Of a DNA stretch of 64,000 bases, positions 1 through 64,000 are shown one piece after another. Made by a program: the position numbers and the translations under genes. The first letter of the stretch is position 1. Every line of letters starts with the position of its first letter. Below the pieces are notes generated by a model. That model searched no databases, was not told the DNA's origin, and worked only from the letters and a program-made list of their open reading frames with translations. Source of the DNA: Cliona cf. orientalis (Eukaryota > Porifera > Demospongiae > Clionaida > Clionaidae); the NCBI GenBank assembly GCA_963930775.1, contig OZ005697.1, positions 7,400,292 to 7,464,291 of the forward strand, in the 5' to 3' direction.

Positions 1-300
1 CGGAGCCAGAAGAGGTGAGTGATCTAGAGGCAGGGGTGCGGGGTGGTGCGCCGGAGCCAGAAGAGGTGAGTGATCCGCCAGAGCCAGGGGTGCGGGGTGG
101 TGCGCCAGAGCCAGAAGAGGTGAGTGATCCACCAGAGCCAGGGGTGCGGGGTGGTGCGGCAGAGCCAGGAGAGGTGAGTGATCCAGAGGCAGGGGTGCGG
201 GGTGGTGCGCCGGAGCCAGAAGAGGTGAGTGATCCGCCAGAGCCAGGGGTGCGGGGTGGTGCGGCAGAGCCAGGAGAGGTGAGTGATCCGCCAGAGCCAG
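1..300. repeat. Tandem repeat with 54-bp and 51-bp units
   Basis: About five and a half units built on gagccagaagaggtgagtga followed by a gccaggggtgcggggtggtg core. Units are 54 bp, or 51 bp where a codon-sized block is missing. Because both unit sizes are multiples of three, the array is open on the plus strand as an 18- or 17-residue repeat (core EPEEVSDPPEPGVRGGA), running off the left edge. The minus strand also stays open and continues out of the transposase relic at 300-797. The step in multiples of three suggests past or present coding use, but I see no start, splice site or partner exon inside the window. Confidence 0.8.
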
Positions 301-797
301 CTCGAAGTACTGCTTCATCTTCTCAGGTGTCAAACAGTCCATCCGCACATTAGCTGTGGGATCACCCTTTCTCAACGGCAGATGAGATTGTCTTTCCATG
401 AATCTTCTGTACCATCCATCACTTATCTTCCTGTATTTCAAAACATTCTTTTCACGAGCCACATTTTCCGCTATCCACTTAATATCTCTCCTCGATTTTC
501 CATATCCAGCTTTTGCTACATCCACTAAAAGGCCAGCTAGTTCAACTTCCTCGGCGTTTGTTAAATACGGTACAGGTCCAGGGTTTGTGCCATGTTTCAC
601 ATTTCCAGCAACTCGGTCCCTTAGAGTAGATCAAACAGTCTAGCAGCACGCTTCACAGGCATACCACGTTCAACTTCCTCCATCGCAGACACCATAGCGT
701 CATTTGATCACTGCTTACGTTTTATTTTTTTGGTAGGAGTGCGAAGAACAGCAGGAGCTGATTTTGAGCGTGGTCTACCGCGTTTTCGGGGAGCCAT
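300..797 (-). pseudogene. CENP-B/pogo-type transposase N-terminus, broken
   Basis: Reading the minus strand from an ATG at 797 gives a basic start rich in K, R and P (MAPRKRGRPRS), then a psq-like helix-turn-helix (VERGMPVKRAARLFD). After a disruption comes a CENP-B-type second HTH: RDRVAGN, LTNAEEVELAGLL, YGKSRRDIKWIAENVA and the typical RKGDPTANVRMDCLT. This layout is that of pogo/Tigger-like DDE transposases and jerky/CENP-B proteins. There is a stop codon after the basic start and a small deletion with frameshift at about 625-635 where the conserved RSTL turn should be. The DDE domain is absent: the reading runs straight into the 54-bp repeats. This is a dead fragment, not a gene. Confidence 0.7.
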
Positions 798-1777
798 GAT
801 GAACTTATCGATCACATTTCTGTAAAATGATAAAAATGAGAGAACGATAGGTTTATTGTTACTAAAATATGCCAAAATTTACCGAGATCAACACTGCAGA
901 AAGGCTGGCTAGTTCCTTCGAGGATCAACACGCGGTCGAGCGAAACGAAGGTCCGTAAATTTCCGTGCATGCCCGTTTATCCCTCCGTTCACGTTGGGGT
1001 CGATAATCGAGCCGCCCGGTGTCGATAATAGGTACGGGTCGATAATTGGCAGCTTACACTACCGTCTTTGTAATAGCCCTGAAATGAGTCAACAAAAGCA
1101 TGAAGAAAGTGCCAGCGTAAGGGGAAAAGTGAAAGAAACTTTTGAAAGAACTGAAATGGATAAAGAGTCAATACAAGAGTAGGAAGAATAACAAATGTTA
1201 CAAGAAAGACTAGGGCAAGAACTGCATATGGTAAATGTCTCTCACCAAAGTAGTGCAAAGTTGGGTCATAGAAAAGCCGTGTTGAACTCTTGCCATCTAA
1301 AGTATGAACGTGAATATACATAAGCAAATCACTAGATACACTCAGAACTTTAACATAAGAAAGCAAAAAGAATGTGGTAAACGAATCTATTACTGAAGTA
1401 CGGATGTCCCAGTTTCTCTTAAAAATTGCAAATGCCTTATGGAATGGCCTCCACATATATATTAAGAGTTGTACATCGCGATCATAAAGTACAATTAGTG
1501 CATACGAGAGAGTTATGAGGAAGCAATGGCATAGTCCAAGGCAAGAGCTCCTAATGTACTAACATTCATACAAATATCTGGAATTATTGAACGAAAAAAA
1601 TCGAGGTTCCAAAAGCTATAAAGTGGAAACACTAACTTTACAGCTCTCAAAATATCAGGTCGAGTCGCGAATGTCAAGAGAAAGATACGAGCTAAAGCTG
1701 GCATCGTAATAGCTTGACTAAACAAGACCACCCCATTAAGACGCGATGAGATGACGTTGATATTAAACACTACAATG

Positions 1778-2116
1778 CAGGGCCGTAGCCACGAAATTTT
1801 GAGTGATCAGGTAATTTAAGTGGGCGTGGCACTAAAAATGTGCGCATGTGCAAGGGGCATGCTTCCCCTTTTCATGACTTTTAGACCTTCTGAGAACGTT
1901 TCTGATTCATCCTGAAGGTAAAATTAAAGTCTAGATGCATGGCGATCTCTATCGTAGTATGATCGGAATAACCAGGAACAGTTGATGTCAAATATGATTC
2001 AATTTGCCAGCGAGGCGAGCAGGCTCCGCACATTTTGAATCGGTAATCGTTCAGGAAGCCTGAAGAAAAAGTGGTCAGGTAGATACCTAAATACCTGACC
2101 GGTGACTACGCCCCTG
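1778..2116. mobile_element. MITE with CAGGG(G)CGTAG ends and 5-bp target duplication
   Basis: 339 bp inserted in array member 1. The ends are cagggccgtagccac and the near complement of gtgactacgcccctg. The target caatg is present on both sides (1773-1777 and 2117-2121), and removing the element plus one copy restores the reading found in every paralogue. It has no coding content. The termini resemble those of 32139-32326 and, more loosely, 49305-49740. Confidence 0.85.
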
Positions 2117-2223
2117 CAATGAATATGTAGAAGAATGTGAGTGGACCAAATCCAGCTAAGATAAACTTCCACCAATTCTTATTTCCATCTAGACACTCAA
2201 CACAGCTCAGATTGTATGATAGG

Positions 2224-2794
2224 CATATCAAGAAGTTGGTGATCATTTGCTCAAGCTCACACTTTTTCACACAAATGACACATTCAGTCAATGTATTATC
2301 TCTATGGAAATAGATTTGTTCTTTGCCATTTTCTGCTTCCAGGTGCACCATATAAAAAAAATAGGCCAGCATCACTTTCTTTGCATCACTAGCTATGCAC
2401 CAATACCAAACATACAAGTAGGAGGAGCTTTGTCTCTCTGCCGATTTTGCGCAAAAATTTAATATTAGCATATATGGAAAAATCGGGAGTGTCCCGCTTT
2501 TCCGCGTTAATATCTCGAGTACAGAGGCTTGCAAGAAAAAAAATAGGGCACCATCAGGAACCTGAAAGAACGGAGATTTACAGGGAACAGGAGCGGTGAT
2601 CTCATCTATTATGGCCTTTCTGCCGATTCTTTCAGAAGCTGGGACATTCGAAAATCTTCCTTCGTAATACAATACAGTGGAGGATACGTAGAACGGAGGC
2701 GTCAATCATAGCCAGTCACGCCTACTCACACCATCTTTATTGTGTTAGCACACTAGTAAGCATGATCACTGGTAGTACAAAACTTTTTGATATG
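2224..2794. mobile_element. 571-bp insertion with CATATCAA ends and no visible target duplication
   Basis: Defined by comparison with the paralogous genes at 16831 and 30661, which run uninterrupted through this point. The ends are imperfect inverted repeats: catatcaagaagttggtgat against the complement of the right end, catatcaaaaagttttgta. Both arms also carry gtgatcat. Flanks gg|acaaaagg rejoin exactly as in the intact paralogues, so no target duplication is seen. No coding content. Confidence 0.65.
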
Positions 2795-3283
2795 ACAAAA
2801 GGACTGAGTCCAGGTGCACACTGACCACACAGTGTCCCTGTTCTGTTGAATCGCCCACAAATTGTAATAGTTGATTTTGAAGGGTCGATTGGCAATGGAT
2901 GATAGACTCTGTCATATAGAGTCTTATGGGCAGTATTCTCACAGTTATAGTAGCAAGAGCCAACCTGAGTTTCCTTGGTGACATTATCATAGGTCACACA
3001 GTGGCAGTTGGACACAGCAGCTCTTCCTGTGGCTTCATCACATGCTATCATTCTGTGGTAACCTTTTCCACACTGACATTTACCGATTTCAGTATTGCAG
3101 TAAAACCATGTTGGACAGGAGCTGTCATTTTTACACGTATAGGTGTTAGACTCAGCTAGCTATAAGGATGCAATGAGCCTCACTATAGAGAAAAGAGGCC
3201 TCGCCAACTACATAATTAAGACATAATGTTGCAGTTAAGCTACATGCTAGCAGAATTGAAATCACTCTGCACATCTTTAACAT

Positions 3284-4060
3284 TATGTCTTGTCTTTTAC
3301 TACAGTCTATATTTCATCAGCTAGCTAACTTTTTGAATTATATCCTTTAAGTTGGTGGTGATATAATAATAATATTATGGTTATGATTATAAAGCACTGC
3401 TGTTTATCCTAGTAGTTCACTACATTAAACTGCAAATGTAGCTAACTGCACGTTCATGTATACATACATCAATATGAAGATCCATTTAGCTATGGCAAGT
3501 ATATGTAGCTATATGTATTATAAGTGATTATTAACCATTATATTATATGATACTATCATGGACACTAAGCTCCCATGGATGCTCTAATATAACTCATGAT
3601 AATTATTTTATCCTGGGTGCCGCTACCTGGTATACTCAGCACTTCTATAATATACTATAATAATTATTATTGGCACTACTCTACTACAACAATTCAGTAG
3701 TTTGTTGCTGATAGAATCAATATTATCCACAAGCTTAACTTGAAAGTAATTAAGTTCTGGATTATCCCTTAGCCATATTGAAGGGTGACATTTATTATAA
3801 ACAATAAATGTTATGTCAAACACTGTTCATAACCAGCATCAGGCCATTATAAATCCATCCTATGGGAACTCCGTCTGAAGACTCCCCCATGTCAAGAGAA
3901 TATGCAGGATTTATCAGTGGAGGGATAGAGAATAGCTGCATTTTAGGTATGGCTAAATGTACAATGAGATGGCATACCAATAAGTGTTTCAAACACATTG
4001 TTGATAGATATAAGCCATAGAAAATGAATAATGGAATTATCAACAATTATTATTATAGTG
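3284..4060. repeat. Duplicated 5' flank, copy 1 (partner 17326-18110)
   Basis: Non-coding sequence upstream of array member 1, closely matched in order and orientation by 17326-18110 upstream of the member at 15600-17325. Matching landmarks include gttggtggtgatata, cactgctgtttatcc, gatccatttagctatgg and ggatttatcagtggaggga. More diverged copies lie at 27061-28090 and 28640-29000. Differences between the copies include several TA-to-TAGCTA steps. I see no gene here. Confidence 0.85.
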
Positions 4061-4370
4061 CTGAGAATATCTCATCGATAGTCCACGATCTCTTCTACGC
4101 TAGGTTCGAATTCTGGGTCTTTCATTAGCGCTAAACATTTTGAAACAGTTTCACAGCAATTTCATCATCATTACTCATAATTACCTCATCGGTCGGCCGA
4201 ATTGTTCTTTTCTAATTTGGACACGGGATGTAATTATTATGCATGCATGTAGCTGTGAGGGTTCTGCGCTCCTGTACATTCATCTGACTATCATTTCCAT
4301 TCCATAATTTAGGTCTTGCTGATCTGTATTCTTTGCATGTATAATATATAACTTTATGTTTGTTTTTTTT

Positions 4371-5530
4371 CAAGGAGACCACACAACAAGCAGAAAAAAA
4401 ATTGTCCGGAAACTACGACGTAGTTGAGCTGGATGCTTAGTAGAGCCATACAATGCAAGCAGGCTGCCTATACTCCAATTTTGGCCAAATTCGGTAAAGG
4501 TCGTCAAGTCTATGTGCGCGCGTAGCCCCGCCCCTCACGTACCGCGTGGGCGGAAACATTACAAATGCATGGCTTCCTATACAAACATATGGGGAAACTT
4601 CAAAGGGCCATAACTTTTATTGTAAGGTGTGAATCAAAAATCTGTCCGGTCAAATCTCTAGTTTCGCGTGCCCATGTAACCGCCCAAGTGCTCCCAAACC
4701 CCCCATGAATTAGATTATTTAATTATTTAATTATTTAAGTTTGCTTTTTTCAAGACCAGAACACTAAGCAGAAAAAAAAAATTGTCCAAAAACCACCATA
4801 TAATCGAGCTGGATGCATAGTGAAACCATACAATGCAAGCAGGCAGCCTAAATTTCAATTTTGCCAAAAAAGTTGGTAAAGGTCGTCACGTTTATGTGCG
4901 CGCGTGGCCCCGCCCCTCACGTAGCGCGTGGGCGGAAACATGCATGGCTTCCCTGTACAAACATATGGGGAAACTTCAAAGGGCCGTAACTTTAATTGTA
5001 AGGTGTGAATCAAAAATCTGTCCGGTCAAATCTCTAGTTTCGACCCATTCTGCGTGCCCATGTAAAAATTATCTCCCCAAGTACTCCCAAACCCCCCATG
5101 AATTAGATTATTTATTTAATTATTTAATATGCTTTTTTTCAAGGAGACCAGAACACTAAGCAGAAAAAAAAATTGTCCAAAACCACCACATAGTTGAGCT
5201 GGATGCTTAGTAGAGCCATACAATGCAAGCAGGCACCCTATACTCCAATTTTGACCAAAACAGGTAAAGGTCGTCACGTTTGTGTGCGCGCGCCTAACGG
5301 GGATTCCCCGTTTTTCACGTAGCGCGTGGGCGGAAAACATTGCAAACGCATGGCTTCCCTGTATAAACATATGGGAAAACTTCAAAGGGCCGTAACTTCA
5401 ATTCAAAGGCGTGAATCAAAATTCTTTCAGGTCAAATCTCTAGTTTCGACCCATTCTGCGTGCCCATGTAAAAATTATGTCCCCAAGTACTCCCAAACCC
5501 CCCATGAATTAGATTATTTAAATTTGCTTT
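4371..5530 (+). repeat. Three tandem copies of a ~385-bp repeat
   Basis: Units begin at about 4371, 4751 and 5140 with caaggagacca or a variant. Shared landmarks are gagctggatgcttagtagag, a GC-rich block around cacgtagcgcgtgggcgg, catggcttccctgtacaaac, gtgaatcaaaaatctgtc and cccaaaccccccatgaatta. The last unit ends at a T-tract near 5530. Short open frames cover each unit but are interrupted and not shared between copies, so I treat it as non-coding. A single diverged copy lies at 32370-32760. Confidence 0.85.
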
Positions 5531-5550
5531 TTTTTCTACTTAGTGTTTGT

Positions 5551-6566
5551 TTAAGGTACCATTTAATTGCGTGGGCGTGAGGTGGGGGATATGACACCTA
5601 AACCACATCAAAGTCATTAGTGAGGTGCATGTTGTGTAACCACGCCCTTTTAATTGCACAGGTCTCAGGGGTGTGGCTGCTAGAGCCGGAAGTGTTCATT
5701 TAATATCCTCCATGGACCGGAAGCCGAGCCGGAAGGGAGGGGCCAGGCCACGCCCAAAACAGCCCCACCCTCTTCCCCAAGGACCACCATTCTCAATCAA
5801 GTGCCTACTAACCACCGGATGTCCACCGGAAGCCCACAATCAATCCCAATTAAAACACACAGCTTCCTCAAGGCCAAAACACACAAACGCTTGGAGGCCG
5901 TTCTGCCACACCGCCCACGCAAGAGCTCACCTCATTTCCTGTGTGGGCGGAGTAACAACACGTCATCGCAACCACATCCGCTTCAAACCATCGTCAGCTT
6001 CCGTCCGGCCGTACAGGCCCCTCGATCGCACCGCCGTACAGTGCCTCATTAACAGACATGGCCTCACCTTTGACCTCCTGCCACGCCCCCAAAGCCTCCT
6101 CGCGGGGTTCAAAGGTCACCACCGCATCCGGGACACGCCCACCTATCGCCGAGGTCAAGTCTTAGGCGCCGATATCCAAGCACTGGCCCGTGAAGCCACG
6201 CCCAATCGGAAGCAATAAAACCTGCATTAACGCACATGCACACACTCCACACAGTGCCAGGAACACGCCCACATGCTTAATTAGGCCTAATTAAGCTTTT
6301 TTTTTTTTTTTTTTTTAAGTCGTTGCGGTTAATAGTTAAGAAAGAATGCTTTGATCTTGCTTTGATGTGGGCAATTACCGGTGTTTTCTTCAGGGGCCAT
6401 TTCCGGTCGCTAATTACACGCGCATAATCATCCCTGGCCGATTCTGGACACGCCCACCTGCGGCCAAAAGCACTCGTATGGCCTCTTCGGCCACGCCCCT
6501 TCACGATTCGCTAATTGAATTAGCCAATCCTGACGCTCACGCCCACGCAATTAAATGGTACCTTAA
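5551..6566. mobile_element. TTAA-flanked element with perfect 31-bp terminal inverted repeats
   Basis: The left end (5551-5581) and right end (6536-6566) are perfect 31-bp inverted repeats beginning TTAAGGTACCATTTAATTGC. A terminal TTAA on each side fits a TTAA-targeting, piggyBac-like element with GGTACC termini. The interior has no credible transposase. It is densely studded with CACGCCC/GGGCGTG in both orientations, starting within the terminal repeat itself, and has an 18-T tract at about 6298. It is non-autonomous. Confidence 0.75.
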
Positions 6567-6689
6567 TCTACTCTACTTAGTGTTTAATTTCTACTTGTTG
6601 TGTAATTTTTTTATGGAAACATGTTTATGCATAAGCAAAGGTCATAAGAAGGTAGCTATGTACATAAAATAGCTAATATTAATCTTTGA

Positions 6690-8580
6690 CCCTACATGAC
6701 AACAATAATAACAACAAAAGACAACAATAACAAGGAACTAAGTAAATTAAATATGCATAGACAAAAACTAAAGAATACAATAATTATTAGTAATTACAAT
6801 CGTAAGTTACAAGCAGAAACACATCACTAGGAGAGATGTTTATTTAATGCATGCTTAAATGATGCCAGAGAATTAATGGGGTTGATATCACAATTTAATG
6901 AGTTCCACAGGGCAGAAGTTGACGGGAAGAATGAATTTTTGAAATTATTTGTTCTAGCGAACGGTACAGATAGCTGAATGGTGTTAGCATGACGATTGGG
7001 ATAGAAGGTAGCTATCCTTTCCAGTGGTTTATCAGGGTAGGTGACCCTATCAGTTAAAATGTTATACAGTTGGCAGAGCTTTTGAAATTTTCTTCTATCT
7101 GATAGCGAAGGTAAGTTACATGACTTCAGAAGTGACTCGTAATCTGCGTTCCAGGTTTTTGAACATACTCTCAGTGCAAATTTTTGTACGTCTTCTATCA
7201 ACTTGATATCTTTTGCAAGATGAGGGTCCCAGACTACGCTAGCATATTCCATGTGGGGGCGAATTAACGACTTGTATAATTTTAAAAGTGTTGAGGGATC
7301 AGAGAATTGATAAAAGTTCCTATAGAGCAACCCTATTTGTTTTCGTGTTTTCTTACATACTGCATTAATGTGGTGTGACCAGGTAAGATCAGTCGAGAAA
7401 TTGACACCAAGGTATTTGAAATGATCTGTTTTATTGAGAGCATGATTTTCTCCGACATAGAGTGGAGAATCTGGTAGGGATGGATGATGCTTTCTAGAGA
7501 AGATCATATAACAACATTTCAAGAAGTTCAAGATAAGATGATTATCCACTATCCAGTTGCATATTGAAGTAATGTCTCCCTGCAGCAACGTGTAGTCCCT
7601 AGGATTTCTAATGATTTTGTAAAGAGCAATATCGTCAGCATATATTATAGTAATCTTACAGTCAGTTGCAGAGGCAGAGACTCCATTTATGTATATCAAG
7701 AAGAGCAGTGGCCCAAGCACTGACCCTTGTGGGACACCAGATACCACAGATAAAGAGGTAGATTGAGCTCCTCCTAATACAACTGTCTGAGTTCTGTCGG
7801 TTAGATAATTGCTGACCCATCTTATGAGAAAGGGATCGACATTAAGTTTAGAAAGTTTGTGTAAAAGTTGCTGATGGGGGACAGTATCGAAAGCTTTACT
7901 TAGATCGAAAAACACTGAGCAAACCTCGTTCCCACAATCAAGAGCTTCCTGGCAGTCGTGAGTGAAGGAGGTGAGGGCTGAGGTTGTTGATTTCCCCGAA
8001 GTAAAGCCCCATTGATGTTGTGATAATGGAGAGTACATGTTTAAGTGGCGAGATAAGAGATCATGCAGGTGTTTTTCCAGAAGTTTGCTCAGAATAGGTA
8101 AAATAGATATTGGTCTATAGTTTCCTGGATTTTCAGGGTCTCCTCCTTTTGGAATTGGAACTATTCTCGCAACCTTCCAGTCAGAGGGAAACTTCCCACT
8201 CTTTAGAGATGTATTAAATAGGTTGGTGAGGCTCTTCACTATGTATGGAGCAGTGGATTTAAGCATTTTGGCAGAAACACCATCTGCTCCCGTAAATTTG
8301 GTAGTATCTAGGGAAGTGATTAGAGAAAGCATCTTGTCCTCTGTGCACAGGAATTCCTCAGGAAAATTAGATGGGCTGAGGTTTTCAAAGTTATAGGTGA
8401 TACTACTGTCCCTAAGTGAGGAGGTTGCATGATTGAAGTTACTGAAACACTGATTATTAAGAATATTAGCTTTTTCCATGTCGTTACACACGGGACCAGT
8501 GTCAGGCATTCGAAGCACTGGGATCGAGGATTCCTTTCTGGTTACAATTTTGTATAGTTTCCAAAACGTTTTGGCATCAG
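6690..8580 (-). mobile_element. 5'-truncated non-LTR retrotransposon with reverse transcriptase
   Basis: The minus strand is open from about 8580 (first ATG at 8518) to 6827, about 580 residues with no internal stop. Reverse transcriptase motifs are in order: RPISILPILSKLLEKHL, QWGFTSGKST, FFDLSKAFDTVPHQ, SVVSGVPQGSVLGPLLFLIY and the catalytic YADD, followed by a thumb region and a typical tail (EYASVVWDPHL). No endonuclease domain precedes it, so the copy is 5'-truncated. The style is that of jockey/CR1-related LINEs; I do not assign a clade. The AACAATAATAACAACA-rich stretch near 6700-6740 is the likely 3' tail. The intact frame suggests fairly recent insertion. Confidence 0.85.
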
Positions 8581-8834
8581 AAGATTGTAATTGTTATTGG
8601 AATTGCAGTGAAATTTCTCAGAACTGTTACATAAATTGCCTGTGCATACCTACGACATTGTACACAAAATTTATCACACAATAATAGCCAGCACAATAAT
8701 AATAATAATAATATTATGGTTGTTTACTAACACATGAGGATATAATGTAAACATTGAAACTAGCTAGCTTCTTCCCAGAGCTCAAGTTGCTAGCTATAAT
8801 ATGCTTTAGTTCTAAGAGTGTTATATAATAGTCA

Positions 8835-9754
8835 CGTGGATGCAAAAGTTCTTTCATCTACAGTACCTTTTGGAATTATTGTTCTAGTGTCTTGGTTCTT
8901 GCCTTTCTTTCTTACTGTATGATAATACTCTATGAGGCTAAGGTCACACCAATACGTATCATTTGGACACCATTTCATAAATTTTTTACTCTTTTTCGTA
9001 AGACATGGGATGTCTGCACATCACTTATTGATTCATTTGCTTCTATCTATCTTCTGTCATATGTCAAGATCTTGAATGTATCTATGGATCTGTTGATTCC
9101 CACAAAAATTTACAAATTCAATTCAAATGCTGTAATGTAAGGACTTTTAATTTATTATGTGCCAAGTGTCCAGTATTTTGGTAGTTATCATCTACCTTAT
9201 GCCATGTTGGCTTTAGTGCTGCTTTTTTTCTTTGTAACTGTGCCAAATGTGATTCTTTTGCTCTATCCCTTTCAATTTTTTCAAAATTTTTTGACACTCT
9301 TTTCAATCAATTGGTAGCTATTCTCTTCGCATTTATGTTGACTCCCTTCAAGGTTGCTACAAAGATGGAACTGAGCCTGGTACATTTGACTATCGCTGGT
9401 TTTCGGCCATAGTGCTGCTTACCAGGCTTTGTTATCTATGGCTTAACTCTGTCAATGATGACTTTTGTTTATGCACTCATCCTTCTTGTCATACTTCTGA
9501 TACTTCTTATCAACATTCAGCCATACAAAAAGTCTTCTGTCCGCTATCCTTCCACTGATACCACTCTTTTCATCTTACTTACTCTGTTTTTTGCTGCTAT
9601 TCTTGGGTTGGACTTGTCTGCTTTAGAAAGTGCCATATATGGTGTGACTTTACTTATCATTTGTGTCATATCAGCATATTATGTTCTCCTCTTCTATATT
9701 ACCTTTTTTGTCTTCTCCTGGCTAATCAAGACAAGGAGATGGAACAAAGCTTGA
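8835..9754 (+). pseudogene. Cys-rich multipass membrane protein, internal deletion (array member 2)
   Basis: Duplicate of the gene at 19227-20930. The start codon has become ACG (the cacgtgg at 8834 against catgtgg). After ~20 codons the sequence jumps from the signal peptide (tgttctagtgtct) directly to VLAFLSYCMII, deleting the whole ectodomain and the first membrane segments, about 790 bp. The remainder carries a small insertion near 9138-9150 and a 4-bp AGCT insertion at 9314-9319 (ggTAGCTAttc against ggTAttc). The C-terminal membrane segments are otherwise well preserved to a stop at 9754. Confidence 0.9.
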
Positions 9755-9790
9755 TCTCTTTCATCAAATTAATAGCTACAAGTTTAATAT

Positions 9791-12120
9791 AATTGAAGGG
9801 GTCAGGGATAAGTCATATTTTAGTACTTTTGAGAAAATATGCATTTAAGTATGGACATACATTGTTGCCTGTATCTCTGTTTTGGAGTAATAATACTTTT
9901 TAAACACTGTTTTAGACACAGAGCATTGCACACACAGTATTTCAGTGTTGTAAGATTTTCAATCCGTTTTCGAATATTTGGAAATGGTCGTCACTTGCAT
10001 AAACGCGCTGCGGGTAAAAATTACGCGATTTTGAAAAGTTTGCGTTCAAATAATTATTGCGGATCACCCAAAAGATTGCGTGTGCGTGCTTAAAAAATTG
10101 CGTGCAAATAGTTACGGTGGCCCAGAAGTGCACTTGTTTCGGTCCTCAACTCAATCCTGACTCTGATTCTCTGACTTGATTTTGATTTTGATTCTGATTC
10201 TCCGATGTGATTCTGTTCTCCAATTTGATTTTGATTTTAAATGAACACTTGACCATCTCCCCAGTAGTGTAATGGTGCATGTGGTAAAAGGTCGTCAATA
10301 GAATGCGTACACATCGATCGATGCTGGCCCCAGAAATCATGGAGATGGCGTCTAAGATCGACTCTCAACCTTGATAGCGACAAGTTTCGATGCTTAAATC
10401 ACAGAGACAAACTCGACAACACAGTATTCTTTCCGAAGTTCAGGTTGGTCACGCTGCTGCAGTCGCGCGCGGGCCAGCCCCTTGTGGCAGTGATGCGTGC
10501 TATATATAGCGCAAGGCTAGCTTTATTTATCCATGGCATTACGTAAGCTAAGAAAACACGTGAAGTTCAACCAACAGTACTTCTCAGAGAAAGTAGCGCT
10601 CAGCTTGTAATCTATTCGCTGGATACACGCGTAAGATACTCTACATATTTACTGATTTTCAAGTCTCAGAAAGGCTCCAGCGAGGCCCTGAATTTTCTCA
10701 TAATTACCTCATTAGCTACCTCATAACCACAGAAAAGTAAATTGCTACTGGGGAGATAATTTTGATTCTGATTCTCTGACTTGATTCTTGTTTTAATAGA
10801 TCCTTTGTAAGTGGATTCTGATTCTCCAACTTGATTCTGATTTTTGATTTTTGATTTTGATTCCTTATTCTCTGACTTGATTCTTATTTGTAGCTAAGTG
10901 GATTTTGATTCTCTAACTTGATTCTTATTCTCAGTGACGTACAAGCTAGTGGTGACTCAAAATAATAGCTATCTGTCCTTTCAGAATGGCAGCTGGATTA
11001 GGGCCACAAGCAGCGTAAGGGTGCATCTCCCCCCCCCCCCCCCCCCCTCCTCAGCCCTCCCCTTCAGTCAGTAGCCAACTTAAGTTTGGGTTACTAGTGG
11101 TGATAAAATCATCTGTGTGGGGTGAGCCTTCATGCAAGTCAAAAGATTCATTCGAGGATTCATCATGCTCATGGTGCTATAGACTACCATCATGATCACA
11201 TGCATGCCATATCGGCGGCACGGGGCTGGTGCAGTGGTGTCTCTAGGTAGTTTCTACCTGGGTGCAAGTAAACAAAGAAAGTGAATGCACAAGGGTAACA
11301 GATATTAATTTTACAACAGCATAACATTTCCTACTGCAGTAATAGCGTAAGAGGTACTATTCCATGTAGACAGGTATGTTACTGTTTACGGCAGTGGAGT
11401 AAAATCTTACGGAAAAAGAATCATGTACCATGAGTGGGTTAATATCTTAATTGCATGTATGTCATTGAAAAACATTAGTTTAAGATGGCTTGCTTTGCTA
11501 AAAACTAGTAATGGGCTTTTCCATTTAATATAGGCATACACCCCCTGCATGCATTGAGGATTCCCGATTGACAATTAGTACATCCAGAGGGGGCTTTTCT
11601 AAACAATTTAATGAGTTTCTTGAGGATCCAGTTGGCAATAATTAATTGGTTCTATGGGCCTCTTCTGACAATTTTAATTATTCTTGGGGGGGGGGGGGGG
11701 CATTAAAATGTTCCCTATAGCTACAGGTCCTTTAATTATTATTAATGGAAAGCCCAATGAGAATCACATTAGAGAATCAGAATCCACTTACGAAATCGAA
11801 GTAAGAATCTAAATAAGAATTGAATCAGAGAAATAAAATCAAAATCAAATTAGAGAATCAAAATCAAAATCAAGTTGGAGAATCAGAATTAAAATCAAAA
11901 TTAAGTTGGAGAATCAGAATCAAGTCAGAGAATCAGAATCAAAATCAAACTCAAGTCGGAGAATCAGAATCAGGATTGAGTTGCGGACCAAAAGGAGCCA
12001 GTGCACTTCTGGGCCACCGTAAATAGTAGATGAGTTGACCTTAGTAACAGCATCCAAAACTCCATTTCATCAAAAATATGACTTATCCCCTTTTTCCACT
12101 GACCCCTTCAAAATTTTAAT
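9791..12120. mobile_element. 2.3-kb composite insertion
   Basis: The sister locus at about 20,980-21,000 runs uninterrupted from tacaagttta to tattattatag, while here 2.3 kb intervenes. Its outer ends are inverted repeats: ttgaaggggtcag with ggataagtcatatttt on the left and their complements at 12068-12113. Inside lies a second element (10115-12019). No protein-coding gene is visible. Confidence 0.7.
10115..12019. mobile_element. Nested TA-flanked element with CGGTGGCCCAGAAGTGCAC ends
   Basis: The left end at 10115 and right end at 12019 are inverted repeats (CGGTGGCCCAGAAGTGCAC), flanked by TA on both sides (10113-10114, 12020-12021). Next to each end is an array of degenerate GATTCT/TGATTTTGAT repeats (10150-10235 and 11765-11985, in opposite orientation), with a further array at 10755-10935. 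The interior holds a 19-base C run at 11030-11048 and a 15-base G run near 11686-11700. No transposase is seen. The same terminal sequence recurs at 46989-47748. Confidence 0.7.
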
Positions 12121-12319
12121 TTAATTTAATTTATTATTATAGTAGTGTAGTGTTACAAATACTGTTCTAATTCCATTATTTCATACATGATATTGTATTA
12201 TATTTTTGTATGCCTGCATGATTTCAAAATTGCTCCCAGATAAGCACTATATATGGCATTAAGCATCATTTTTTTATATTATGCATGCTTAATACTTGCT
12301 ATTCAAAATGACTTACTCC

Positions 12320-12515
12320 TTCATGTGTATGGATATTGTTAGGAGTTGTGCAAACTGAAAATGTTTTGAACTACTATGAAAAATAGCAGTGCTTCCCAAA
12401 CATAGCAGTACTATCACCTTCATCTTATCAAATGATCAATAGCAGTGCAATAATATTATCATTGAATAATTAATATGTTGACAATAGCAACAGTTACTGG
12501 ATAGAAAGTGAGTGA
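12320..12515 (+). promoter_or_regulatory. Shared 5' flank of three array copies
   Basis: The stretch gttgtgcaaactgaaaatg, then actatgaaaaatagcagtg, then catagcagtactatcacc precedes the gene at 12543. Close copies occur at 21330-21420, before the relic at 21423, and at 21780-21900, before the gene at 21994. Conservation upstream of separate members is compatible with a promoter, but could equally be the unselected trace of recent duplication. No TATA box is positioned convincingly. Confidence 0.4.
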
Positions 12516-12542
12516 GTGAAATATCTTAGTAAAGTCAAAATT

Positions 12543-14297
12543 ATGTATTCTATAGCTATTAAGTGCAGAGTGACTTTCATTCTGCTAACATGTAGCTTAA
12601 CTGCCATTGCATCTGTTAGTGATAAAATTAGTGAGGCTTATTGTAACTACACTACTGAATCTAACAGCTACGCATGTAAGGATGACAGCGCCTGTCCAAC
12701 ATGGTTCTACTGCAACACTGAAATTGGTAAATGTCAGTGTGGAGAAGGTTACCACAGAATGATAGCATGTGACGAAGCCACAGGAAGAGCTGCTGTGTCC
12801 AACTGCCACTGTGTGACCTATGATAATGTGACCAAGGAAACTCAGGTTGGCTCTTGCTACTACAACTGTGAGAATACTGCCCATAAGACTCTATACGACA
12901 GAGTCTATCATCCTCTGCCAATTGACCCTATAGAATCAACTGTTAAAGTTTGTGGGCGATTCAACAGAATAGGGACACTGTGTGGTCAGTGTGCACCTGG
13001 ACTCAGTCCGTTTGTCCTCTCATACAATCTGAGCTGTGTTGAGTGTCCAGATGGAAACAAGAATTGGTGGAAGTTTGTCTTAGCTGGATTTGGTCCACTA
13101 ACATTCTTCTACATATTCATTGTAGTGTTTAACATCAATATCACCTCATCGCGTCTTAATGGGGTGGTCTTGTTCAGTCAAGCTATTACAATGCCAGCTT
13201 TAGCTCGTATCTTTCTCTTGACATTCGCGACTCGACCTGATATTTTGAGAGCTATAAAGTTATTATTTCCACTTTATAGCTTTTGGAATCTCGATTTTTT
13301 TCGTACGATAATTCCAGATATTTGTATGAATGTTAGCACGTTGGGAGCTCTTGCCTTGGACTATGCCATTGCTGTTTATCCATTATTCCTCATAACTCTC
13401 TCGTATGCACTAATTGTACTTTATGATCGTGATGTACGACTCTTAATATATATGTGGAGGCCATTCCATAAGGCATTTAGCATTTTTAAGAGAAACTGGG
13501 ACATTCATACTTCTGTAATAGATTCATTTACAACATTCTTTTTGCTTTCTTATGTGAAAGTTCTGAGTGTGTCTAGTGATTTGCTTATGTATATTCATGT
13601 TTACACTTTAGATGGCAAGAGTTCACCACGGCTTTTCTATGACCCAACTTTCCACTACTTTGGTGAGAGACATTTACCATATGCAGTTCTTGCCCTACTC
13701 TTTCTTGTAACATTTGTTATTCTTCCTACTCTTGTATTGACTCTTTATCCATTTCAGTTCTTTCAAAAGTTTCTTTCACTTTTCCCCTTACGCTGGCACT
13801 TTCTTCATGCTTTTGTTGACTCATTTCAGGGCTGTTACAAGGACGGTACTGAACCTGGGACTGTCGACTGTCGGATATTTGCACAATTTGGTCTATTTAT
13901 AAGGCTGACCATTTTTATCATTTACGCATTAACTCTGACATCCATATTCTTTATTTATACAATATTGGCTTGTGTACTTTGGTTGATACTTTTGGTCAAT
14001 GTAAACCCCTTCAAGAAGAGTGTACATACCTACCAAAAAATAGATTCTATCTTGATTGTGTTTGTTAGTCTTTTCTGCACTTCCATACTTGGAATAAATA
14101 TTGGAAGTATGGAACAACATGTGTACCTCCCAGTCATGAACGTAATTGCATTGTTCGCTCCCTTTGTTACTATGCTTTATGTTTTATACATTATACTCCA
14201 CTGGATATGCTCTCAGCAAAGATGTGGTAAAGATTTATTCAGTTCTGTGACATTATTTTGGAATCAATTAGGGAACAGCAATATACAGTGTTGCTAA
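12543..14297 (+). CDS. Cys-rich multipass membrane protein, intact (array member 3)
   Basis: 584 residues, single exon. I use the ATG at 12543 because it leads directly into a signal peptide (CRVTFILLTCSLTAIA, about 8-24). Residues 34-168 form a cysteine-rich ectodomain (CPTWFYCNTEIGKCQCGEGYH; CGRFNRIGTLCGQCAPG; NLSCVECPDG) with N-glycosylation sites. About eight to ten hydrophobic segments follow from residue 177, with the family motif FQGCYKDGTEPGT near 428-440 and a short cytoplasmic tail. It probably acts as a surface receptor or channel-like protein. I recall similar orphan membrane proteins in sponges and cnidarians but cannot name a function or ligand. It lies tail to tail with the broken copy at 15600-17325. 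Confidence 0.9.
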   Translation: MYSIAIKCRVTFILLTCSLTAIASVSDKISEAYCNYTTESNSYACKDDSACPTWFYCNTEIGKCQCGEGYHRMIACDEATGRAAVSNCHCVTYDNVTKETQVGSCYYNCENTAHKTLYDRVYHPLPIDPIESTVKVCGRFNRIGTLCGQCAPGLSPFVLSYNLSCVECPDGNKNWWKFVLAGFGPLTFFYIFIVVFNINITSSRLNGVVLFSQAITMPALARIFLLTFATRPDILRAIKLLFPLYSFWNLDFFRTIIPDICMNVSTLGALALDYAIAVYPLFLITLSYALIVLYDRDVRLLIYMWRPFHKAFSIFKRNWDIHTSVIDSFTTFFLLSYVKVLSVSSDLLMYIHVYTLDGKSSPRLFYDPTFHYFGERHLPYAVLALLFLVTFVILPTLVLTLYPFQFFQKFLSLFPLRWHFLHAFVDSFQGCYKDGTEPGTVDCRIFAQFGLFIRLTIFIIYALTLTSIFFIYTILACVLWLILLVNVNPFKKSVHTYQKIDSILIVFVSLFCTSILGINIGSMEQHVYLPVMNVIALFAPFVTMLYVLYIILHWICSQQRCGKDLFSSVTLFWNQLGNSNIQCC

Positions 14298-14525
14298 TTA
14301 ATGTATTTTATTAAAATTAATAGATATCAAAAACTAACCTTTGTATCTAGCTACTCTTGATCATTAACATGTGTTTGCTATGCATGCATGTTTATGTTAT
14401 AGATAAAAGTTGTGACATACACTAGCCCATTAGGAGTTGGTGTTAAAACCTGTCCCAATTCATGAGTGAATTAATATCATTAACAATTAATTTTCTAATG
14501 AATGCACAGGAGTGCAGAATCCTCA
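14298..14525. repeat. Left 3' flank of a large inverted duplication (partner 15355-15599)
   Basis: The 3' flank of the gene at 12543 is repeated in inverse orientation at 15355-15599, after the stop of the broken copy at 15600-17325. The match runs through actagcccattaggagttgg and atgcacaggagtgc. Together with the genes, the arms exceed 1.9 kb with a ~830-bp spacer. The spacer also contains a shorter inverted pair, about 14651-14682 and 15103-15133. Confidence 0.85.
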
Positions 14526-14838
14526 CCGTTAGCTACATGCATGCACGATTCCTCTGTGTGTATAGCATAGCTCAATATACATGTGTATTTTTGTTCTGAA
14601 TCAATATCAGGAGTATTGAACTACATACACTGCACCTGAACAGGTTCTGGTACCATTCTCTTTAGAGTCAGCGCTGCATCATGTGATCTAGGAGTAGGTG
14701 AATTAGCTAGGCACCTGGCCAGTGGCGTCCTTACACCTGGGTGCAAGTTATCAAAAGTAACTGCATAGGTGGATGCATAAGGCTAGTGGAAGTGTACTAT
14801 ACATGTAGTACTATTAATAATGTAATAACCTAAGTACT

Positions 14839-15109
14839 CAGGGTTTCATCCAGTAGGGGGACAGGGGGGAAACTTCCCCTCAAACTCCTTAGCTTCCCCC
14901 CCCCCCCTAAAAATTTAAATTAAGCATCATAATATCACAATAAGTCACCAAATCAAATCCGATTAGCATTTCTTTTTGATCAAAATTTATCCGAAACAAT
15001 CTGGAGGAATTCTCCAGAATAGCTACATCTCAAGAAACTTTGTGCGCTAAATACACCCACTCATTAATCGCACTTCCACCCCAAATTTTTGTTGCTAGAT
15101 GAAACCCTG
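14839..15109. mobile_element. MITE with CAGGGTTTCATC ends
   Basis: 271 bp bounded by cagggtttcatccag and ctagatgaaaccctg. It sits inside the spacer of the inverted duplication and contains a C run near 14899. A separate copy of one end (cagggtttcatctagcaaca) occurs alone at 15321. No coding content; the target duplication is uncertain. Confidence 0.6.
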
Positions 15110-15599
15110 CAGCACTGACTCTAAAGAGAATGGTACATGTGACATAGCCAGGTGCAGTGGTGTCGCCAGGGGAGTGCATGTGGGTTCATTTGCAATCCAT
15201 GCACCTGTGCACCCATCCTATGTATATTATTGTTTACCTACATGTATAGCTTGTCACAGTATGCATGTTTCACTAAACTGTTATAGTCAGTAATACACTG
15301 TCTTACATAGCTAGTAGTACCAGGGTTTCATCTAGCAACAAAAATTTGCACTCCTGTGCATTCATTAGAAAATTAATTGTTAATGTTGATATTAATTCAC
15401 TCATGAATTGGGGCAGGTTTTAACACTAACTCCTAATAGGCTAGTGTAACTCACAACTTTTATCTATAACATAAACATGCATGCATAGCAAACACATGTT
15501 AATGATAAAGAGTAGCTAGATACAAAGGTAAATTTTTGGTATCTATTTAATAAAATACACTAACTAGCAACATTGTATATTGCTGTTCCCTAATTGATT

Positions 15600-17325
15600 C
15601 TAAAATAGTGTCACCGAACTGAATAAATCTTTACCACATCTTCTCTGAGAGCATATCCAGTGGAGTATAATGTATAAAACATAAAGCATAGTAGCAAAGG
15701 GAGAGAGCAATGCAATTACGTTCATAACCGGGAGGTACACATGTTGTTCCATACTTCCAATATTTATTCCAAGTATGGAAGTGCAGAAAACACTAACAAA
15801 CACAATCAAGACTGAATCTATTTGTTGGTAGTTATGTACACTCTTCTTGAAGGGGTTTATATTGACCAAAAGTATCAACCAAAGTACACAAGCCAATATT
15901 GCATAGATAAAGAATATGGATGTCAGAGTTATGACAAAAAGGGTCAGCCTTATGAATAGACCAAATTGTGCAAATACCCGACAGTCGACAGTCCCAGGTT
16001 CAGTACCGTCTTTATAACAGCCCTGAAATGAGTCAACAAAAGCATGAAGAAAGTGCCAGTGTAAAGGAAAAAGTGAAAGAAACTTTTGAAAGAACTGAAA
16101 TGGATAAAGAGTCAATACAAGAGTAGGAAGAATAACAAATGTTACAAGAAAGACTAGAGCAAGAACTGCATATGGTAAATGTCTCTCACCAAAGTAATGT
16201 AAAGTTGGGTCATAGAAAAGCCGTGGTGAACTCTTGACATCTAAAGTGTAAACATGAATATACATAAGCAAATCACTAGACACACTCAGAACTTTCACAT
16301 AAGAAAGCAAAAAGAATGTTGTAAATGAATCTATTACAGAAGTATGAATGTCCCAGTTTCTCTTAAAAATGCTAAATGCCTTATGGAATGGCCTCCACAT
16401 ATATATTAAGAGTCGTACATCACGATCATAAAGTACAATTAGTGCATACGAGAGAGTTATGAGGAATAATGGATAAACAGCATTGGCATAGTCCAAGGCA
16501 AGAGCTCCTAATGTACTAACATTAATACAAATATCTGGAATTATTGAACGAAAAAAATCGAGGTTCCAAAAGCTATAAAGTGGAAATAGCTACTAACTTT
16601 ACAGCTCTCAAAATATCAGATCGAGTCGCGAATGTCAAGAGAAAGATACGAGCTAAAGCTGGCATTGTATTAGCTTGACTAAACAAGACCACCCCATTAA
16701 GACACGATGAGGTGATGTTGATATTAAACACTACAATGAATATGTAAAAGAATGTTAGATGACCAAATCCAGCTAAGACAAACTTTCACCAATTCTTATT
16801 TCCCTCTGGACACTCAATACAGCTCAGATTGTATGAGAGGGCAAAAGGACTGAGTCCAGGTGCACACTGACCACACAGTGTCCCTGCTCTGTTGAATCGC
16901 CCACAGATTGTAATAGTTGATTTTGAAGGGTCGATTGGCAGTGGATGATAGACTCTGTCGTATAGAGTCTTATGGGCAGTATTCTCGCAGTTATAGTAGC
17001 AAGAGCCAACCTGAGTTTCCTTGGTGACATTATCATAGGTCACACAGTGGCAGTTGGACACAGCAGCTCTTCCCGTGGCTTCATCACATGCTATCATTCC
17101 GTGGTAACCTTCTCCACACTGACATTTACCGGTTTCAGTGTTGCAGTAGAACCATGTAGGGCAGGAGCTGTCATTTTTATACGTATAGGTGTTAGACTCA
17201 GCTATAAGGATGCAATGAGCCTCACTATAGAGAAAAGAGGCCTCGCCAACTACATAATTAAGACATAATGTGTCAGTTAAGCTACATGCTAGCGGAATTG
17301 AAATCACTCTGCACATCTTTAACAT
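15600..17325 (-). pseudogene. Cys-rich multipass membrane protein, broken (array member 4)
   Basis: Minus-strand copy starting at an ATG at 17325. The ectodomain is well preserved. A TGG-to-TGA change in NKNWWKF stops it near 16788. A net 4-bp TAGC insertion near 16587 shifts the frame in the membrane region (gaaaTAGCTActaac here, gaaacactaac at 1627). A tryptophan near the C-terminus is also a stop, at 15600. The part downstream of the frameshift is open for about 300 residues, including FQGCYKDGTEPGT. Closest relative is member 1 by flank and N-terminus, and member 3 over the C-terminal half. Confidence 0.9.
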
Positions 17326-18190
17326 TATGTCTTGTCTTTTACTACGGTCTATATTTCATCAGCTAGCTAACTTATCCTTTAAGTTGGTGGTGATATAGCT
17401 AATAATATTATTATGGTTATGATTATAAAGCACTGCTGTTTATCCTAGTAGTTCACTACATTTTCAGTTTGACAAACTGCAAATGTAACTGCACGTTCAT
17501 GTATACATACATCAATATGAAGATCCATTTAGCTATGGCAGGTATATGTAGCTATAATATGTATTATAAGTGATTATAAACCATTATAATAATATTATGA
17601 TACTATCATGGACACTAAGCTCTCATGGATGCTCTAATAAACTCACGATAATTATTATATCCTGGGTGCCGCTACCTGGTATACTCAACACTTCTATAAT
17701 ATACTATAATTATTACTATTGACACTACTTTACTACAACAATTCAGTAGTTTGTTGCTGATAGAATCAATATTATCCACAAACTTAACTTGAAAGTATTT
17801 AAGCTCTGGATTATCCCTTAGCCATATTGAAGGGTGACATCTATTATAAACAATAAATGTTATGTCAAACATGATTCATAACCAGCATCAGGCCATTATA
17901 AATCCATCCCATGGGAATAATAGCTAACTCTGTCTGAAGACATGTCAAGAGAATATGCAGGATTTATCAGTGGAGGGATAGAGAATAGCTGCATTTTAGG
18001 TATGGCTAAATGTACAATGAGATGGCATACCAAAAAGGGTTTCAAACACATTCTTGATAGATATGCGGTATAGAAAATAAATAATGGAATTATCAATAAT
18101 AATATTATAGTGCTGAAAATCAACACTGTACCATGCAGGTTCAGTTCAGTCAATTCATATTTGTAGCAGCGAGTATGCAAACAGAATACC
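17326..18190. repeat. Duplicated 5' flank, copy 2 (partner 3284-4060)
   Basis: Upstream flank of array member 4, matching 3284-4060 in sequence and order. Compared with copy 1 it has TAGCTA where copy 1 has TA (gatatagctaataat near 17394), and the reverse at aaatgtaactgc (17482-17493, against aaatgtagctaactgc). Insertions have therefore occurred independently in both copies. No gene is seen. Confidence 0.85.
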
Positions 18191-18290
18191 AACTAACGAA
18201 TTAAACGTTTTGTAAAGGTATAATAATATTATAGCTAGCTATAGAGCAAGAGAATTGGCACACAATGCCATGTAAATAACAAATGCAACA

Positions 18291-18385
18291 CTATAAAGCC
18301 ATTAGGGCATAAGGTAGATGATTCCTACCAAAATCAGGGACACTCAGTATACAATAAAGTCCATGCATATTACATATCCCAACAA
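18291..18385 (-). pseudogene. Small relic of the membrane-protein family
   Basis: The minus strand reads LSVPDF-GRNHLPYALMAL, matching the PSVQYFGSYHLPYAILAL segment of the gene at 19227. Nothing else of the gene remains. A comparable relic is at about 29215-29290. Confidence 0.6.
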
Positions 18386-19226
18386 CTGATTTACAGCACC
18401 ACAAACTAAGAACTTCAAATACATACAGAATTTGATAAATAACAGTCGCTCTCTGATTCACCATAGGCATGAACCAGGACACAACGAAAGATGGTGTATA
18501 CCGTGTGTGTATGTGCCTATAGTACTCCATTGCTTCTGCATTCCAATCCATTCCATTCCACCATTCCTGGCATTCCATCGTTCCAGTCCACCATGGCCAA
18601 ATCCAAACTGTTACACCCTTCCATTACCATAATTTTAGTTAAATTTGGGTCTGCTATGGATGCTATCGTTATCTCAAAGTGATTTATATCCGCATGTATA
18701 ATAACTTCATGTTATTGGAATTGCATCAGAATTTTCTCAATAGCTATTACATAAAATTGCCCGTGTATACATACATACAGTATTGTACATGAAATTTACC
18801 ATACAGTTGTACATAATTCATTGAACATGCATAGTATCATACACAGTGAGCCATGCTATATAATATTATTATGTATGCATGTAGCGGTGAGGGTTCTGCA
18901 CTCCTGTGCATTCATCTGACTATAGTTTCCATGCATTTCCATAATTTAGGTCTTGCTGATCTACATGTATTCTTCGCATGTATATATAAATTTATGCTAT
19001 TGGAATTGCAGCAGAATTTCTCAGAACTGTTACATAAATTACCAGTGCATACCTACACGAAATTTGTCACACAATAATAGCCGGCACATGCAATAATAAT
19101 AATATTATTATGTTTGTTTACTAACACATGAGGATATAATGTAAACATTGAAACTAGCTAGCTTCTTCCCAGATCTCAGGTTGCTAGCTATAATATGCTT
19201 TAGTTCTCGAGTTTTATATATAAGTC

Positions 19227-20930
19227 ATGTGGATGCAAAAGTTCTTTCATCTACAGTACCTTTTTGGAATTATTGTTCTAGTGTCTTCTAATGTGTATGT
19301 TCTTCATGGTATTGATGATTCTAACATTAATCGTGGTTTTGGCAAGAATTACTCGCACGGCACTTTTTCCTTAGAATGCACTGCAGACAGCTCCTGTCCA
19401 ACATGGAACTATTGTAGCTCAGGGCGTTGCCAGTGCGGAGAGAATCATCATGACATTATTCTTTGTAAAGATGAGAGCAACATCTCAGGAGTTTTGGACT
19501 GCAATTGTGTGACCTATGACGAAGCTACTGGGAGCACATTTGTTGGTGAATGTTTTTACAATTGCGTGAATTACATTAACATAGATCGAATATACCACAT
19601 TTTACCGAGGAAACCAACAGAATTAGTGAACCATTCTGTATGCAGCTGGTTCAACAGAAAGGGGCTGCTCTGTGGTGAGTGTGAGGATGGCTTTAGTCCT
19701 TTCGTTCTCTCCTATAATTTCAGCTGCGTGAATTGTACAGATGGTTACAAAAACTGGTGGAAGTTTTCTTTGATTGTGTTTGCTCCTGTGACTTTCTTTT
19801 ATTTGTTTGTAGTTATCTTCCAAATCAATGTGACATCTTCTCATCTTCATGGAGTGGTCTGGTTTAGCCAGACTATCTCCATACCACCTCTAATGCGGTT
19901 AGTGACGGTTATGTTGGCAAAAGATTATCCACACGTATTAACAGTAGTTCGAGGTTTTGCACCACTGTATAGTGTATGGAACTTAGATTTACTTCGTTCT
20001 GTTATTCCAGACACTTGTCTTAATGTGAGTCCTTTACAAGCCTTAGCGTTAGAGTATGTGGTTGCATTTTATCCATTGGTTCTTGCCTTTCTTTCTTACT
20101 GCATGATAATACTCTATGAGGCTAAGGTCACACCAATACGTATCATTTGGACACCATTTCATAAATTTTTTACTCTTTTTCGTAAGACATGGGATGTCCG
20201 CACATCACTTATTGATTCATTTGCTTCTATCTATCTTCTGTCGTATGTCAAGATCTTGAATGTATCTATGGATCTGTTGATTCCCACAAAAATTTACAAA
20301 TTCAATTCAAATGCTGTAATGTATGGACTTTATTATGTGCCAAGTGTCCAGTATTTTGGTAGTTATCATCTTCCTTATGCCATATTGGCTTTAGTGCTGC
20401 TTTTTTTCTTTGTAACTCTGCCAAATGTGATTCTTTTGCTCTATCCCTTTCAATTTTTTCAAAAAATTTTGACGCTCTTTTCCATCAATTGGTATTCTCT
20501 TCGCATTTATGTCGATTCCTTTCAAGGTTGCTACAAAGATGGAACTGAACCTGGTACATTTGACTGTCGTTGGTTTTCGGCACTAATGCTGTTTACTAGG
20601 CCTATTTGTTTCATTATCTATGGCTTGACTCTGTCAATGATGACTTTTGCTTATGCACTCATCCTTAATGCCACAGTTCTGATACTTTTTGTCAATATTC
20701 ACCCATACAAAAAGACCACTGTCCGCTATCCTTCCACTGATACCACTTTTTTCATCTTACTTGGTCTGTTTTTCTCTGCTATTCTTGGGATGGACTTGTC
20801 CACTATTGAAAGTAGCATATATGGCCCAATTTTGGTTATCATTTGTGTCATATCAGCATGTGTCCCCCTCTTCTATATTACCTTTTTCGTCTTCTCCTGG
20901 CTAATCAAGATAAAGAGACAGAACAATTAA
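19227..20930 (+). CDS. Cys-rich multipass membrane protein, intact, divergent subfamily (array member 5)
   Basis: 567 residues, single exon, ATG at 19227. Signal peptide at about 8-28 (YLFGIIVLVSSNVYVLHG), then ectodomain with the family cysteine plan (CPTWNYCSSGRCQCGENHH; CNCVTYDEATGSTFVGECFYNC; CSWFNRKGLLCGECEDG), several N-x-S/T sites, and eight to ten membrane segments. FQGCYKDGTEPGTFDCRWF is conserved. It is clearly diverged from members 3 and 6, and the pseudogene at 8835-9754 is its close duplicate. Short basic cytoplasmic end (KIKRQNN). Function unknown; by layout a surface receptor- or channel-like protein. Confidence 0.9.
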   Translation: MWMQKFFHLQYLFGIIVLVSSNVYVLHGIDDSNINRGFGKNYSHGTFSLECTADSSCPTWNYCSSGRCQCGENHHDIILCKDESNISGVLDCNCVTYDEATGSTFVGECFYNCVNYINIDRIYHILPRKPTELVNHSVCSWFNRKGLLCGECEDGFSPFVLSYNFSCVNCTDGYKNWWKFSLIVFAPVTFFYLFVVIFQINVTSSHLHGVVWFSQTISIPPLMRLVTVMLAKDYPHVLTVVRGFAPLYSVWNLDLLRSVIPDTCLNVSPLQALALEYVVAFYPLVLAFLSYCMIILYEAKVTPIRIIWTPFHKFFTLFRKTWDVRTSLIDSFASIYLLSYVKILNVSMDLLIPTKIYKFNSNAVMYGLYYVPSVQYFGSYHLPYAILALVLLFFFVTLPNVILLLYPFQFFQKILTLFSINWYSLRIYVDSFQGCYKDGTEPGTFDCRWFSALMLFTRPICFIIYGLTLSMMTFAYALILNATVLILFVNIHPYKKTTVRYPSTDTTFFILLGLFFSAILGMDLSTIESSIYGPILVIICVISACVPLFYITFFVFSWLIKIKRQNN

Positions 20931-21422
20931 AGTTTGATTTCTTTCATCAGTCTGTGAACAAATTAATAGCTACAAGTTTATATAGCTAATATTATTATAG
21001 TAATCTTATGTAGTGTTACAAATACTGTTCTAATTCCATTATGTCATACATTTTTGGTATACATGATGTCAAAACTGCTTCCAGATAAGTGCTAAGAATA
21101 GCTATAGCAGATGCCCAAGCAGCTTCTGCATGCAAGCAACTTTATATCAATATCCACTAACTCAATAGTACATTAATTAAGGTGTCCTAAGTTCAAGAGA
21201 CTCCACTCCAAACATCTACTTAAGCCACTGTAGTGTACATTATTCTGAATGATCAACTTTCAAGTTTAAGTGTTATTTTTCGTGTATGCCTGCATAATAC
21301 AAAATGATGTACGCCCATGAGTATGGATATTGTTGGGAGTTGTGCAAACTGAAAATGTTTTGAACTACTATGAAAAATAGCAGTGGTTCCCAAACATAGC
21401 AGTAGCTACTATCACCTCTGTT

Positions 21423-21625
21423 TTATCAAATTACCCACAGCAGACTGATATTTATCGGTTTTGGTGTTGCAGTAGAACCATGTTGGACAGAAGCTGTCAT
21501 TTTTGCACATACAGGTGTTAGATTCGGTTGTGAAGTTGCTATAAGCCTCACCAATTTTATCATTAACAGATGCAATGGCAGTTAAGTTACATGTTAGCAG
21601 AATGAAAGTCACTCTGCACGTAATA
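21423..21625 (-). pseudogene. N-terminal fragment of the membrane-protein family
   Basis: The minus strand encodes RVTFILLTCNLTAIASVNDK and then CPTWFYCNTKTDKYQ before diverging into the shared 5'-flank sequence. The normal ATG is missing. It lies between members 5 and 6, opposite to both. It is probably a scar of unequal exchange, because it is flanked by the same upstream sequence found before members 3 and 6. Confidence 0.8.
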
Positions 21626-21993
21626 GAATACTAACTGTTGCTATTAATTTTTAAGCGTACATTATTACCGATAATATTGGAAGGTTACCACAGAATGATA
21701 GCAATGGTATTAATTATTTCCTAGTATGTAATATGCATGCATAATACTTGCTAATCAAAACTTAATGATGTATATACATGTGGATATTGCATGAGTAAAC
21801 TGAAAATGTTTTCATCTACTATGAAAAATAACAGTGCTTCCCCAATATAGCCGTACTGTCACCTCCATCTTATGAACTGATCCACAGCAGTGCTATAATA
21901 TTATTATAGATATAATAGCTAGTAACCGTTACTACCATCAGTAGATATGGAGTGAGTGAGTGAAATAGATGGTATACTAGTACAGTTAAAATT

Positions 21994-23727
21994 ATGCATC
22001 ATAAGTGCAGAGTGATTTTCATTCTGCTAACATGTAGCTTAACTGCCCTCACATCTGTTAGTGTTGAATTTGGTTGCAACTACACTACTGAATCTAACAG
22101 CTACACATGTAAGGATGACAGCTCTTGTCCAACATGGTTTTACTGCAACACTGAAACTAGTAAGTGTCAGTGTGGAGAAGGTTACCACAGAATGATAGCA
22201 TGTGACGAAGCCACAGGAAGAGCTGCTGTGTCCAACTGCCACTGTGTGACCTATGATAATGTCACGAAGGAAACTCAGGTTGGCTCTTGCTACTATAACT
22301 GTGAGAACACTGCCCACAAAACTCTATACGATAGAGTCTATCATCCACTGCCAATTGACCCTATAGAATCTACTGTTAAAGTTTGTGGGCGATTCAACAG
22401 AACAGGGACACTGTGTGGTCAGTGTGCACCTGGACTCAGTCCTTTTGTCCTCTCATACAATCTGAGCTGTGTTGAGTGTCCAGAAGGAAATAAAAATTGG
22501 TGGAAGTTTGTCTTAGCTGGATTTGGTCCTCTCACATTCTTTTACTTATTCATTGTAGTGTTTAACATCAATATCACCTCATCACGCCTTCATGGGGTGG
22601 TCTTGTTTAGTCAAGCTATTTCAATGCCAGCTTTAGCTCGTATGATTCTCTTGACATTTGTGACTCGACCTGATATTTTGAGAATTGTAAAATTAGCATT
22701 TCCACTTTATAGCTTTTGGAATCTTGACTTTTTTCGTACGATAATTCCAGATATTTGTATGAACGTTACTACATTACAAGCTCTTGCCTTGGACTATGCC
22801 ATTGCTATTTATCCATTATTCCTCATTATACTTTCATATGTACTGATTGTACTTTATGATCGTGATATAGGACTCTTAATATATATGTGGAGGCCATTTC
22901 ATAAGGTATTTGGCATCTTTAAGAGAAACTGGGACATTCGTACTTCAATAATAGATTCATTTACAACATTCTTTTTGCTTTCTTATGTGAAAGTTCTGAG
23001 TGTGTCAAGTGATCTGCTTATTTACGTTCGTATACACAGTTTAGATGGCAAGAGTTCAATAAGGCTATTCTACGATCCAACTTTCCACTACTTCGGTGGG
23101 AGACATTTACCGTATGCAGTTCTTGCCCTAGTCTTTCTGGCAATATTTATTGTTCTTCCTACTCTTATATTGACTCTTTATCCATTTCAGTTCTTTCATA
23201 AGTTTCTTTCACTTTTCCCTTTACGCTGGCACTTTCTTCATGCTTTTGTTGACTCATTTCAGGGCTGTTACAAAGATGGCACTGAACCTGGGACTGTTGA
23301 TTGTCGGGTGTTTGCACAACTGGGTCTATTCTTCAGGCTTGCCTTTTTTGTCATCTATGCACTAACACTTACTTCCGTGTTCTTTGTTTATGCAGCAGTA
23401 GCAAGCACACTATGGCTAGTATTTATAATCAGTGTAAACCCCTTTAAGAAACATGTGTCTTCATATGTACTAACAGATTCAGTGTTTCTCATATTTATAA
23501 GCATGTTCTACATTTCTGTTATTGGAATTGACATAGGAGGTATGGAACAACATACCTACCTTCCACTCATAAATATCTTTACTTTGTTATTCCCATTTGC
23601 TGCTATGCTTTATGTTCTGTACGTTATGCTGCACTGGATATACTCTCGAAGAAGATGGGGAAAGGAATTGTTCAGAAGTATGAAATATTGGAAACTTTTT
23701 CAAGAATATTATAGCAGTGCTCATTAA
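21994..23727 (+). CDS. Cys-rich multipass membrane protein, intact (array member 6)
   Basis: 577 residues, single exon, ATG at 21994. Signal peptide (CRVIFILLTCSLTALTSVS), cysteine-rich ectodomain to about residue 160, then eight to ten membrane segments with FQGCYKDGTEPGTVDCRVF. It is very close to member 3 through the ectodomain and first membrane segments. The last third (NPFKKHVSSYVLTDSVF) matches the broken member at 36791-38510 better, suggesting exchange between copies. It lies tail to tail with the copy at 25302-27060. Confidence 0.9.
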   Translation: MHHKCRVIFILLTCSLTALTSVSVEFGCNYTTESNSYTCKDDSSCPTWFYCNTETSKCQCGEGYHRMIACDEATGRAAVSNCHCVTYDNVTKETQVGSCYYNCENTAHKTLYDRVYHPLPIDPIESTVKVCGRFNRTGTLCGQCAPGLSPFVLSYNLSCVECPEGNKNWWKFVLAGFGPLTFFYLFIVVFNINITSSRLHGVVLFSQAISMPALARMILLTFVTRPDILRIVKLAFPLYSFWNLDFFRTIIPDICMNVTTLQALALDYAIAIYPLFLIILSYVLIVLYDRDIGLLIYMWRPFHKVFGIFKRNWDIRTSIIDSFTTFFLLSYVKVLSVSSDLLIYVRIHSLDGKSSIRLFYDPTFHYFGGRHLPYAVLALVFLAIFIVLPTLILTLYPFQFFHKFLSLFPLRWHFLHAFVDSFQGCYKDGTEPGTVDCRVFAQLGLFFRLAFFVIYALTLTSVFFVYAAVASTLWLVFIISVNPFKKHVSSYVLTDSVFLIFISMFYISVIGIDIGGMEQHTYLPLINIFTLLFPFAAMLYVLYVMLHWIYSRRRWGKELFRSMKYWKLFQEYYSSAH

Positions 23728-25301
23728 CTATAAAAAGCCATTGCACAAAGGAATACGGATCAAAAATTACTTTGATCATGATGGCTATTATTGACCCAAT
23801 GATATTATCTGTTATACTAGTTGTACGATATCAGCTAAGATTTATATCCATGAATCATAATAATAATATTATTATGGTCAACATAATGAATTAGTACTAG
23901 TAGTCAATGCTTATTGTTACAGTATTGTACGTGCACTTTTAATTAAGTGTATAGCACATACAAGTTGACACTATCACTATAATGTATTGTTGATGAATTG
24001 CATTAATTGGTCTAATGGCTATATAGCATCTAGCCAGCTATAGGCATCTATTCAAGACTATAATAAACATGTACAATGTCATGTATCTAATATGTCCAGA
24101 CATTGACAAAATTAATATGACATTGACTAGCTGTTAGCTAGTGTATGACACAAAAATAATCATTATGTAGCTATATGCTTATCTGTCCCTTGATATTAAT
24201 TTTGTATAAAACAACGAGATTGGATAATTACAATCACATGTTGAAACTACAACCGTGATTGTCAATATACTACTTGAAGTTCCTTTTAATCGATGGTGAT
24301 ATTTACTCATGCAATGTGGCAGTTTTGAACATCAACTCCCAATGGACCAGTGTAACTCACAATTTATCTATAATGATTCTTGTATAAGCTTATAGTAAAC
24401 ATGTGCTAATGACTTACAACCCAGGAGTAGAATCTGATATTATTATGATAATTGAGTGTCTGAGGTGCTGTTGGGGAGAGGCACCTGGCTAATAAACTGA
24501 AAGCCTCTGTGACGTACCTAAACTGAAGTATGCTCTTGAGAGCCACTGCCATAATGACAACTGACCAGCACAGAACAGAATGGCAATTATGCAGTCATGC
24601 AGCTGAGTAGAACTAGGTGCCATATAAATGCTGACTGGCAACAACTACACACTACTACTGGACATACCATTGAATGCGTTTATACTTTCCCTCAGATGAC
24701 CCTTGCCTAACTAGTTAATAATACTATTACATGAGGGTTGGGACGGACAGATGGACAAAAATCATCGAACGATTGCAGTAATCCCTCTGCCTATACTTTA
24801 CGGTGAGGCAAAATAATTATTACTACAGATGATGTTTGAACATCAATGGGGCAAGTCTTGAGCTGCAAACACCAAACAAGTACAAATTGTCAAGTAAAAG
24901 TCTATTTGGGATGACTGACTGTATATCTCTCTACTTGGCTAGTGGCCTCATAGTATGAGCTTGCTCCCGTTCTACGTTGTTAGGAATTTTTAACTCTCCA
25001 AGGGTATAATACAAGGCTTTTGCTACTTTCAGAGACTTTATACTGTATAATTTGCACTGTCGTCTATGTTAACTTATGTGTCTTAACGCATGTGCACTGA
25101 ATGAAAGTTGCAGATCGTTGCATTAATTAGAAGACTGGTATGATGGACGGCAGATATGTACAAACCGAACATCTCAATTGATATCACTTGTGTATGGATA
25201 AAAATGAATTTCCTAATCAAGGTAATCTAATAAACATTTTCATAACATTAATCTCTATAAACTATAGCAACAAAATAATAAAATATTACAGTAACTATTT
25301 T
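23728..25301. other. Non-coding spacer
   Basis: No open frame with family similarity. The part at about 24310-24415 (aactcccaatggaccagtgtaactcac) is a diverged copy of the 3' flank seen at 14430 and 15430. So members 6 and 7 are arranged tail to tail like members 3 and 4. The remainder is AT-rich and featureless to me. Confidence 0.6.
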
Positions 25302-27060
25302 CTACTTGGTTCCAACATAATGTAATATTATAGAACTGAATAACTCTCGACCACATCCTCTCTGAGAGAATATCCAGTGGAGTATAATGTACAAAACATA
25401 AAGCATAGTAGCAAATGGAGAGAATAATGCAATTACATTTATAACTGGGAGGTACACATGTTGTTCCATACCTCCAATATTAATTCCAAGTATGGAAATG
25501 TAGAAGAGACTTACAAACACAATAAACACTAAATCTATATGTTGGTAAGTATATACACTCTTCTTGAAGGGGTTTACATTGACCAAAAGCATTAACCAAA
25601 GTACACAAGTCAATATTGCATAGATAAAGAACATGGATGTCGGGGTTAATACATAGATGACAAAAAAGGTCAATCTCATAAAAAGACCCAATTGTGCAAA
25701 CCACCGACAATCGACAGTCCCAGGTTCAGTACTGTCTTTGTAACAGCCCTGAAATGAGTCAACAAAAGCATGAAGAAAGTGCCAGCGTAAAGGAAAAAGT
25801 GAAAGAAACTCATGAAAGAACTGAAATAGATAAAGAGTCAATACAAGAGTAGGAAGAACAACAAATGTTGCAAGAAAGATCAGAGCAAGAATAGCGTATG
25901 GTAAATGTCTCTCACCAAAGTAATGCAATGTTGGATCATAGAAAAGCCGTGTTGAACTCTTGCCATCTAAAGTGTAAACATGAATATACATTAGCAGATC
26001 ACTTGACACACTCAAAACTTTCACGTAAGTAAGTAAAAAGAATGTTGTAAATGAATCTATTACTGAAGTACGGATGTCCCAGTTTCTCTTAAAAATTCCA
26101 AATGCCTTATGGAATGGCCTCCACATATATATCAAGAGACGTACATCACGATCATAAAATACAATGAGTAAGTATGAGATAGTAATGAGGAATATTGGAT
26201 AAAGAGCAATGGCATAGTCCAAGGCAAGAGCTCCTAATGTGCTAACATTCATACAAACATCTGGAATTATCGTACGAAAAAAGTTAAGATTCCAAAAGCT
26301 ATACAATGGAAATGCTATCTTCACTACCATTAGGAAATCAGGTCGAGTTACGAATGTCAACAGAAGAATACGAGCTAAAGCTGGCATTGTAATAGCTTGA
26401 CTGAACAAGACCACCCCATTAAGACGCGATGAGGTGATATTGATGTTAAACACTACAATGAATATGTAGAAGAATGTTAGTGGACCAAATCCAGCTAAGA
26501 CAAACTTCCACCAATTCTTATTTCCCTCTGGACATTCAACACAGCTCAGATTATATGAGAGGACAAACGGACTGAGTCCAGGTGCACACTGACCACACAG
26601 TGTCCCTGTTCTGTTAAATCGCCCACAAATTGTAACAGTTGATTCTGAAGGGTCGATTGGCAGTGGATGATAGACTCTGTCGTATAGAGTCTTGTGGGCA
26701 ATATTCTCACAGTTGTAGTAGCTAGCAAGAGCCAACCTGAGTTTCCTTGGTGACATTATCATAGGTCACACAGTGGCAGTTGGACACAGCAGCTCTTCCT
26801 GTAGCTTCATTACATGCGATCATTCTGTGATAACCTTCTCCACACTGACATTTACCAGTTTCAGTGTTACAGTAGAACCATGTAGGGCAGGAGCTGTCAT
26901 CCTTACATATGTAGCTGATAGATTCTGAATCAGCAGTGTAGTTGCAATAAGCCTCACCATAGACAGAAGAGACCTCTCCAATTGCAAAATAATTAGTAGA
27001 TAATGCGGCAGTTAAGCTACATGCTAGCAGAATTAAAGGCCCTCTGCATATTTTTAACAT
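25302..27060 (-). pseudogene. Cys-rich multipass membrane protein with a single 4-bp frameshift (array member 7)
   Basis: Start ATG at 27060, stop at 25302. The only clear lesion is at about 26718-26723, where paralogues read gtagtagcaagagcc and this copy reads gtagtagctagcaagagcc, a 4-bp TAGC insertion. It splits the gene into an N-terminal 112-residue frame and a 470-residue remainder beginning at SYYNCEN. Removing four bases restores a full-length protein with signal peptide, ectodomain, membrane segments and FQGCYKDSTEPGT. An in-frame start between the halves is unlikely to rescue secretion. It could be a segregating null allele. Confidence 0.85.
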
Positions 27061-27831
27061 TATGTCCAGTCTTTTATACTACGATCTATATTATATCACT
27101 AGCTTTCCATCCAATTGATAATATAGTATACTAAGTTATGTCATTTGAAAAGTTGGTGGCGAAACTATTATGGGTATGATTACGAAACACTGCTGTTTAT
27201 CCTAGTAGCTAGTTTATAATATTCAGTTTGCAAAATTGAAAATATAACTACATATCATGATAAAGATCCATTTAGCTATGGCGAGTACGGATGGCTATAG
27301 CTAGCTAAGTAATTATTACGCATGTACCGTACTATTCTCAGTATACTATGTAACTCCCATGAATGCTCTTAGACTATCATAACTCAAGAATTTATCTAAG
27401 GCTCTTGCTACCTGTATGGTATAGCTACTGACCATATTATTATAAGATCAGAAATTTTGTCTACAGACTTATGTAAGTAAGCTCTGGACTATCCTTTAGT
27501 GATAAAAGATAACATATTATAGACGTTGTAAATAAATATTATGACAAACATGATTTGTAATCAACATCCGGCCATGCATTGTCAATATCGTGGAAAAATC
27601 CATCCCATGGCAAGAATAACAGACTGAGTCTGAAAACAAAAGAGATTGTATCCCACCATGACGTAGATCGAAGCTGCCGCCAGAGCAGTATAATATTGGC
27701 TGGATGTTGCCCTGTGGCTAGGGCAATGTTATGATATTGCCCTGTGGTACAGCTGACTACTACAGGTACCTGGCCCAGTGGTCAGACTCAGATACCACAC
27801 TTAATTGTTACAACAATGGGATATAAACCAG
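27061..27831. repeat. Diverged copy of the duplicated 5' flank
   Basis: Non-coding. It retains aagttggtggcgaaac, cactgctgtttatcctagta and gatccatttagctatggcga in the same order as 3284-4060 and 17326-18110, upstream of array member 7. A second diverged copy at about 28640-29000 suggests a tandem flank duplication. No gene is seen. Confidence 0.7.
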
Positions 27832-27941
27832 TTAACATACCCCTACTCGTGCTATATGGAATAATGCACTTGTGTGTAGCCCTCGGGCTTTGCCCTCATG
27901 CATTATATTCCATACATGCAGCACTAGTAGGGGTGTGTTAA
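27832..27941. mobile_element. TTAA-flanked hairpin MITE (110 bp)
   Basis: A near-complete foldback. The left half ttaacatacccctactcgtg and the right half ending cactagtaggggtgtgttaa are inverted repeats, with gaataatgca matched by tgcattatattc further in. TTAA is at both ends. The short loop contains ccctcgggctttgccct. Confidence 0.7.
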
Positions 27942-28225
27942 CTAAAACGTATGCAAGATTAAGATAGTGATATAGGTGGAAGGATAGCAAACAGCTAAAT
28001 GGCTAAATGTTAATAATGAGATACATACCAAGAAGCATTTCAAAATTTCATTGTTGATACAGGTAGCTAAGCCATAGAAAATGGTATTGTCAACAGCATT
28101 AGTGCTGAAAATCAACAATGTACAAAGAAAATACCAACCTAGCCAATTAGTGGAATTAAGTTGATAATTAAAGGCTAATATAATTACCATAAGTCTGACA
28201 AGGCAGGTGTTCAAACAGGCGATTG

Positions 28226-28469
28226 CATACCTACCAACCGTCCCTATTTTGGAGGGACAGTCCCTATTTTTGGTGCACTGTCCCGCTTTTTCTTTGCTTA
28301 AAGTAAGTTTTGTTCCTATTTTTTGTGACTTTTTTGTGCACTTTTTTCCTAACAAACTTGGTAATTTTGGCTATTTTTGCCAAGTTTCTTAGTAATGTCC
28401 CACTTTCAGGCCAAAAATCCCAAGATTTTGTCCCACTTTTAGGTTTTGATAGGTTGGCAGGTAGCTATG
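28226..28469. mobile_element. MITE with CATACCTACCAACC ends
   Basis: 244 bp with terminal inverted repeats (catacctaccaacc, and ggttggcaggtagctatg on the right). cgattg is present on both sides (28220-28225, 28470-28475). The right terminal repeat has TAGCTA where the left implies TA, so a 4-bp insertion occurred inside the element. The interior carries tccctattttt and gtcccactttt motifs; no coding. Confidence 0.7.
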
Positions 28470-28475
28470 CGATTG

Positions 28476-29393
28476 AGATAAGAACGAAGAGAAAAATGTC
28501 AGGACTAAGCCGGGATTTAAACCCAGGACCTAAAATCAGGTCTCAGGTTCAAATTACGAGGCCTAAAATCAGGTCCTGGGTTAGCTACAATTCCAGCTTA
28601 GCTACTCCTGATATTTCACTAGATTTCCTGGTATAATTATGCCAGTTGACAAGTTGGTGATGAATAATACAGTTAATGTAAAGCACTTAAGCAGTTGCTG
28701 TTTATCCTAATAGCTACACTTTCAGTTTGCCTAACTGCAAATTGCTAATAATATAACTGCACGTCCATATATCATTATGAAGATCTTAGCTATGGCGACT
28801 ACTAGCTAGCTATGTATTATAACAATTCAACAGCTGCAAGATTGAGGTAGTGATACAAGTGAAAGGATTGCCAACAGCTTTCATTTTAAGTATGGATAAG
28901 TATTTCAAAACACATTATCAATAGAGTATGGATAAGTATTTCAAAACACATTATCGATAGAGGTAAGCCATAGAAAATGGAATAATAATACCTAGTATTG
29001 TCAATAGCCTTAGTGTTGAAAACTAACAATGTACCAGGTTCAATTCGGTCAATCCATCTGCAGCCAGTATGCAAAGAGAACAGCTAACAACTATCCAATT
29101 GAAAAGAGGGGTAGTTTTTGAGAAGATATAATAATAAGAATTAAGAGAATTAGCTACTGTTGGCACACATAATAACTTTTATAATAATTAAATGTACCGC
29201 TATGAAGGCAATAATATGGCGTAAGGTATGTACGTGATTCCCATCAAAATAAGGGACACTCGGTACAAAATAAAGACACAGTAGTTCTCCTTCGTGTATT
29301 CATACGAATTTCCCAAACTTAATCAATTTGGGATAGTTTTCAAAATCATAAGGATATTTACTATTAATAATTATTAGTAGCTAACACTGTTTG
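28476..29393. other. Non-coding spacer with relics
   Basis: Contains a short imperfect palindrome around 28520-28585 (aacccaggacctaaaatcag), a diverged copy of the duplicated 5' flank (28640-29000, with an internal repeat of gtatggataagtatttcaaa), and a small relic of the membrane-protein family on the minus strand at about 29215-29290. No intact gene. Confidence 0.6.
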
Positions 29394-31133
29394 TTAATGA
29401 AATATTATTATCTTTAATGTTTCTAACTGGTTCCAACAGAATGTCAATACCTCTCGACCACATCTCCTATGAGAGCATATCCAGTGAAGCACAATGTACA
29501 AAACATAGAGCATAGTGGCAAATGGAGAAAACAATGCAATTACATTTATAACCTGGAGGTACTCATGTTGTTCCATGCTTCCAATATTGATTCCAAGAAT
29601 AGAAATGTAGAAGAGAATTATAAAAACAATAAATGCGGAATCAGTTTGTTGATAGATAAATGCACTCTTCTTGAAGGGGTTTATATTGACTAAAAGCATC
29701 AACCAAAGTACACAAGTCAAGATTGCATAGATAAAGAACATGGTTGTCAGTGTTAACGCATAGATGACAAAAAAGGTCAGCCTCACAAATAGACCCAATT
29801 GTGCAAACCACCGACAATCGACAGTCCCAGGTTCAGTACCGTCTTTGTAACAGCCCTGAAAGGAGTCAACAAAAGCATGAAGAAAGTGCCAGCGTAAGGG
29901 GAAAAGTGAAAGAAACTTATGAAAGAACTGAAATGGATAAAGAGTCAATATAAGAGTAGGGAGAACAACAAATATTGCAAGAAAAACTAGGGCAAGAATT
30001 GCATATGGTAAATGTCTTTCACCAAAGTAGTGCAAAGTTGGGTCATAGAAAAGCCTTACTGAATTCCTGCCATCTAAAGTGTAAACATGAATATAGATAA
30101 GTAGATCACCTGACACACTCAGAACTTTCACATAAGAAAGCAAAAAGAATGTTGCAAATGAATCTATTACTGATGTACGAATGTCCCAGTTTCTCCTAAA
30201 GATGCCGAATACTTTATGAAATGGCCTCCATATGTAAACTAGGCACCCTACATCACGATCATAGAGTTCAATTAATACATATGTAAGAGTAATAAGGAAT
30301 AATGGATAAACAGCGACGGCATAGTCCATTGCTAAAGCCTCCAATGTACTCACATTCATACAAATATCAGGAATTACTGTTCGCAAGAAGTCGAGATTCC
30401 AAAAGCTATACAATGGAAATGCTATCTTCACTACCATTAAGAAATCAGGTCGAGTTACGAATGTCAAGAGAAGGATACGAGCTAAAGCTGGCATTGCAAT
30501 AGCTTAACTGAACAAGACCACCCCGTTAAGACGAGATGAGGTGATATTGATGTTAAACACTACAATAAATATGTAGAAGAATGTTAGTGGACAAAATCCA
30601 GCTAAGACAAACTTCCACCAATTTTTATTTCCATCTGGACACTCAATACAGCTCAGATTGTATGAGAGGACAAAAGGACTGAGTCCAGGTGCACACTGAC
30701 CACATAGTGTCCCTGCTCTGTTGAATCGCCCACAAACGTTAGCAACTAACTCAGTTGCGTTCATTGGAAGTGGATGATAGACTCTGTCATATAGAATTTT
30801 GTGGGCAGTGTTCTCACAGTTATAGTAGCAAGAGCCAACCTGAGTTTCCTTGGTGACATTATCATAGGTCACACAGTGGCAGTTGGATACAGCAGCTCTT
30901 CCTGTAGCTTCGTCACATGCTATCATTCTGTGGTAACCTTTTCCACACTGACATTTACCAGTTTCAGTGTTGCAGCTATAGAACCATGTTGGACAGGCAC
31001 TATCATTCGTACATGTGTAGCTGTTAGATTCAGCAGTGTACTTATAATAAGCCTCACCAAAATCATCCTTAATTGATGAGATTGTAGTTAAACCTGTTAT
31101 GATATATAGCAGAATAAAAGTGACTCCACTCAT
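29394..31133 (-). pseudogene. Cys-rich multipass membrane protein with a single nonsense codon (array member 8)
   Basis: ATG at 31133, stop at 29394, about 579 codons in one frame. The only lesion I find is CAA to TAA at about 30506 (VLFSQAI becomes VLFS-stop). That is just after the first membrane segment, so the product would be a secreted or single-pass ectodomain of about 209 residues. It carries an extra serine in the ectodomain (WFYSCNTETG). The rest, including FQGCYKDGTEPGTVDCRWF, is intact. Either a fresh pseudogene or a null allele; readthrough cannot be excluded. Confidence 0.85.
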
Positions 31134-32138
31134 TTCTGATACTTATGTAGTTTCACCATAAAATAATTATTACTGCATACATACACGCAGCTAGTTATTG
31201 CTAGTCCTACATGTTACTAGTTAGAGTATCTACTGAGTGATCATGAACGTAACTATGTTATTATGTTAAACTCTAATCCATTATAATGACTATAATCAAT
31301 GACATTATGAAAGTGCATAATTATTATATAGACTTGGTTGGGAAGAATCAAAAGTTTTCATTAGAGAATATCAGTTTGCATAACACAATTATCAGTAATT
31401 TCTGCATCCATATACAAACATGCTTGATTTGCATTCATATTATAACAATACTCGGCATAATAATATTGTTGTGTGACCAATAGCTGCTACTACGCCTGGA
31501 AATATTAATCTTGATTATTACACAATAGCCGTAAACAAGAACAGATGATAGTGGCTATGAAACATACTATATACTATCATCTATTCTTGTTTCACTGCTA
31601 GCTACTGTATAATATTATCATCTATATACTTCGAAGTCAAAATCATGAAAATTGATGGTTCTCTATAGCTATGAATGTAGACAAGTGATAGCTAATAACA
31701 TTATACTTGTATGTAGGCACAAACATCAGCGGATTTACGTGAACACATGCAGTAGCTCCATTATATTACTCGGTACTCCACATGATAACTGAAAGTCATA
31801 GCTAAGTACGTAGCTAGTCCCATTTCTCACAGCTGGTCATGTACATGTAATAGCTAGCTATAGCCAAATGAAGTTAAAGTAGAAAAATTCACAGAATATC
31901 TAAATAAAAGCAATGCTATATACAAACATTTTCTCCCACAAAATTTCAAGATCATAATGGATACAATGCCAGGCCACAAGGCATTCTTGGAAGCTTGATC
32001 ACTTGCCCACAAAATTTGAGCAGAATTTGGCAAAGTACAATTATTAAGTATACATTTAGGCTATGGTAGCTCAAACAGCCATGTGCAAGGATAGCTAGTA
32101 TAACAGCACTTCAATGCATATTATTTTGGTACTCATAG
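31134..32138. other. Non-coding spacer, AT-rich
   Basis: No coding frame with family similarity. Several TAGCTA motifs, and an approximate inverted pair around 31525-31600 (acaagaacagatgatagt and actatcatctattcttgt). No other structure seen. Confidence 0.5.
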
Positions 32139-32326
32139 CAGGGGCGTAGCTAGCCCATGAACATTGGTGTGGCTGAAGTGGGGGTTGATGCTTAATTTTG
32201 TATACAGCCAAGATATAGGAGCTGATATTTTAATAGCATTATTTGCACAAGCTCAAAATATGTAATAATCTTATGAAGATTGGTGTGGCGAGAGCCACAC
32301 TCTGCCATACCCTGGCTACGCCACTG
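32139..32326. mobile_element. MITE with CAGGGGCGTAGC ends
   Basis: 188 bp. The left end caggggcgtagctagcc and right end ggctacgccactg are inverted repeats. ctcatag lies directly outside both ends (32132-32138, 32327-32333), so the target duplication is 7 bp or a shorter one extended by chance. Internal subterminal repeats ttggtgtggc occur near both ends. Related termini at 1778-2116. Confidence 0.75.
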
Positions 32327-32369
32327 CTCATAGTGATACAAGATTAGGTGTTGATCCCCATACAATTCT

Positions 32370-32760
32370 TTTTCAAGCAAGCCGACACCGTGACTAAGCT
32401 GAAAAAAACAATTATCCCATAGCTAGTAGCTACATCCAGATTGCATAGTAGAGCCATAATTATTATAATGCAAGCAGAATGGCTCAAATTATGAACTTTG
32501 ATCGAGAGACTTTTTTGATTCACACCTTTAAATTAAAGCTAGCTACTGAGCATTAGAGCAGAATGGCATGCCATTCTAAATAACGCACATTAGGGCTCAG
32601 TGCAAACATTGCAAATGCATGGCGTCCCTATAGCTATACAAACATAATTATGGGAAATACTCTAATAGGCATAGCTTTTATTCTAAGGTATGAATCAAAA
32701 AAGTCTCTCAATCAAAGTTCGTGATTTGAGCCATTCTGTGTGCGCATATAAAACAGAGTC
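32370..32760 (+). repeat. Diverged solitary copy of the 385-bp repeat
   Basis: Same landmarks, in the same order, as the tandem array at 4371-5530: gcatagtagagccata, aatgcaagcagaatgg, gcaaatgcatggcgtcccta, acaaacataattatggg, aaggtatgaatcaaaaa. The GC-rich block is lost. Confidence 0.7.
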
Positions 32761-33129
32761 CCAGTAGCTAGCTAGCTAGCTAAATGGAAATCTTTTATAG
32801 CTATAGTTCTTCCTTCATGTCATAATAATTATGACAATAGATGCACAAATAGCAGCTAATACAAGTGTACACCCTGACTAATAATTAATAAGATTAACAT
32901 TGATAAAATTAATGTTAAATTCTCTCTCAACAACTTTCTTAGTGATTTAGATGATATCACTTGCTAGGGCAGACTATTCCGGAATTTGACAAAAAAGGAG
33001 TTTTGGAATGAATTTGTCCTTGTAAATGGGACATAATAATATTATACAATGTTTGAGAGTGGGAGCGTGATTCATATGAGGTGGTGAATGAATGAAGAGG
33101 GGAATTGGGAAAGTGTATCAAAATCCATT

Positions 33130-33600
33130 CAGTACTAATTTAAACAAGTAACAGGAATTCAAGAATCTCCTGGTTGTAAGGTGCAACTGTTTTAGACAGT
33201 CCTGATAACTTACTCCATGCCATGACTTTGTATAGATCTTGGAGGCTAGTTTCTCGCACCGAGGTAGCTAGCAGTAGCTCTGGATCGTATCGAGTGCAGA
33301 TCAAGTTATTAATGGAGATTGGTGGCAGACTGGAATTACATTTTTTCACATTGAGGGTCAGTTTGTGGCCAACCAGCTACTTAGTAAGTAGCTAGCTAAA
33401 CCACTGATACCAGTCAAGATAATCTTGTACACAATAGTTGGTTTTGTGCAGGAGCAAATTGTCTGCAAATATAGATAGACTTCCGCCACTCAACTGGAAA
33501 CCATCATAATATAAATTAGGAAAACCAGTAGGATCAATTTGAAAATGGAACCTTGAGGGACTCCAGAAATAACATGCTGAGAGGAAGACTTAATTTACTG
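33130..33600 (-). pseudogene. Reverse transcriptase relic (LINE)
   Basis: On the minus strand, broken frames give ISGVPQGSI, an altered active-site segment (FADNLLLHKTNYCVQDYLDW against YADD in a live enzyme) and a C-terminal region with CNSSLPPISINNLI and SLQDLYKVMAWSKLSG. TAGCTAGC insertions and stops interrupt it. It is a different and much older lineage than the LINE at 6690-8580. Confidence 0.6.
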
Positions 33601-33877
33601 TAATTGCCCCTTTTACTCCTATAATCTGAGAGCGATTATAGAGGTAGCTAGGTGCTAATCCGCTATTCAATATGTGGATATAGCTACAACATGCAGCACA
33701 ATGTTCTTGTTACAGAGAAAATTGTAATTATATCAGTTACAATCAACCCAAAACTACAATAAGTGATAGCTACATAATAATTATCATGATGATGCATATG
33801 GAAAAAATGAAACTTATTTATCGAGAATTGTTTAAAAATTATAAATTATTCTTTTTAGTATTACTAATCCCCATGCA

Positions 33878-35559
33878 TCACCTCTGCGAATAGATCCAGT
33901 GCATAATAAGAAATGTAATGTAAGTGATTGGGACAAATGCTGTCAAAAGCCCAAGGATAACCATTACTGAAAGGTATGTATGCTCCAGCATACTCTCTGT
34001 GTTGGTGCCGACAACCGATATGTACATTATGCAAATGAGAAGCAGAAATACAGGATCCACAGAGGAATACCAAGAAACAGTTGTCCTCTTAAAAGGCTGA
34101 ACATTAACATGCAGCACTGTCAATGAAATAATTATGATAAGAGCATACGGAAAGTACATTGATGTCAATGTAGAAGCATAAACCAAGAATAATGCAAGCC
34201 TGATGAACAGACCAAACTGTGCAAACCAACGACAATCGTAAGTTCCTGGCTCAGTCCCGTGCTTGTAAGAACCTTGAAAGGAATCCACAAAGGCATGAAG
34301 AAAATGCCATTGTATGGGAAAACAAGAGAGTAACTTTTGAAAACACTGAAATGGGTAAAGAGTCAAAACAAGGGTGGGGATTATGACAACAAATACAAGA
34401 GAAAAGACGGCAAGTATGCCATATACCATATGCTCCTTTCCAAAGTATGTTACACTTGAGTCATAATAGAGTGCACGATATACACTGCCATTCAAACTGT
34501 GCACAGACGTGAACATAAGCATATCACTAGAGACACTTAATATCTTAAAATAGATGAGAACGATAAAGGTTGCGGACGAGTCGATGACTGATGTACGGAT
34601 GTTCCAATTCTTCGAAAAAAGGAAAGGATCCAATGAAATGGTTTCCATAAGTAGACTACGCACACGACATTGTGATCATATAGCTCAATGAGAACATATG
34701 AGATTATTATCAGAATAATTGGGTATACAGCGACAGCCTAGTCTAGTGCTAGAGCTTCCATAGTGCTCACCTTCAGGCATATATCTGGTATAATAGAGCG
34801 AAAAAAGTCCAAATTCCAAAAGCTATAGAGTAGATACACAGCCTTCGTTGCTTTTAGTACTTTGTGCTGATATTCAATTGTCAGTATGATTATGCGAGCC
34901 ATCTGAGGTACCGACAAAACCTGACTGTAGAGTACAACTCCACGCAAATGTGAGGAAGTGATGTTAATATTAAACAGCATAATAAAGATATAAAAGAAAG
35001 TCAGTGGAACAAAACCGGCTAGTATAAACTTCCACCAGTTCTTGTGACCATCTGGACATTCTACACAAGTAAAATTGTAGGAAAGCACAAAAGGATACAG
35101 TCCTTTGTTACATTTACCACACAGTACTCCAGTTCTATTGAATCGTCCACACATAGCAGAGTTTAGATCTTTAGCTGGATTCATCGGGAGAAGGTGATAC
35201 ACTTTATCATTCATTGTCATTTGGTGATCACTGTCACAGTTGTAGAAGCATAAACCAGCTTGAGAGCTATTAGACTCTTCATTGTATGTCACACAGTTAC
35301 TGTAGCAATTCAAGATGTAAGCAGCTCCATTCTCTTCATCACACTTTATCATTCCACGGTAAGTCTTTCCACACTTGCATTGCTTTGTGGCATTGTCACA
35401 AAAATACCACGTTGGACAGTGGCTATCACTAGTACAACTACAATTGTATGGAAGTTGGTCGGAAGCATTCTTGTGATCAGTAACTTTTGAAGCCAGCGAA
35501 GAGAAAACTAAATTTGTAGTAGAGATGATTACTAAGAGTAAGCAGACTATGACAGCCAT
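33878..35559 (-). pseudogene. Cys-rich multipass membrane protein, broken, divergent (array member 9)
   Basis: ATG at 35559. Signal peptide (VIVCLLLVIISTTNLVFSS), ectodomain with the family cysteines (CPTWYFCDNATKQCKCGKTY; CGRFNRTGVLCGKCNKG) and the first membrane segments are intact to 34738. There TAT of the conserved ALDY is TAG. About 100 bases further, near 34620-34630, a small deletion shifts the frame before NWNIRTSVIDS. The last 250 residues are open, with FQGSYKHGTEPGTYDCRWF (cysteine of FQGC lost). It is the most diverged of the broken copies, so it may have been functional for long before decay. Confidence 0.85.
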
Positions 35560-36145
35560 GATCAAATGAAACGAAGTACGTTGCAGTAGCTAGCTATCAA
35601 GTTCATAATATTGAACACTAACTTGCAGGGCTGCTTCAAGAAAAATGCTCTGTATGGCAAGCCAAGATGTTTATTACCTACTACATATCTGGCATCAAAG
35701 CATGCATGTGTCAAAACTGTACCAGATGCATGTCAGTTTCAATATAGAATTGAACAGTGAACATAGAGCGGCTGCTAAGTTTAATAGTTATCCAATCGAC
35801 ACAATCAGTTAAATAACACTCACTACAAGTTTCACACAATAGGCTATAAGAGTAGGTATGTCGCACTGGACTAAAAATCAGATTTCCAATCCTAGGAAAT
35901 GTGCAGTGTAGGGCAAAAGTTCGTGTAGACTTTTCTGAAACTGAAGGAAATTTTGCCCTATGCTGTACAATTTCCTTTACATTTCCTTCAACGCAGATTG
36001 AAGGAAATACAACGTTTTTTCTAGTGTCATATCCAATATTCTAGCCAAACTTCTATGTGTATGCCGTTTGATAAGTAAGATTGAAAAGATGCATCTTCGA
36101 AAAAAGAAAAGAACGTATTACATTTTCTTCTAGCTATATGCAACC
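35560..36145. other. Non-coding spacer with a short inverted repeat
   Basis: Around 35890-36010 the pieces aggaaatgtgcagtgtaggg, gaaggaaattttgccctatg and cctttacatttccttcaacg form an imperfect foldback. No coding content recognised. Confidence 0.4.
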
Positions 36146-36306
36146 CATAGGTGTGGGAACCGTGGGGGCTCCGAGGGGCTGGTGCCCCCCTATGTCGTCT
36201 GATATATTTATAGTTGCATAATCTATGGCTTATGTGCATATCACACAAGCCCTTGCCTATAGATCCATAGAGCCCCCCTATATAGAACTATCTTCCTACG
36301 CTTATG
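36146..36306. mobile_element. MITE, CATAGG-GT-GGAAC family, 5-bp target duplication (copy 1)
   Basis: 161 bp. The left end cataggtgtgggaacc and right end cttcctacgcttatg are inverted repeats. The 5-bp target caacc is duplicated (36141-36145, 36307-36311). The interior carries ggggctccgaggggctggtg and gagcccccctat. A second copy is at 53086-53225. Confidence 0.75.
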
Positions 36307-36790
36307 CAACCACAGATTAGTATTTTTAATTCTGCATGTCCTTTGAAGGACATGCACAGAGAGCCTAGATCATATTAAGATTAATATAGTCTAACATGGT
36401 GACGTGATGTTACGCAGTGGCTAAAATATTAACTAGCTACTTTGAAGACCCATAACAGTTGATTTTAGCTATATACATGATTTTCAATATGTGGTTGTGA
36501 GTATGGATAATTGTTTGTATTATACACATAATTATGCGTAGTAATAAGTTAGTCAAATTTCATCGTAAAACCTTCCAATATGCAGCTACATATTATAGGG
36601 ATTCAGTGTTGCACTAAAAATGTATTGAATCAGATTCTGCATGTAACAGCAGCATGACTTCTATATAGGTTTACCGAAATTTCTAGCCGATTTGTAATCT
36701 AGCTTGTGCTTTAGACCATCTATGAATATTAAGAGCTTAGTCTATAGCTATAGCTATCTAAAAATTTGCATTGTAATCAAAGCATTGAAA

Positions 36791-38510
36791 ATGAGTGCAA
36801 AGATATTTATTCTACTTTTAGTGACATACTCTTGTACCTCTGGCACCTTGTGTATCAGTGAAAGGTTTAGCACTGCTTATTGTAAGTTTGTTATAGAATC
36901 TAACAATCACACATTGTCGTATAGCTAATAATAACTGCTCCTGTCCGACATGGTTCTACTGCAATACTGAAATCGGTAAATGTCAGTGTGGAGAAGGTTA
37001 CCACGGAATGATAGCATGTGACGAAGCCACAGGAAGAGCTGCTGTGTCCAACTGCCACTGTGTGACCTATGATAATGTCACCAAGGAAACTCAGGTTGGC
37101 TCTTGCTACTATAACTGTGAGAATACTGCCCGTAAGACTCTATACGACAGAGTTTATTCACTGCCAATCGACCCTTTAGAATTAACAGCTAATGTTTGTG
37201 GACGATTCAACAGAATAGGGACACTGTGTGGTCAGTGTGCACCTGGACTCAGTCCTTTTGTCCTCTCATACAATCTGAGCTGTGTTGAGTGTCCAGATGG
37301 AAATAAGAATTGGTGGAAGTTTATCTTAGCTGGATTTGGTCCTCTCACATTCTTTTAATTATTAATTGTAGTGTTTAACATCAATGTCACTTCATCCCAT
37401 CTTCGTGGGGTGGTTTTATTCAGTCAAATGCTGACAATGCCTACATTAACTTGTATACTCTTTTTGGCATTTGTGACTCGACCAGATTTTCTGATAACAC
37501 TGAAGATAGCACTTCTATTATATAGTGTTTGGAATATTGACTTCTTTCGTACAATAATTCCAGGTATTTGTTTGAATATGAGCACATTAGAAGCTCTTGC
37601 CTTGGACTATACCATCGCTGTTTATCCAATATTCCTCATTATTCTCACCTACTCACTTATTGAACTCTATGATCGTGACATAGGGTTCTTAGTTTATATG
37701 TGGAGGCCATTCCGTAATGCATTTAGCATTTTTAAGAGAAACTGGGACATTCGGACATCAGTTATTGACTCATTTCCCACATTCTTTTTGCTTTCGTACG
37801 TGAAAGTTCTGAGTGTGTCAAATGATCTGCTGATGTATATTCAAGTTTACACATTAGATGGCAAGAGTTCAACACGGCTTTTTTATGATTCAACATGGCA
37901 TTACTTTGGTGAGAGACATTTACCATACGCTATTCTTTCCCTGATCTTTCTTGCAGCATTTATTGTTCTTCCTACTCTTGTATTGACTCTTTATCCTTTT
38001 CAGTTCTTTCATAAGTTTCTTTCACTTTTCCGCTTACGCTGGCACTTTCTACATGCTTTTGTTGACTCATTTCAGGGCTGTTACAAAGACGGCACTGAAC
38101 CTGGGACTGTCGATTGTCGTTGGTTCGCACAATTGGGTCTGTTCTTCAGACTTGCTTTTCCTCTTATCTACACCCTAACTCTAAACTCGTTGTTCTTCGT
38201 ATATACAGCAGTAGTTAGCACACTATGGATAATACTTTTGATCAATGTAAATCCTTTTAAGAAACATGTATCTTCCTATCTATTGATAGATTCGGTGTTT
38301 CTTATGCTTTTGAGCATGCTCAATATTTCTCTTCTTGGAGTAGATATTGCAAGTATGGAAAAACATGCATATCTCCCTATTATTCACATACTTGTAGCAT
38401 TCTCCCCATTTGCCACTATACTTTATGTTGTGTATGTTATGCTCCATTGGATGTGTACAGGGAGGAAATGTTGTAGACAATTAATCAGATCTGTTACCTT
38501 CTGGAAGTAA
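36791..38510 (+). pseudogene. Cys-rich multipass membrane protein, two lesions (array member 10)
   Basis: ATG at 36791 with signal peptide (KIFILLLVTYSCTSGTLC). At 36921-36926 the reading NHTLSY is followed by a stop, because TAGCTA stands where the frame needs TA. Deleting four bases gives NHTLSYNNNCSCPTWFYCNT and restores the ectodomain. The second lesion is TAC to TAA at 37356-37358 in FFYLF, within the first membrane segment. The rest is open to 38510, including FQGCYKDGTEPGTVDCRWF. Confidence 0.85.
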
Positions 38511-38942
38511 CTTAAGACTTTGTGTAGATGGACATTAGCATAGAATTACTTGTGTCACTAGTGACTCTATTAGCTACTATTTAAAGTTTGTAATGCTTTA
38601 CTAGTAAAGATTGAATTCATTATTAATTTTGTAAAGAAGGTAGCTATCTATCAATAACGATGCTTACTATGAAGTCCTTGTACTTAGCTACACATGTATC
38701 TGTACTATTATTCGTAAAACATATCCATATATAGGCAGCTACACAATAACTACATATTATTAGATCTGTATAATATAATAATACTCATACAAGTTTACAG
38801 TATCACTACACATAATGCCCATGACAGTAACTGCTGTACCAGGAACATTAACTAACCTACATGTATAGCTACAATAATTCTGAAAATAACTAAACTATAC
38901 AGTAATACATGCATAATATAATAAGTATCTCTTGTTATAGTG

Positions 38943-40952
38943 TCAATATGCTGTTCCTACAGCACTCTGCAACTGTGTACTTTGCTTGGCAATCTGACTT
39001 CTTGCAACGCTACAATCGTCATACGTGGCAGGATCGATCAATCGATGAGGGAGTGAGCTATCATCGTCAGGGTCATCAATAACCCTATATCCATACCTCC
39101 ATGCTCTGTAGCGACTAATAATTTGCATGTCCCATTTCTTTTGGGAGTGAATGGTGTAAAAAAGTACACCTGCAAAATAAATGAACGGCACTATGCCAAA
39201 GATGACAGCAAGTATGAAACAAGTTTCAATGTGACGGTGGCCCTTGATGGTGGCGATGTTGATTCCAAGGAAAATGGTGCACATTATCACAAGAAGGAGT
39301 AAGAAAGTAGCATCGATTTTTGTATAGTGGGAATAAGCGTTCTTGTGAGGTTGTACTGTGATCACAAGCAGAGTGAAAAGTAGGAAAATGGCAGCAGCGA
39401 ACGCAAAGAATATTGTGCCGAGAGTTATTCCATACACTATGAAGAGTAGGATCCTTACAATCAGATAAAAGGCGGCAAAATAGCGATAGTCTCGAGTACC
39501 TGACTCTGATCCATCCTTGTAGCATCCTTGAAAAGCAGTGACAAATGTCTTCAGGCATTGGCGATGGAGTTTGAGAGTGGTCAAACACTTTCGACAACAG
39601 CGGCATGGATACAGCAGCAAAATTAACACAGGGGGAGTGATAAAAAATACAATGAATACAAGGCCAAGAATACCATATGGTACCATGTGTTCACGGTGAA
39701 AAAATCTAAGGTTTGCATCATTGTAGACCACTAGCTGGTTGTCATGTGAATGAAGCTCATAAAGTCTGGTTGGAGCAAGCAGGTCAAAGGTCACATTCAA
39801 AACCTTACTGAAGGATAAAAGAAAGAGTGTTGCATAAGCATCAACAACTGAGGTTTGCATGTTCCAATTTCTACACAGACGAGTGAATAAGTTGTTAAAC
39901 GGTTTCCAGAAGAAGACAACTGGCTTAAAATTTCGTGCGTGGAGCTGAACTAAGACATACGATATCAAGATAAGTACCAATGGATACAGTGCTACGGCGT
40001 AGTCCAAGGCTATCGTCCCAAGTGTGCTAGTATTGAGACAAAATTCAGGATACAAAGTACGAAAAAAGTCAAGGTTCCATATACCATACACGGACAGGAG
40101 AATTTTGGCTGGAAGAGTGTATTGAGGCTTTTGAACTACTGCCAGGAGTATAAAGCGAATATTAGTTGGCATAGCAACAGCTTGGCTATAAAACACGAAG
40201 CCATGAAGTGAAGATGAGGTAACATTGACCTTGAAAATGAAAATGATGAAGTAAAACACTGTCAGAAATGAGTACGCAGCACCAAAATATTTCAGCCAAT
40301 TTTTGTATGAAACTTGTTCAGGGCACTCTATACACTTGAGATCATACGAATAAGCCACTGTGCTGTAGTTCTCTTTACAACTTCCACAAAGCATCCCTGC
40401 CCTATTCAAATCACCACAACTGAAATTATTCACCCAACCTCCAACATTCTTATGTATGGTCTTGTTTATGACTATCTCACTATAGACAGGATCAAATAGT
40501 TCGCCGCTAAACTCATTGGCACAGCGGTACACACAAGCACCAACGTACGTTGCGTTGTTATCTTCGTCGTATGTGATACAGTGGCAGCTAAGAACAGCAG
40601 ATATGTACCTCTCTGGATCACATAACATGATTCCATTATGCTCGTTCCCACAAGTGCAGCACGTCCCATTACAGTAGTACCAAGGGCGACAGTCACTGTC
40701 ATTAGCACAGTCTTTACCAGAGAACATAGAAGTGAGAGAATCACCATAGTTGTCATCGACATGATCGAATTCTTCCATAGTATGCGTCATTCGTGAAGCA
40801 AGTTTGTGATCAACTTTAAAGAGAGTCTCGACCTCTTTTGAATAGGGCAGATCCATTTGACTCGCCAGAGTAGCTGAGGATGCCATTATGAGAAGGAACA
40901 GGCATGATATTAGTGTACAGTGACACACAAACTGTAAACATGTTTCAGACAT
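38943..40952 (-). CDS. Cys-rich multipass membrane protein, intact, outlier (array member 11)
   Basis: 669 residues, single exon, ATG at 40952. A hydrophobic N-terminal segment (VCHCTLISCLFLLIMASSA) is followed by a ~50-residue acidic spacer not found in other members, then the ectodomain (CRPWYYCNGTCCTCGNEHNG; LSCHCITYDEDNNATYVGAC; CGDLNRAGMLCGSC). Eight to ten membrane segments follow, with FQGCYKDGSESGTRDYRYF, a diverged form of the motif. It ends in a cytoplasmic tail of about 60 residues (DDPDDDSSLPHRLIDPATYDD) with acidic and Tyr/Ser-rich stretches, which is the best candidate in the array for cytosolic signalling contacts. Its divergence and completeness suggest an older, conserved member. 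Function unknown. Confidence 0.9.
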   Translation of the reverse strand: MSETCLQFVCHCTLISCLFLLIMASSATLASQMDLPYSKEVETLFKVDHKLASRMTHTMEEFDHVDDNYGDSLTSMFSGKDCANDSDCRPWYYCNGTCCTCGNEHNGIMLCDPERYISAVLSCHCITYDEDNNATYVGACVYRCANEFSGELFDPVYSEIVINKTIHKNVGGWVNNFSCGDLNRAGMLCGSCKENYSTVAYSYDLKCIECPEQVSYKNWLKYFGAAYSFLTVFYFIIFIFKVNVTSSSLHGFVFYSQAVAMPTNIRFILLAVVQKPQYTLPAKILLSVYGIWNLDFFRTLYPEFCLNTSTLGTIALDYAVALYPLVLILISYVLVQLHARNFKPVVFFWKPFNNLFTRLCRNWNMQTSVVDAYATLFLLSFSKVLNVTFDLLAPTRLYELHSHDNQLVVYNDANLRFFHREHMVPYGILGLVFIVFFITPPVLILLLYPCRCCRKCLTTLKLHRQCLKTFVTAFQGCYKDGSESGTRDYRYFAAFYLIVRILLFIVYGITLGTIFFAFAAAIFLLFTLLVITVQPHKNAYSHYTKIDATFLLLLVIMCTIFLGINIATIKGHRHIETCFILAVIFGIVPFIYFAGVLFYTIHSQKKWDMQIISRYRAWRYGYRVIDDPDDDSSLPHRLIDPATYDDCSVARSQIAKQSTQLQSAVGTAY

Positions 40953-43312
40953 AGCTGATGGAGCTATAAGTAGCTATGTGTACTGTGGTAGCTAAAATGT
41001 TAGCTTTCTTAACTCACTCACAATCGCTATAATATATCTTACTGATTGTGTATTATAGTATGTAGTCATGTATGCTACATTGCTAGTGATGCCATAAATG
41101 GTCCCAAATGTTGATACTGAAAGCATTTTAGGATGTTAGTTTTCATAACAGTCGTACATAAAACCCAGTAGGAAAACAGTTGCATCAATGTTTACGTATC
41201 ACAAAAAAGCACCAAACCGAGTTAGAATTGGGAGTACCATAATATTGTTATTATACTTACATAATAGTATAATATTATAGCTATAGCTCACTAATCATGT
41301 ATGAGAATAGTAAATATAGCTATATATTATGACAGGCACCTGCATCATTCTCGTTACCTCAATCTAAAATCTTGATTATACCTACAAGCTATTAAGATTA
41401 ATATAACGCAAGAATCTCAAGTTGCATGTAGCTATTAGCTTATAATTTTGGTAGATACATTGTAGCAGCTAGCTTATAACACCAGAGTTGGATGGCTACG
41501 TATTTATGCATATCTTTAGTGTGTGATTTGCTTATAACATTATTATAATATAGTTAATAGCTATTATCTTCCTAGTGGTAGATTATTAATTTTTATCATA
41601 CATCTGATTTTGTAGCAGCACAATAATAATGACTTAGGTTTTCCTCTCTAAATCAATTAGTTCAATGTTATTAGGGTATATGTAGTATTTGCAGAGTAAC
41701 TGTTATGTCAGAGTTATTAAAGCTAGTCTCCTAATTCACACAGGAGCAAAATTAATGTTATTGATCTATTGGAACAATGTACCACGGAGTTATTGCGTAA
41801 GTTTTGAAGTGGGAATTTCTCATAGTGAAGGTTAATTGGAGCTAGACGCGTATGGAACACAATCTCCTTCAGTGTATACATCAACTAATTTTGGCTTATA
41901 TTATGTACACGCAGCAAATATTATTATAGAAATGTATCATATTATATACTGTCATGTCTAGAGCAGCTAATTAGCTACACTCAAGTTATGATAGCTATTC
42001 ATAACTTATGTGTAGCTAATTAGCTGCTCTTTGTTCAAAAAATATAGCTTTAGTGAGAAGCAGACTATAATAATAATAGTCTGCTTCTAGCTAAAGCTAC
42101 ATTAACTTTTAAACAAAGCATAGCTAAAATTTAAGTTAATTAGCAGGGCTATATAGCTAGTGTCCAGGATCTGGATCATAAAACAGATTTATAACACTAT
42201 GACAGTAGTACAAAATTAACGTGCATCATAGCTACTCTGAGATACATGCAGCTCTTAAATCTGGAATAAATTTAATGGCCGAGAACCATAGTGGGTTAAC
42301 CCCAAATTAAACGTGGGGAATTGCCTAAAAAGCCCAAAAATGGACTATAAACCATACATTGTACTCTACCAAGTTACTAAAATTTTCAGAAATTTGAATT
42401 TTCTGTAGCTCATGAAATACATTAATTATTTTTAATCGGGGGGGGGGGGCTAATTCAACATTTGTGGGTTAATTAGCCCACTATATATGGCTCTCAGCCC
42501 TTCTGGGTACGTCTCCACTTGTTTTATACTATCGCTATGCTAGATTGTGAAGAAACGTGAAGGCAGTTATTATAGCAATCGAGTTTGAATTTAGCTAACT
42601 TGCTGTGCAGAAGTCAAGCAAAAATGACATCACCACAGTCGCCCTAGCTCAATAATATATATTATTAGAATTATGGCATTGCTGTTAAAGGGTATGTACT
42701 TATACCCAGTCAGTGGAAGTACATAAACTGCTATAGCTAGCTATATTATAGGTCCAACACAATTGTGCTGTGGTTTATTATATGCAAACATACAAAGTTC
42801 CATTCTCATCAGTTCAGGTGCATGGTAGTAGCAGCACATTTTTAAATAATAATTATTATAGACCTAATTGCTTATAGCCTACAAGTTTGACACTATTTTG
42901 TATGCCATGCAGTTAATTAAATCAGACAGTAATAATTGTAAGTGAAAATAATAATATTATAATTATTATAACAGTGTCATAATAATTTTATTATTATTGT
43001 GAGCTGAGGTGTGTTGTGGATTACAAAATGCGAGTAGCTACACAGTCTCATTCCCAGTTCAGGTACATGTAGCTGGTATTGTATATTCTCTATGGGAGAG
43101 AACGTTACAGTGTAGTGAATCTAGTGATGTCTGTTAATATCCATTAGTTCAGGTGAATATACGTAGTGACATGGATCCGAATGTGTACTCAAAAAAATTA
43201 TTATTAATAACTGTAATAATTGGGAATACCATAATTACAAATACTGTGCATTGTGATCTCACGCAAAATTAATATTATTCTCTTTGAAAAAAGTATCAAT
43301 TATCGAACAAAA
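40953..43312. other. 2.4-kb gene-free region with palindromes and a dispersed repeat
   Basis: No coding frame recognised. Two adjacent foldbacks: 41961-42029 (two ~30-bp arms, 28 matches) and 42046-42098 (23-bp arms, agctttag...gaagcagactat). A run of ten Gs occurs near 42439. The part 42660-43160 is a non-coding repeat shared with 63130-63480 (landmarks cagtgagtggaagtacat or a variant, and cattcccagttcaggtac). TAGCTA is frequent throughout. Confidence 0.6.
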
Positions 43313-46300
43313 TTAAATAGAATTGTTGACTGCGTTTCGGAGTTCGGTGGCTACTTGACCAAGTTCGCTGTCGTTGAGTAGTTCATAGAGACCCTCCCAG
43401 GTGGCAGGGTAGTGGCGGAGAGGGTGGTCCAGCCAGTGAGAGAGAACAGCCTCACAACACTCCTTGGCATTCTTCTCTCTTGCCCACACCTCAAGCTGCT
43501 GCCTGGGAACCACCAAGTTGCCAACATCTCTCCACTTGTGCATGATGGAGCTCTTTAGCTTGTACTTCTTTTCCTCTCCTTCCTCGTTCTTCCATCTGAT
43601 GACAGTGAGGTTGGCAGATGTGGGCTTAGCTGTCGCTATAGAATGTTAAATATTGGTGAAGATCATTCCACAATCACACTAATTGTAACTAACAATGCTC
43701 ACAAGTACCCAAGGCAATTTCATCTTTGGTGCTTCCAATGCACCTGTACTCGGCAATGTGGGGCAAATAAGAGCCTGCAATAACAAAGACAAATCTCAGT
43801 ATAAAAGTACGCTATAACTACATAAATTTATAATAGTATCTCACCAGCTGTGATCTTAGCGTGACCACCAGAAGAAGATGATGAAGCATTTGAAGCCGAC
43901 TTGCATGAAGCTGTTTGAGGACACAGACAATTATTATATAAACCGTCAATAAGATCGATAATATTGTTAGTTCAACATACCTTCAAACAAGACAATATGA
44001 TGTGGTTTAAGTGCATCAGATAATCGAGGATTGAGGTCACAGCGCCAGTACCGTCTGTCAGGAGTGAGAGTGGCTGTGTGCTGTTCGGTCCCTTCAGGAT
44101 GACCAGTGTGAGGGCAAAGGAAGGTCAGTTCGGGAACTGTCTCCTTGTAGCTCAGTGCAACGCAAGCAGAGTGGATACCATTGAGGATGGCCTGCCTGAC
44201 GAGAGTGGTTGCGCCGGTGTACTCTGAGGAGGAGGCTTGAGCTGTGATCTCGATGTGGACCTCGATGTAAGTGTTGGAGTCGATGACTGTGACCGTGCTT
44301 GGTGGGCTGGTGAGGAATTGCAGCTTGATGCAATTGCAATAAAGAGGCTCTTTGGAGTCGAGAAGCAGCTTCCACCCGTAATACCTGATGAGATGGACCA
44401 CAAAGCAGCAGAAGACTCCAGCACGTCGAGAGCGGTCTGGAAATCGAATAATGAGGGTGGCTATCGAAGCAGAAGAGACTCGATATCTCTCAAGCTGGGC
44501 CTCCAAGAGTGTCTCCAGAAGAGCAGGCATCACGTAATACTTTTGTGGCTTGGAACGCTGGACATTTACTGGTGGAGGGATTTCAGCAAACACCAGTAGG
44601 CTCTTTAGGAGCTCGGAAAGATGCTCCTTGGAGAAGATGCCAGGAAAATAGTGTGCTTGGAACTCATCTAAGCACTCTTCACTGACAACACCTTGATCTC
44701 GAAATAGCTTCCACGTTCCATCCACTGGTGAGATAGAGGAGGAAGACTCTGATGTGGCAGGTTGTCTCAGCTTGTAACTACGCTGGACAAGCTCGGAAAC
44801 TTTACTCAGAGGGATCTGGGAATCCACAAAGACCACACCCGGCAGGACGTCTGGAGTGTACTTGATGACATTGAGCTTGTTGAGAAACTCCAGAGCTGCA
44901 TCAAAGGAGTCTTCCTCAATGTTGAGCAAGCGAGCCATCTCGAGACACTCTGCCCTGCTGAGGATACCTCTACCCAGCTCCTTAGCCAGCTCCTGGAGTA
45001 GCAGCTCGAGGACATACCACCAGATGGGTACCTCCACCTCCTTAGCTCCTGACTTCTCTACGGAGTGCCTGACTGACTGAGCAACACTCTCCTCACGTTT
45101 GCCTGGGTTGAGAGCATCGACAGTGAAGAGCAGCTTCTTGAGGTCACTGGAGGAGTAGACCAGCTGATCCGAGAACTCGGGCTCAAGCATCTCCAGCAAT
45201 TTCTTATCCTTCTCTTCCAGTGTTTCGATACCACTGGACGTTGGCTGAGCACATGCTTCGCCAGATGCTGCCTTTGGTATCTGCTTGAGCTGTTTCTCCA
45301 GGAGGTCAAGATGAGTGCCAACCATAATTATCTTAGGTGGCTCTTCTTGAGTGGAGTAGGACTGGATGGTGTTGACAAGACACCTGATTGTGTCCTTTGC
45401 AGAGAGCTGGGAGTGCTGAGATGCTCCAACCTTTTTGCCGTCTTGGTAGTAGTCGACCACCTGGACCTCGTCCAGCTTGTCTGTGAGGCGAGTGACACAT
45501 ATAGCTGACGAGATGCTGCGAACAAACAGTGGTAGCAGTTCGTGATACTGAGGCTGCCCCCCACTATCTGTGAAGTAGACCCAGATAGTAACTGGTAGAG
45601 AGCTAATGGGACTGGCTGACTGTTCTCCACTCCTCAATTTATTGATTCGATACACTAGCTTTTCCATGATTTTCTTCATGGCCTTCTGACAAGCTTCAAG
45701 GGAGCCCGGTGATGCCATCTGTACTGATGCCACTGCCACAGATTTCTCTTGTGGCGTAACTCTTTTTATAGCTACTTCTTTATCGTTGCGCTTTGTGATC
45801 CAGTTCATAATCCTTGAAAAAACACCTTCACTCTTTCTCGTCTTCTGCTTTGAGGTACCCTGTGCTTCACTGGAACGGTTTGGTCCTAAAGGTTTTGTCT
45901 GGTCTGGTTCGACTGAGAGGATCATGGTGGCAATGACATCCAGCATTCCATCATCATCAACCTCCTTCCACTTTCCCTGCTCGTTTCTAACTCTCATTCC
46001 GGAAACTGTTCGAACTTCGATGCGTATGGGAGCTTCAGCACATGGGGTGCTGCTTCGAAGAGCCGGAGGCACTGGTGGCTTACTCAAGAGAAGATTTTTC
46101 AGTAATGTCTTTCCGACACCAGGTAGACCGAGGATGATGCAGACGAGTGTGATGACTCTTACGTAGCCAGCCTTCAATGCTTCACTAAGGAGACGCTGAG
46201 ATCGCTTGGACAATGACGATCCTGGAGTTATATTAATTAAGTAGCATGCAATTAATTTAGAATAATATAGGTACAGGTGAGTCACTAGTACACAATCTAA

Positions 46301-49300
46301 GATGTTATACTTAAAACATCTTCATGTGGTTAAAAATATCATACCTCACAAAAGAGGGCCCATGGACAGTGCACCTTACATTGGGCCAAGATTGGGGATA
46401 TTCAAGCTATCAGTATCACATTTAGATATGAAAGAGCGCCCAGGTAAGTTACCCATGCTATCTTCATAATATAAATTCGAATAGTAGCAGTCGCTACTAT
46501 TGATTTCAGCCTTATTCAAGCACGGTTACCAATGGAGAGCAAGGGTGGCTGGCTATCGGGCCAATAATTCACTGTATGTTGTTGACAGTAGCCGTATTAA
46601 GTGGGCATGGTTACGATCGTTAGCCGTGCACTATCATTTATAATTTGTCCTGAAACACGGTATAAAGCTAGCTAGGCTTAGTTTTACGACTGTTTGGCAT
46701 CGAAATATTCGAAGTTCGGTCCTCATAAACCAGCCATGCATTTGAGCTAGGACAGATACACATGGGCGCATATTCAAATAAACATTAGACCTTAGCAGGA
46801 AATTGAGCCCAAAGTGGGGGGTGGGCTGACATTCAATAGTGGGCCCTCTTTCACGAGGGTGCGGTATGAATAAGAGATATCTATTCTTCAGTGACTTCTA
46901 CTGTATAGCAGATGGAGGGTTTACCTACATATGTATTCCCACCACATGAATGCACAGCCATAGTCTTTGCCGAGACATGTGATTTATACGGTGGCCGAGA
47001 AGGACACTGCCGTGGCGGCCCAAGCCGCGTTGGGGCCGCCAGAAAGCCGCCGTTGGCCGCCAAAGGGCCGCCCATCGGCTGCGGCTGGCCGCCGCGGCTC
47101 AGCCGCGCCCGCCAAAACTTTAAAATCGATATTCAGTTCACTAATGGTTAACTGGACAACGTTAGGTGAGGTCTAGATCATTGCGTTTACTCGGGAATTC
47201 AGCCCTCCGCGTGTTTGTCAGAAAAATAAACGCTGCGGTGGGGGTAATCGAGAGGGAAAGGTTTATGTGACGTCTACCACCCTTTCTTTATCAGTATTGA
47301 TCGTTCTCGTGCCTAAAGCGTGCGCTTAAACGCTGCGGTGGGCGTGGTCTGGTAAGTTAGTTCCGCGTGCGCATGGGCAGAAAGCACGCGGTTGATAGCA
47401 GTGACCAACAAGCATTTTAGCCCCTGTACCCAGTATCGATCGAATCCAAACGAGGCCGAGTCCGTTTCTTTGTTGTACTTGATCGCCGTTCTGTGCCCAG
47501 ATGCCTATGCATATCGTGCGGACGATGACAAAGACAGACCGACAAACTGACCGCTTGCGCATGCGTGTGGGATAATAGTCTAGTTAACCAGTCGTAAGCT
47601 AGAGAATCAATTTTCAAACAGATTGGCGGGCGCGGCTGAGCCGCGGCGGCCAGCCACAGCCGATGGGCGGCCCTTTGGCGGCCAACGGCGGCTCTCGGGC
47701 GGCCCACGGCGGCTTTGGCCGCCGCGGCAGTGTCCTTCTCGGCCACCGTAGATTTAGCTTCTTGATTCGTAGTGAATGGGGAGGAGGGAAAATGGCAAAG
47801 AGAAAACATGTCCGCTACGAACTGTAGGGTGCATTATATGTATGCTATATTTAATAATCATCATGTGCAATAATATAATCATGATTGGTTCAGTATGCAT
47901 GATGGGCTGCAACTCCGTGTAATCAATACATGTATGATTGGTGACCTTTACCTGTGGTATAACAGTGCAAGCTAATCAATGGAGCAATCAACACCCCCAG
48001 GGATCATAGGGAGCATTATTAGGCTTATTATCAAGCACTCAGTTTGATATGGTATTCATTGTACATGTATAATTATATCAAAAACAAACCTTGGTTTAAT
48101 TTTGCTTCTTGTTCATTTGCTTGAGTCTCATGCTTCTCGACCCTCTCCTTCCACTTCCGGATTCCTTTCTCAGCATCCTCCACCTCAGATGTTGGGGCGT
48201 CAGTAATCTGCCCCAACATCTCAAGCCTCTGTTTAAAGAGAACATGAACACATCACTACCACTTCAACAACTACCATCATAACACAATCACTAATGGGAG
48301 GGCCAACAAATTTAATTAATACACTAACGTATGTACATGTCCACTGTACTGTATTCCTCCACTTGAAACAGCAAGCACCACAATACACACACAGACAAAC
48401 TGATAAGAGTGTTTGTATGGGATACTAAAATGGAGAGTAGCTAACGTGCACAGAGCACAGGGATGTGTGTCTATTGTAGGTGCAGCTGGTTTCAAGCTGA
48501 GCATGTACTCCATTACTCCAGCTAGCACAGCTGGTAAAGAGCACCTACCATACATACTGCAGGCATAAGGTGACAACTACAGAGCTAGCCACCGTCACTG
48601 GAGTCAGTCATGAAGGAGGCTAGGAGACACCTCTGCACTTTGCTCCCTACATGCTTTGTATATGGTCAATATATACATGTATGAATTTAGACTAGTTGTG
48701 GTTTTATGTTCGAAACATAAGTAGCTTTTCTATTAATTCTGACGATAACATTGTGTCAGTGGTATCAGTGGATCACTAGTTCACAGACTAACAGTCCCTG
48801 ACAACATACAAGGTCTAAGATGTTGTATAATAATTTAGTGCAACAAGCATGACACAACATACTCAAATGCACGCTGACTGACACACTACAGTTTATCTCA
48901 AACCTACCCCGGCCATGCATGTTGTGGTACATTTCACAACCCAACCCTAATTCAGGTAACAGTTGAATGGGAGTCAGTGAGCACCAATTAGGACACACTT
49001 AGTGCATGGCTTCTCAATGTTCACAACTACCATACATACACTCCACAGTCTACCTCACACACCAGTACTCACCAGTTCATAGGCTCTTTGGTCTAACTGT
49101 GCCTCTGCCTTCAACTGTGAGCAATGAGAGAGAAAAAGATCAAGTATGAATGATAATTTGAAGGTTGACCAAAGTAGCTACTAGATGTAACTCCATAACT
49201 GAGGTAAGATCAGTAGCTAGTGCGGTGGCTTTACCACTTATTTCATGGCATCAATTACATCATGGACACTTCCATGCAACAAGAGACATCCAACCATGTC

Positions 49301-52300
49301 TTCCCAGGGGTGGATCTAGGATTTTTAGTATGGTGGGGTTGTAGGTTTAATTGCGTGCGAAGCGCGTGAAATTTTTGCGACCACGCCCACTTTTAATGAG
49401 CCACGCCCACTTTTAGTCGCCCCAGATGACCTAGTAACACTGCAGTAACACTGTAGACATAGAGCTTTACCACGCCTAGCACCACAGCTGACTCTTGTGG
49501 TCTATAGTAGATTATTCATAGCTGAAGCCACGTTCAGGGTGTACCACTAACCACCGTGCACCACCTGTTGGTTTGAGGCCAATTATGTACTACACAGCTT
49601 GTCTGCTGCTAAACATACAGTGGCAGCTACTGTGTCAAGCTATAGTAAGCCTTGTATATAAGTGGGAGGGGCTGCTCAAAATCATTTGGGGGGGGGGGGG
49701 TTGCAACCCCAGCAACCCCCCCCCCCTAGATCCGCCCCTGCTTCCACGGGTAAGCAACTGGAGGTACATTATATTACTAAATTGACAAGCTTTGTGTATT
49801 TATAATCTGATAATTATATGGGAAGGTACACATACATGTAAGTCAACTAGCTAGGAGAAGATTAAACCTACTAGTGATCATGTACACCCTAGTAGCAGCC
49901 ATTTTTTCATACAGATCTGTACATATAATACATACAGAGGGGTGTGGTTTGTTAATTATCAATAAAGTGAGTGCTAGCATGAAATAGGGGAATTCCCCTC
50001 CCACACTCTCCAACATGTGACTGGTCCAAATCAGCCATAATGGTTGGTGAGGGTGTGAGATGTTAATGACCAGAACACAGCCTCCCACGGATTACCACAC
50101 ACCTAATGCATCCATAATCACAACAGCGGAGTAGACACACATGGAATATTAATGTAAAAACGCATCCACTAGTTTATACTATAAAATTGATACAGTGGAA
50201 CCCCGTTTAGCCGACACCCCTCAATGGCGGACACCTGCGATATAATGGATAATTCTGAATGTCCGGATTGTATTTCCATAGACTTCAATACACCCTCAAC
50301 AGTGGACAACCCACTATTCCGTATAACAGACACTTATTTTGGTCCCGTTTGAGCCTGCGCAAATAGTGAACAACCTCGCCATAATGGACAATTAGGCCAC
50401 ACCCACCATTAAAATCGGTTGGTTTCAGCGACCAGTAATTACAGTAAAGCCTAAATATGTTTCATATTCTTGCTTAAAAGCTGTCAGTTGACAGATCTCT
50501 CATCAATACGGTCTTCATCGTCGTCCACAGTAGTGCTTTCTCATAGCTGGCCGCGATTGTAGGAGGGGCGTGGTCAACCACTAACCCCTGAGCTAAGGAC
50601 ACCTCGCTATAACAGATAAAATTTTTGGTCCCAATGGTGTCCACTTTAGAGGGGCTCCACTGTATGTGTTATTAAATAAGAATGTAACCATACCGCACTG
50701 CACTAATGCTCAGTTCATGGCAAACAACAGCTTGGATTAATATGATCACCACATTTAATTCCTCTGTCTTACCTGTCTTGAGGCAGCCAGATCTCTCTTT
50801 ATCTGAGTGATCTCCAGCTCCTGGGAGAGCACACTCCTCTCTTCTTCATTACTGGCCCGGCTCAGTTTACCCTCGAGTTCACGTGCTTGCTGCATATGAG
50901 GATTGCAAGAACCACACCCACCCACTCTCACTCATGACTAGTCTAGCCAGCTATAGACCCCTCCAGTAATTTCCACATACACACACTTTACAGTCCTCAT
51001 AGTCAAAAAACTCAAACAAGACTAGCTCATCAACAACTTACATACCTGACGCAATCCTATCCATTCATCCTGCAAACAATGAGATAGACTACAATCATCA
51101 CTCTGATCACAAATTATCAAGTAAGTACATTACATAGCAGCATAGGAATACACAACATTAACACTCTACACACATGAACAGTGTTAGGCCTACAACTAGG
51201 CATTCAGCCTCCCCAGCCAATAATCTCAACACCAACTACAATGGAGGCCAACTGACTAGCTACTTAGTTAGGACAACAATCTGACTTACAACATGGTGCA
51301 GAACTTTCTCCTGCAATGAGAGAAATAGTCACAGGCATAATACATGTACACATTTTATACACATAAACGGATAATGCCATGATACATGTAGCTAGTCATT
51401 GTTGAGGAGGGCCTTTACTCATGCACCCAACTGTTTATGCACGGTGTGACTAGGGTGGATACACCTCCATGGAGGAAGAGCATTATGCCCTAATTAGTGA
51501 TGCTTTAGGGAAACCTTATTAATGTCCAAACATGTAGCCAATTAAATCCTAGTGATATTGAAGAGGGTGAATAATAAAATATGCTGACCCCAAAATATCC
51601 AATTATATTTGCACAATTTTGTATTTACATGCAAGAGGTAACTAAATTCATCAATACTTCTTGATCACAAAGTATTCCGTAAAAATTAGTAGCTAAATAA
51701 ATGGTGGTGTATCCTTGTTCTGAATTTGCACATGTGGTCAATATGGGTAAAACTAGTCATAAAACACCAACGTCAAGAGATGGAGGGGTTGAAAGAGCAC
51801 AGTGAAATAACAAAGCACATGCTACATGGCTCATTAAAACCCCTCCCTCTGATAAAGACGCAATTCTTAGCGTCATGACTAGGTTGAGTTATGCCACTCA
51901 CAACAGCCAATGTACTAAACAAAACATGTCCCTCATCATAAATGTGGAGCATAATCACTTTGACCCATTAAGAAGCACTGTGTATCATAACAATATCTTA
52001 CCACATGCTGCTTGCACTCTGGATCATTTGGATACGCTTCCTGCAAAAGGAACAAGAAACACAGCACTCATGTCAGTGTCAGCTGAAGGCATCTCTAGCT
52101 ACACACACACACACTCTGGGGGGCCAGCCCCTTCACAAGAGAGAGGAAGGGTCTGGTGTCATGACTATACGCCAGTTGTTCCAGTGCATAATATTATGCA
52201 ATACATGTACTTTTTACACGGTGTGCAAATCACACTCATGAAGCTCTAGCAACTGGTTGGTCAGAACAAATGGTATGTACAGTCCAAATAAATGATTGAG

Positions 52301-53342
52301 TCTGTCACCTGGTTTGTCAGCCTGTGCATTTGGGTCAGCCACATAATAATATTGGTGATGACGTGGAGCAATCTGATTGGGCAGTGCTCCTGGCTGCAGC
52401 AGTACAACTCAGGCATAGTCATGACACCAGCAGACACAAGCACAATATGCTGGCATTGCTTTGGGCATAATAGGTGGTTTTGTTATGCCAGCATAATGCC
52501 GGCATAATAGGGTTGAAATATGAGGTAGCTAGTCAGGTAATCAACCGAGTACATAGTACTCTTCTATTATTAATTTTAGAGAGTAGTGTAGTCTAGTATG
52601 GCTGTAGTTTATCTTTTCTGGGTAGTTATGTGAATAAAGCTGTCATAAAGTGTAAGTTTCCAAACGAATTATCACAGATTAATATGCAAAATATTAATCT
52701 GTGAGAGGAATTAAGAGCATAATAGGTACAAAACAATGAGCACAATTGGCTTGGTTTTGGCATAGCACAATTAAAAAGCATAATGTGCGTGTGCCTAGAC
52801 ACCAGACCCATCCTCTCTTATGAAGGGGCTGGCCTGCCAGACTAACACAGACAGTGGTGAGTTGAGCCTCAGGCCTGGCACTTCACTCTGGCTAGCCTGG
52901 GCGGCCACCCCACAGCTAGGAATCAGCTACAGCAACCTCTTCTAATGCAACTAGCTACTCTGACACTGGAAACTGCACTCATGCAGCATGTGGTAGTACT
53001 AGATGGAGATTGTTATTAGCCAGCCATGGTCAGTTGCCAGGCAGATTTCAGTGACTTCTGCCATCACGAACTCATACTGATGATACATAGGCGTAGGAAC
53101 CATGGGGGCTCCGGGGGCTCATGCCCCCCTTTATTTTTAGGAGTATGCCTTATGTTTAAGTACTACATTATTTAGGTCCTTTCCTGCAGAGTCCCCCTTT
53201 GCAAAATCATGTTCCTACGCTTTTGTGATAGCTACATGTAGCTATGTATAGTGTAATATGTAGGTGATAATTTATAAAAATTAGTTCAATAACTCACGTT
53301 GAATCTTGCTTCAAATGCCTTCTTGTCCCAAGAAGATGCCAT
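43313..53342 (-). CDS. Coiled-coil, Roc-like GTPase/COR, death-domain protein (11 exons)
   Basis: Minus-strand exons from GT/AG sites: 53342-53298, 52040-52002, 51310-51290, 51069-51046, 50889-50773, 49114-49073, 48228-48090, 46221-43981, 43910-43845, 43774-43709, 43629-43313; 3117 nt, exactly 1039 codons including stop. Residues 1-142 are helical and become a coiled coil (QARELEGKLSRAS; ELEITQIKRDLAAS). The big exon has a P-loop (GLPGVGKT, ~174), a switch II-like DSGGQPQYHELLP (~361), a THLD base-recognition motif (~435) and a COR-like winged-helix region. The last exon is a death domain (MHKWRDVGNLVV to ELRNAV). Roc-COR-death order is that of DAPK1's C-terminal half and ROCO relatives, without kinase or ankyrins. 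It is probably a cytosolic innate or cell-death signalling switch. Between P-loop and switch II lies an unusual ~180-residue insertion. Confidence 0.8.
46339..46872. mobile_element. MITE in intron 7, AAAGAGGGCCCA termini
   Basis: Inverted ends: atacctcacaaaagagggcc on the left and agtgggccctctttcacgag through gcggtatg on the right. About 530 bp, inside the long intron between the coiled-coil exon and the GTPase exon. Target duplication not resolved. Confidence 0.55.
46989..47748. mobile_element. TA-flanked element with GC-rich ~125-bp inverted arms, CGGTGGCCGAGAAGGACAC ends
   Basis: Left arm 46989-47115 and right arm 47622-47748 are inverted repeats full of GGCCGCC/GGCGGCC. Immediately outside is TA on both sides. 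The terminal 19 bases (CGGTGGCCGAGAAGGACAC) match those of 10115-12019 at 16 of 19 positions. Between the arms, gctgcggtggg occurs twice (47231 and 47332). No coding capacity. It sits in intron 7 of the death-domain gene. Confidence 0.7.
49305..49740. mobile_element. MITE with CAGGGG-GGATCTAG ends
   Basis: 436 bp in intron 6. The left end is caggggtggatctagg and the right end ctagatccgcccctg. cttcc is duplicated outside (49300-49304, 49741-49745). The interior has ccacgcccacttttaatgag and a G12/C13 pair near the right end that can fold back. It is closely flanked by featureless intron sequence. Confidence 0.7.
50193..50662. mobile_element. Tc1/pogo-type MITE, TA-flanked, CAGTGGA(A/G)CCCC ends
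   Basis: 470 bp, TA on both sides (50191-50192, 50663-50664). The terminal repeats are cagtggaaccccgtttagcc and the complement of ggggctccactg. The interior repeats phrases such as ataatggacaatt and gcggacacctgcgat. This end sequence is typical of Tc1/pogo-related MITEs of invertebrates. It sits in the intron between exons 5 and 6 of the death-domain gene. Confidence 0.8.
53086..53225. mobile_element. MITE, CATAGG-GT-GGAAC family (copy 2)
   Basis: 140 bp, ends cataggcgtaggaacc and gttcctacgcttttg, target tgata duplicated (53081-53085, 53226-53230). It lies in the first intron of the death-domain gene, ~70 bp from the end of exon 1. Same family as 36146-36306. Confidence 0.8.
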
Positions 53343-54508
53343 ACTTCTGGATCTCGGTCACGCCCTTCTTCTTCTCTAATAACCCGAATCTCCTAGTAAA
53401 ATTGAATATTCATGTTCAACTCGGAACGCGCTCCGTGAGTGTTTGTGTGCCTGTGTGTCAGCGAAGGCCTCCCTGGAGTGCTCACAATGCGGCCAAGGTC
53501 AATCTCAACTCCGTGAACTATTCACTACTTTATATTCTCTCTGTCTTGTCGCCCTCACGCATGATATACTGTTTGCATTGGTTTACGGTTGGCAATGTCA
53601 AGGGTGAGGAGCAGGTTGATTTCCCTACTCTAAATCATGCATGTACATAAAAGAACAGCAGTAAAACATAAAATTTGAATTACCGTATATCTGATTGCCC
53701 CCTTTTGAAGAACGATATTGGCAATCGTCCATAATTTTTAAAAATTGTATATACGTTTAATTTTTGTAAATTATTCAATGTATGTCTCCCTACAGGTTGG
53801 CTGTGGTGGCACATTTAGTGCCTGGATCTTAATTTCTCTTCAGTAGAACTTTAAAGAGATTGTTGTGACAAGTGAGCTAGGGTGAACTGGAGTGAGGTAG
53901 GTTGAATAAAAATTAATGAAACAATGATTTTGGATGATGTTAGGTGTCAGCTATTCTCCTCTGCTCTACCAGTCCACTGGTGGAGGGGGAGGAAGGTATA
54001 CTAAATCTTTCATTACAAGACTAGCTGGACATTCCTTCTAATTATAGCCAATTACAAGCTACTATCAGCTGCAGATTTACACCTACGGACTTTCCTACAC
54101 TGTGGCTATGGTTTATCAGCTACTATAGAGATGACTCTTAGCTGATGCTTACTTCGGTAAATAACTCGTTTTTGGAGTTACTATTGCCAATGGTATGATT
54201 TTCTACAGAATCAAGTACCATCTAAGTACCTGCACACCAAGATCCGTAACATAATTCCTGCCGCAAGTCTGTGACATTTAAGCTTATTCATAGCTTGTTC
54301 TGATACTCCCTATATTATATACAGTACAGCTATTGAGCATGCTCAGGAGACGGAGGGGTAAAACCCACAATAACTCCGTCATTATTTGCTCTATTTGAAC
54401 GGTACGGACAATATTGAAATCAGCAATGTTCAAGCTTTTCAGCGATACCAAACACGATAGGGATAGTAGAAGGTTTACCCGCGACATTTGGTGCAGCGGT
54501 CCGCGAGA
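53343..54508. other. Intergenic region between two divergent genes
   Basis: Separates the death-domain gene (minus) from the small gene starting at 54509 (plus), so it should hold both promoters. No TATA box or known element is positioned convincingly. A short inverted pair around gattgcccccttttgaag and ttggcaatcg is near 53690-53730. Confidence 0.4.
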
Positions 54509-54677
54509 ATGTCGACGACTGTCAAGATCAATAAGTAAGTCCCACATTAACTCATTTTTATATGGATAAAAAGATCATCAAGGCCGGGGGGGGGGGGTGG
54601 AACTATGAACTTATGATCGCGCGGAGCCCATGCATACTACACCTTCCTTCCCATTTCCCACCCTCGCCTGCCGGGAT

Positions 54678-54729
<52 letters not shown>

Positions 54730-55008
54730 CTCTTGCTCACAAACATGATCTTCGTTTAATACATACGCAGCTACCTGCTATACACTCTCAATCACCAGTA
54801 TACTGTATCCAGCACTGATTCTGATCAGGTTATTAGTGAGAAGGATGAACCAACCCCCTTCGAGCATAGACTGGATACAGTGATTTCAAAAGCCGTCACA
54901 CAGTCGTCCCATCTAAAACCTATTGTGAATGATCGACTTCGTTCAATCATCAAAGTCAAACTTTGGCGCATGAAGAAGGAGCTTTCTAACCGTAACAAAC
55001 GACATTAG
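54509..55008 (+). CDS. N-terminal-only paralogue of transposase-like protein B (two exons)
   Basis: Exon 1 is 54509-54534 (MSTTVKIN plus two bases), followed by a strong donor gtaagt. Exon 2 is 54813-55008 after a ccag acceptor; phases agree and give 73 residues ending KLWRMKKELSNRNKRH. B1 (56154-58836) has the same layout: a short exon 1 ending TVRLSIN plus two bases before gtaag, and an exon 2 that reaches KSKLWRMGQLLDKH. Shared exon phase and similarity (PTPFEHRL...VNDRLRSIIKVKLWRM) make it a B relative that stops before the catalytic core. It may be a truncated copy or a stand-alone DNA-binding or regulatory protein. The intron contains a CT microsatellite. Confidence 0.5.
54681..54726. 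repeat. (CT)23 microsatellite
   Basis: Uninterrupted CT dinucleotides, preceded at about 54584 by an 11-14-base G run. Lies in the proposed intron of the small gene at 54509-55008, about 85 bases before its acceptor. Confidence 0.95.
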
Positions 55009-55187
55009 GAAAATTGTGTAGTGCTCTAGGGACATTCCATCAATAATTGCCCGCGTTTATTTTTGTGCAGGTACCCGTTGATGACGTCACAACGTATGGG
55101 TCGATCATGTCAATTTATTGCTAGCTAGCTAGCTAGCTAGTATAGTATATAGCGCTGTACTGTGCATGCTCGAGGCTGGAGAGACTC

Positions 55188-55937
55188 ATGTCACAATCAA
55201 GGCTGAGAAAGAGACCAGCGGTGAACTACCTGGATGATTTACGATTACCTAGGGTCCGAAGAACAAAAACAAAAGCTGCATCACCAGATCGTCTTTACCC
55301 GTTACGAGTTGTGGACGAAGATGAAGTACGAGAGCTGGTTAAAGTTCACTACGAGGGCTACTCTACAAGCTACGACGAATGGAGGGCAAAAGACGACATC
55401 GTAGACTTACACTCTGGTGATGAAACTGGCCATGGAGATGGTGATACGTTCGGTGAGAACACGCCGGAGGCTGGCTCACTAATCAGTCCATTTAATCTCT
55501 ATCGCGAGCTAGTAGTGGGGATTAAGGCTTCCCTCACCAGTGGCAGAAAGAAAAGCCCCCACATCAGACTAAGAATGCCTTTTGACAGGCTAATATTCGA
55601 TGGTGGATTAAAGGCCAGAGCAGTGGAAGCAGGAGGAGGGAAGTATACCATCAAGCAGTACCAAGATCTACAAGATATCTTGGGAGAAGGATGGTATTAC
55701 AGAGGACTCAATGAACATGGAGATTTCTGCTTTGTCATACTCCGATCGATACGCTTCCACCTATACCAAAGACGACCTATTGCTGATTATCAACCCTTAA
55801 AGGAGGGTGACGAAGTATGTACAAAAGCAGTACACCACCCAGGCTACATGCTTGCCTTTGATTTTGTCCGAGGTGATGGCACAAGAGAAGATTTTCATCA
55901 CCATGATCATGGTGCTTTTTTGCCACCAGACGACTAG
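55188..55937 (+). CDS. Protein A1: chromobarrel-like protein, partner of B1
   Basis: 249 residues, single exon, ATG at 55188. The basic N-terminus (SRLRKRP; RVRRTKTKA) suggests nuclear location. Residues 33-75 (DRLYPLRVV, then VKVHYEGYSTSYDEW, then DDIVDL) resemble a chromobarrel/Tudor-knot fold as in MRG15 and MOF, with aromatic candidates for a methyl-lysine cage at Y37, Y55, Y58, Y62 and W65. A second conserved region (about 100-235) contains FDGGLKARA, YQDLQDILGEGWYYRGL, GDFCFVIL and FVRGDG; I do not recognise it. The C-terminus is His/Asp-rich. It faces B1 tail to tail, 216 bp apart. A2 (62045-62746) is a paralogue in the same relation to B2. It probably reads chromatin for the B protein. 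Confidence 0.75.
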   Translation: MSQSRLRKRPAVNYLDDLRLPRVRRTKTKAASPDRLYPLRVVDEDEVRELVKVHYEGYSTSYDEWRAKDDIVDLHSGDETGHGDGDTFGENTPEAGSLISPFNLYRELVVGIKASLTSGRKKSPHIRLRMPFDRLIFDGGLKARAVEAGGGKYTIKQYQDLQDILGEGWYYRGLNEHGDFCFVILRSIRFHLYQRRPIADYQPLKEGDEVCTKAVHHPGYMLAFDFVRGDGTREDFHHHDHGAFLPPDD

Positions 55938-56153
55938 CTGCTAGTGTATGGTAGCTACTATGTATATCAATTTTTATTATAGATTCATTATTATGACATT
56001 AAACCAAGTTGAATAATAATATAATACACAAAGTAGCTAATATTATTACAGGTGAGAGAGTGGGTGTGTGCATGAGAGAGAGAGTGGAAGCAAACAACTG
56101 AGTTGTGTATGTACATGTAGCTACTTGGTATGGTGGGTTGCAGCTTGTAACGA

Positions 56154-58836
56154 TTAATCTGTGGTATACTGACTCTGTGAAGGTTCATTGCTGACAGCTG
56201 TCATTTCCTTATTTGGGCATGTTTTTTTGTTGTGGCCACTTTGTTTGCATATTGAACAGGACAAGTTCCTCTTTTGTCTGATATTCCCTTGGTCTTCCAG
56301 TTCTTCGATGCGGTTCCTTTTGAGGAGCAGTTGATTGAGGGCTACAGAGTCTTTCTTTCGATGGTTTGTTGCTCTGAAGTAGTACTTTGTGGAGGTATCA
56401 TTGAGCTTTTCCATGCCCTGCTGTGTAAACTGAGTGAGATTGCCATAAAGGGTTAGGAATTCAGGAACGTGACATATGAATGAATGCATATATGGCGTCA
56501 CATGACGACTTTGGTAGACAGCAAGAAAGATAGACATCCATTGCTTGAGGTCAGCTTGTAGGTGGTCGATGTCGTCCTTAGAGAATGATTCTGCACAGAT
56601 CTGTTTGTATAGGTGGTAGAACTGAGTCCAAATTTCTTGCCGTTCTTCTACTTTGCTGAGTTCTGGGAAGAGAGTTGGAATTGAAATCCTCTGTAGAAGA
56701 ACATGCTTCTCAGGACCCATCAAATCTCTCCATTTAGCTTCTTTTTTCTCATTGATCATTATTTCAAATGGAATGCCACAATCAGTGTTGAGGAAGGCTT
56801 GAAATTTTGCCATATAAGGTAGCTTGGAAGGGTCAAACACCTTGAGATTGAGTTTTTTAAGTTCATCGTGCCGTTCCAAATCAGCTAAGAGCAAATTCAT
56901 GAGTACATCACTGATCCTCAGTAGGAGATGTAGTGTATCAATAACTACATGGCTGATTGAAATGGAAGGGAACAAGGGTTGCTCCACACAGCCATACTTA
57001 CTTCCACGTCGCCTTTTACTAGCCATTTCTTTGATCTCGGATATTGTCCTTGCTCCCTTTTCTGGATCAGTCACTGACCATAACTTAGAAATGTCAAAGC
57101 GCTGGTGGGAGGGACATTTGCACCATATGCAAGCGTATTCGCCATTTGCTGAGTTTAGTCCACAAGCCATGAGAAGAAATTTCATGTCACCACCCAGGAA
57201 AAATTCTATCATATAATTCTCCCCATCTACCTCCAATGTGGAAGTTGATTGGACCTCTTTGCAAACTTGATCAAGGCCACACTTGAGATGCTCATACTTT
57301 TCAGGTGCCTGTAGGATCGCAATTAAATGATTTCCAGAATCAGCTCGAGCCTTTTGTCCTTCATCCAGCAGAGTAAATGTGATATTTATTACATGTAGCT
57401 TTCTTCCAATCCTTGTCCCATCTGCACTGAGTTTGACACGTATGTGGTTATCTAGTGTTTGTTGCTGTGACAACCTTGCTTGCTTCAGAACACGAATTCG
57501 TGCATGCAATCTTGAACGCAAGGACTGTTGGACACCGACTGTGCCATCGGGTGTTGGAGAAATTACAAACTGGTCGTTGAGCTCAAGTTGGCGCTTCTTT
57601 AGCTCACATGAGCGAGGCATTGATGATGCTAGCATGCTCAATTCATGATAGGCTTTATCAGATATCCCATATTTCTCTTTCACATAGAGTAGCATGTCTG
57701 TTAAGGATTTCTCTGATTCGTCATCCCGTTGAAATCTGCTACTAGTAGAACATTCAGCTGCATGTCCATCACGCGGGTATGTAACCGTCAATAGCTCCCT
57801 AGTTTCCTTGTTCTTGAAGCTGATAGCAGTAGCTTCAAAGTGATCGTCAACATCCAATAGCCTGGCACTTACACGTTCTTTGAGTTCTTGTCTTTTTCGT
57901 TGCTGTTGTTTACCTGAATAGGATGTCCAATTTTTTCTCGACGTGCTTCGTCTAGTGGTATCCTGAGTAAGTATGTTCACTGTGTCTTTGAGTACTTCAT
58001 TTTCCTTCATTAACTCCTTGTTTTGTTGATCCAGCTTAATTCTTTTGACAGCCTCTAATGCCAATTGATCATCCTTTCTCTTCAGCATGCTGTGAATGGT
58101 TTGCTCGTGTAGGTCAGATCGATCCAATAGCAATTCCCACTGCTCGTTCTCCCACCTCTTTAAGATTGCAGATCGCTGATTTCCTCCTCGGTGCTTATCA
58201 AGTAGCTGGCCCATTCGCCACAGCTTTGATTTGAACCGGCCATATATCTTTTCAGTGATGTTCACACTCACACCGTGATGTGAAAATGTTTTAAGAGCAA
58301 CCCGGCATATTGCTTTTTGTACAGGGGTTGAATCTCCAGTGAGTTGATCTTCGTCAACATCACCCGTCAAATCAGTTGATGGGATTCCACTCTTGTTTGG
58401 ATGGGATATTGTAAACAGATAATGGCTGTGGACAATTAACGAAAATGTTATAGCAACATAAATTAATGTACACGCGCGTAATACACATAGCAGCACATGC
58501 ATAACATAAACATATGATATACAAATCAATAGTAATGCATGCTCATTGTAGCCACATGTTATAATCGTTCATAATGGGCATCTCCTCACACGCAATTATT
58601 AATATGCACTACACATGTACACAAGCAATTTTATTTTAGCTTGGCAGCATGCATACCAGCTAATGACATATAAATTTAAACAGCTGCTGTAGCCACAATA
58701 ATATCATGGTATATACCCTCATTAATATTAATAAGTGAGATATACTGCATTATACATCTTCTTACTTATTTATTGACAGTCGAACTGTATTCTCTTGATC
58801 GATAGTGTTTAGTCTTGTAGTATTTGCTTCGGCCAT
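56154..58836 (-). CDS. Protein B1: RAG1/Transib-like DDE transposase-like protein
   Basis: Two exons: 58836-58766 (MAEANTTRLNTID to SIN) and 58425-56154; phase-consistent, 780 residues. After a coiled coil (about 130-185) comes a core with D359 (KLSADGT), D437 (FFLGGDMKF), C456/C459 (CIWC), H671/H676 (MHSFICH) and E696 (QQGMEKLND). The spacings are D-19-C, C-x2-C, H-x4-H and H-20-E, equal to RAG1 D708-C727-C730 and H937-H942-E962. D-to-E is 259 against 254 in RAG1. A C-terminal knuckle at 747-760 (CSICKQSGHNKKTC) fits CX2CX3GHX4C, the tail motif of RAG1-like transposases. CACTA/CMC enzymes share part of this plan, so the exact superfamily is open. Intact, hence possibly active or domesticated. 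Confidence 0.75.
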
Positions 58837-58911
58837 TATGCATGGATGTTGTTTACTATGCTTACACCAACTAGTTAGCTATATTTGAGATTAAATTCTC
58901 AGTGGTGTCAC

Positions 58912-59148
58912 CTCTTGCCCTCCATTCGTCGTAGCTTGTAGAGTAGCCCTCGTAGTGAACTTTAACCAGCTATCGTACTTCGTCTTCGTCAACAACTCGT
59001 AACGGGTAAAGACGATCTGGTGATGCAGCTTTTAGTTTGACTCTTCGAGCCCTCGGTAATCGTAAATCATCCAGGTAGTTCACCGCTCGTCACCTTGACT
59101 CGTAATAGGTAAAGACGATCTTGTGACGCAGCTTATTTTTGCTCTTCT
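58912..59148 (-). pseudogene. Fragment of gene A beside the B1 start, partly duplicated
   Basis: 58912-59085 on the minus strand is a copy of the first part of A1 (VNYLDDLRLP to SYDEWRA), inverted relative to A1. GAG has become TAG in EVREL, giving a stop. Adjacent 59098-59148 repeats part of the same segment (actcgtaataggtaaagacg). The fragment ends in the upstream region of B1 exon 1 and has no downstream half. Probably a scar of nested insertion or inverted exchange between A/B units. Confidence 0.8.
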
Positions 59149-59753
59149 GCATGCATGAGTAGATATAGCTATCCTCGACAGATTCCCTCCAGTTGCCCGC
59201 GCTACACACATACATGCATGCATAGCTATTGTACATGATATTATTGTGTAAGATAAATGCCGCGTCACAAATTATAGCAGTGATAACAAAAAATTAATAT
59301 TCAAATAAGCGGCTATGGAAACCGCAATGCAGAGAGCTCCAAAGTAATGCACTGTATAATGTCCAATTTTACACAACTTTGTCCCTTCCGGAATTTAACA
59401 TCCTGGATATCAATATGAAGGGGAGACCCTACTTATTAAAATGTGACCCGTACTGAACGCGACCGGGCATTCCACAAGCTGATGATGTCATTGCAAGTTG
59501 ACACACCCCCTCATGTCAATAGTGTCAGTGTAATAATCGAAGATCGACGATTTTACACAGCTTATCCGCCGCTTTGGCCGAACCTCCTCGCTGCCAAAGC
59601 TTTCTTAGTCCTTATACTCTTCTTTTCAGACCGTACTGAATCGGATTATCTCTGAGAGTCTCCGTTCTGAAAGAAAAGGTAGATTTTTAACGGTCAATAC
59701 GGGTAGCGCAATCTATTTTTTATCGCGAAATGTCCCCCCAATTGTCATAATGA
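59149..59753. other. Spacer upstream of B2, no recognised gene
   Basis: Should hold the missing N-terminal part of B2, but I find no match to the B1 N-terminus. An open stretch at 59443-59655 has no recognisable domain and starts at GTG. No terminal inverted repeat was identified. Confidence 0.4.
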
Positions 59754-61854
59754 CAAAGGGAACAGATTTTTAATAAATGGAAACAAAGTACATGGGAACT
59801 GAGGTTAGAGGCTACTGAGGTACGATCAGCTCTGTGTGAAGAAAATGCTAAGCTTACCTGTGAACAGGAAAAACTGGCAGTGGACAAAAGCAAACTTCAA
59901 AATGAATTATTGTCGATGAAACAAGAGAAGGAATCTCTGCACTCGGAACTATTACAAGAAAAGCAACGAATAGTTGAGTTAAACAGTCAACTTCAATATG
60001 CACAAGAAAAAAGTGAGCAGCTGACAATTCAAAAGGAGCAAAAAATTATCGAGCTAGAACATGCACTATCACTGGAAAAAGAAAAAGCCGAAAACCTCAA
60101 AAGAGAATTGCCTTCACAGAGTACAGCATGCACCAATGCAAAAGGGCAGAAGCGAAAAAATTGGGATGAATATTCATCAAGGCATAAGAGATGAAAGCTT
60201 GAGGATGTCAGCAACAAAGCAAAACGAGCACTAAATGATGATCAATTTCAAGTTGAAGGTGTAACATTGAGAAATAAGGATACCGGTATAGTTCAATTTG
60301 TTGAAACAAGTATTGCAGCTGAGACTGAAAACAAAGAGAATAATCCTGGATGCCTAGAGCAGGTGTTATACACAAAGGAGAGATTTGGAATATCAGATGC
60401 AGCGTACCACGAATTAAGTATGGTTACGCCACAACTGCCCAGGTCATGGAAATTGAAGCAGCAATCCAAATCGCTGAATAAGCAGCGGGATGTAAGTCCA
60501 ACTCCTGACTGCACAACAGGTGTACAACAATCACTCCGATCACGTTTGGTTGAAAGAGTACAGCATCTATTATTGTCAAGTGGTGACAAGTCATTTGAGA
60601 AGAACAAACTACTCCGTGTTAAACTATCGGGTGACGGAACGTACCTTGGATCACTTCACGTTGTCACCTTTGGATTCTCTCTTATCGACGAAGGGTGTGT
60701 GGCCAAGTCTGCCACTGGGTATCATGTTCTGTGCATCCTAAAGGAGACTGAATCGTACGAAAGCATTTTTACCGGGCTTCGTGATGTAATCGAAGAAGTT
60801 TCAATGATCTCCCGTACGTGATGGTATTACCGTTCAAGAATGTCATTACGCTGTGAAATTTTATCTCGGAGCAGATTGGAAATTCCTGGCTATGGTATGC
60901 GGTATCGATTCTGCCAATTCCAAGTACGCATGTATATGGTGCACATGTCCGAAGGAAGATCGTCATGACACGACGAAAGAATGGTCAATTACCGACGTAA
61001 AAAAGGGGGCACGGACCATAGAATCGATTTCTCTAGCATCAAAACTTCCTGCCAAATCACCAAAAAAGTATAATTGCTCACGAATGCCGCTGTTCGAGGA
61101 TATACCTATTCTCATTATCGATGTTTTGCACCTTTTCTTAAGGATTGCAGATAATCTCATCAACCTCCTCATCACAGAGCTTCGAAGAATGGATGGTATT
61201 GATAGGTGCACATCCTTAGATAGAACTAAGGCTCGCAATGTCACTGAGTATGAGTTCTTTTTGCAAAACACATGCAAAATTCCATTTCGATTCTATATTT
61301 GCCAAGATTCACGTTCCTTGAAGTGGCGTGACTTATCTGGACCTGAGAAATACAAGTTATTTCGGAATGTTGATCTCACAAACCTATTTCCTAATCTTCC
61401 CAATGTGGAAATAGTACAAAGAATATGGACACAGTTTTTACTGTTAAATGAGTCGATTCGGTCGGAAAGCTTATCGCCTGCAGAGATATCTGTCTTCGCT
61501 TCAGATGCAAAGTCATGGCTACAACTTTTTCTGCAGGTGTACCAAACCAAATGTGTGACGCCATATATGCATGCATTAGTGTCACATATGCCACAATTTC
61601 TGAGCATTCATGGTGCTATAAACCCCTTCACACAGCAGGGTGTTGAGAAACTTAACGATATGTACACTCACTACTATTTTCACAGCACTAACCACCGAGA
61701 AAGCGATTCGCTTAAGCAGCTGCTTTTAAAGAAAAATCGATTGGAATACCTTGCCGATAATGGGTTTGAGCGTTCTAAGGAAAAGAATGTTTGTTCTTCA
61801 TGCAAAAAGTCTGGACACAATAAGAGAACCTGTCCGTTGACTCAGCATGCATGA
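59754..61854 (+). pseudogene. Protein B2: broken paralogue of B1
   Basis: Recognisable from 59754 (QREQIFNKWKQSTWELRLE, aligned with AILKRWENEQWELLLD of B1). A long coiled coil follows to about 60170, then KRKNWDEYSSRHKR. A TGA at 60192-60194 interrupts the frame. The same frame resumes through the first acidic motif (KLSGDGT) to 60821. A frameshift between about 60800 and 60850 precedes the second (FYLGADWKF). The rest is open: CIWC, HALVSH, QQGVEKLND and the knuckle CSSCKKSGHNKRTC. Catalytic and zinc residues all survive at the same spacings, so decay is recent. Two lesions and a missing 5' end make it non-functional as it stands. Confidence 0.8.
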
Positions 61855-62044
61855 TCGTTGAGCACAACCACTTTGACCCGCTCATTCTCACTTCATCATG
61901 AACTAGCCTTGAAAATGAATTATTGTTAACCAACCAGTATTGTTAAATAATCGTGTGTATTATTATAGTTATATTAAATGTTACTGTAATGTTGAAGAAA
62001 TTATCTTGCATAGAAATGTTATAATAATAATAATAATATTATTA

Positions 62045-62746
62045 TCACTGTAAAGAATATATTTTATGGAAGTCAGAAACCACACCATCACCACGAATAA
62101 AACTAAAAACTAGGGAGTAACCCTGAGAATATACACATTTTTTAGGTGTAGTGCTGTCGTTCGTAGGCTTATACTCCACTAGAGGTCTCCTAGCTCTAAG
62201 ATAGAAGTGAATTGTATCCAAAATTGCATAACAAAAGTCACCATTTTTATTGAAGCCTCGTACAAACCACTTTTGTCCAAGTAGGTCGTCTAAATCTGCA
62301 TATTTAGTTATAGTATAGATTTCCAGTCCTCTCTGTACCTTTTTAATCTGTCCACGTGTCTTTAAGCCACCATCATATAACACTTTATCAAAATCCATTT
62401 CAATCCGAACTTCTGGGGAAGATTTCTTTATATTTTGAAGCGAACGTTTTATTTTCAACACTAGTTCCTGATGAAGTGAGAATGAGCTTGTTAAAAGTGG
62501 TTGTGGAGGAGTAAGATCGACAATGTCTCCAAGGTCTCTCCACTCATCGTCGTTGCTGGAGTATCCACAGTAGTGAATCTTCACTCTTTCCGCATTTGTA
62601 TCCCTTTCCACAATCTCTATTGGATACAATTCATTCTTTCTTGCCCTTTTTGGTCTGGGGAGCTTTACAGTAGTTCCCTCACTCAGTAGCTTGTAATTGA
62701 CGCGTTTCCCCCTGGTGTTGTACACCTTCAGAGCAGACTCAGCCAT
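62045..62746 (-). CDS. Protein A2: chromobarrel-like protein, partner of B2
   Basis: 233 residues, single exon, ATG at 62746. Paralogue of A1 with strongly diverged sequence but the same order: basic N-terminus (RPKRARKNEL), chromobarrel-like segment (ELYPIEIVE, VKIHYCGYSSNDDEW, DIVDLTP; aromatics Y41, Y59, Y62, W69), then YDGGLKTRG, YADLDDLLGQKWFVRG, GDFCYAIL and FIRGDG. It has a short C-terminus without the His-rich end of A1. It faces B2 tail to tail, 190 bp apart. Intact although B2 is broken, so it may be retained for its own role or have had too little time to decay. Confidence 0.75.
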   Translation of the reverse strand: MAESALKVYNTRGKRVNYKLLSEGTTVKLPRPKRARKNELYPIEIVERDTNAERVKIHYCGYSSNDDEWRDLGDIVDLTPPQPLLTSSFSLHQELVLKIKRSLQNIKKSSPEVRIEMDFDKVLYDGGLKTRGQIKKVQRGLEIYTITKYADLDDLLGQKWFVRGFNKNGDFCYAILDTIHFYLRARRPLVEYKPTNDSTTPKKCVYSQGYSLVFSFIRGDGVVSDFHKIYSLQ

Positions 62747-63129
62747 TACTCAATGATAGTACAGTTTGCAGCTGTCAGAGAATACAATATCATGCAAGGT
62801 CAAAGGTGTGCACTTATCATTTGCATATTAATTATAGTTAATTATTATTCACCACAAACAAATTACAAGCAATTACAAGCTATGTCTCTTGCTTCTATGG
62901 GGCATGTTTTGTAATGTTGCTTGAGGGGAGAAGGTTGGGTTGATTTCAATAGAGAGCACTGCCATGCCCCACTTCCTACCTCATTCACTCTAATTAACTC
63001 CCTTGTTTGTTCTGTCCACAGCAGCTGTCTCAGTGAAGATAGATCTGATGTGATCGTACGCTATCCTTTGGTGGGGATGAAAGAGCTCCATTCCACCAGC
63101 GGATGTGACTGACCACTAGTGTATTAGCT
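62747..63129. other. Non-coding flank of A2
   Basis: Upstream region of A2. Contains a duplicated aattacaagc near 62860-62880 and no gene that I recognise. No inverted repeat matching the other side of the B2/A2 pair was found. Confidence 0.4.
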
Positions 63130-63480
63130 GGTGATTGTACATGCTTACATGTAGCCTACAATGTTTTGTATGCCATGGCCAGTTAATCAATGATTCTCAT
63201 CAACTCATTGAATAATACCAGAGACAATTATGGCATTACTGTGGTAGCTATGGGTAGTTTACCCAGTGAGTGGAAGTACATTGTACAACACATGTTCTGT
63301 GGTGTGTTGTGGTCTACACAATGCAAGCACACAAAGTCCCATTCCCAGTTCAGGTACATGCATGATGCAGGCATTGTATGTATAGAGGTAGCTACCTCCT
63401 ATTAGATTGTACTACGGTAGCAATAATAATTATTAATGATATGCAAGCACACGAGGTCCCATTCCCAATTCAGGTGCTTT
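63130..63480. repeat. Non-coding repeat shared with 42660-43160
   Basis: Landmarks aattatggcatt, cagtgagtggaagtacat, tgtggtgtgttgtgg, and cccattcccagttcaggtac (twice, near 63339 and 63454) recur in the same order at 42660-43160. Both lie immediately 3' of a death-domain gene on the minus strand, so the repeat probably spread with a gene-plus-flank duplication. Confidence 0.7.
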
Positions 63481-63810
63481 ATGATCGTATTAGATAAATT
63501 CCATTCGAGAAGGAAAACAAATCCAGATTGCTGGCTTGAGCCACCAACATCAGTACTAATTTTGTTAGAGAGAATGTGGGGGTTGTAGCTAGCTCGGTGG
63601 TTAGGGTGCTGATGGCTTAAGCCAGCAACCTATACATCTCGCTGCGAAGTTAATTTTGACGTAAAAAATAGAATTAAATTTTATCATCAACTAGAAACAA
63701 GTGCATAAAGAGAAAAATAGAAGTGAATAAGGTTTTTTTTCTCGAATCATAAGTAATTATAGCAGAAAATTATAGGTGATACAAAATGGAGACATGCACA
63801 CTAATCACTC

Positions 63811-64000
63811 TTAAGATGCTGACAGTGCACTTCGAATATCTTTAGCAAGAACTACCTGGTCTAAATCGTCAAGTAGTTTAATGAGAGTGTGCCATGAGCA
63901 AGGACTTAAACCATTTCCATTGAGCCAATGCTGGAACATGGCACGGCAGCAATCCACGGGATTAGTAGGATATTCGGCCTTGATCAGTGCCAGCCTTGAA
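63811..64000 (-). CDS. C-terminal death domain of a second gene (partial)
   Basis: The minus strand is open from the right edge to a stop at 63811-63813. It reads RLALIKAEYPTNPVDCCRAM, then FQHWLNGNGLSPCSWHTLIK, then LLDDLDQVVLAKDIRSAL. This aligns with the end of the death domain at 43313-43629 (CCEAVLSHWL, TWEGLYELL, QVATELRNAV). The upstream part is outside the window. The shared 3' flank repeat supports common origin with the death-domain gene at 43313-53342. Too short to say whether a GTPase or NACHT precedes it. Confidence 0.65.
   Translation of the reverse strand, partial: SRLALIKAEYPTNPVDCCRAMFQHWLNGNGLSPCSWHTLIKLLDDLDQVVLAKDIRSALSAS

Follow-up and report, generated by a model that had tools for sequence, protein, structure and literature searches.

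Two old, diverged copies of a probable two-gene DNA transposon with a RAG1-like transposase and a chromatin-reader-like partner in the sponge Cliona cf. orientalis

The window analysed here, a stretch of 64,000 nucleotides from the sponge Cliona cf. orientalis, contains two related transposase genes, T-A and T-B2 (collectively T), and two smaller related genes, C1 and C2 (collectively C). T and C lie tail-to-tail in both units (2/2). Candidate terminal inverted repeats and a candidate target-site duplication were found around the B2 unit. The original prediction had mentioned neither the convergent partner genes nor candidate transposon ends.

Features of the two transposase/partner units (positions are those of the window)
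Feature	Positions	Strand	Remarks
Partner gene C1	55188..55937	+	faces T-A tail-to-tail; 249 aa; suggested MBT/chromo-barrel-like domain at the N-terminus
Transposase A (T-A)	56154..58529	-	RAG1-like DDE open frame, 791 codons from TTG
Candidate 5-bp target-site duplication, left copy	58689..58693		GTAGC
Candidate left terminal inverted repeat, B2 unit	58694..58705	+	CACAATAATATC, begins with CACA like RAG/Transib ends
Broken copy of C1 residues 11-73	58898..59086	-	86% aa identity, one in-frame stop
Transposase B2 (T-B2)	59754..61854	+	T-A paralogue in three pieces: 59754-60194, 60195-60821, 60808-61854
Partner gene C2	62045..62746	-	faces T-B2 tail-to-tail; 233 aa; 43% identity with C1
Candidate right terminal inverted repeat, B2 unit	63232..63243	-	CACAGTAATGCC on minus strand, 9/12 matches to left
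Candidate 5-bp target-site duplication, right copy	63244..63248		GTAGC

The T-A reading frame stays open upstream to 58568 and meets a stop at 58569-58571. By look, the first ~40 residues resemble non-coding sequence, and the start codon is putative. Numbered along the 791 codons, the frame carries D370, D448, C467, C470, H682, H687 and E707, followed by a C-terminal CX2CX3GHX4C knuckle (C758, C761, H766 and C771). Spacings were 19 residues for D448-C467, 3 for C467-C470, 5 for H682-H687 and 20 for H687-E707. The RAG1 counterparts, which were checked on the RAG1 sequence, are D708, C727, C730, H937, H942 and E962, and the D-to-E distance is 259 in T-A (D448-E707) versus 254 in RAG1. All residues named in the original prediction, including the terminal knuckle, were present in the T-A frame, and its relative offsets (19, 5 and 20, with D-to-E five residues longer than in RAG1) were correct; its absolute residue numbers ran 11 below the 791-codon frame, or 2 below a count from the first ATG-coded methionine. 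Its description of the protein as intact holds for the T-A open frame alone, and the gene may have upstream exons.

T-B2 is degraded. Identity to T-A was 24% in its first piece and 44% and 49% in the other two, and the reading frame is interrupted twice: an in-frame TGA lies at 60192-60194, and a frameshift occurs near 60808-60821. Between them the pieces retain the two aspartates, the C2C and HH pairs, the glutamate and the knuckle, as had been predicted; with every listed residue kept but the frame broken twice, T-B2 therefore has the same layout as T-A and is not intact.

The relationship of T to RAG1 was most evident in global alignment. The T-A core aligned to mouse RAG1 with a score of 152, compared with a mean of 56.7 (sd 12.5, maximum 107) for 500 shuffles and 55.7 ± 11.5 (maximum 92.5) in a second shuffle set; the two tests gave z values of 7.6 and 8.4, respectively. 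Front and back parts of the core each exceeded their own shuffles (z 4.1 and 5.8). Six of the seven functional residues fell in register with RAG1; E707 was displaced by gap placement and was aligned on E962 in HMM alignments. The rear piece of T-B2 gave z 5.6 in global alignment with mouse RAG1, and its front piece did not rise above shuffles (z 0.36). Reversed RAG1, used as a control, gave z 0.2 by the same method, and z ranged from -1.0 to 0.65 for all five other proteins of the window that were aligned, each over its first 450 residues.

Database searches pointed in the same direction at lower scores. When a two-sequence T profile was searched against 177,635 PDB sequences, the best match was RAG1 (3jbw, E 0.0015 for the whole sequence), with the D/C2C and HH/E blocks in order and the functional residues matched. 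When the blocks were scored separately, the i-Evalue was 280 (3.4 bits) for D708/C727/C730 and 0.08 (15.1 bits) for H937/H942/E962. The profile matched uridylyltransferases as well, mainly via the zinc knuckle, the best of them ranking second (E 0.0017), and also RAG1L 6b40 (E 0.32); HzTransib was absent from its PDB matches at E ≤ 10. With the single T-A sequence, the best PDB match was again RAG1 (E 0.067). HzTransib is an accepted relative of RAG1, and as a yardstick the RAG1 core finds it at E 0.0058; like for like, the match from T-A to RAG1 was ten times weaker. In Pfam, RAG1 (PF12940) matched both T copies at E 0.0081 and 0.019 and was the sole enzyme family listed, both matches lying under the curated cut-off of 25 bits; overall, the database scores were weak (E 1e-3 to 1e-1). 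A trimmed core was needed for this result, the full-length T-A frame giving a knuckle match alone and no RAG1 match in Pfam at E ≤ 10. In hhalign, the T family scored 33.6 on RAG1, above the best of 60 shuffles (26.5), with a probability of 15.8% and 52 columns only. The profile search proposed with the original prediction came down on RAG1 in both PDB and Pfam, each match being weak alone.

An AlphaFold model of T built from a 3-row alignment reached a pLDDT of 36 and was too poor for superposition. Its elements ran in the order strands 313-318, 330-338 and 349-356, helix 364-378 and strand 388-396; in model numbering, D370 corresponds to residue 321, D448 to 399 and E707 to 658, and the glutamate lies within helix 651-660. 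This order of elements is as expected for an RNase H DDE domain. Foldseek with this model ranked RAG1 (6dbu_A) first of 350,542 chains (E 7.8e-3, TM 0.13-0.16) and placed HzTransib chains at ranks 3, 6, 7 and 16; no chain matched at E ≤ 0.001. Because Foldseek also uses residues, the ranking is supporting rather than decisive. The structural check gave RAG1 as its top match, and the superposition on the RAG1 core that had been proposed was beyond the quality of the model. The four tests, namely PDB profile, Pfam, Foldseek and global alignment, are partly independent, and global alignment alone is strong by itself. Judged from its sequence, T is homologous to RAG1 across the catalytic core. This upholds the RAG1 part of the original RAG1/Transib reading, and T may be either RAG1/Transib proper or a separate lineage.

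In T, the second D and the E of the DDE triad enclose C(2)C and H(3-4)H, an arrangement given as a hallmark of the whole CMCT clade in the available text of PMC12730594. The original prediction had cautioned that CMC transposases carry a similar C2C/H-H block, and the caution was sound: in the same text the layout is common to CMCT lineages (PMC12730594). Since this layout marks the whole clade, we assign T no finer than CMCT. Within CMCT, T is RAG1-homologous by a comparison that covered RAG1, RAG1L, HzTransib and CACTA. T could instead belong to another CMCT lineage, whether a named one (Chapaev, Mirage, ESTA or Lanisha) or one without a name. It would then remain a DDE transposase of the cut-and-paste kind, and its likeness to RAG1 would arise from RAG1 and HzTransib being the members with solved structures and profiles. 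To our knowledge, the profile libraries searched contain none for Chapaev, Mirage, ESTA or Transib. Besides the clade-wide zinc layout, such a placement is favoured by the account of ESTA, a lineage that was also recognised via HHpred similarity to RAG1 according to the available text of PMC12730594. CACTA, however, showed nothing. A CACTA tnp2 fragment gave z 0.1-0.3 against T in global alignment, and RAG1 itself gave z 1.6 against the same fragment. Transposase_21 (PF02992) was not listed for T in Pfam at E ≤ 10, a negative limited by the HMMER filters, which drop most matches above E 0.1. In hhalign, the T family scored 18.8 on the CACTA fragment, below the five best shuffles. By these scores RAG1 is nearer to T than the single CMC fragment tested (CACTA tnp2). 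The exact D-to-C distance of 19, the CX2CX3GHX4C tail and the convergent partner gene also point to the RAG side, and membership of another CMCT lineage appears rather doubtful.

C1 and C2 were identical at 96 of 224 aligned positions. A two-sequence C profile matched L3MBTL3 best in the PDB (E 4.3e-5), with further matches to L3MBTL1 (0.006-0.015), MRG701 and ARID4A (0.022) and PHF20 (0.43). We take the matched proteins to carry MBT, chromo barrel and Tudor domains, and the matched chains of PHF20 ('PHD finger protein 20'), of 66-88 residues, to be Tudor constructs. Among the 31 PDB matches listed, 30 fell on the N-terminal stretch, around residues 40-80; the remaining match, to 3tw5 (E 0.083), lay in the C-terminal part. 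In Pfam, C1 gave a weak match to Chromo (E 0.073) and C2 gave no match; neither protein had a kelch or PHD family among its listed matches in Pfam or the PDB. An AlphaFold model of C from a 2-row alignment was of low confidence and too poor to superpose. The profile matches suggest that the C N-terminus is a methyl-lysine-reader-like (MBT/chromo-barrel) domain.

Both genes are under constraint. pN/pS was 0.55 and 0.46 for T pieces and 0.52 for C, compared with 1.02, 0.99 and 1.06 for codon-shuffled pairs. Synonymous sites were saturated between the two T/C units; the units are therefore old, with both T and C kept under constraint.

Transposon ends were sought as inverted pairs that begin with CAC and come with a perfect 5-bp duplication, both published RAG/Transib hallmarks, and one pair was found for the B2 unit. 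The candidate unit spans 4,550 bp and would contain T-B2, C2 and the broken copy of the C1 start. Its start within the region upstream of T-A and its enclosing of a stray C1 fragment count against it. A second partial copy of the C1 start, at 59098-59140 (-), was also observed between the two transposases. At a limit of three mismatches, which was chosen after the B2 pair was first seen, such a pair arose in 0/400 dinucleotide shuffles of the B2 flanks, 1/400 of the A flanks and 7/400 of a third region, and in 29/4801 random pairs of real stretches. When the same spacing was slid across the window, the B2 pair alone was found, in 8 of 604 overlapping placements. The pentamer GTAGC is locally common: 58001-64000 contains 12 copies on the plus strand and 4 on the minus strand. 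With three regions tried, we put the chance origin of the B2 candidate ends at about 2%, and we regard the ends and the 5-bp duplication as candidates. For unit A, six CAC pairs were found at ≤3 mismatches (null mean 4.1), none with a 5-bp duplication. Other settings returned 14-nt pairs with ≤2 mismatches (6 for A and 9 for B2, none with a duplication >2 bp) and 12-nt CAC pairs with ≤4 mismatches (25 for A, where 10 plain shuffles gave 8 to 23, and 28 for B2). A 191-nt inverted pair at 55208-55398/58906-59096 was considered as terminal repeats and rejected; its left arm lies inside the C1 frame and no flanking duplication was seen.

These candidate ends bear on whether C belongs to the transposon at all. 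C might be an unrelated chromatin gene outside the unit, duplicated together with T by chance, and the two units known lie side by side, so that one inverted duplication explains the repeated order. C2 nevertheless lies inside the candidate ends (58694-63243), and C has diverged to a like degree (43%) as two of the three T pieces (44-49%), though joint duplication would fit the latter too. We regard a chance association as unlikely.

Our preferred explanation, with a probability of roughly 60%, is that the locus contains two copies, both old and diverged from each other, of a DNA transposon whose two genes encode RAG1-like T and chromatin-reader-like C. We infer mobility for a pair of which no third copy is known. 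Alternatively, the pair may no longer be mobile: a single inverted duplication would have copied a host locus made up of a domesticated transposase and its neighbour, selection would have preserved it, and B2 would now be in decay. That both units stand in mirror order within 8 kb, that pN/pS indicates constraint on T and C, and that the search around A returned no ends carrying a 5-bp duplication would all suit domestication. B2 is broken, however, and has candidate ends with a duplication; the C1 fragments beside T-A resemble transposon debris; and an active transposon under constraint gives the same pN/pS. We consider domestication improbable. As a two-gene transposon, the unit would be cut by T at its CACA-starting ends through RAG-type chemistry, by nick and hairpin, and transposition would leave a 5-bp duplication. 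The zinc sites of T would be expected to bind zinc, and its knuckle may contact the transposon end. C, in place of RAG2, would most likely tether the transposase complex to marked chromatin or steer integration.

Relatives were sought in several collections. Viral contigs yielded no relative with T-A, the two-copy profile, the motif pattern, the B2 piece, the C profile or the RAG1 core as queries, and a sequence-pattern scan of prokaryote genome contigs likewise yielded none; these contig scans work from short peptide patterns and are blind to distant relatives. The motif-pattern scan of the prokaryote contigs returned 17 loci, with tblastn matches at E 0.009, 0.011 and 0.69. Its two best loci were judged to be chance, one lying in what by look we take to be an RRM-like protein and the other having no overlapping plus-strand frame of at least 80 aa. 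Phages and plasmids gave no tblastn match, and PF12940 was found in neither of the two genomes examined. It is our impression that similar unnamed proteins occur in mycorrhizal fungi and cnidarians.

Other features were observed in the window. Upstream of C1, the end of a frame tail at 54811-55005 (+), ...KVKLWRMKKEL, resembles a stretch close to the N-terminus of T-A, ...KSKLWRMGQLL. The region was chosen by eye; its Smith-Waterman score was reached by 2/2000 shuffles, and BLASTP with the tail found nothing. An array of similar cysteine-rich, multi-pass-membrane-like frames of unequal length occupies both strands of 12516-40952. At 43967-46285 (-) lies a 772-aa frame with a P-loop-like GLPGVGKT, which by look we take to be GTPase-like and for which Pfam gave weak DUF4423 and nSTAND3 matches alone. 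A reverse transcriptase frame at 6827-8518 (-) (PF00078, E 5.1e-35) is presumably of non-LTR type, by look.

RAG1 is the enzyme that shuffles antibody genes, and its usual partner is RAG2, a kelch/PHD protein. How RAG1 and RAG2 became partners has long been asked in work on how adaptive immunity arose. We tentatively suggest that the sponge locus represents a non-bilaterian RAG-like two-gene lineage in which the role of RAG2 is taken by an unrelated Royal-family reader, such pairing having arisen more than once. If so, pairings of a RAG1-type transposase with a convergent reader can arise repeatedly, and the lineage would provide an outgroup for dating the CX2CX3GHX4C tail and the chemistry of CAC ends and 5-bp duplications. 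Our literature search, with subscription papers and Repbase (where the family may be described) outside its scope, found no paper joining RAG1-like, Transib and Porifera, and none joining RAG1, transposon, Royal family, Tudor and reader.

Among known systems, T has C(2)C and H(3-4)H in common with ESTA and the wider CMCT (CACTA/EnSpm, Mirage, Chapaev, Plavaka, Lanisha), as given in the available text of PMC12730594. CACTA differs in that its tnp2 had no match to T. The same text describes CMCT ends as 5'-CA..TG-3' in most cases, with 2-5 bp duplications, with which the candidate ends of the B2 unit would agree; ESTA differs, leaving TA duplications (PMC12730594). Transib, represented by HzTransib, resembles T in its DDE and C2/H2 zinc layout and in being among the top Foldseek matches, whereas the T sequence profile did not list it. 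The Cx2Cx3GHx4C C-terminal tail of T is as in invertebrate RAG1L and Subgroup I Transib, the tail of the latter being described as CTT1 (PMC9435367). In the published accounts available, RAGL is distinguished from Transib by having acquired RAG2L as a second gene.

RAG-like transposons are described in the available text of PMC7204232 as having convergent RAG1L-RAG2L genes, RSS-like TIRs, 5-bp TSDs and a Cx2Cx3GHx4C tail. The locus corresponds in gene order and tail and, as candidates, in its ends and duplication; its anatomy is therefore that of the RAG-like kind, the second gene being a different one. RAG1 and RAG1L carry an NBD with a GRP motif, and none was seen in the T-A frame, though a missed upstream exon may carry it; the spacing from first to second aspartate is 78 in T-A versus 108 on the RAG1 side. 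C resembles RAG2 in being a convergent second gene with a histone-reader-type domain, the PHD of one RAG2L binding methylated H3K4 in the text available (PMC7204232). No sequence relation between C and RAG2 was seen, however, the RAG2 domain being a PHD and that of C apparently a Royal-family MBT/chromo-barrel, with no kelch match. The ProtoRAG-type RAGL (RAG1L + RAG2L) shares with the locus a RAG1-homologous core with the seven catalytic/zinc residues, the CX2CX3GHX4C tail, a convergent second gene and, as candidates here, CAC ends with a 5-bp duplication; it differs in its partner, which is kelch/PHD and RAG2-like in RAGL and MBT/chromo-barrel-like in the sponge.
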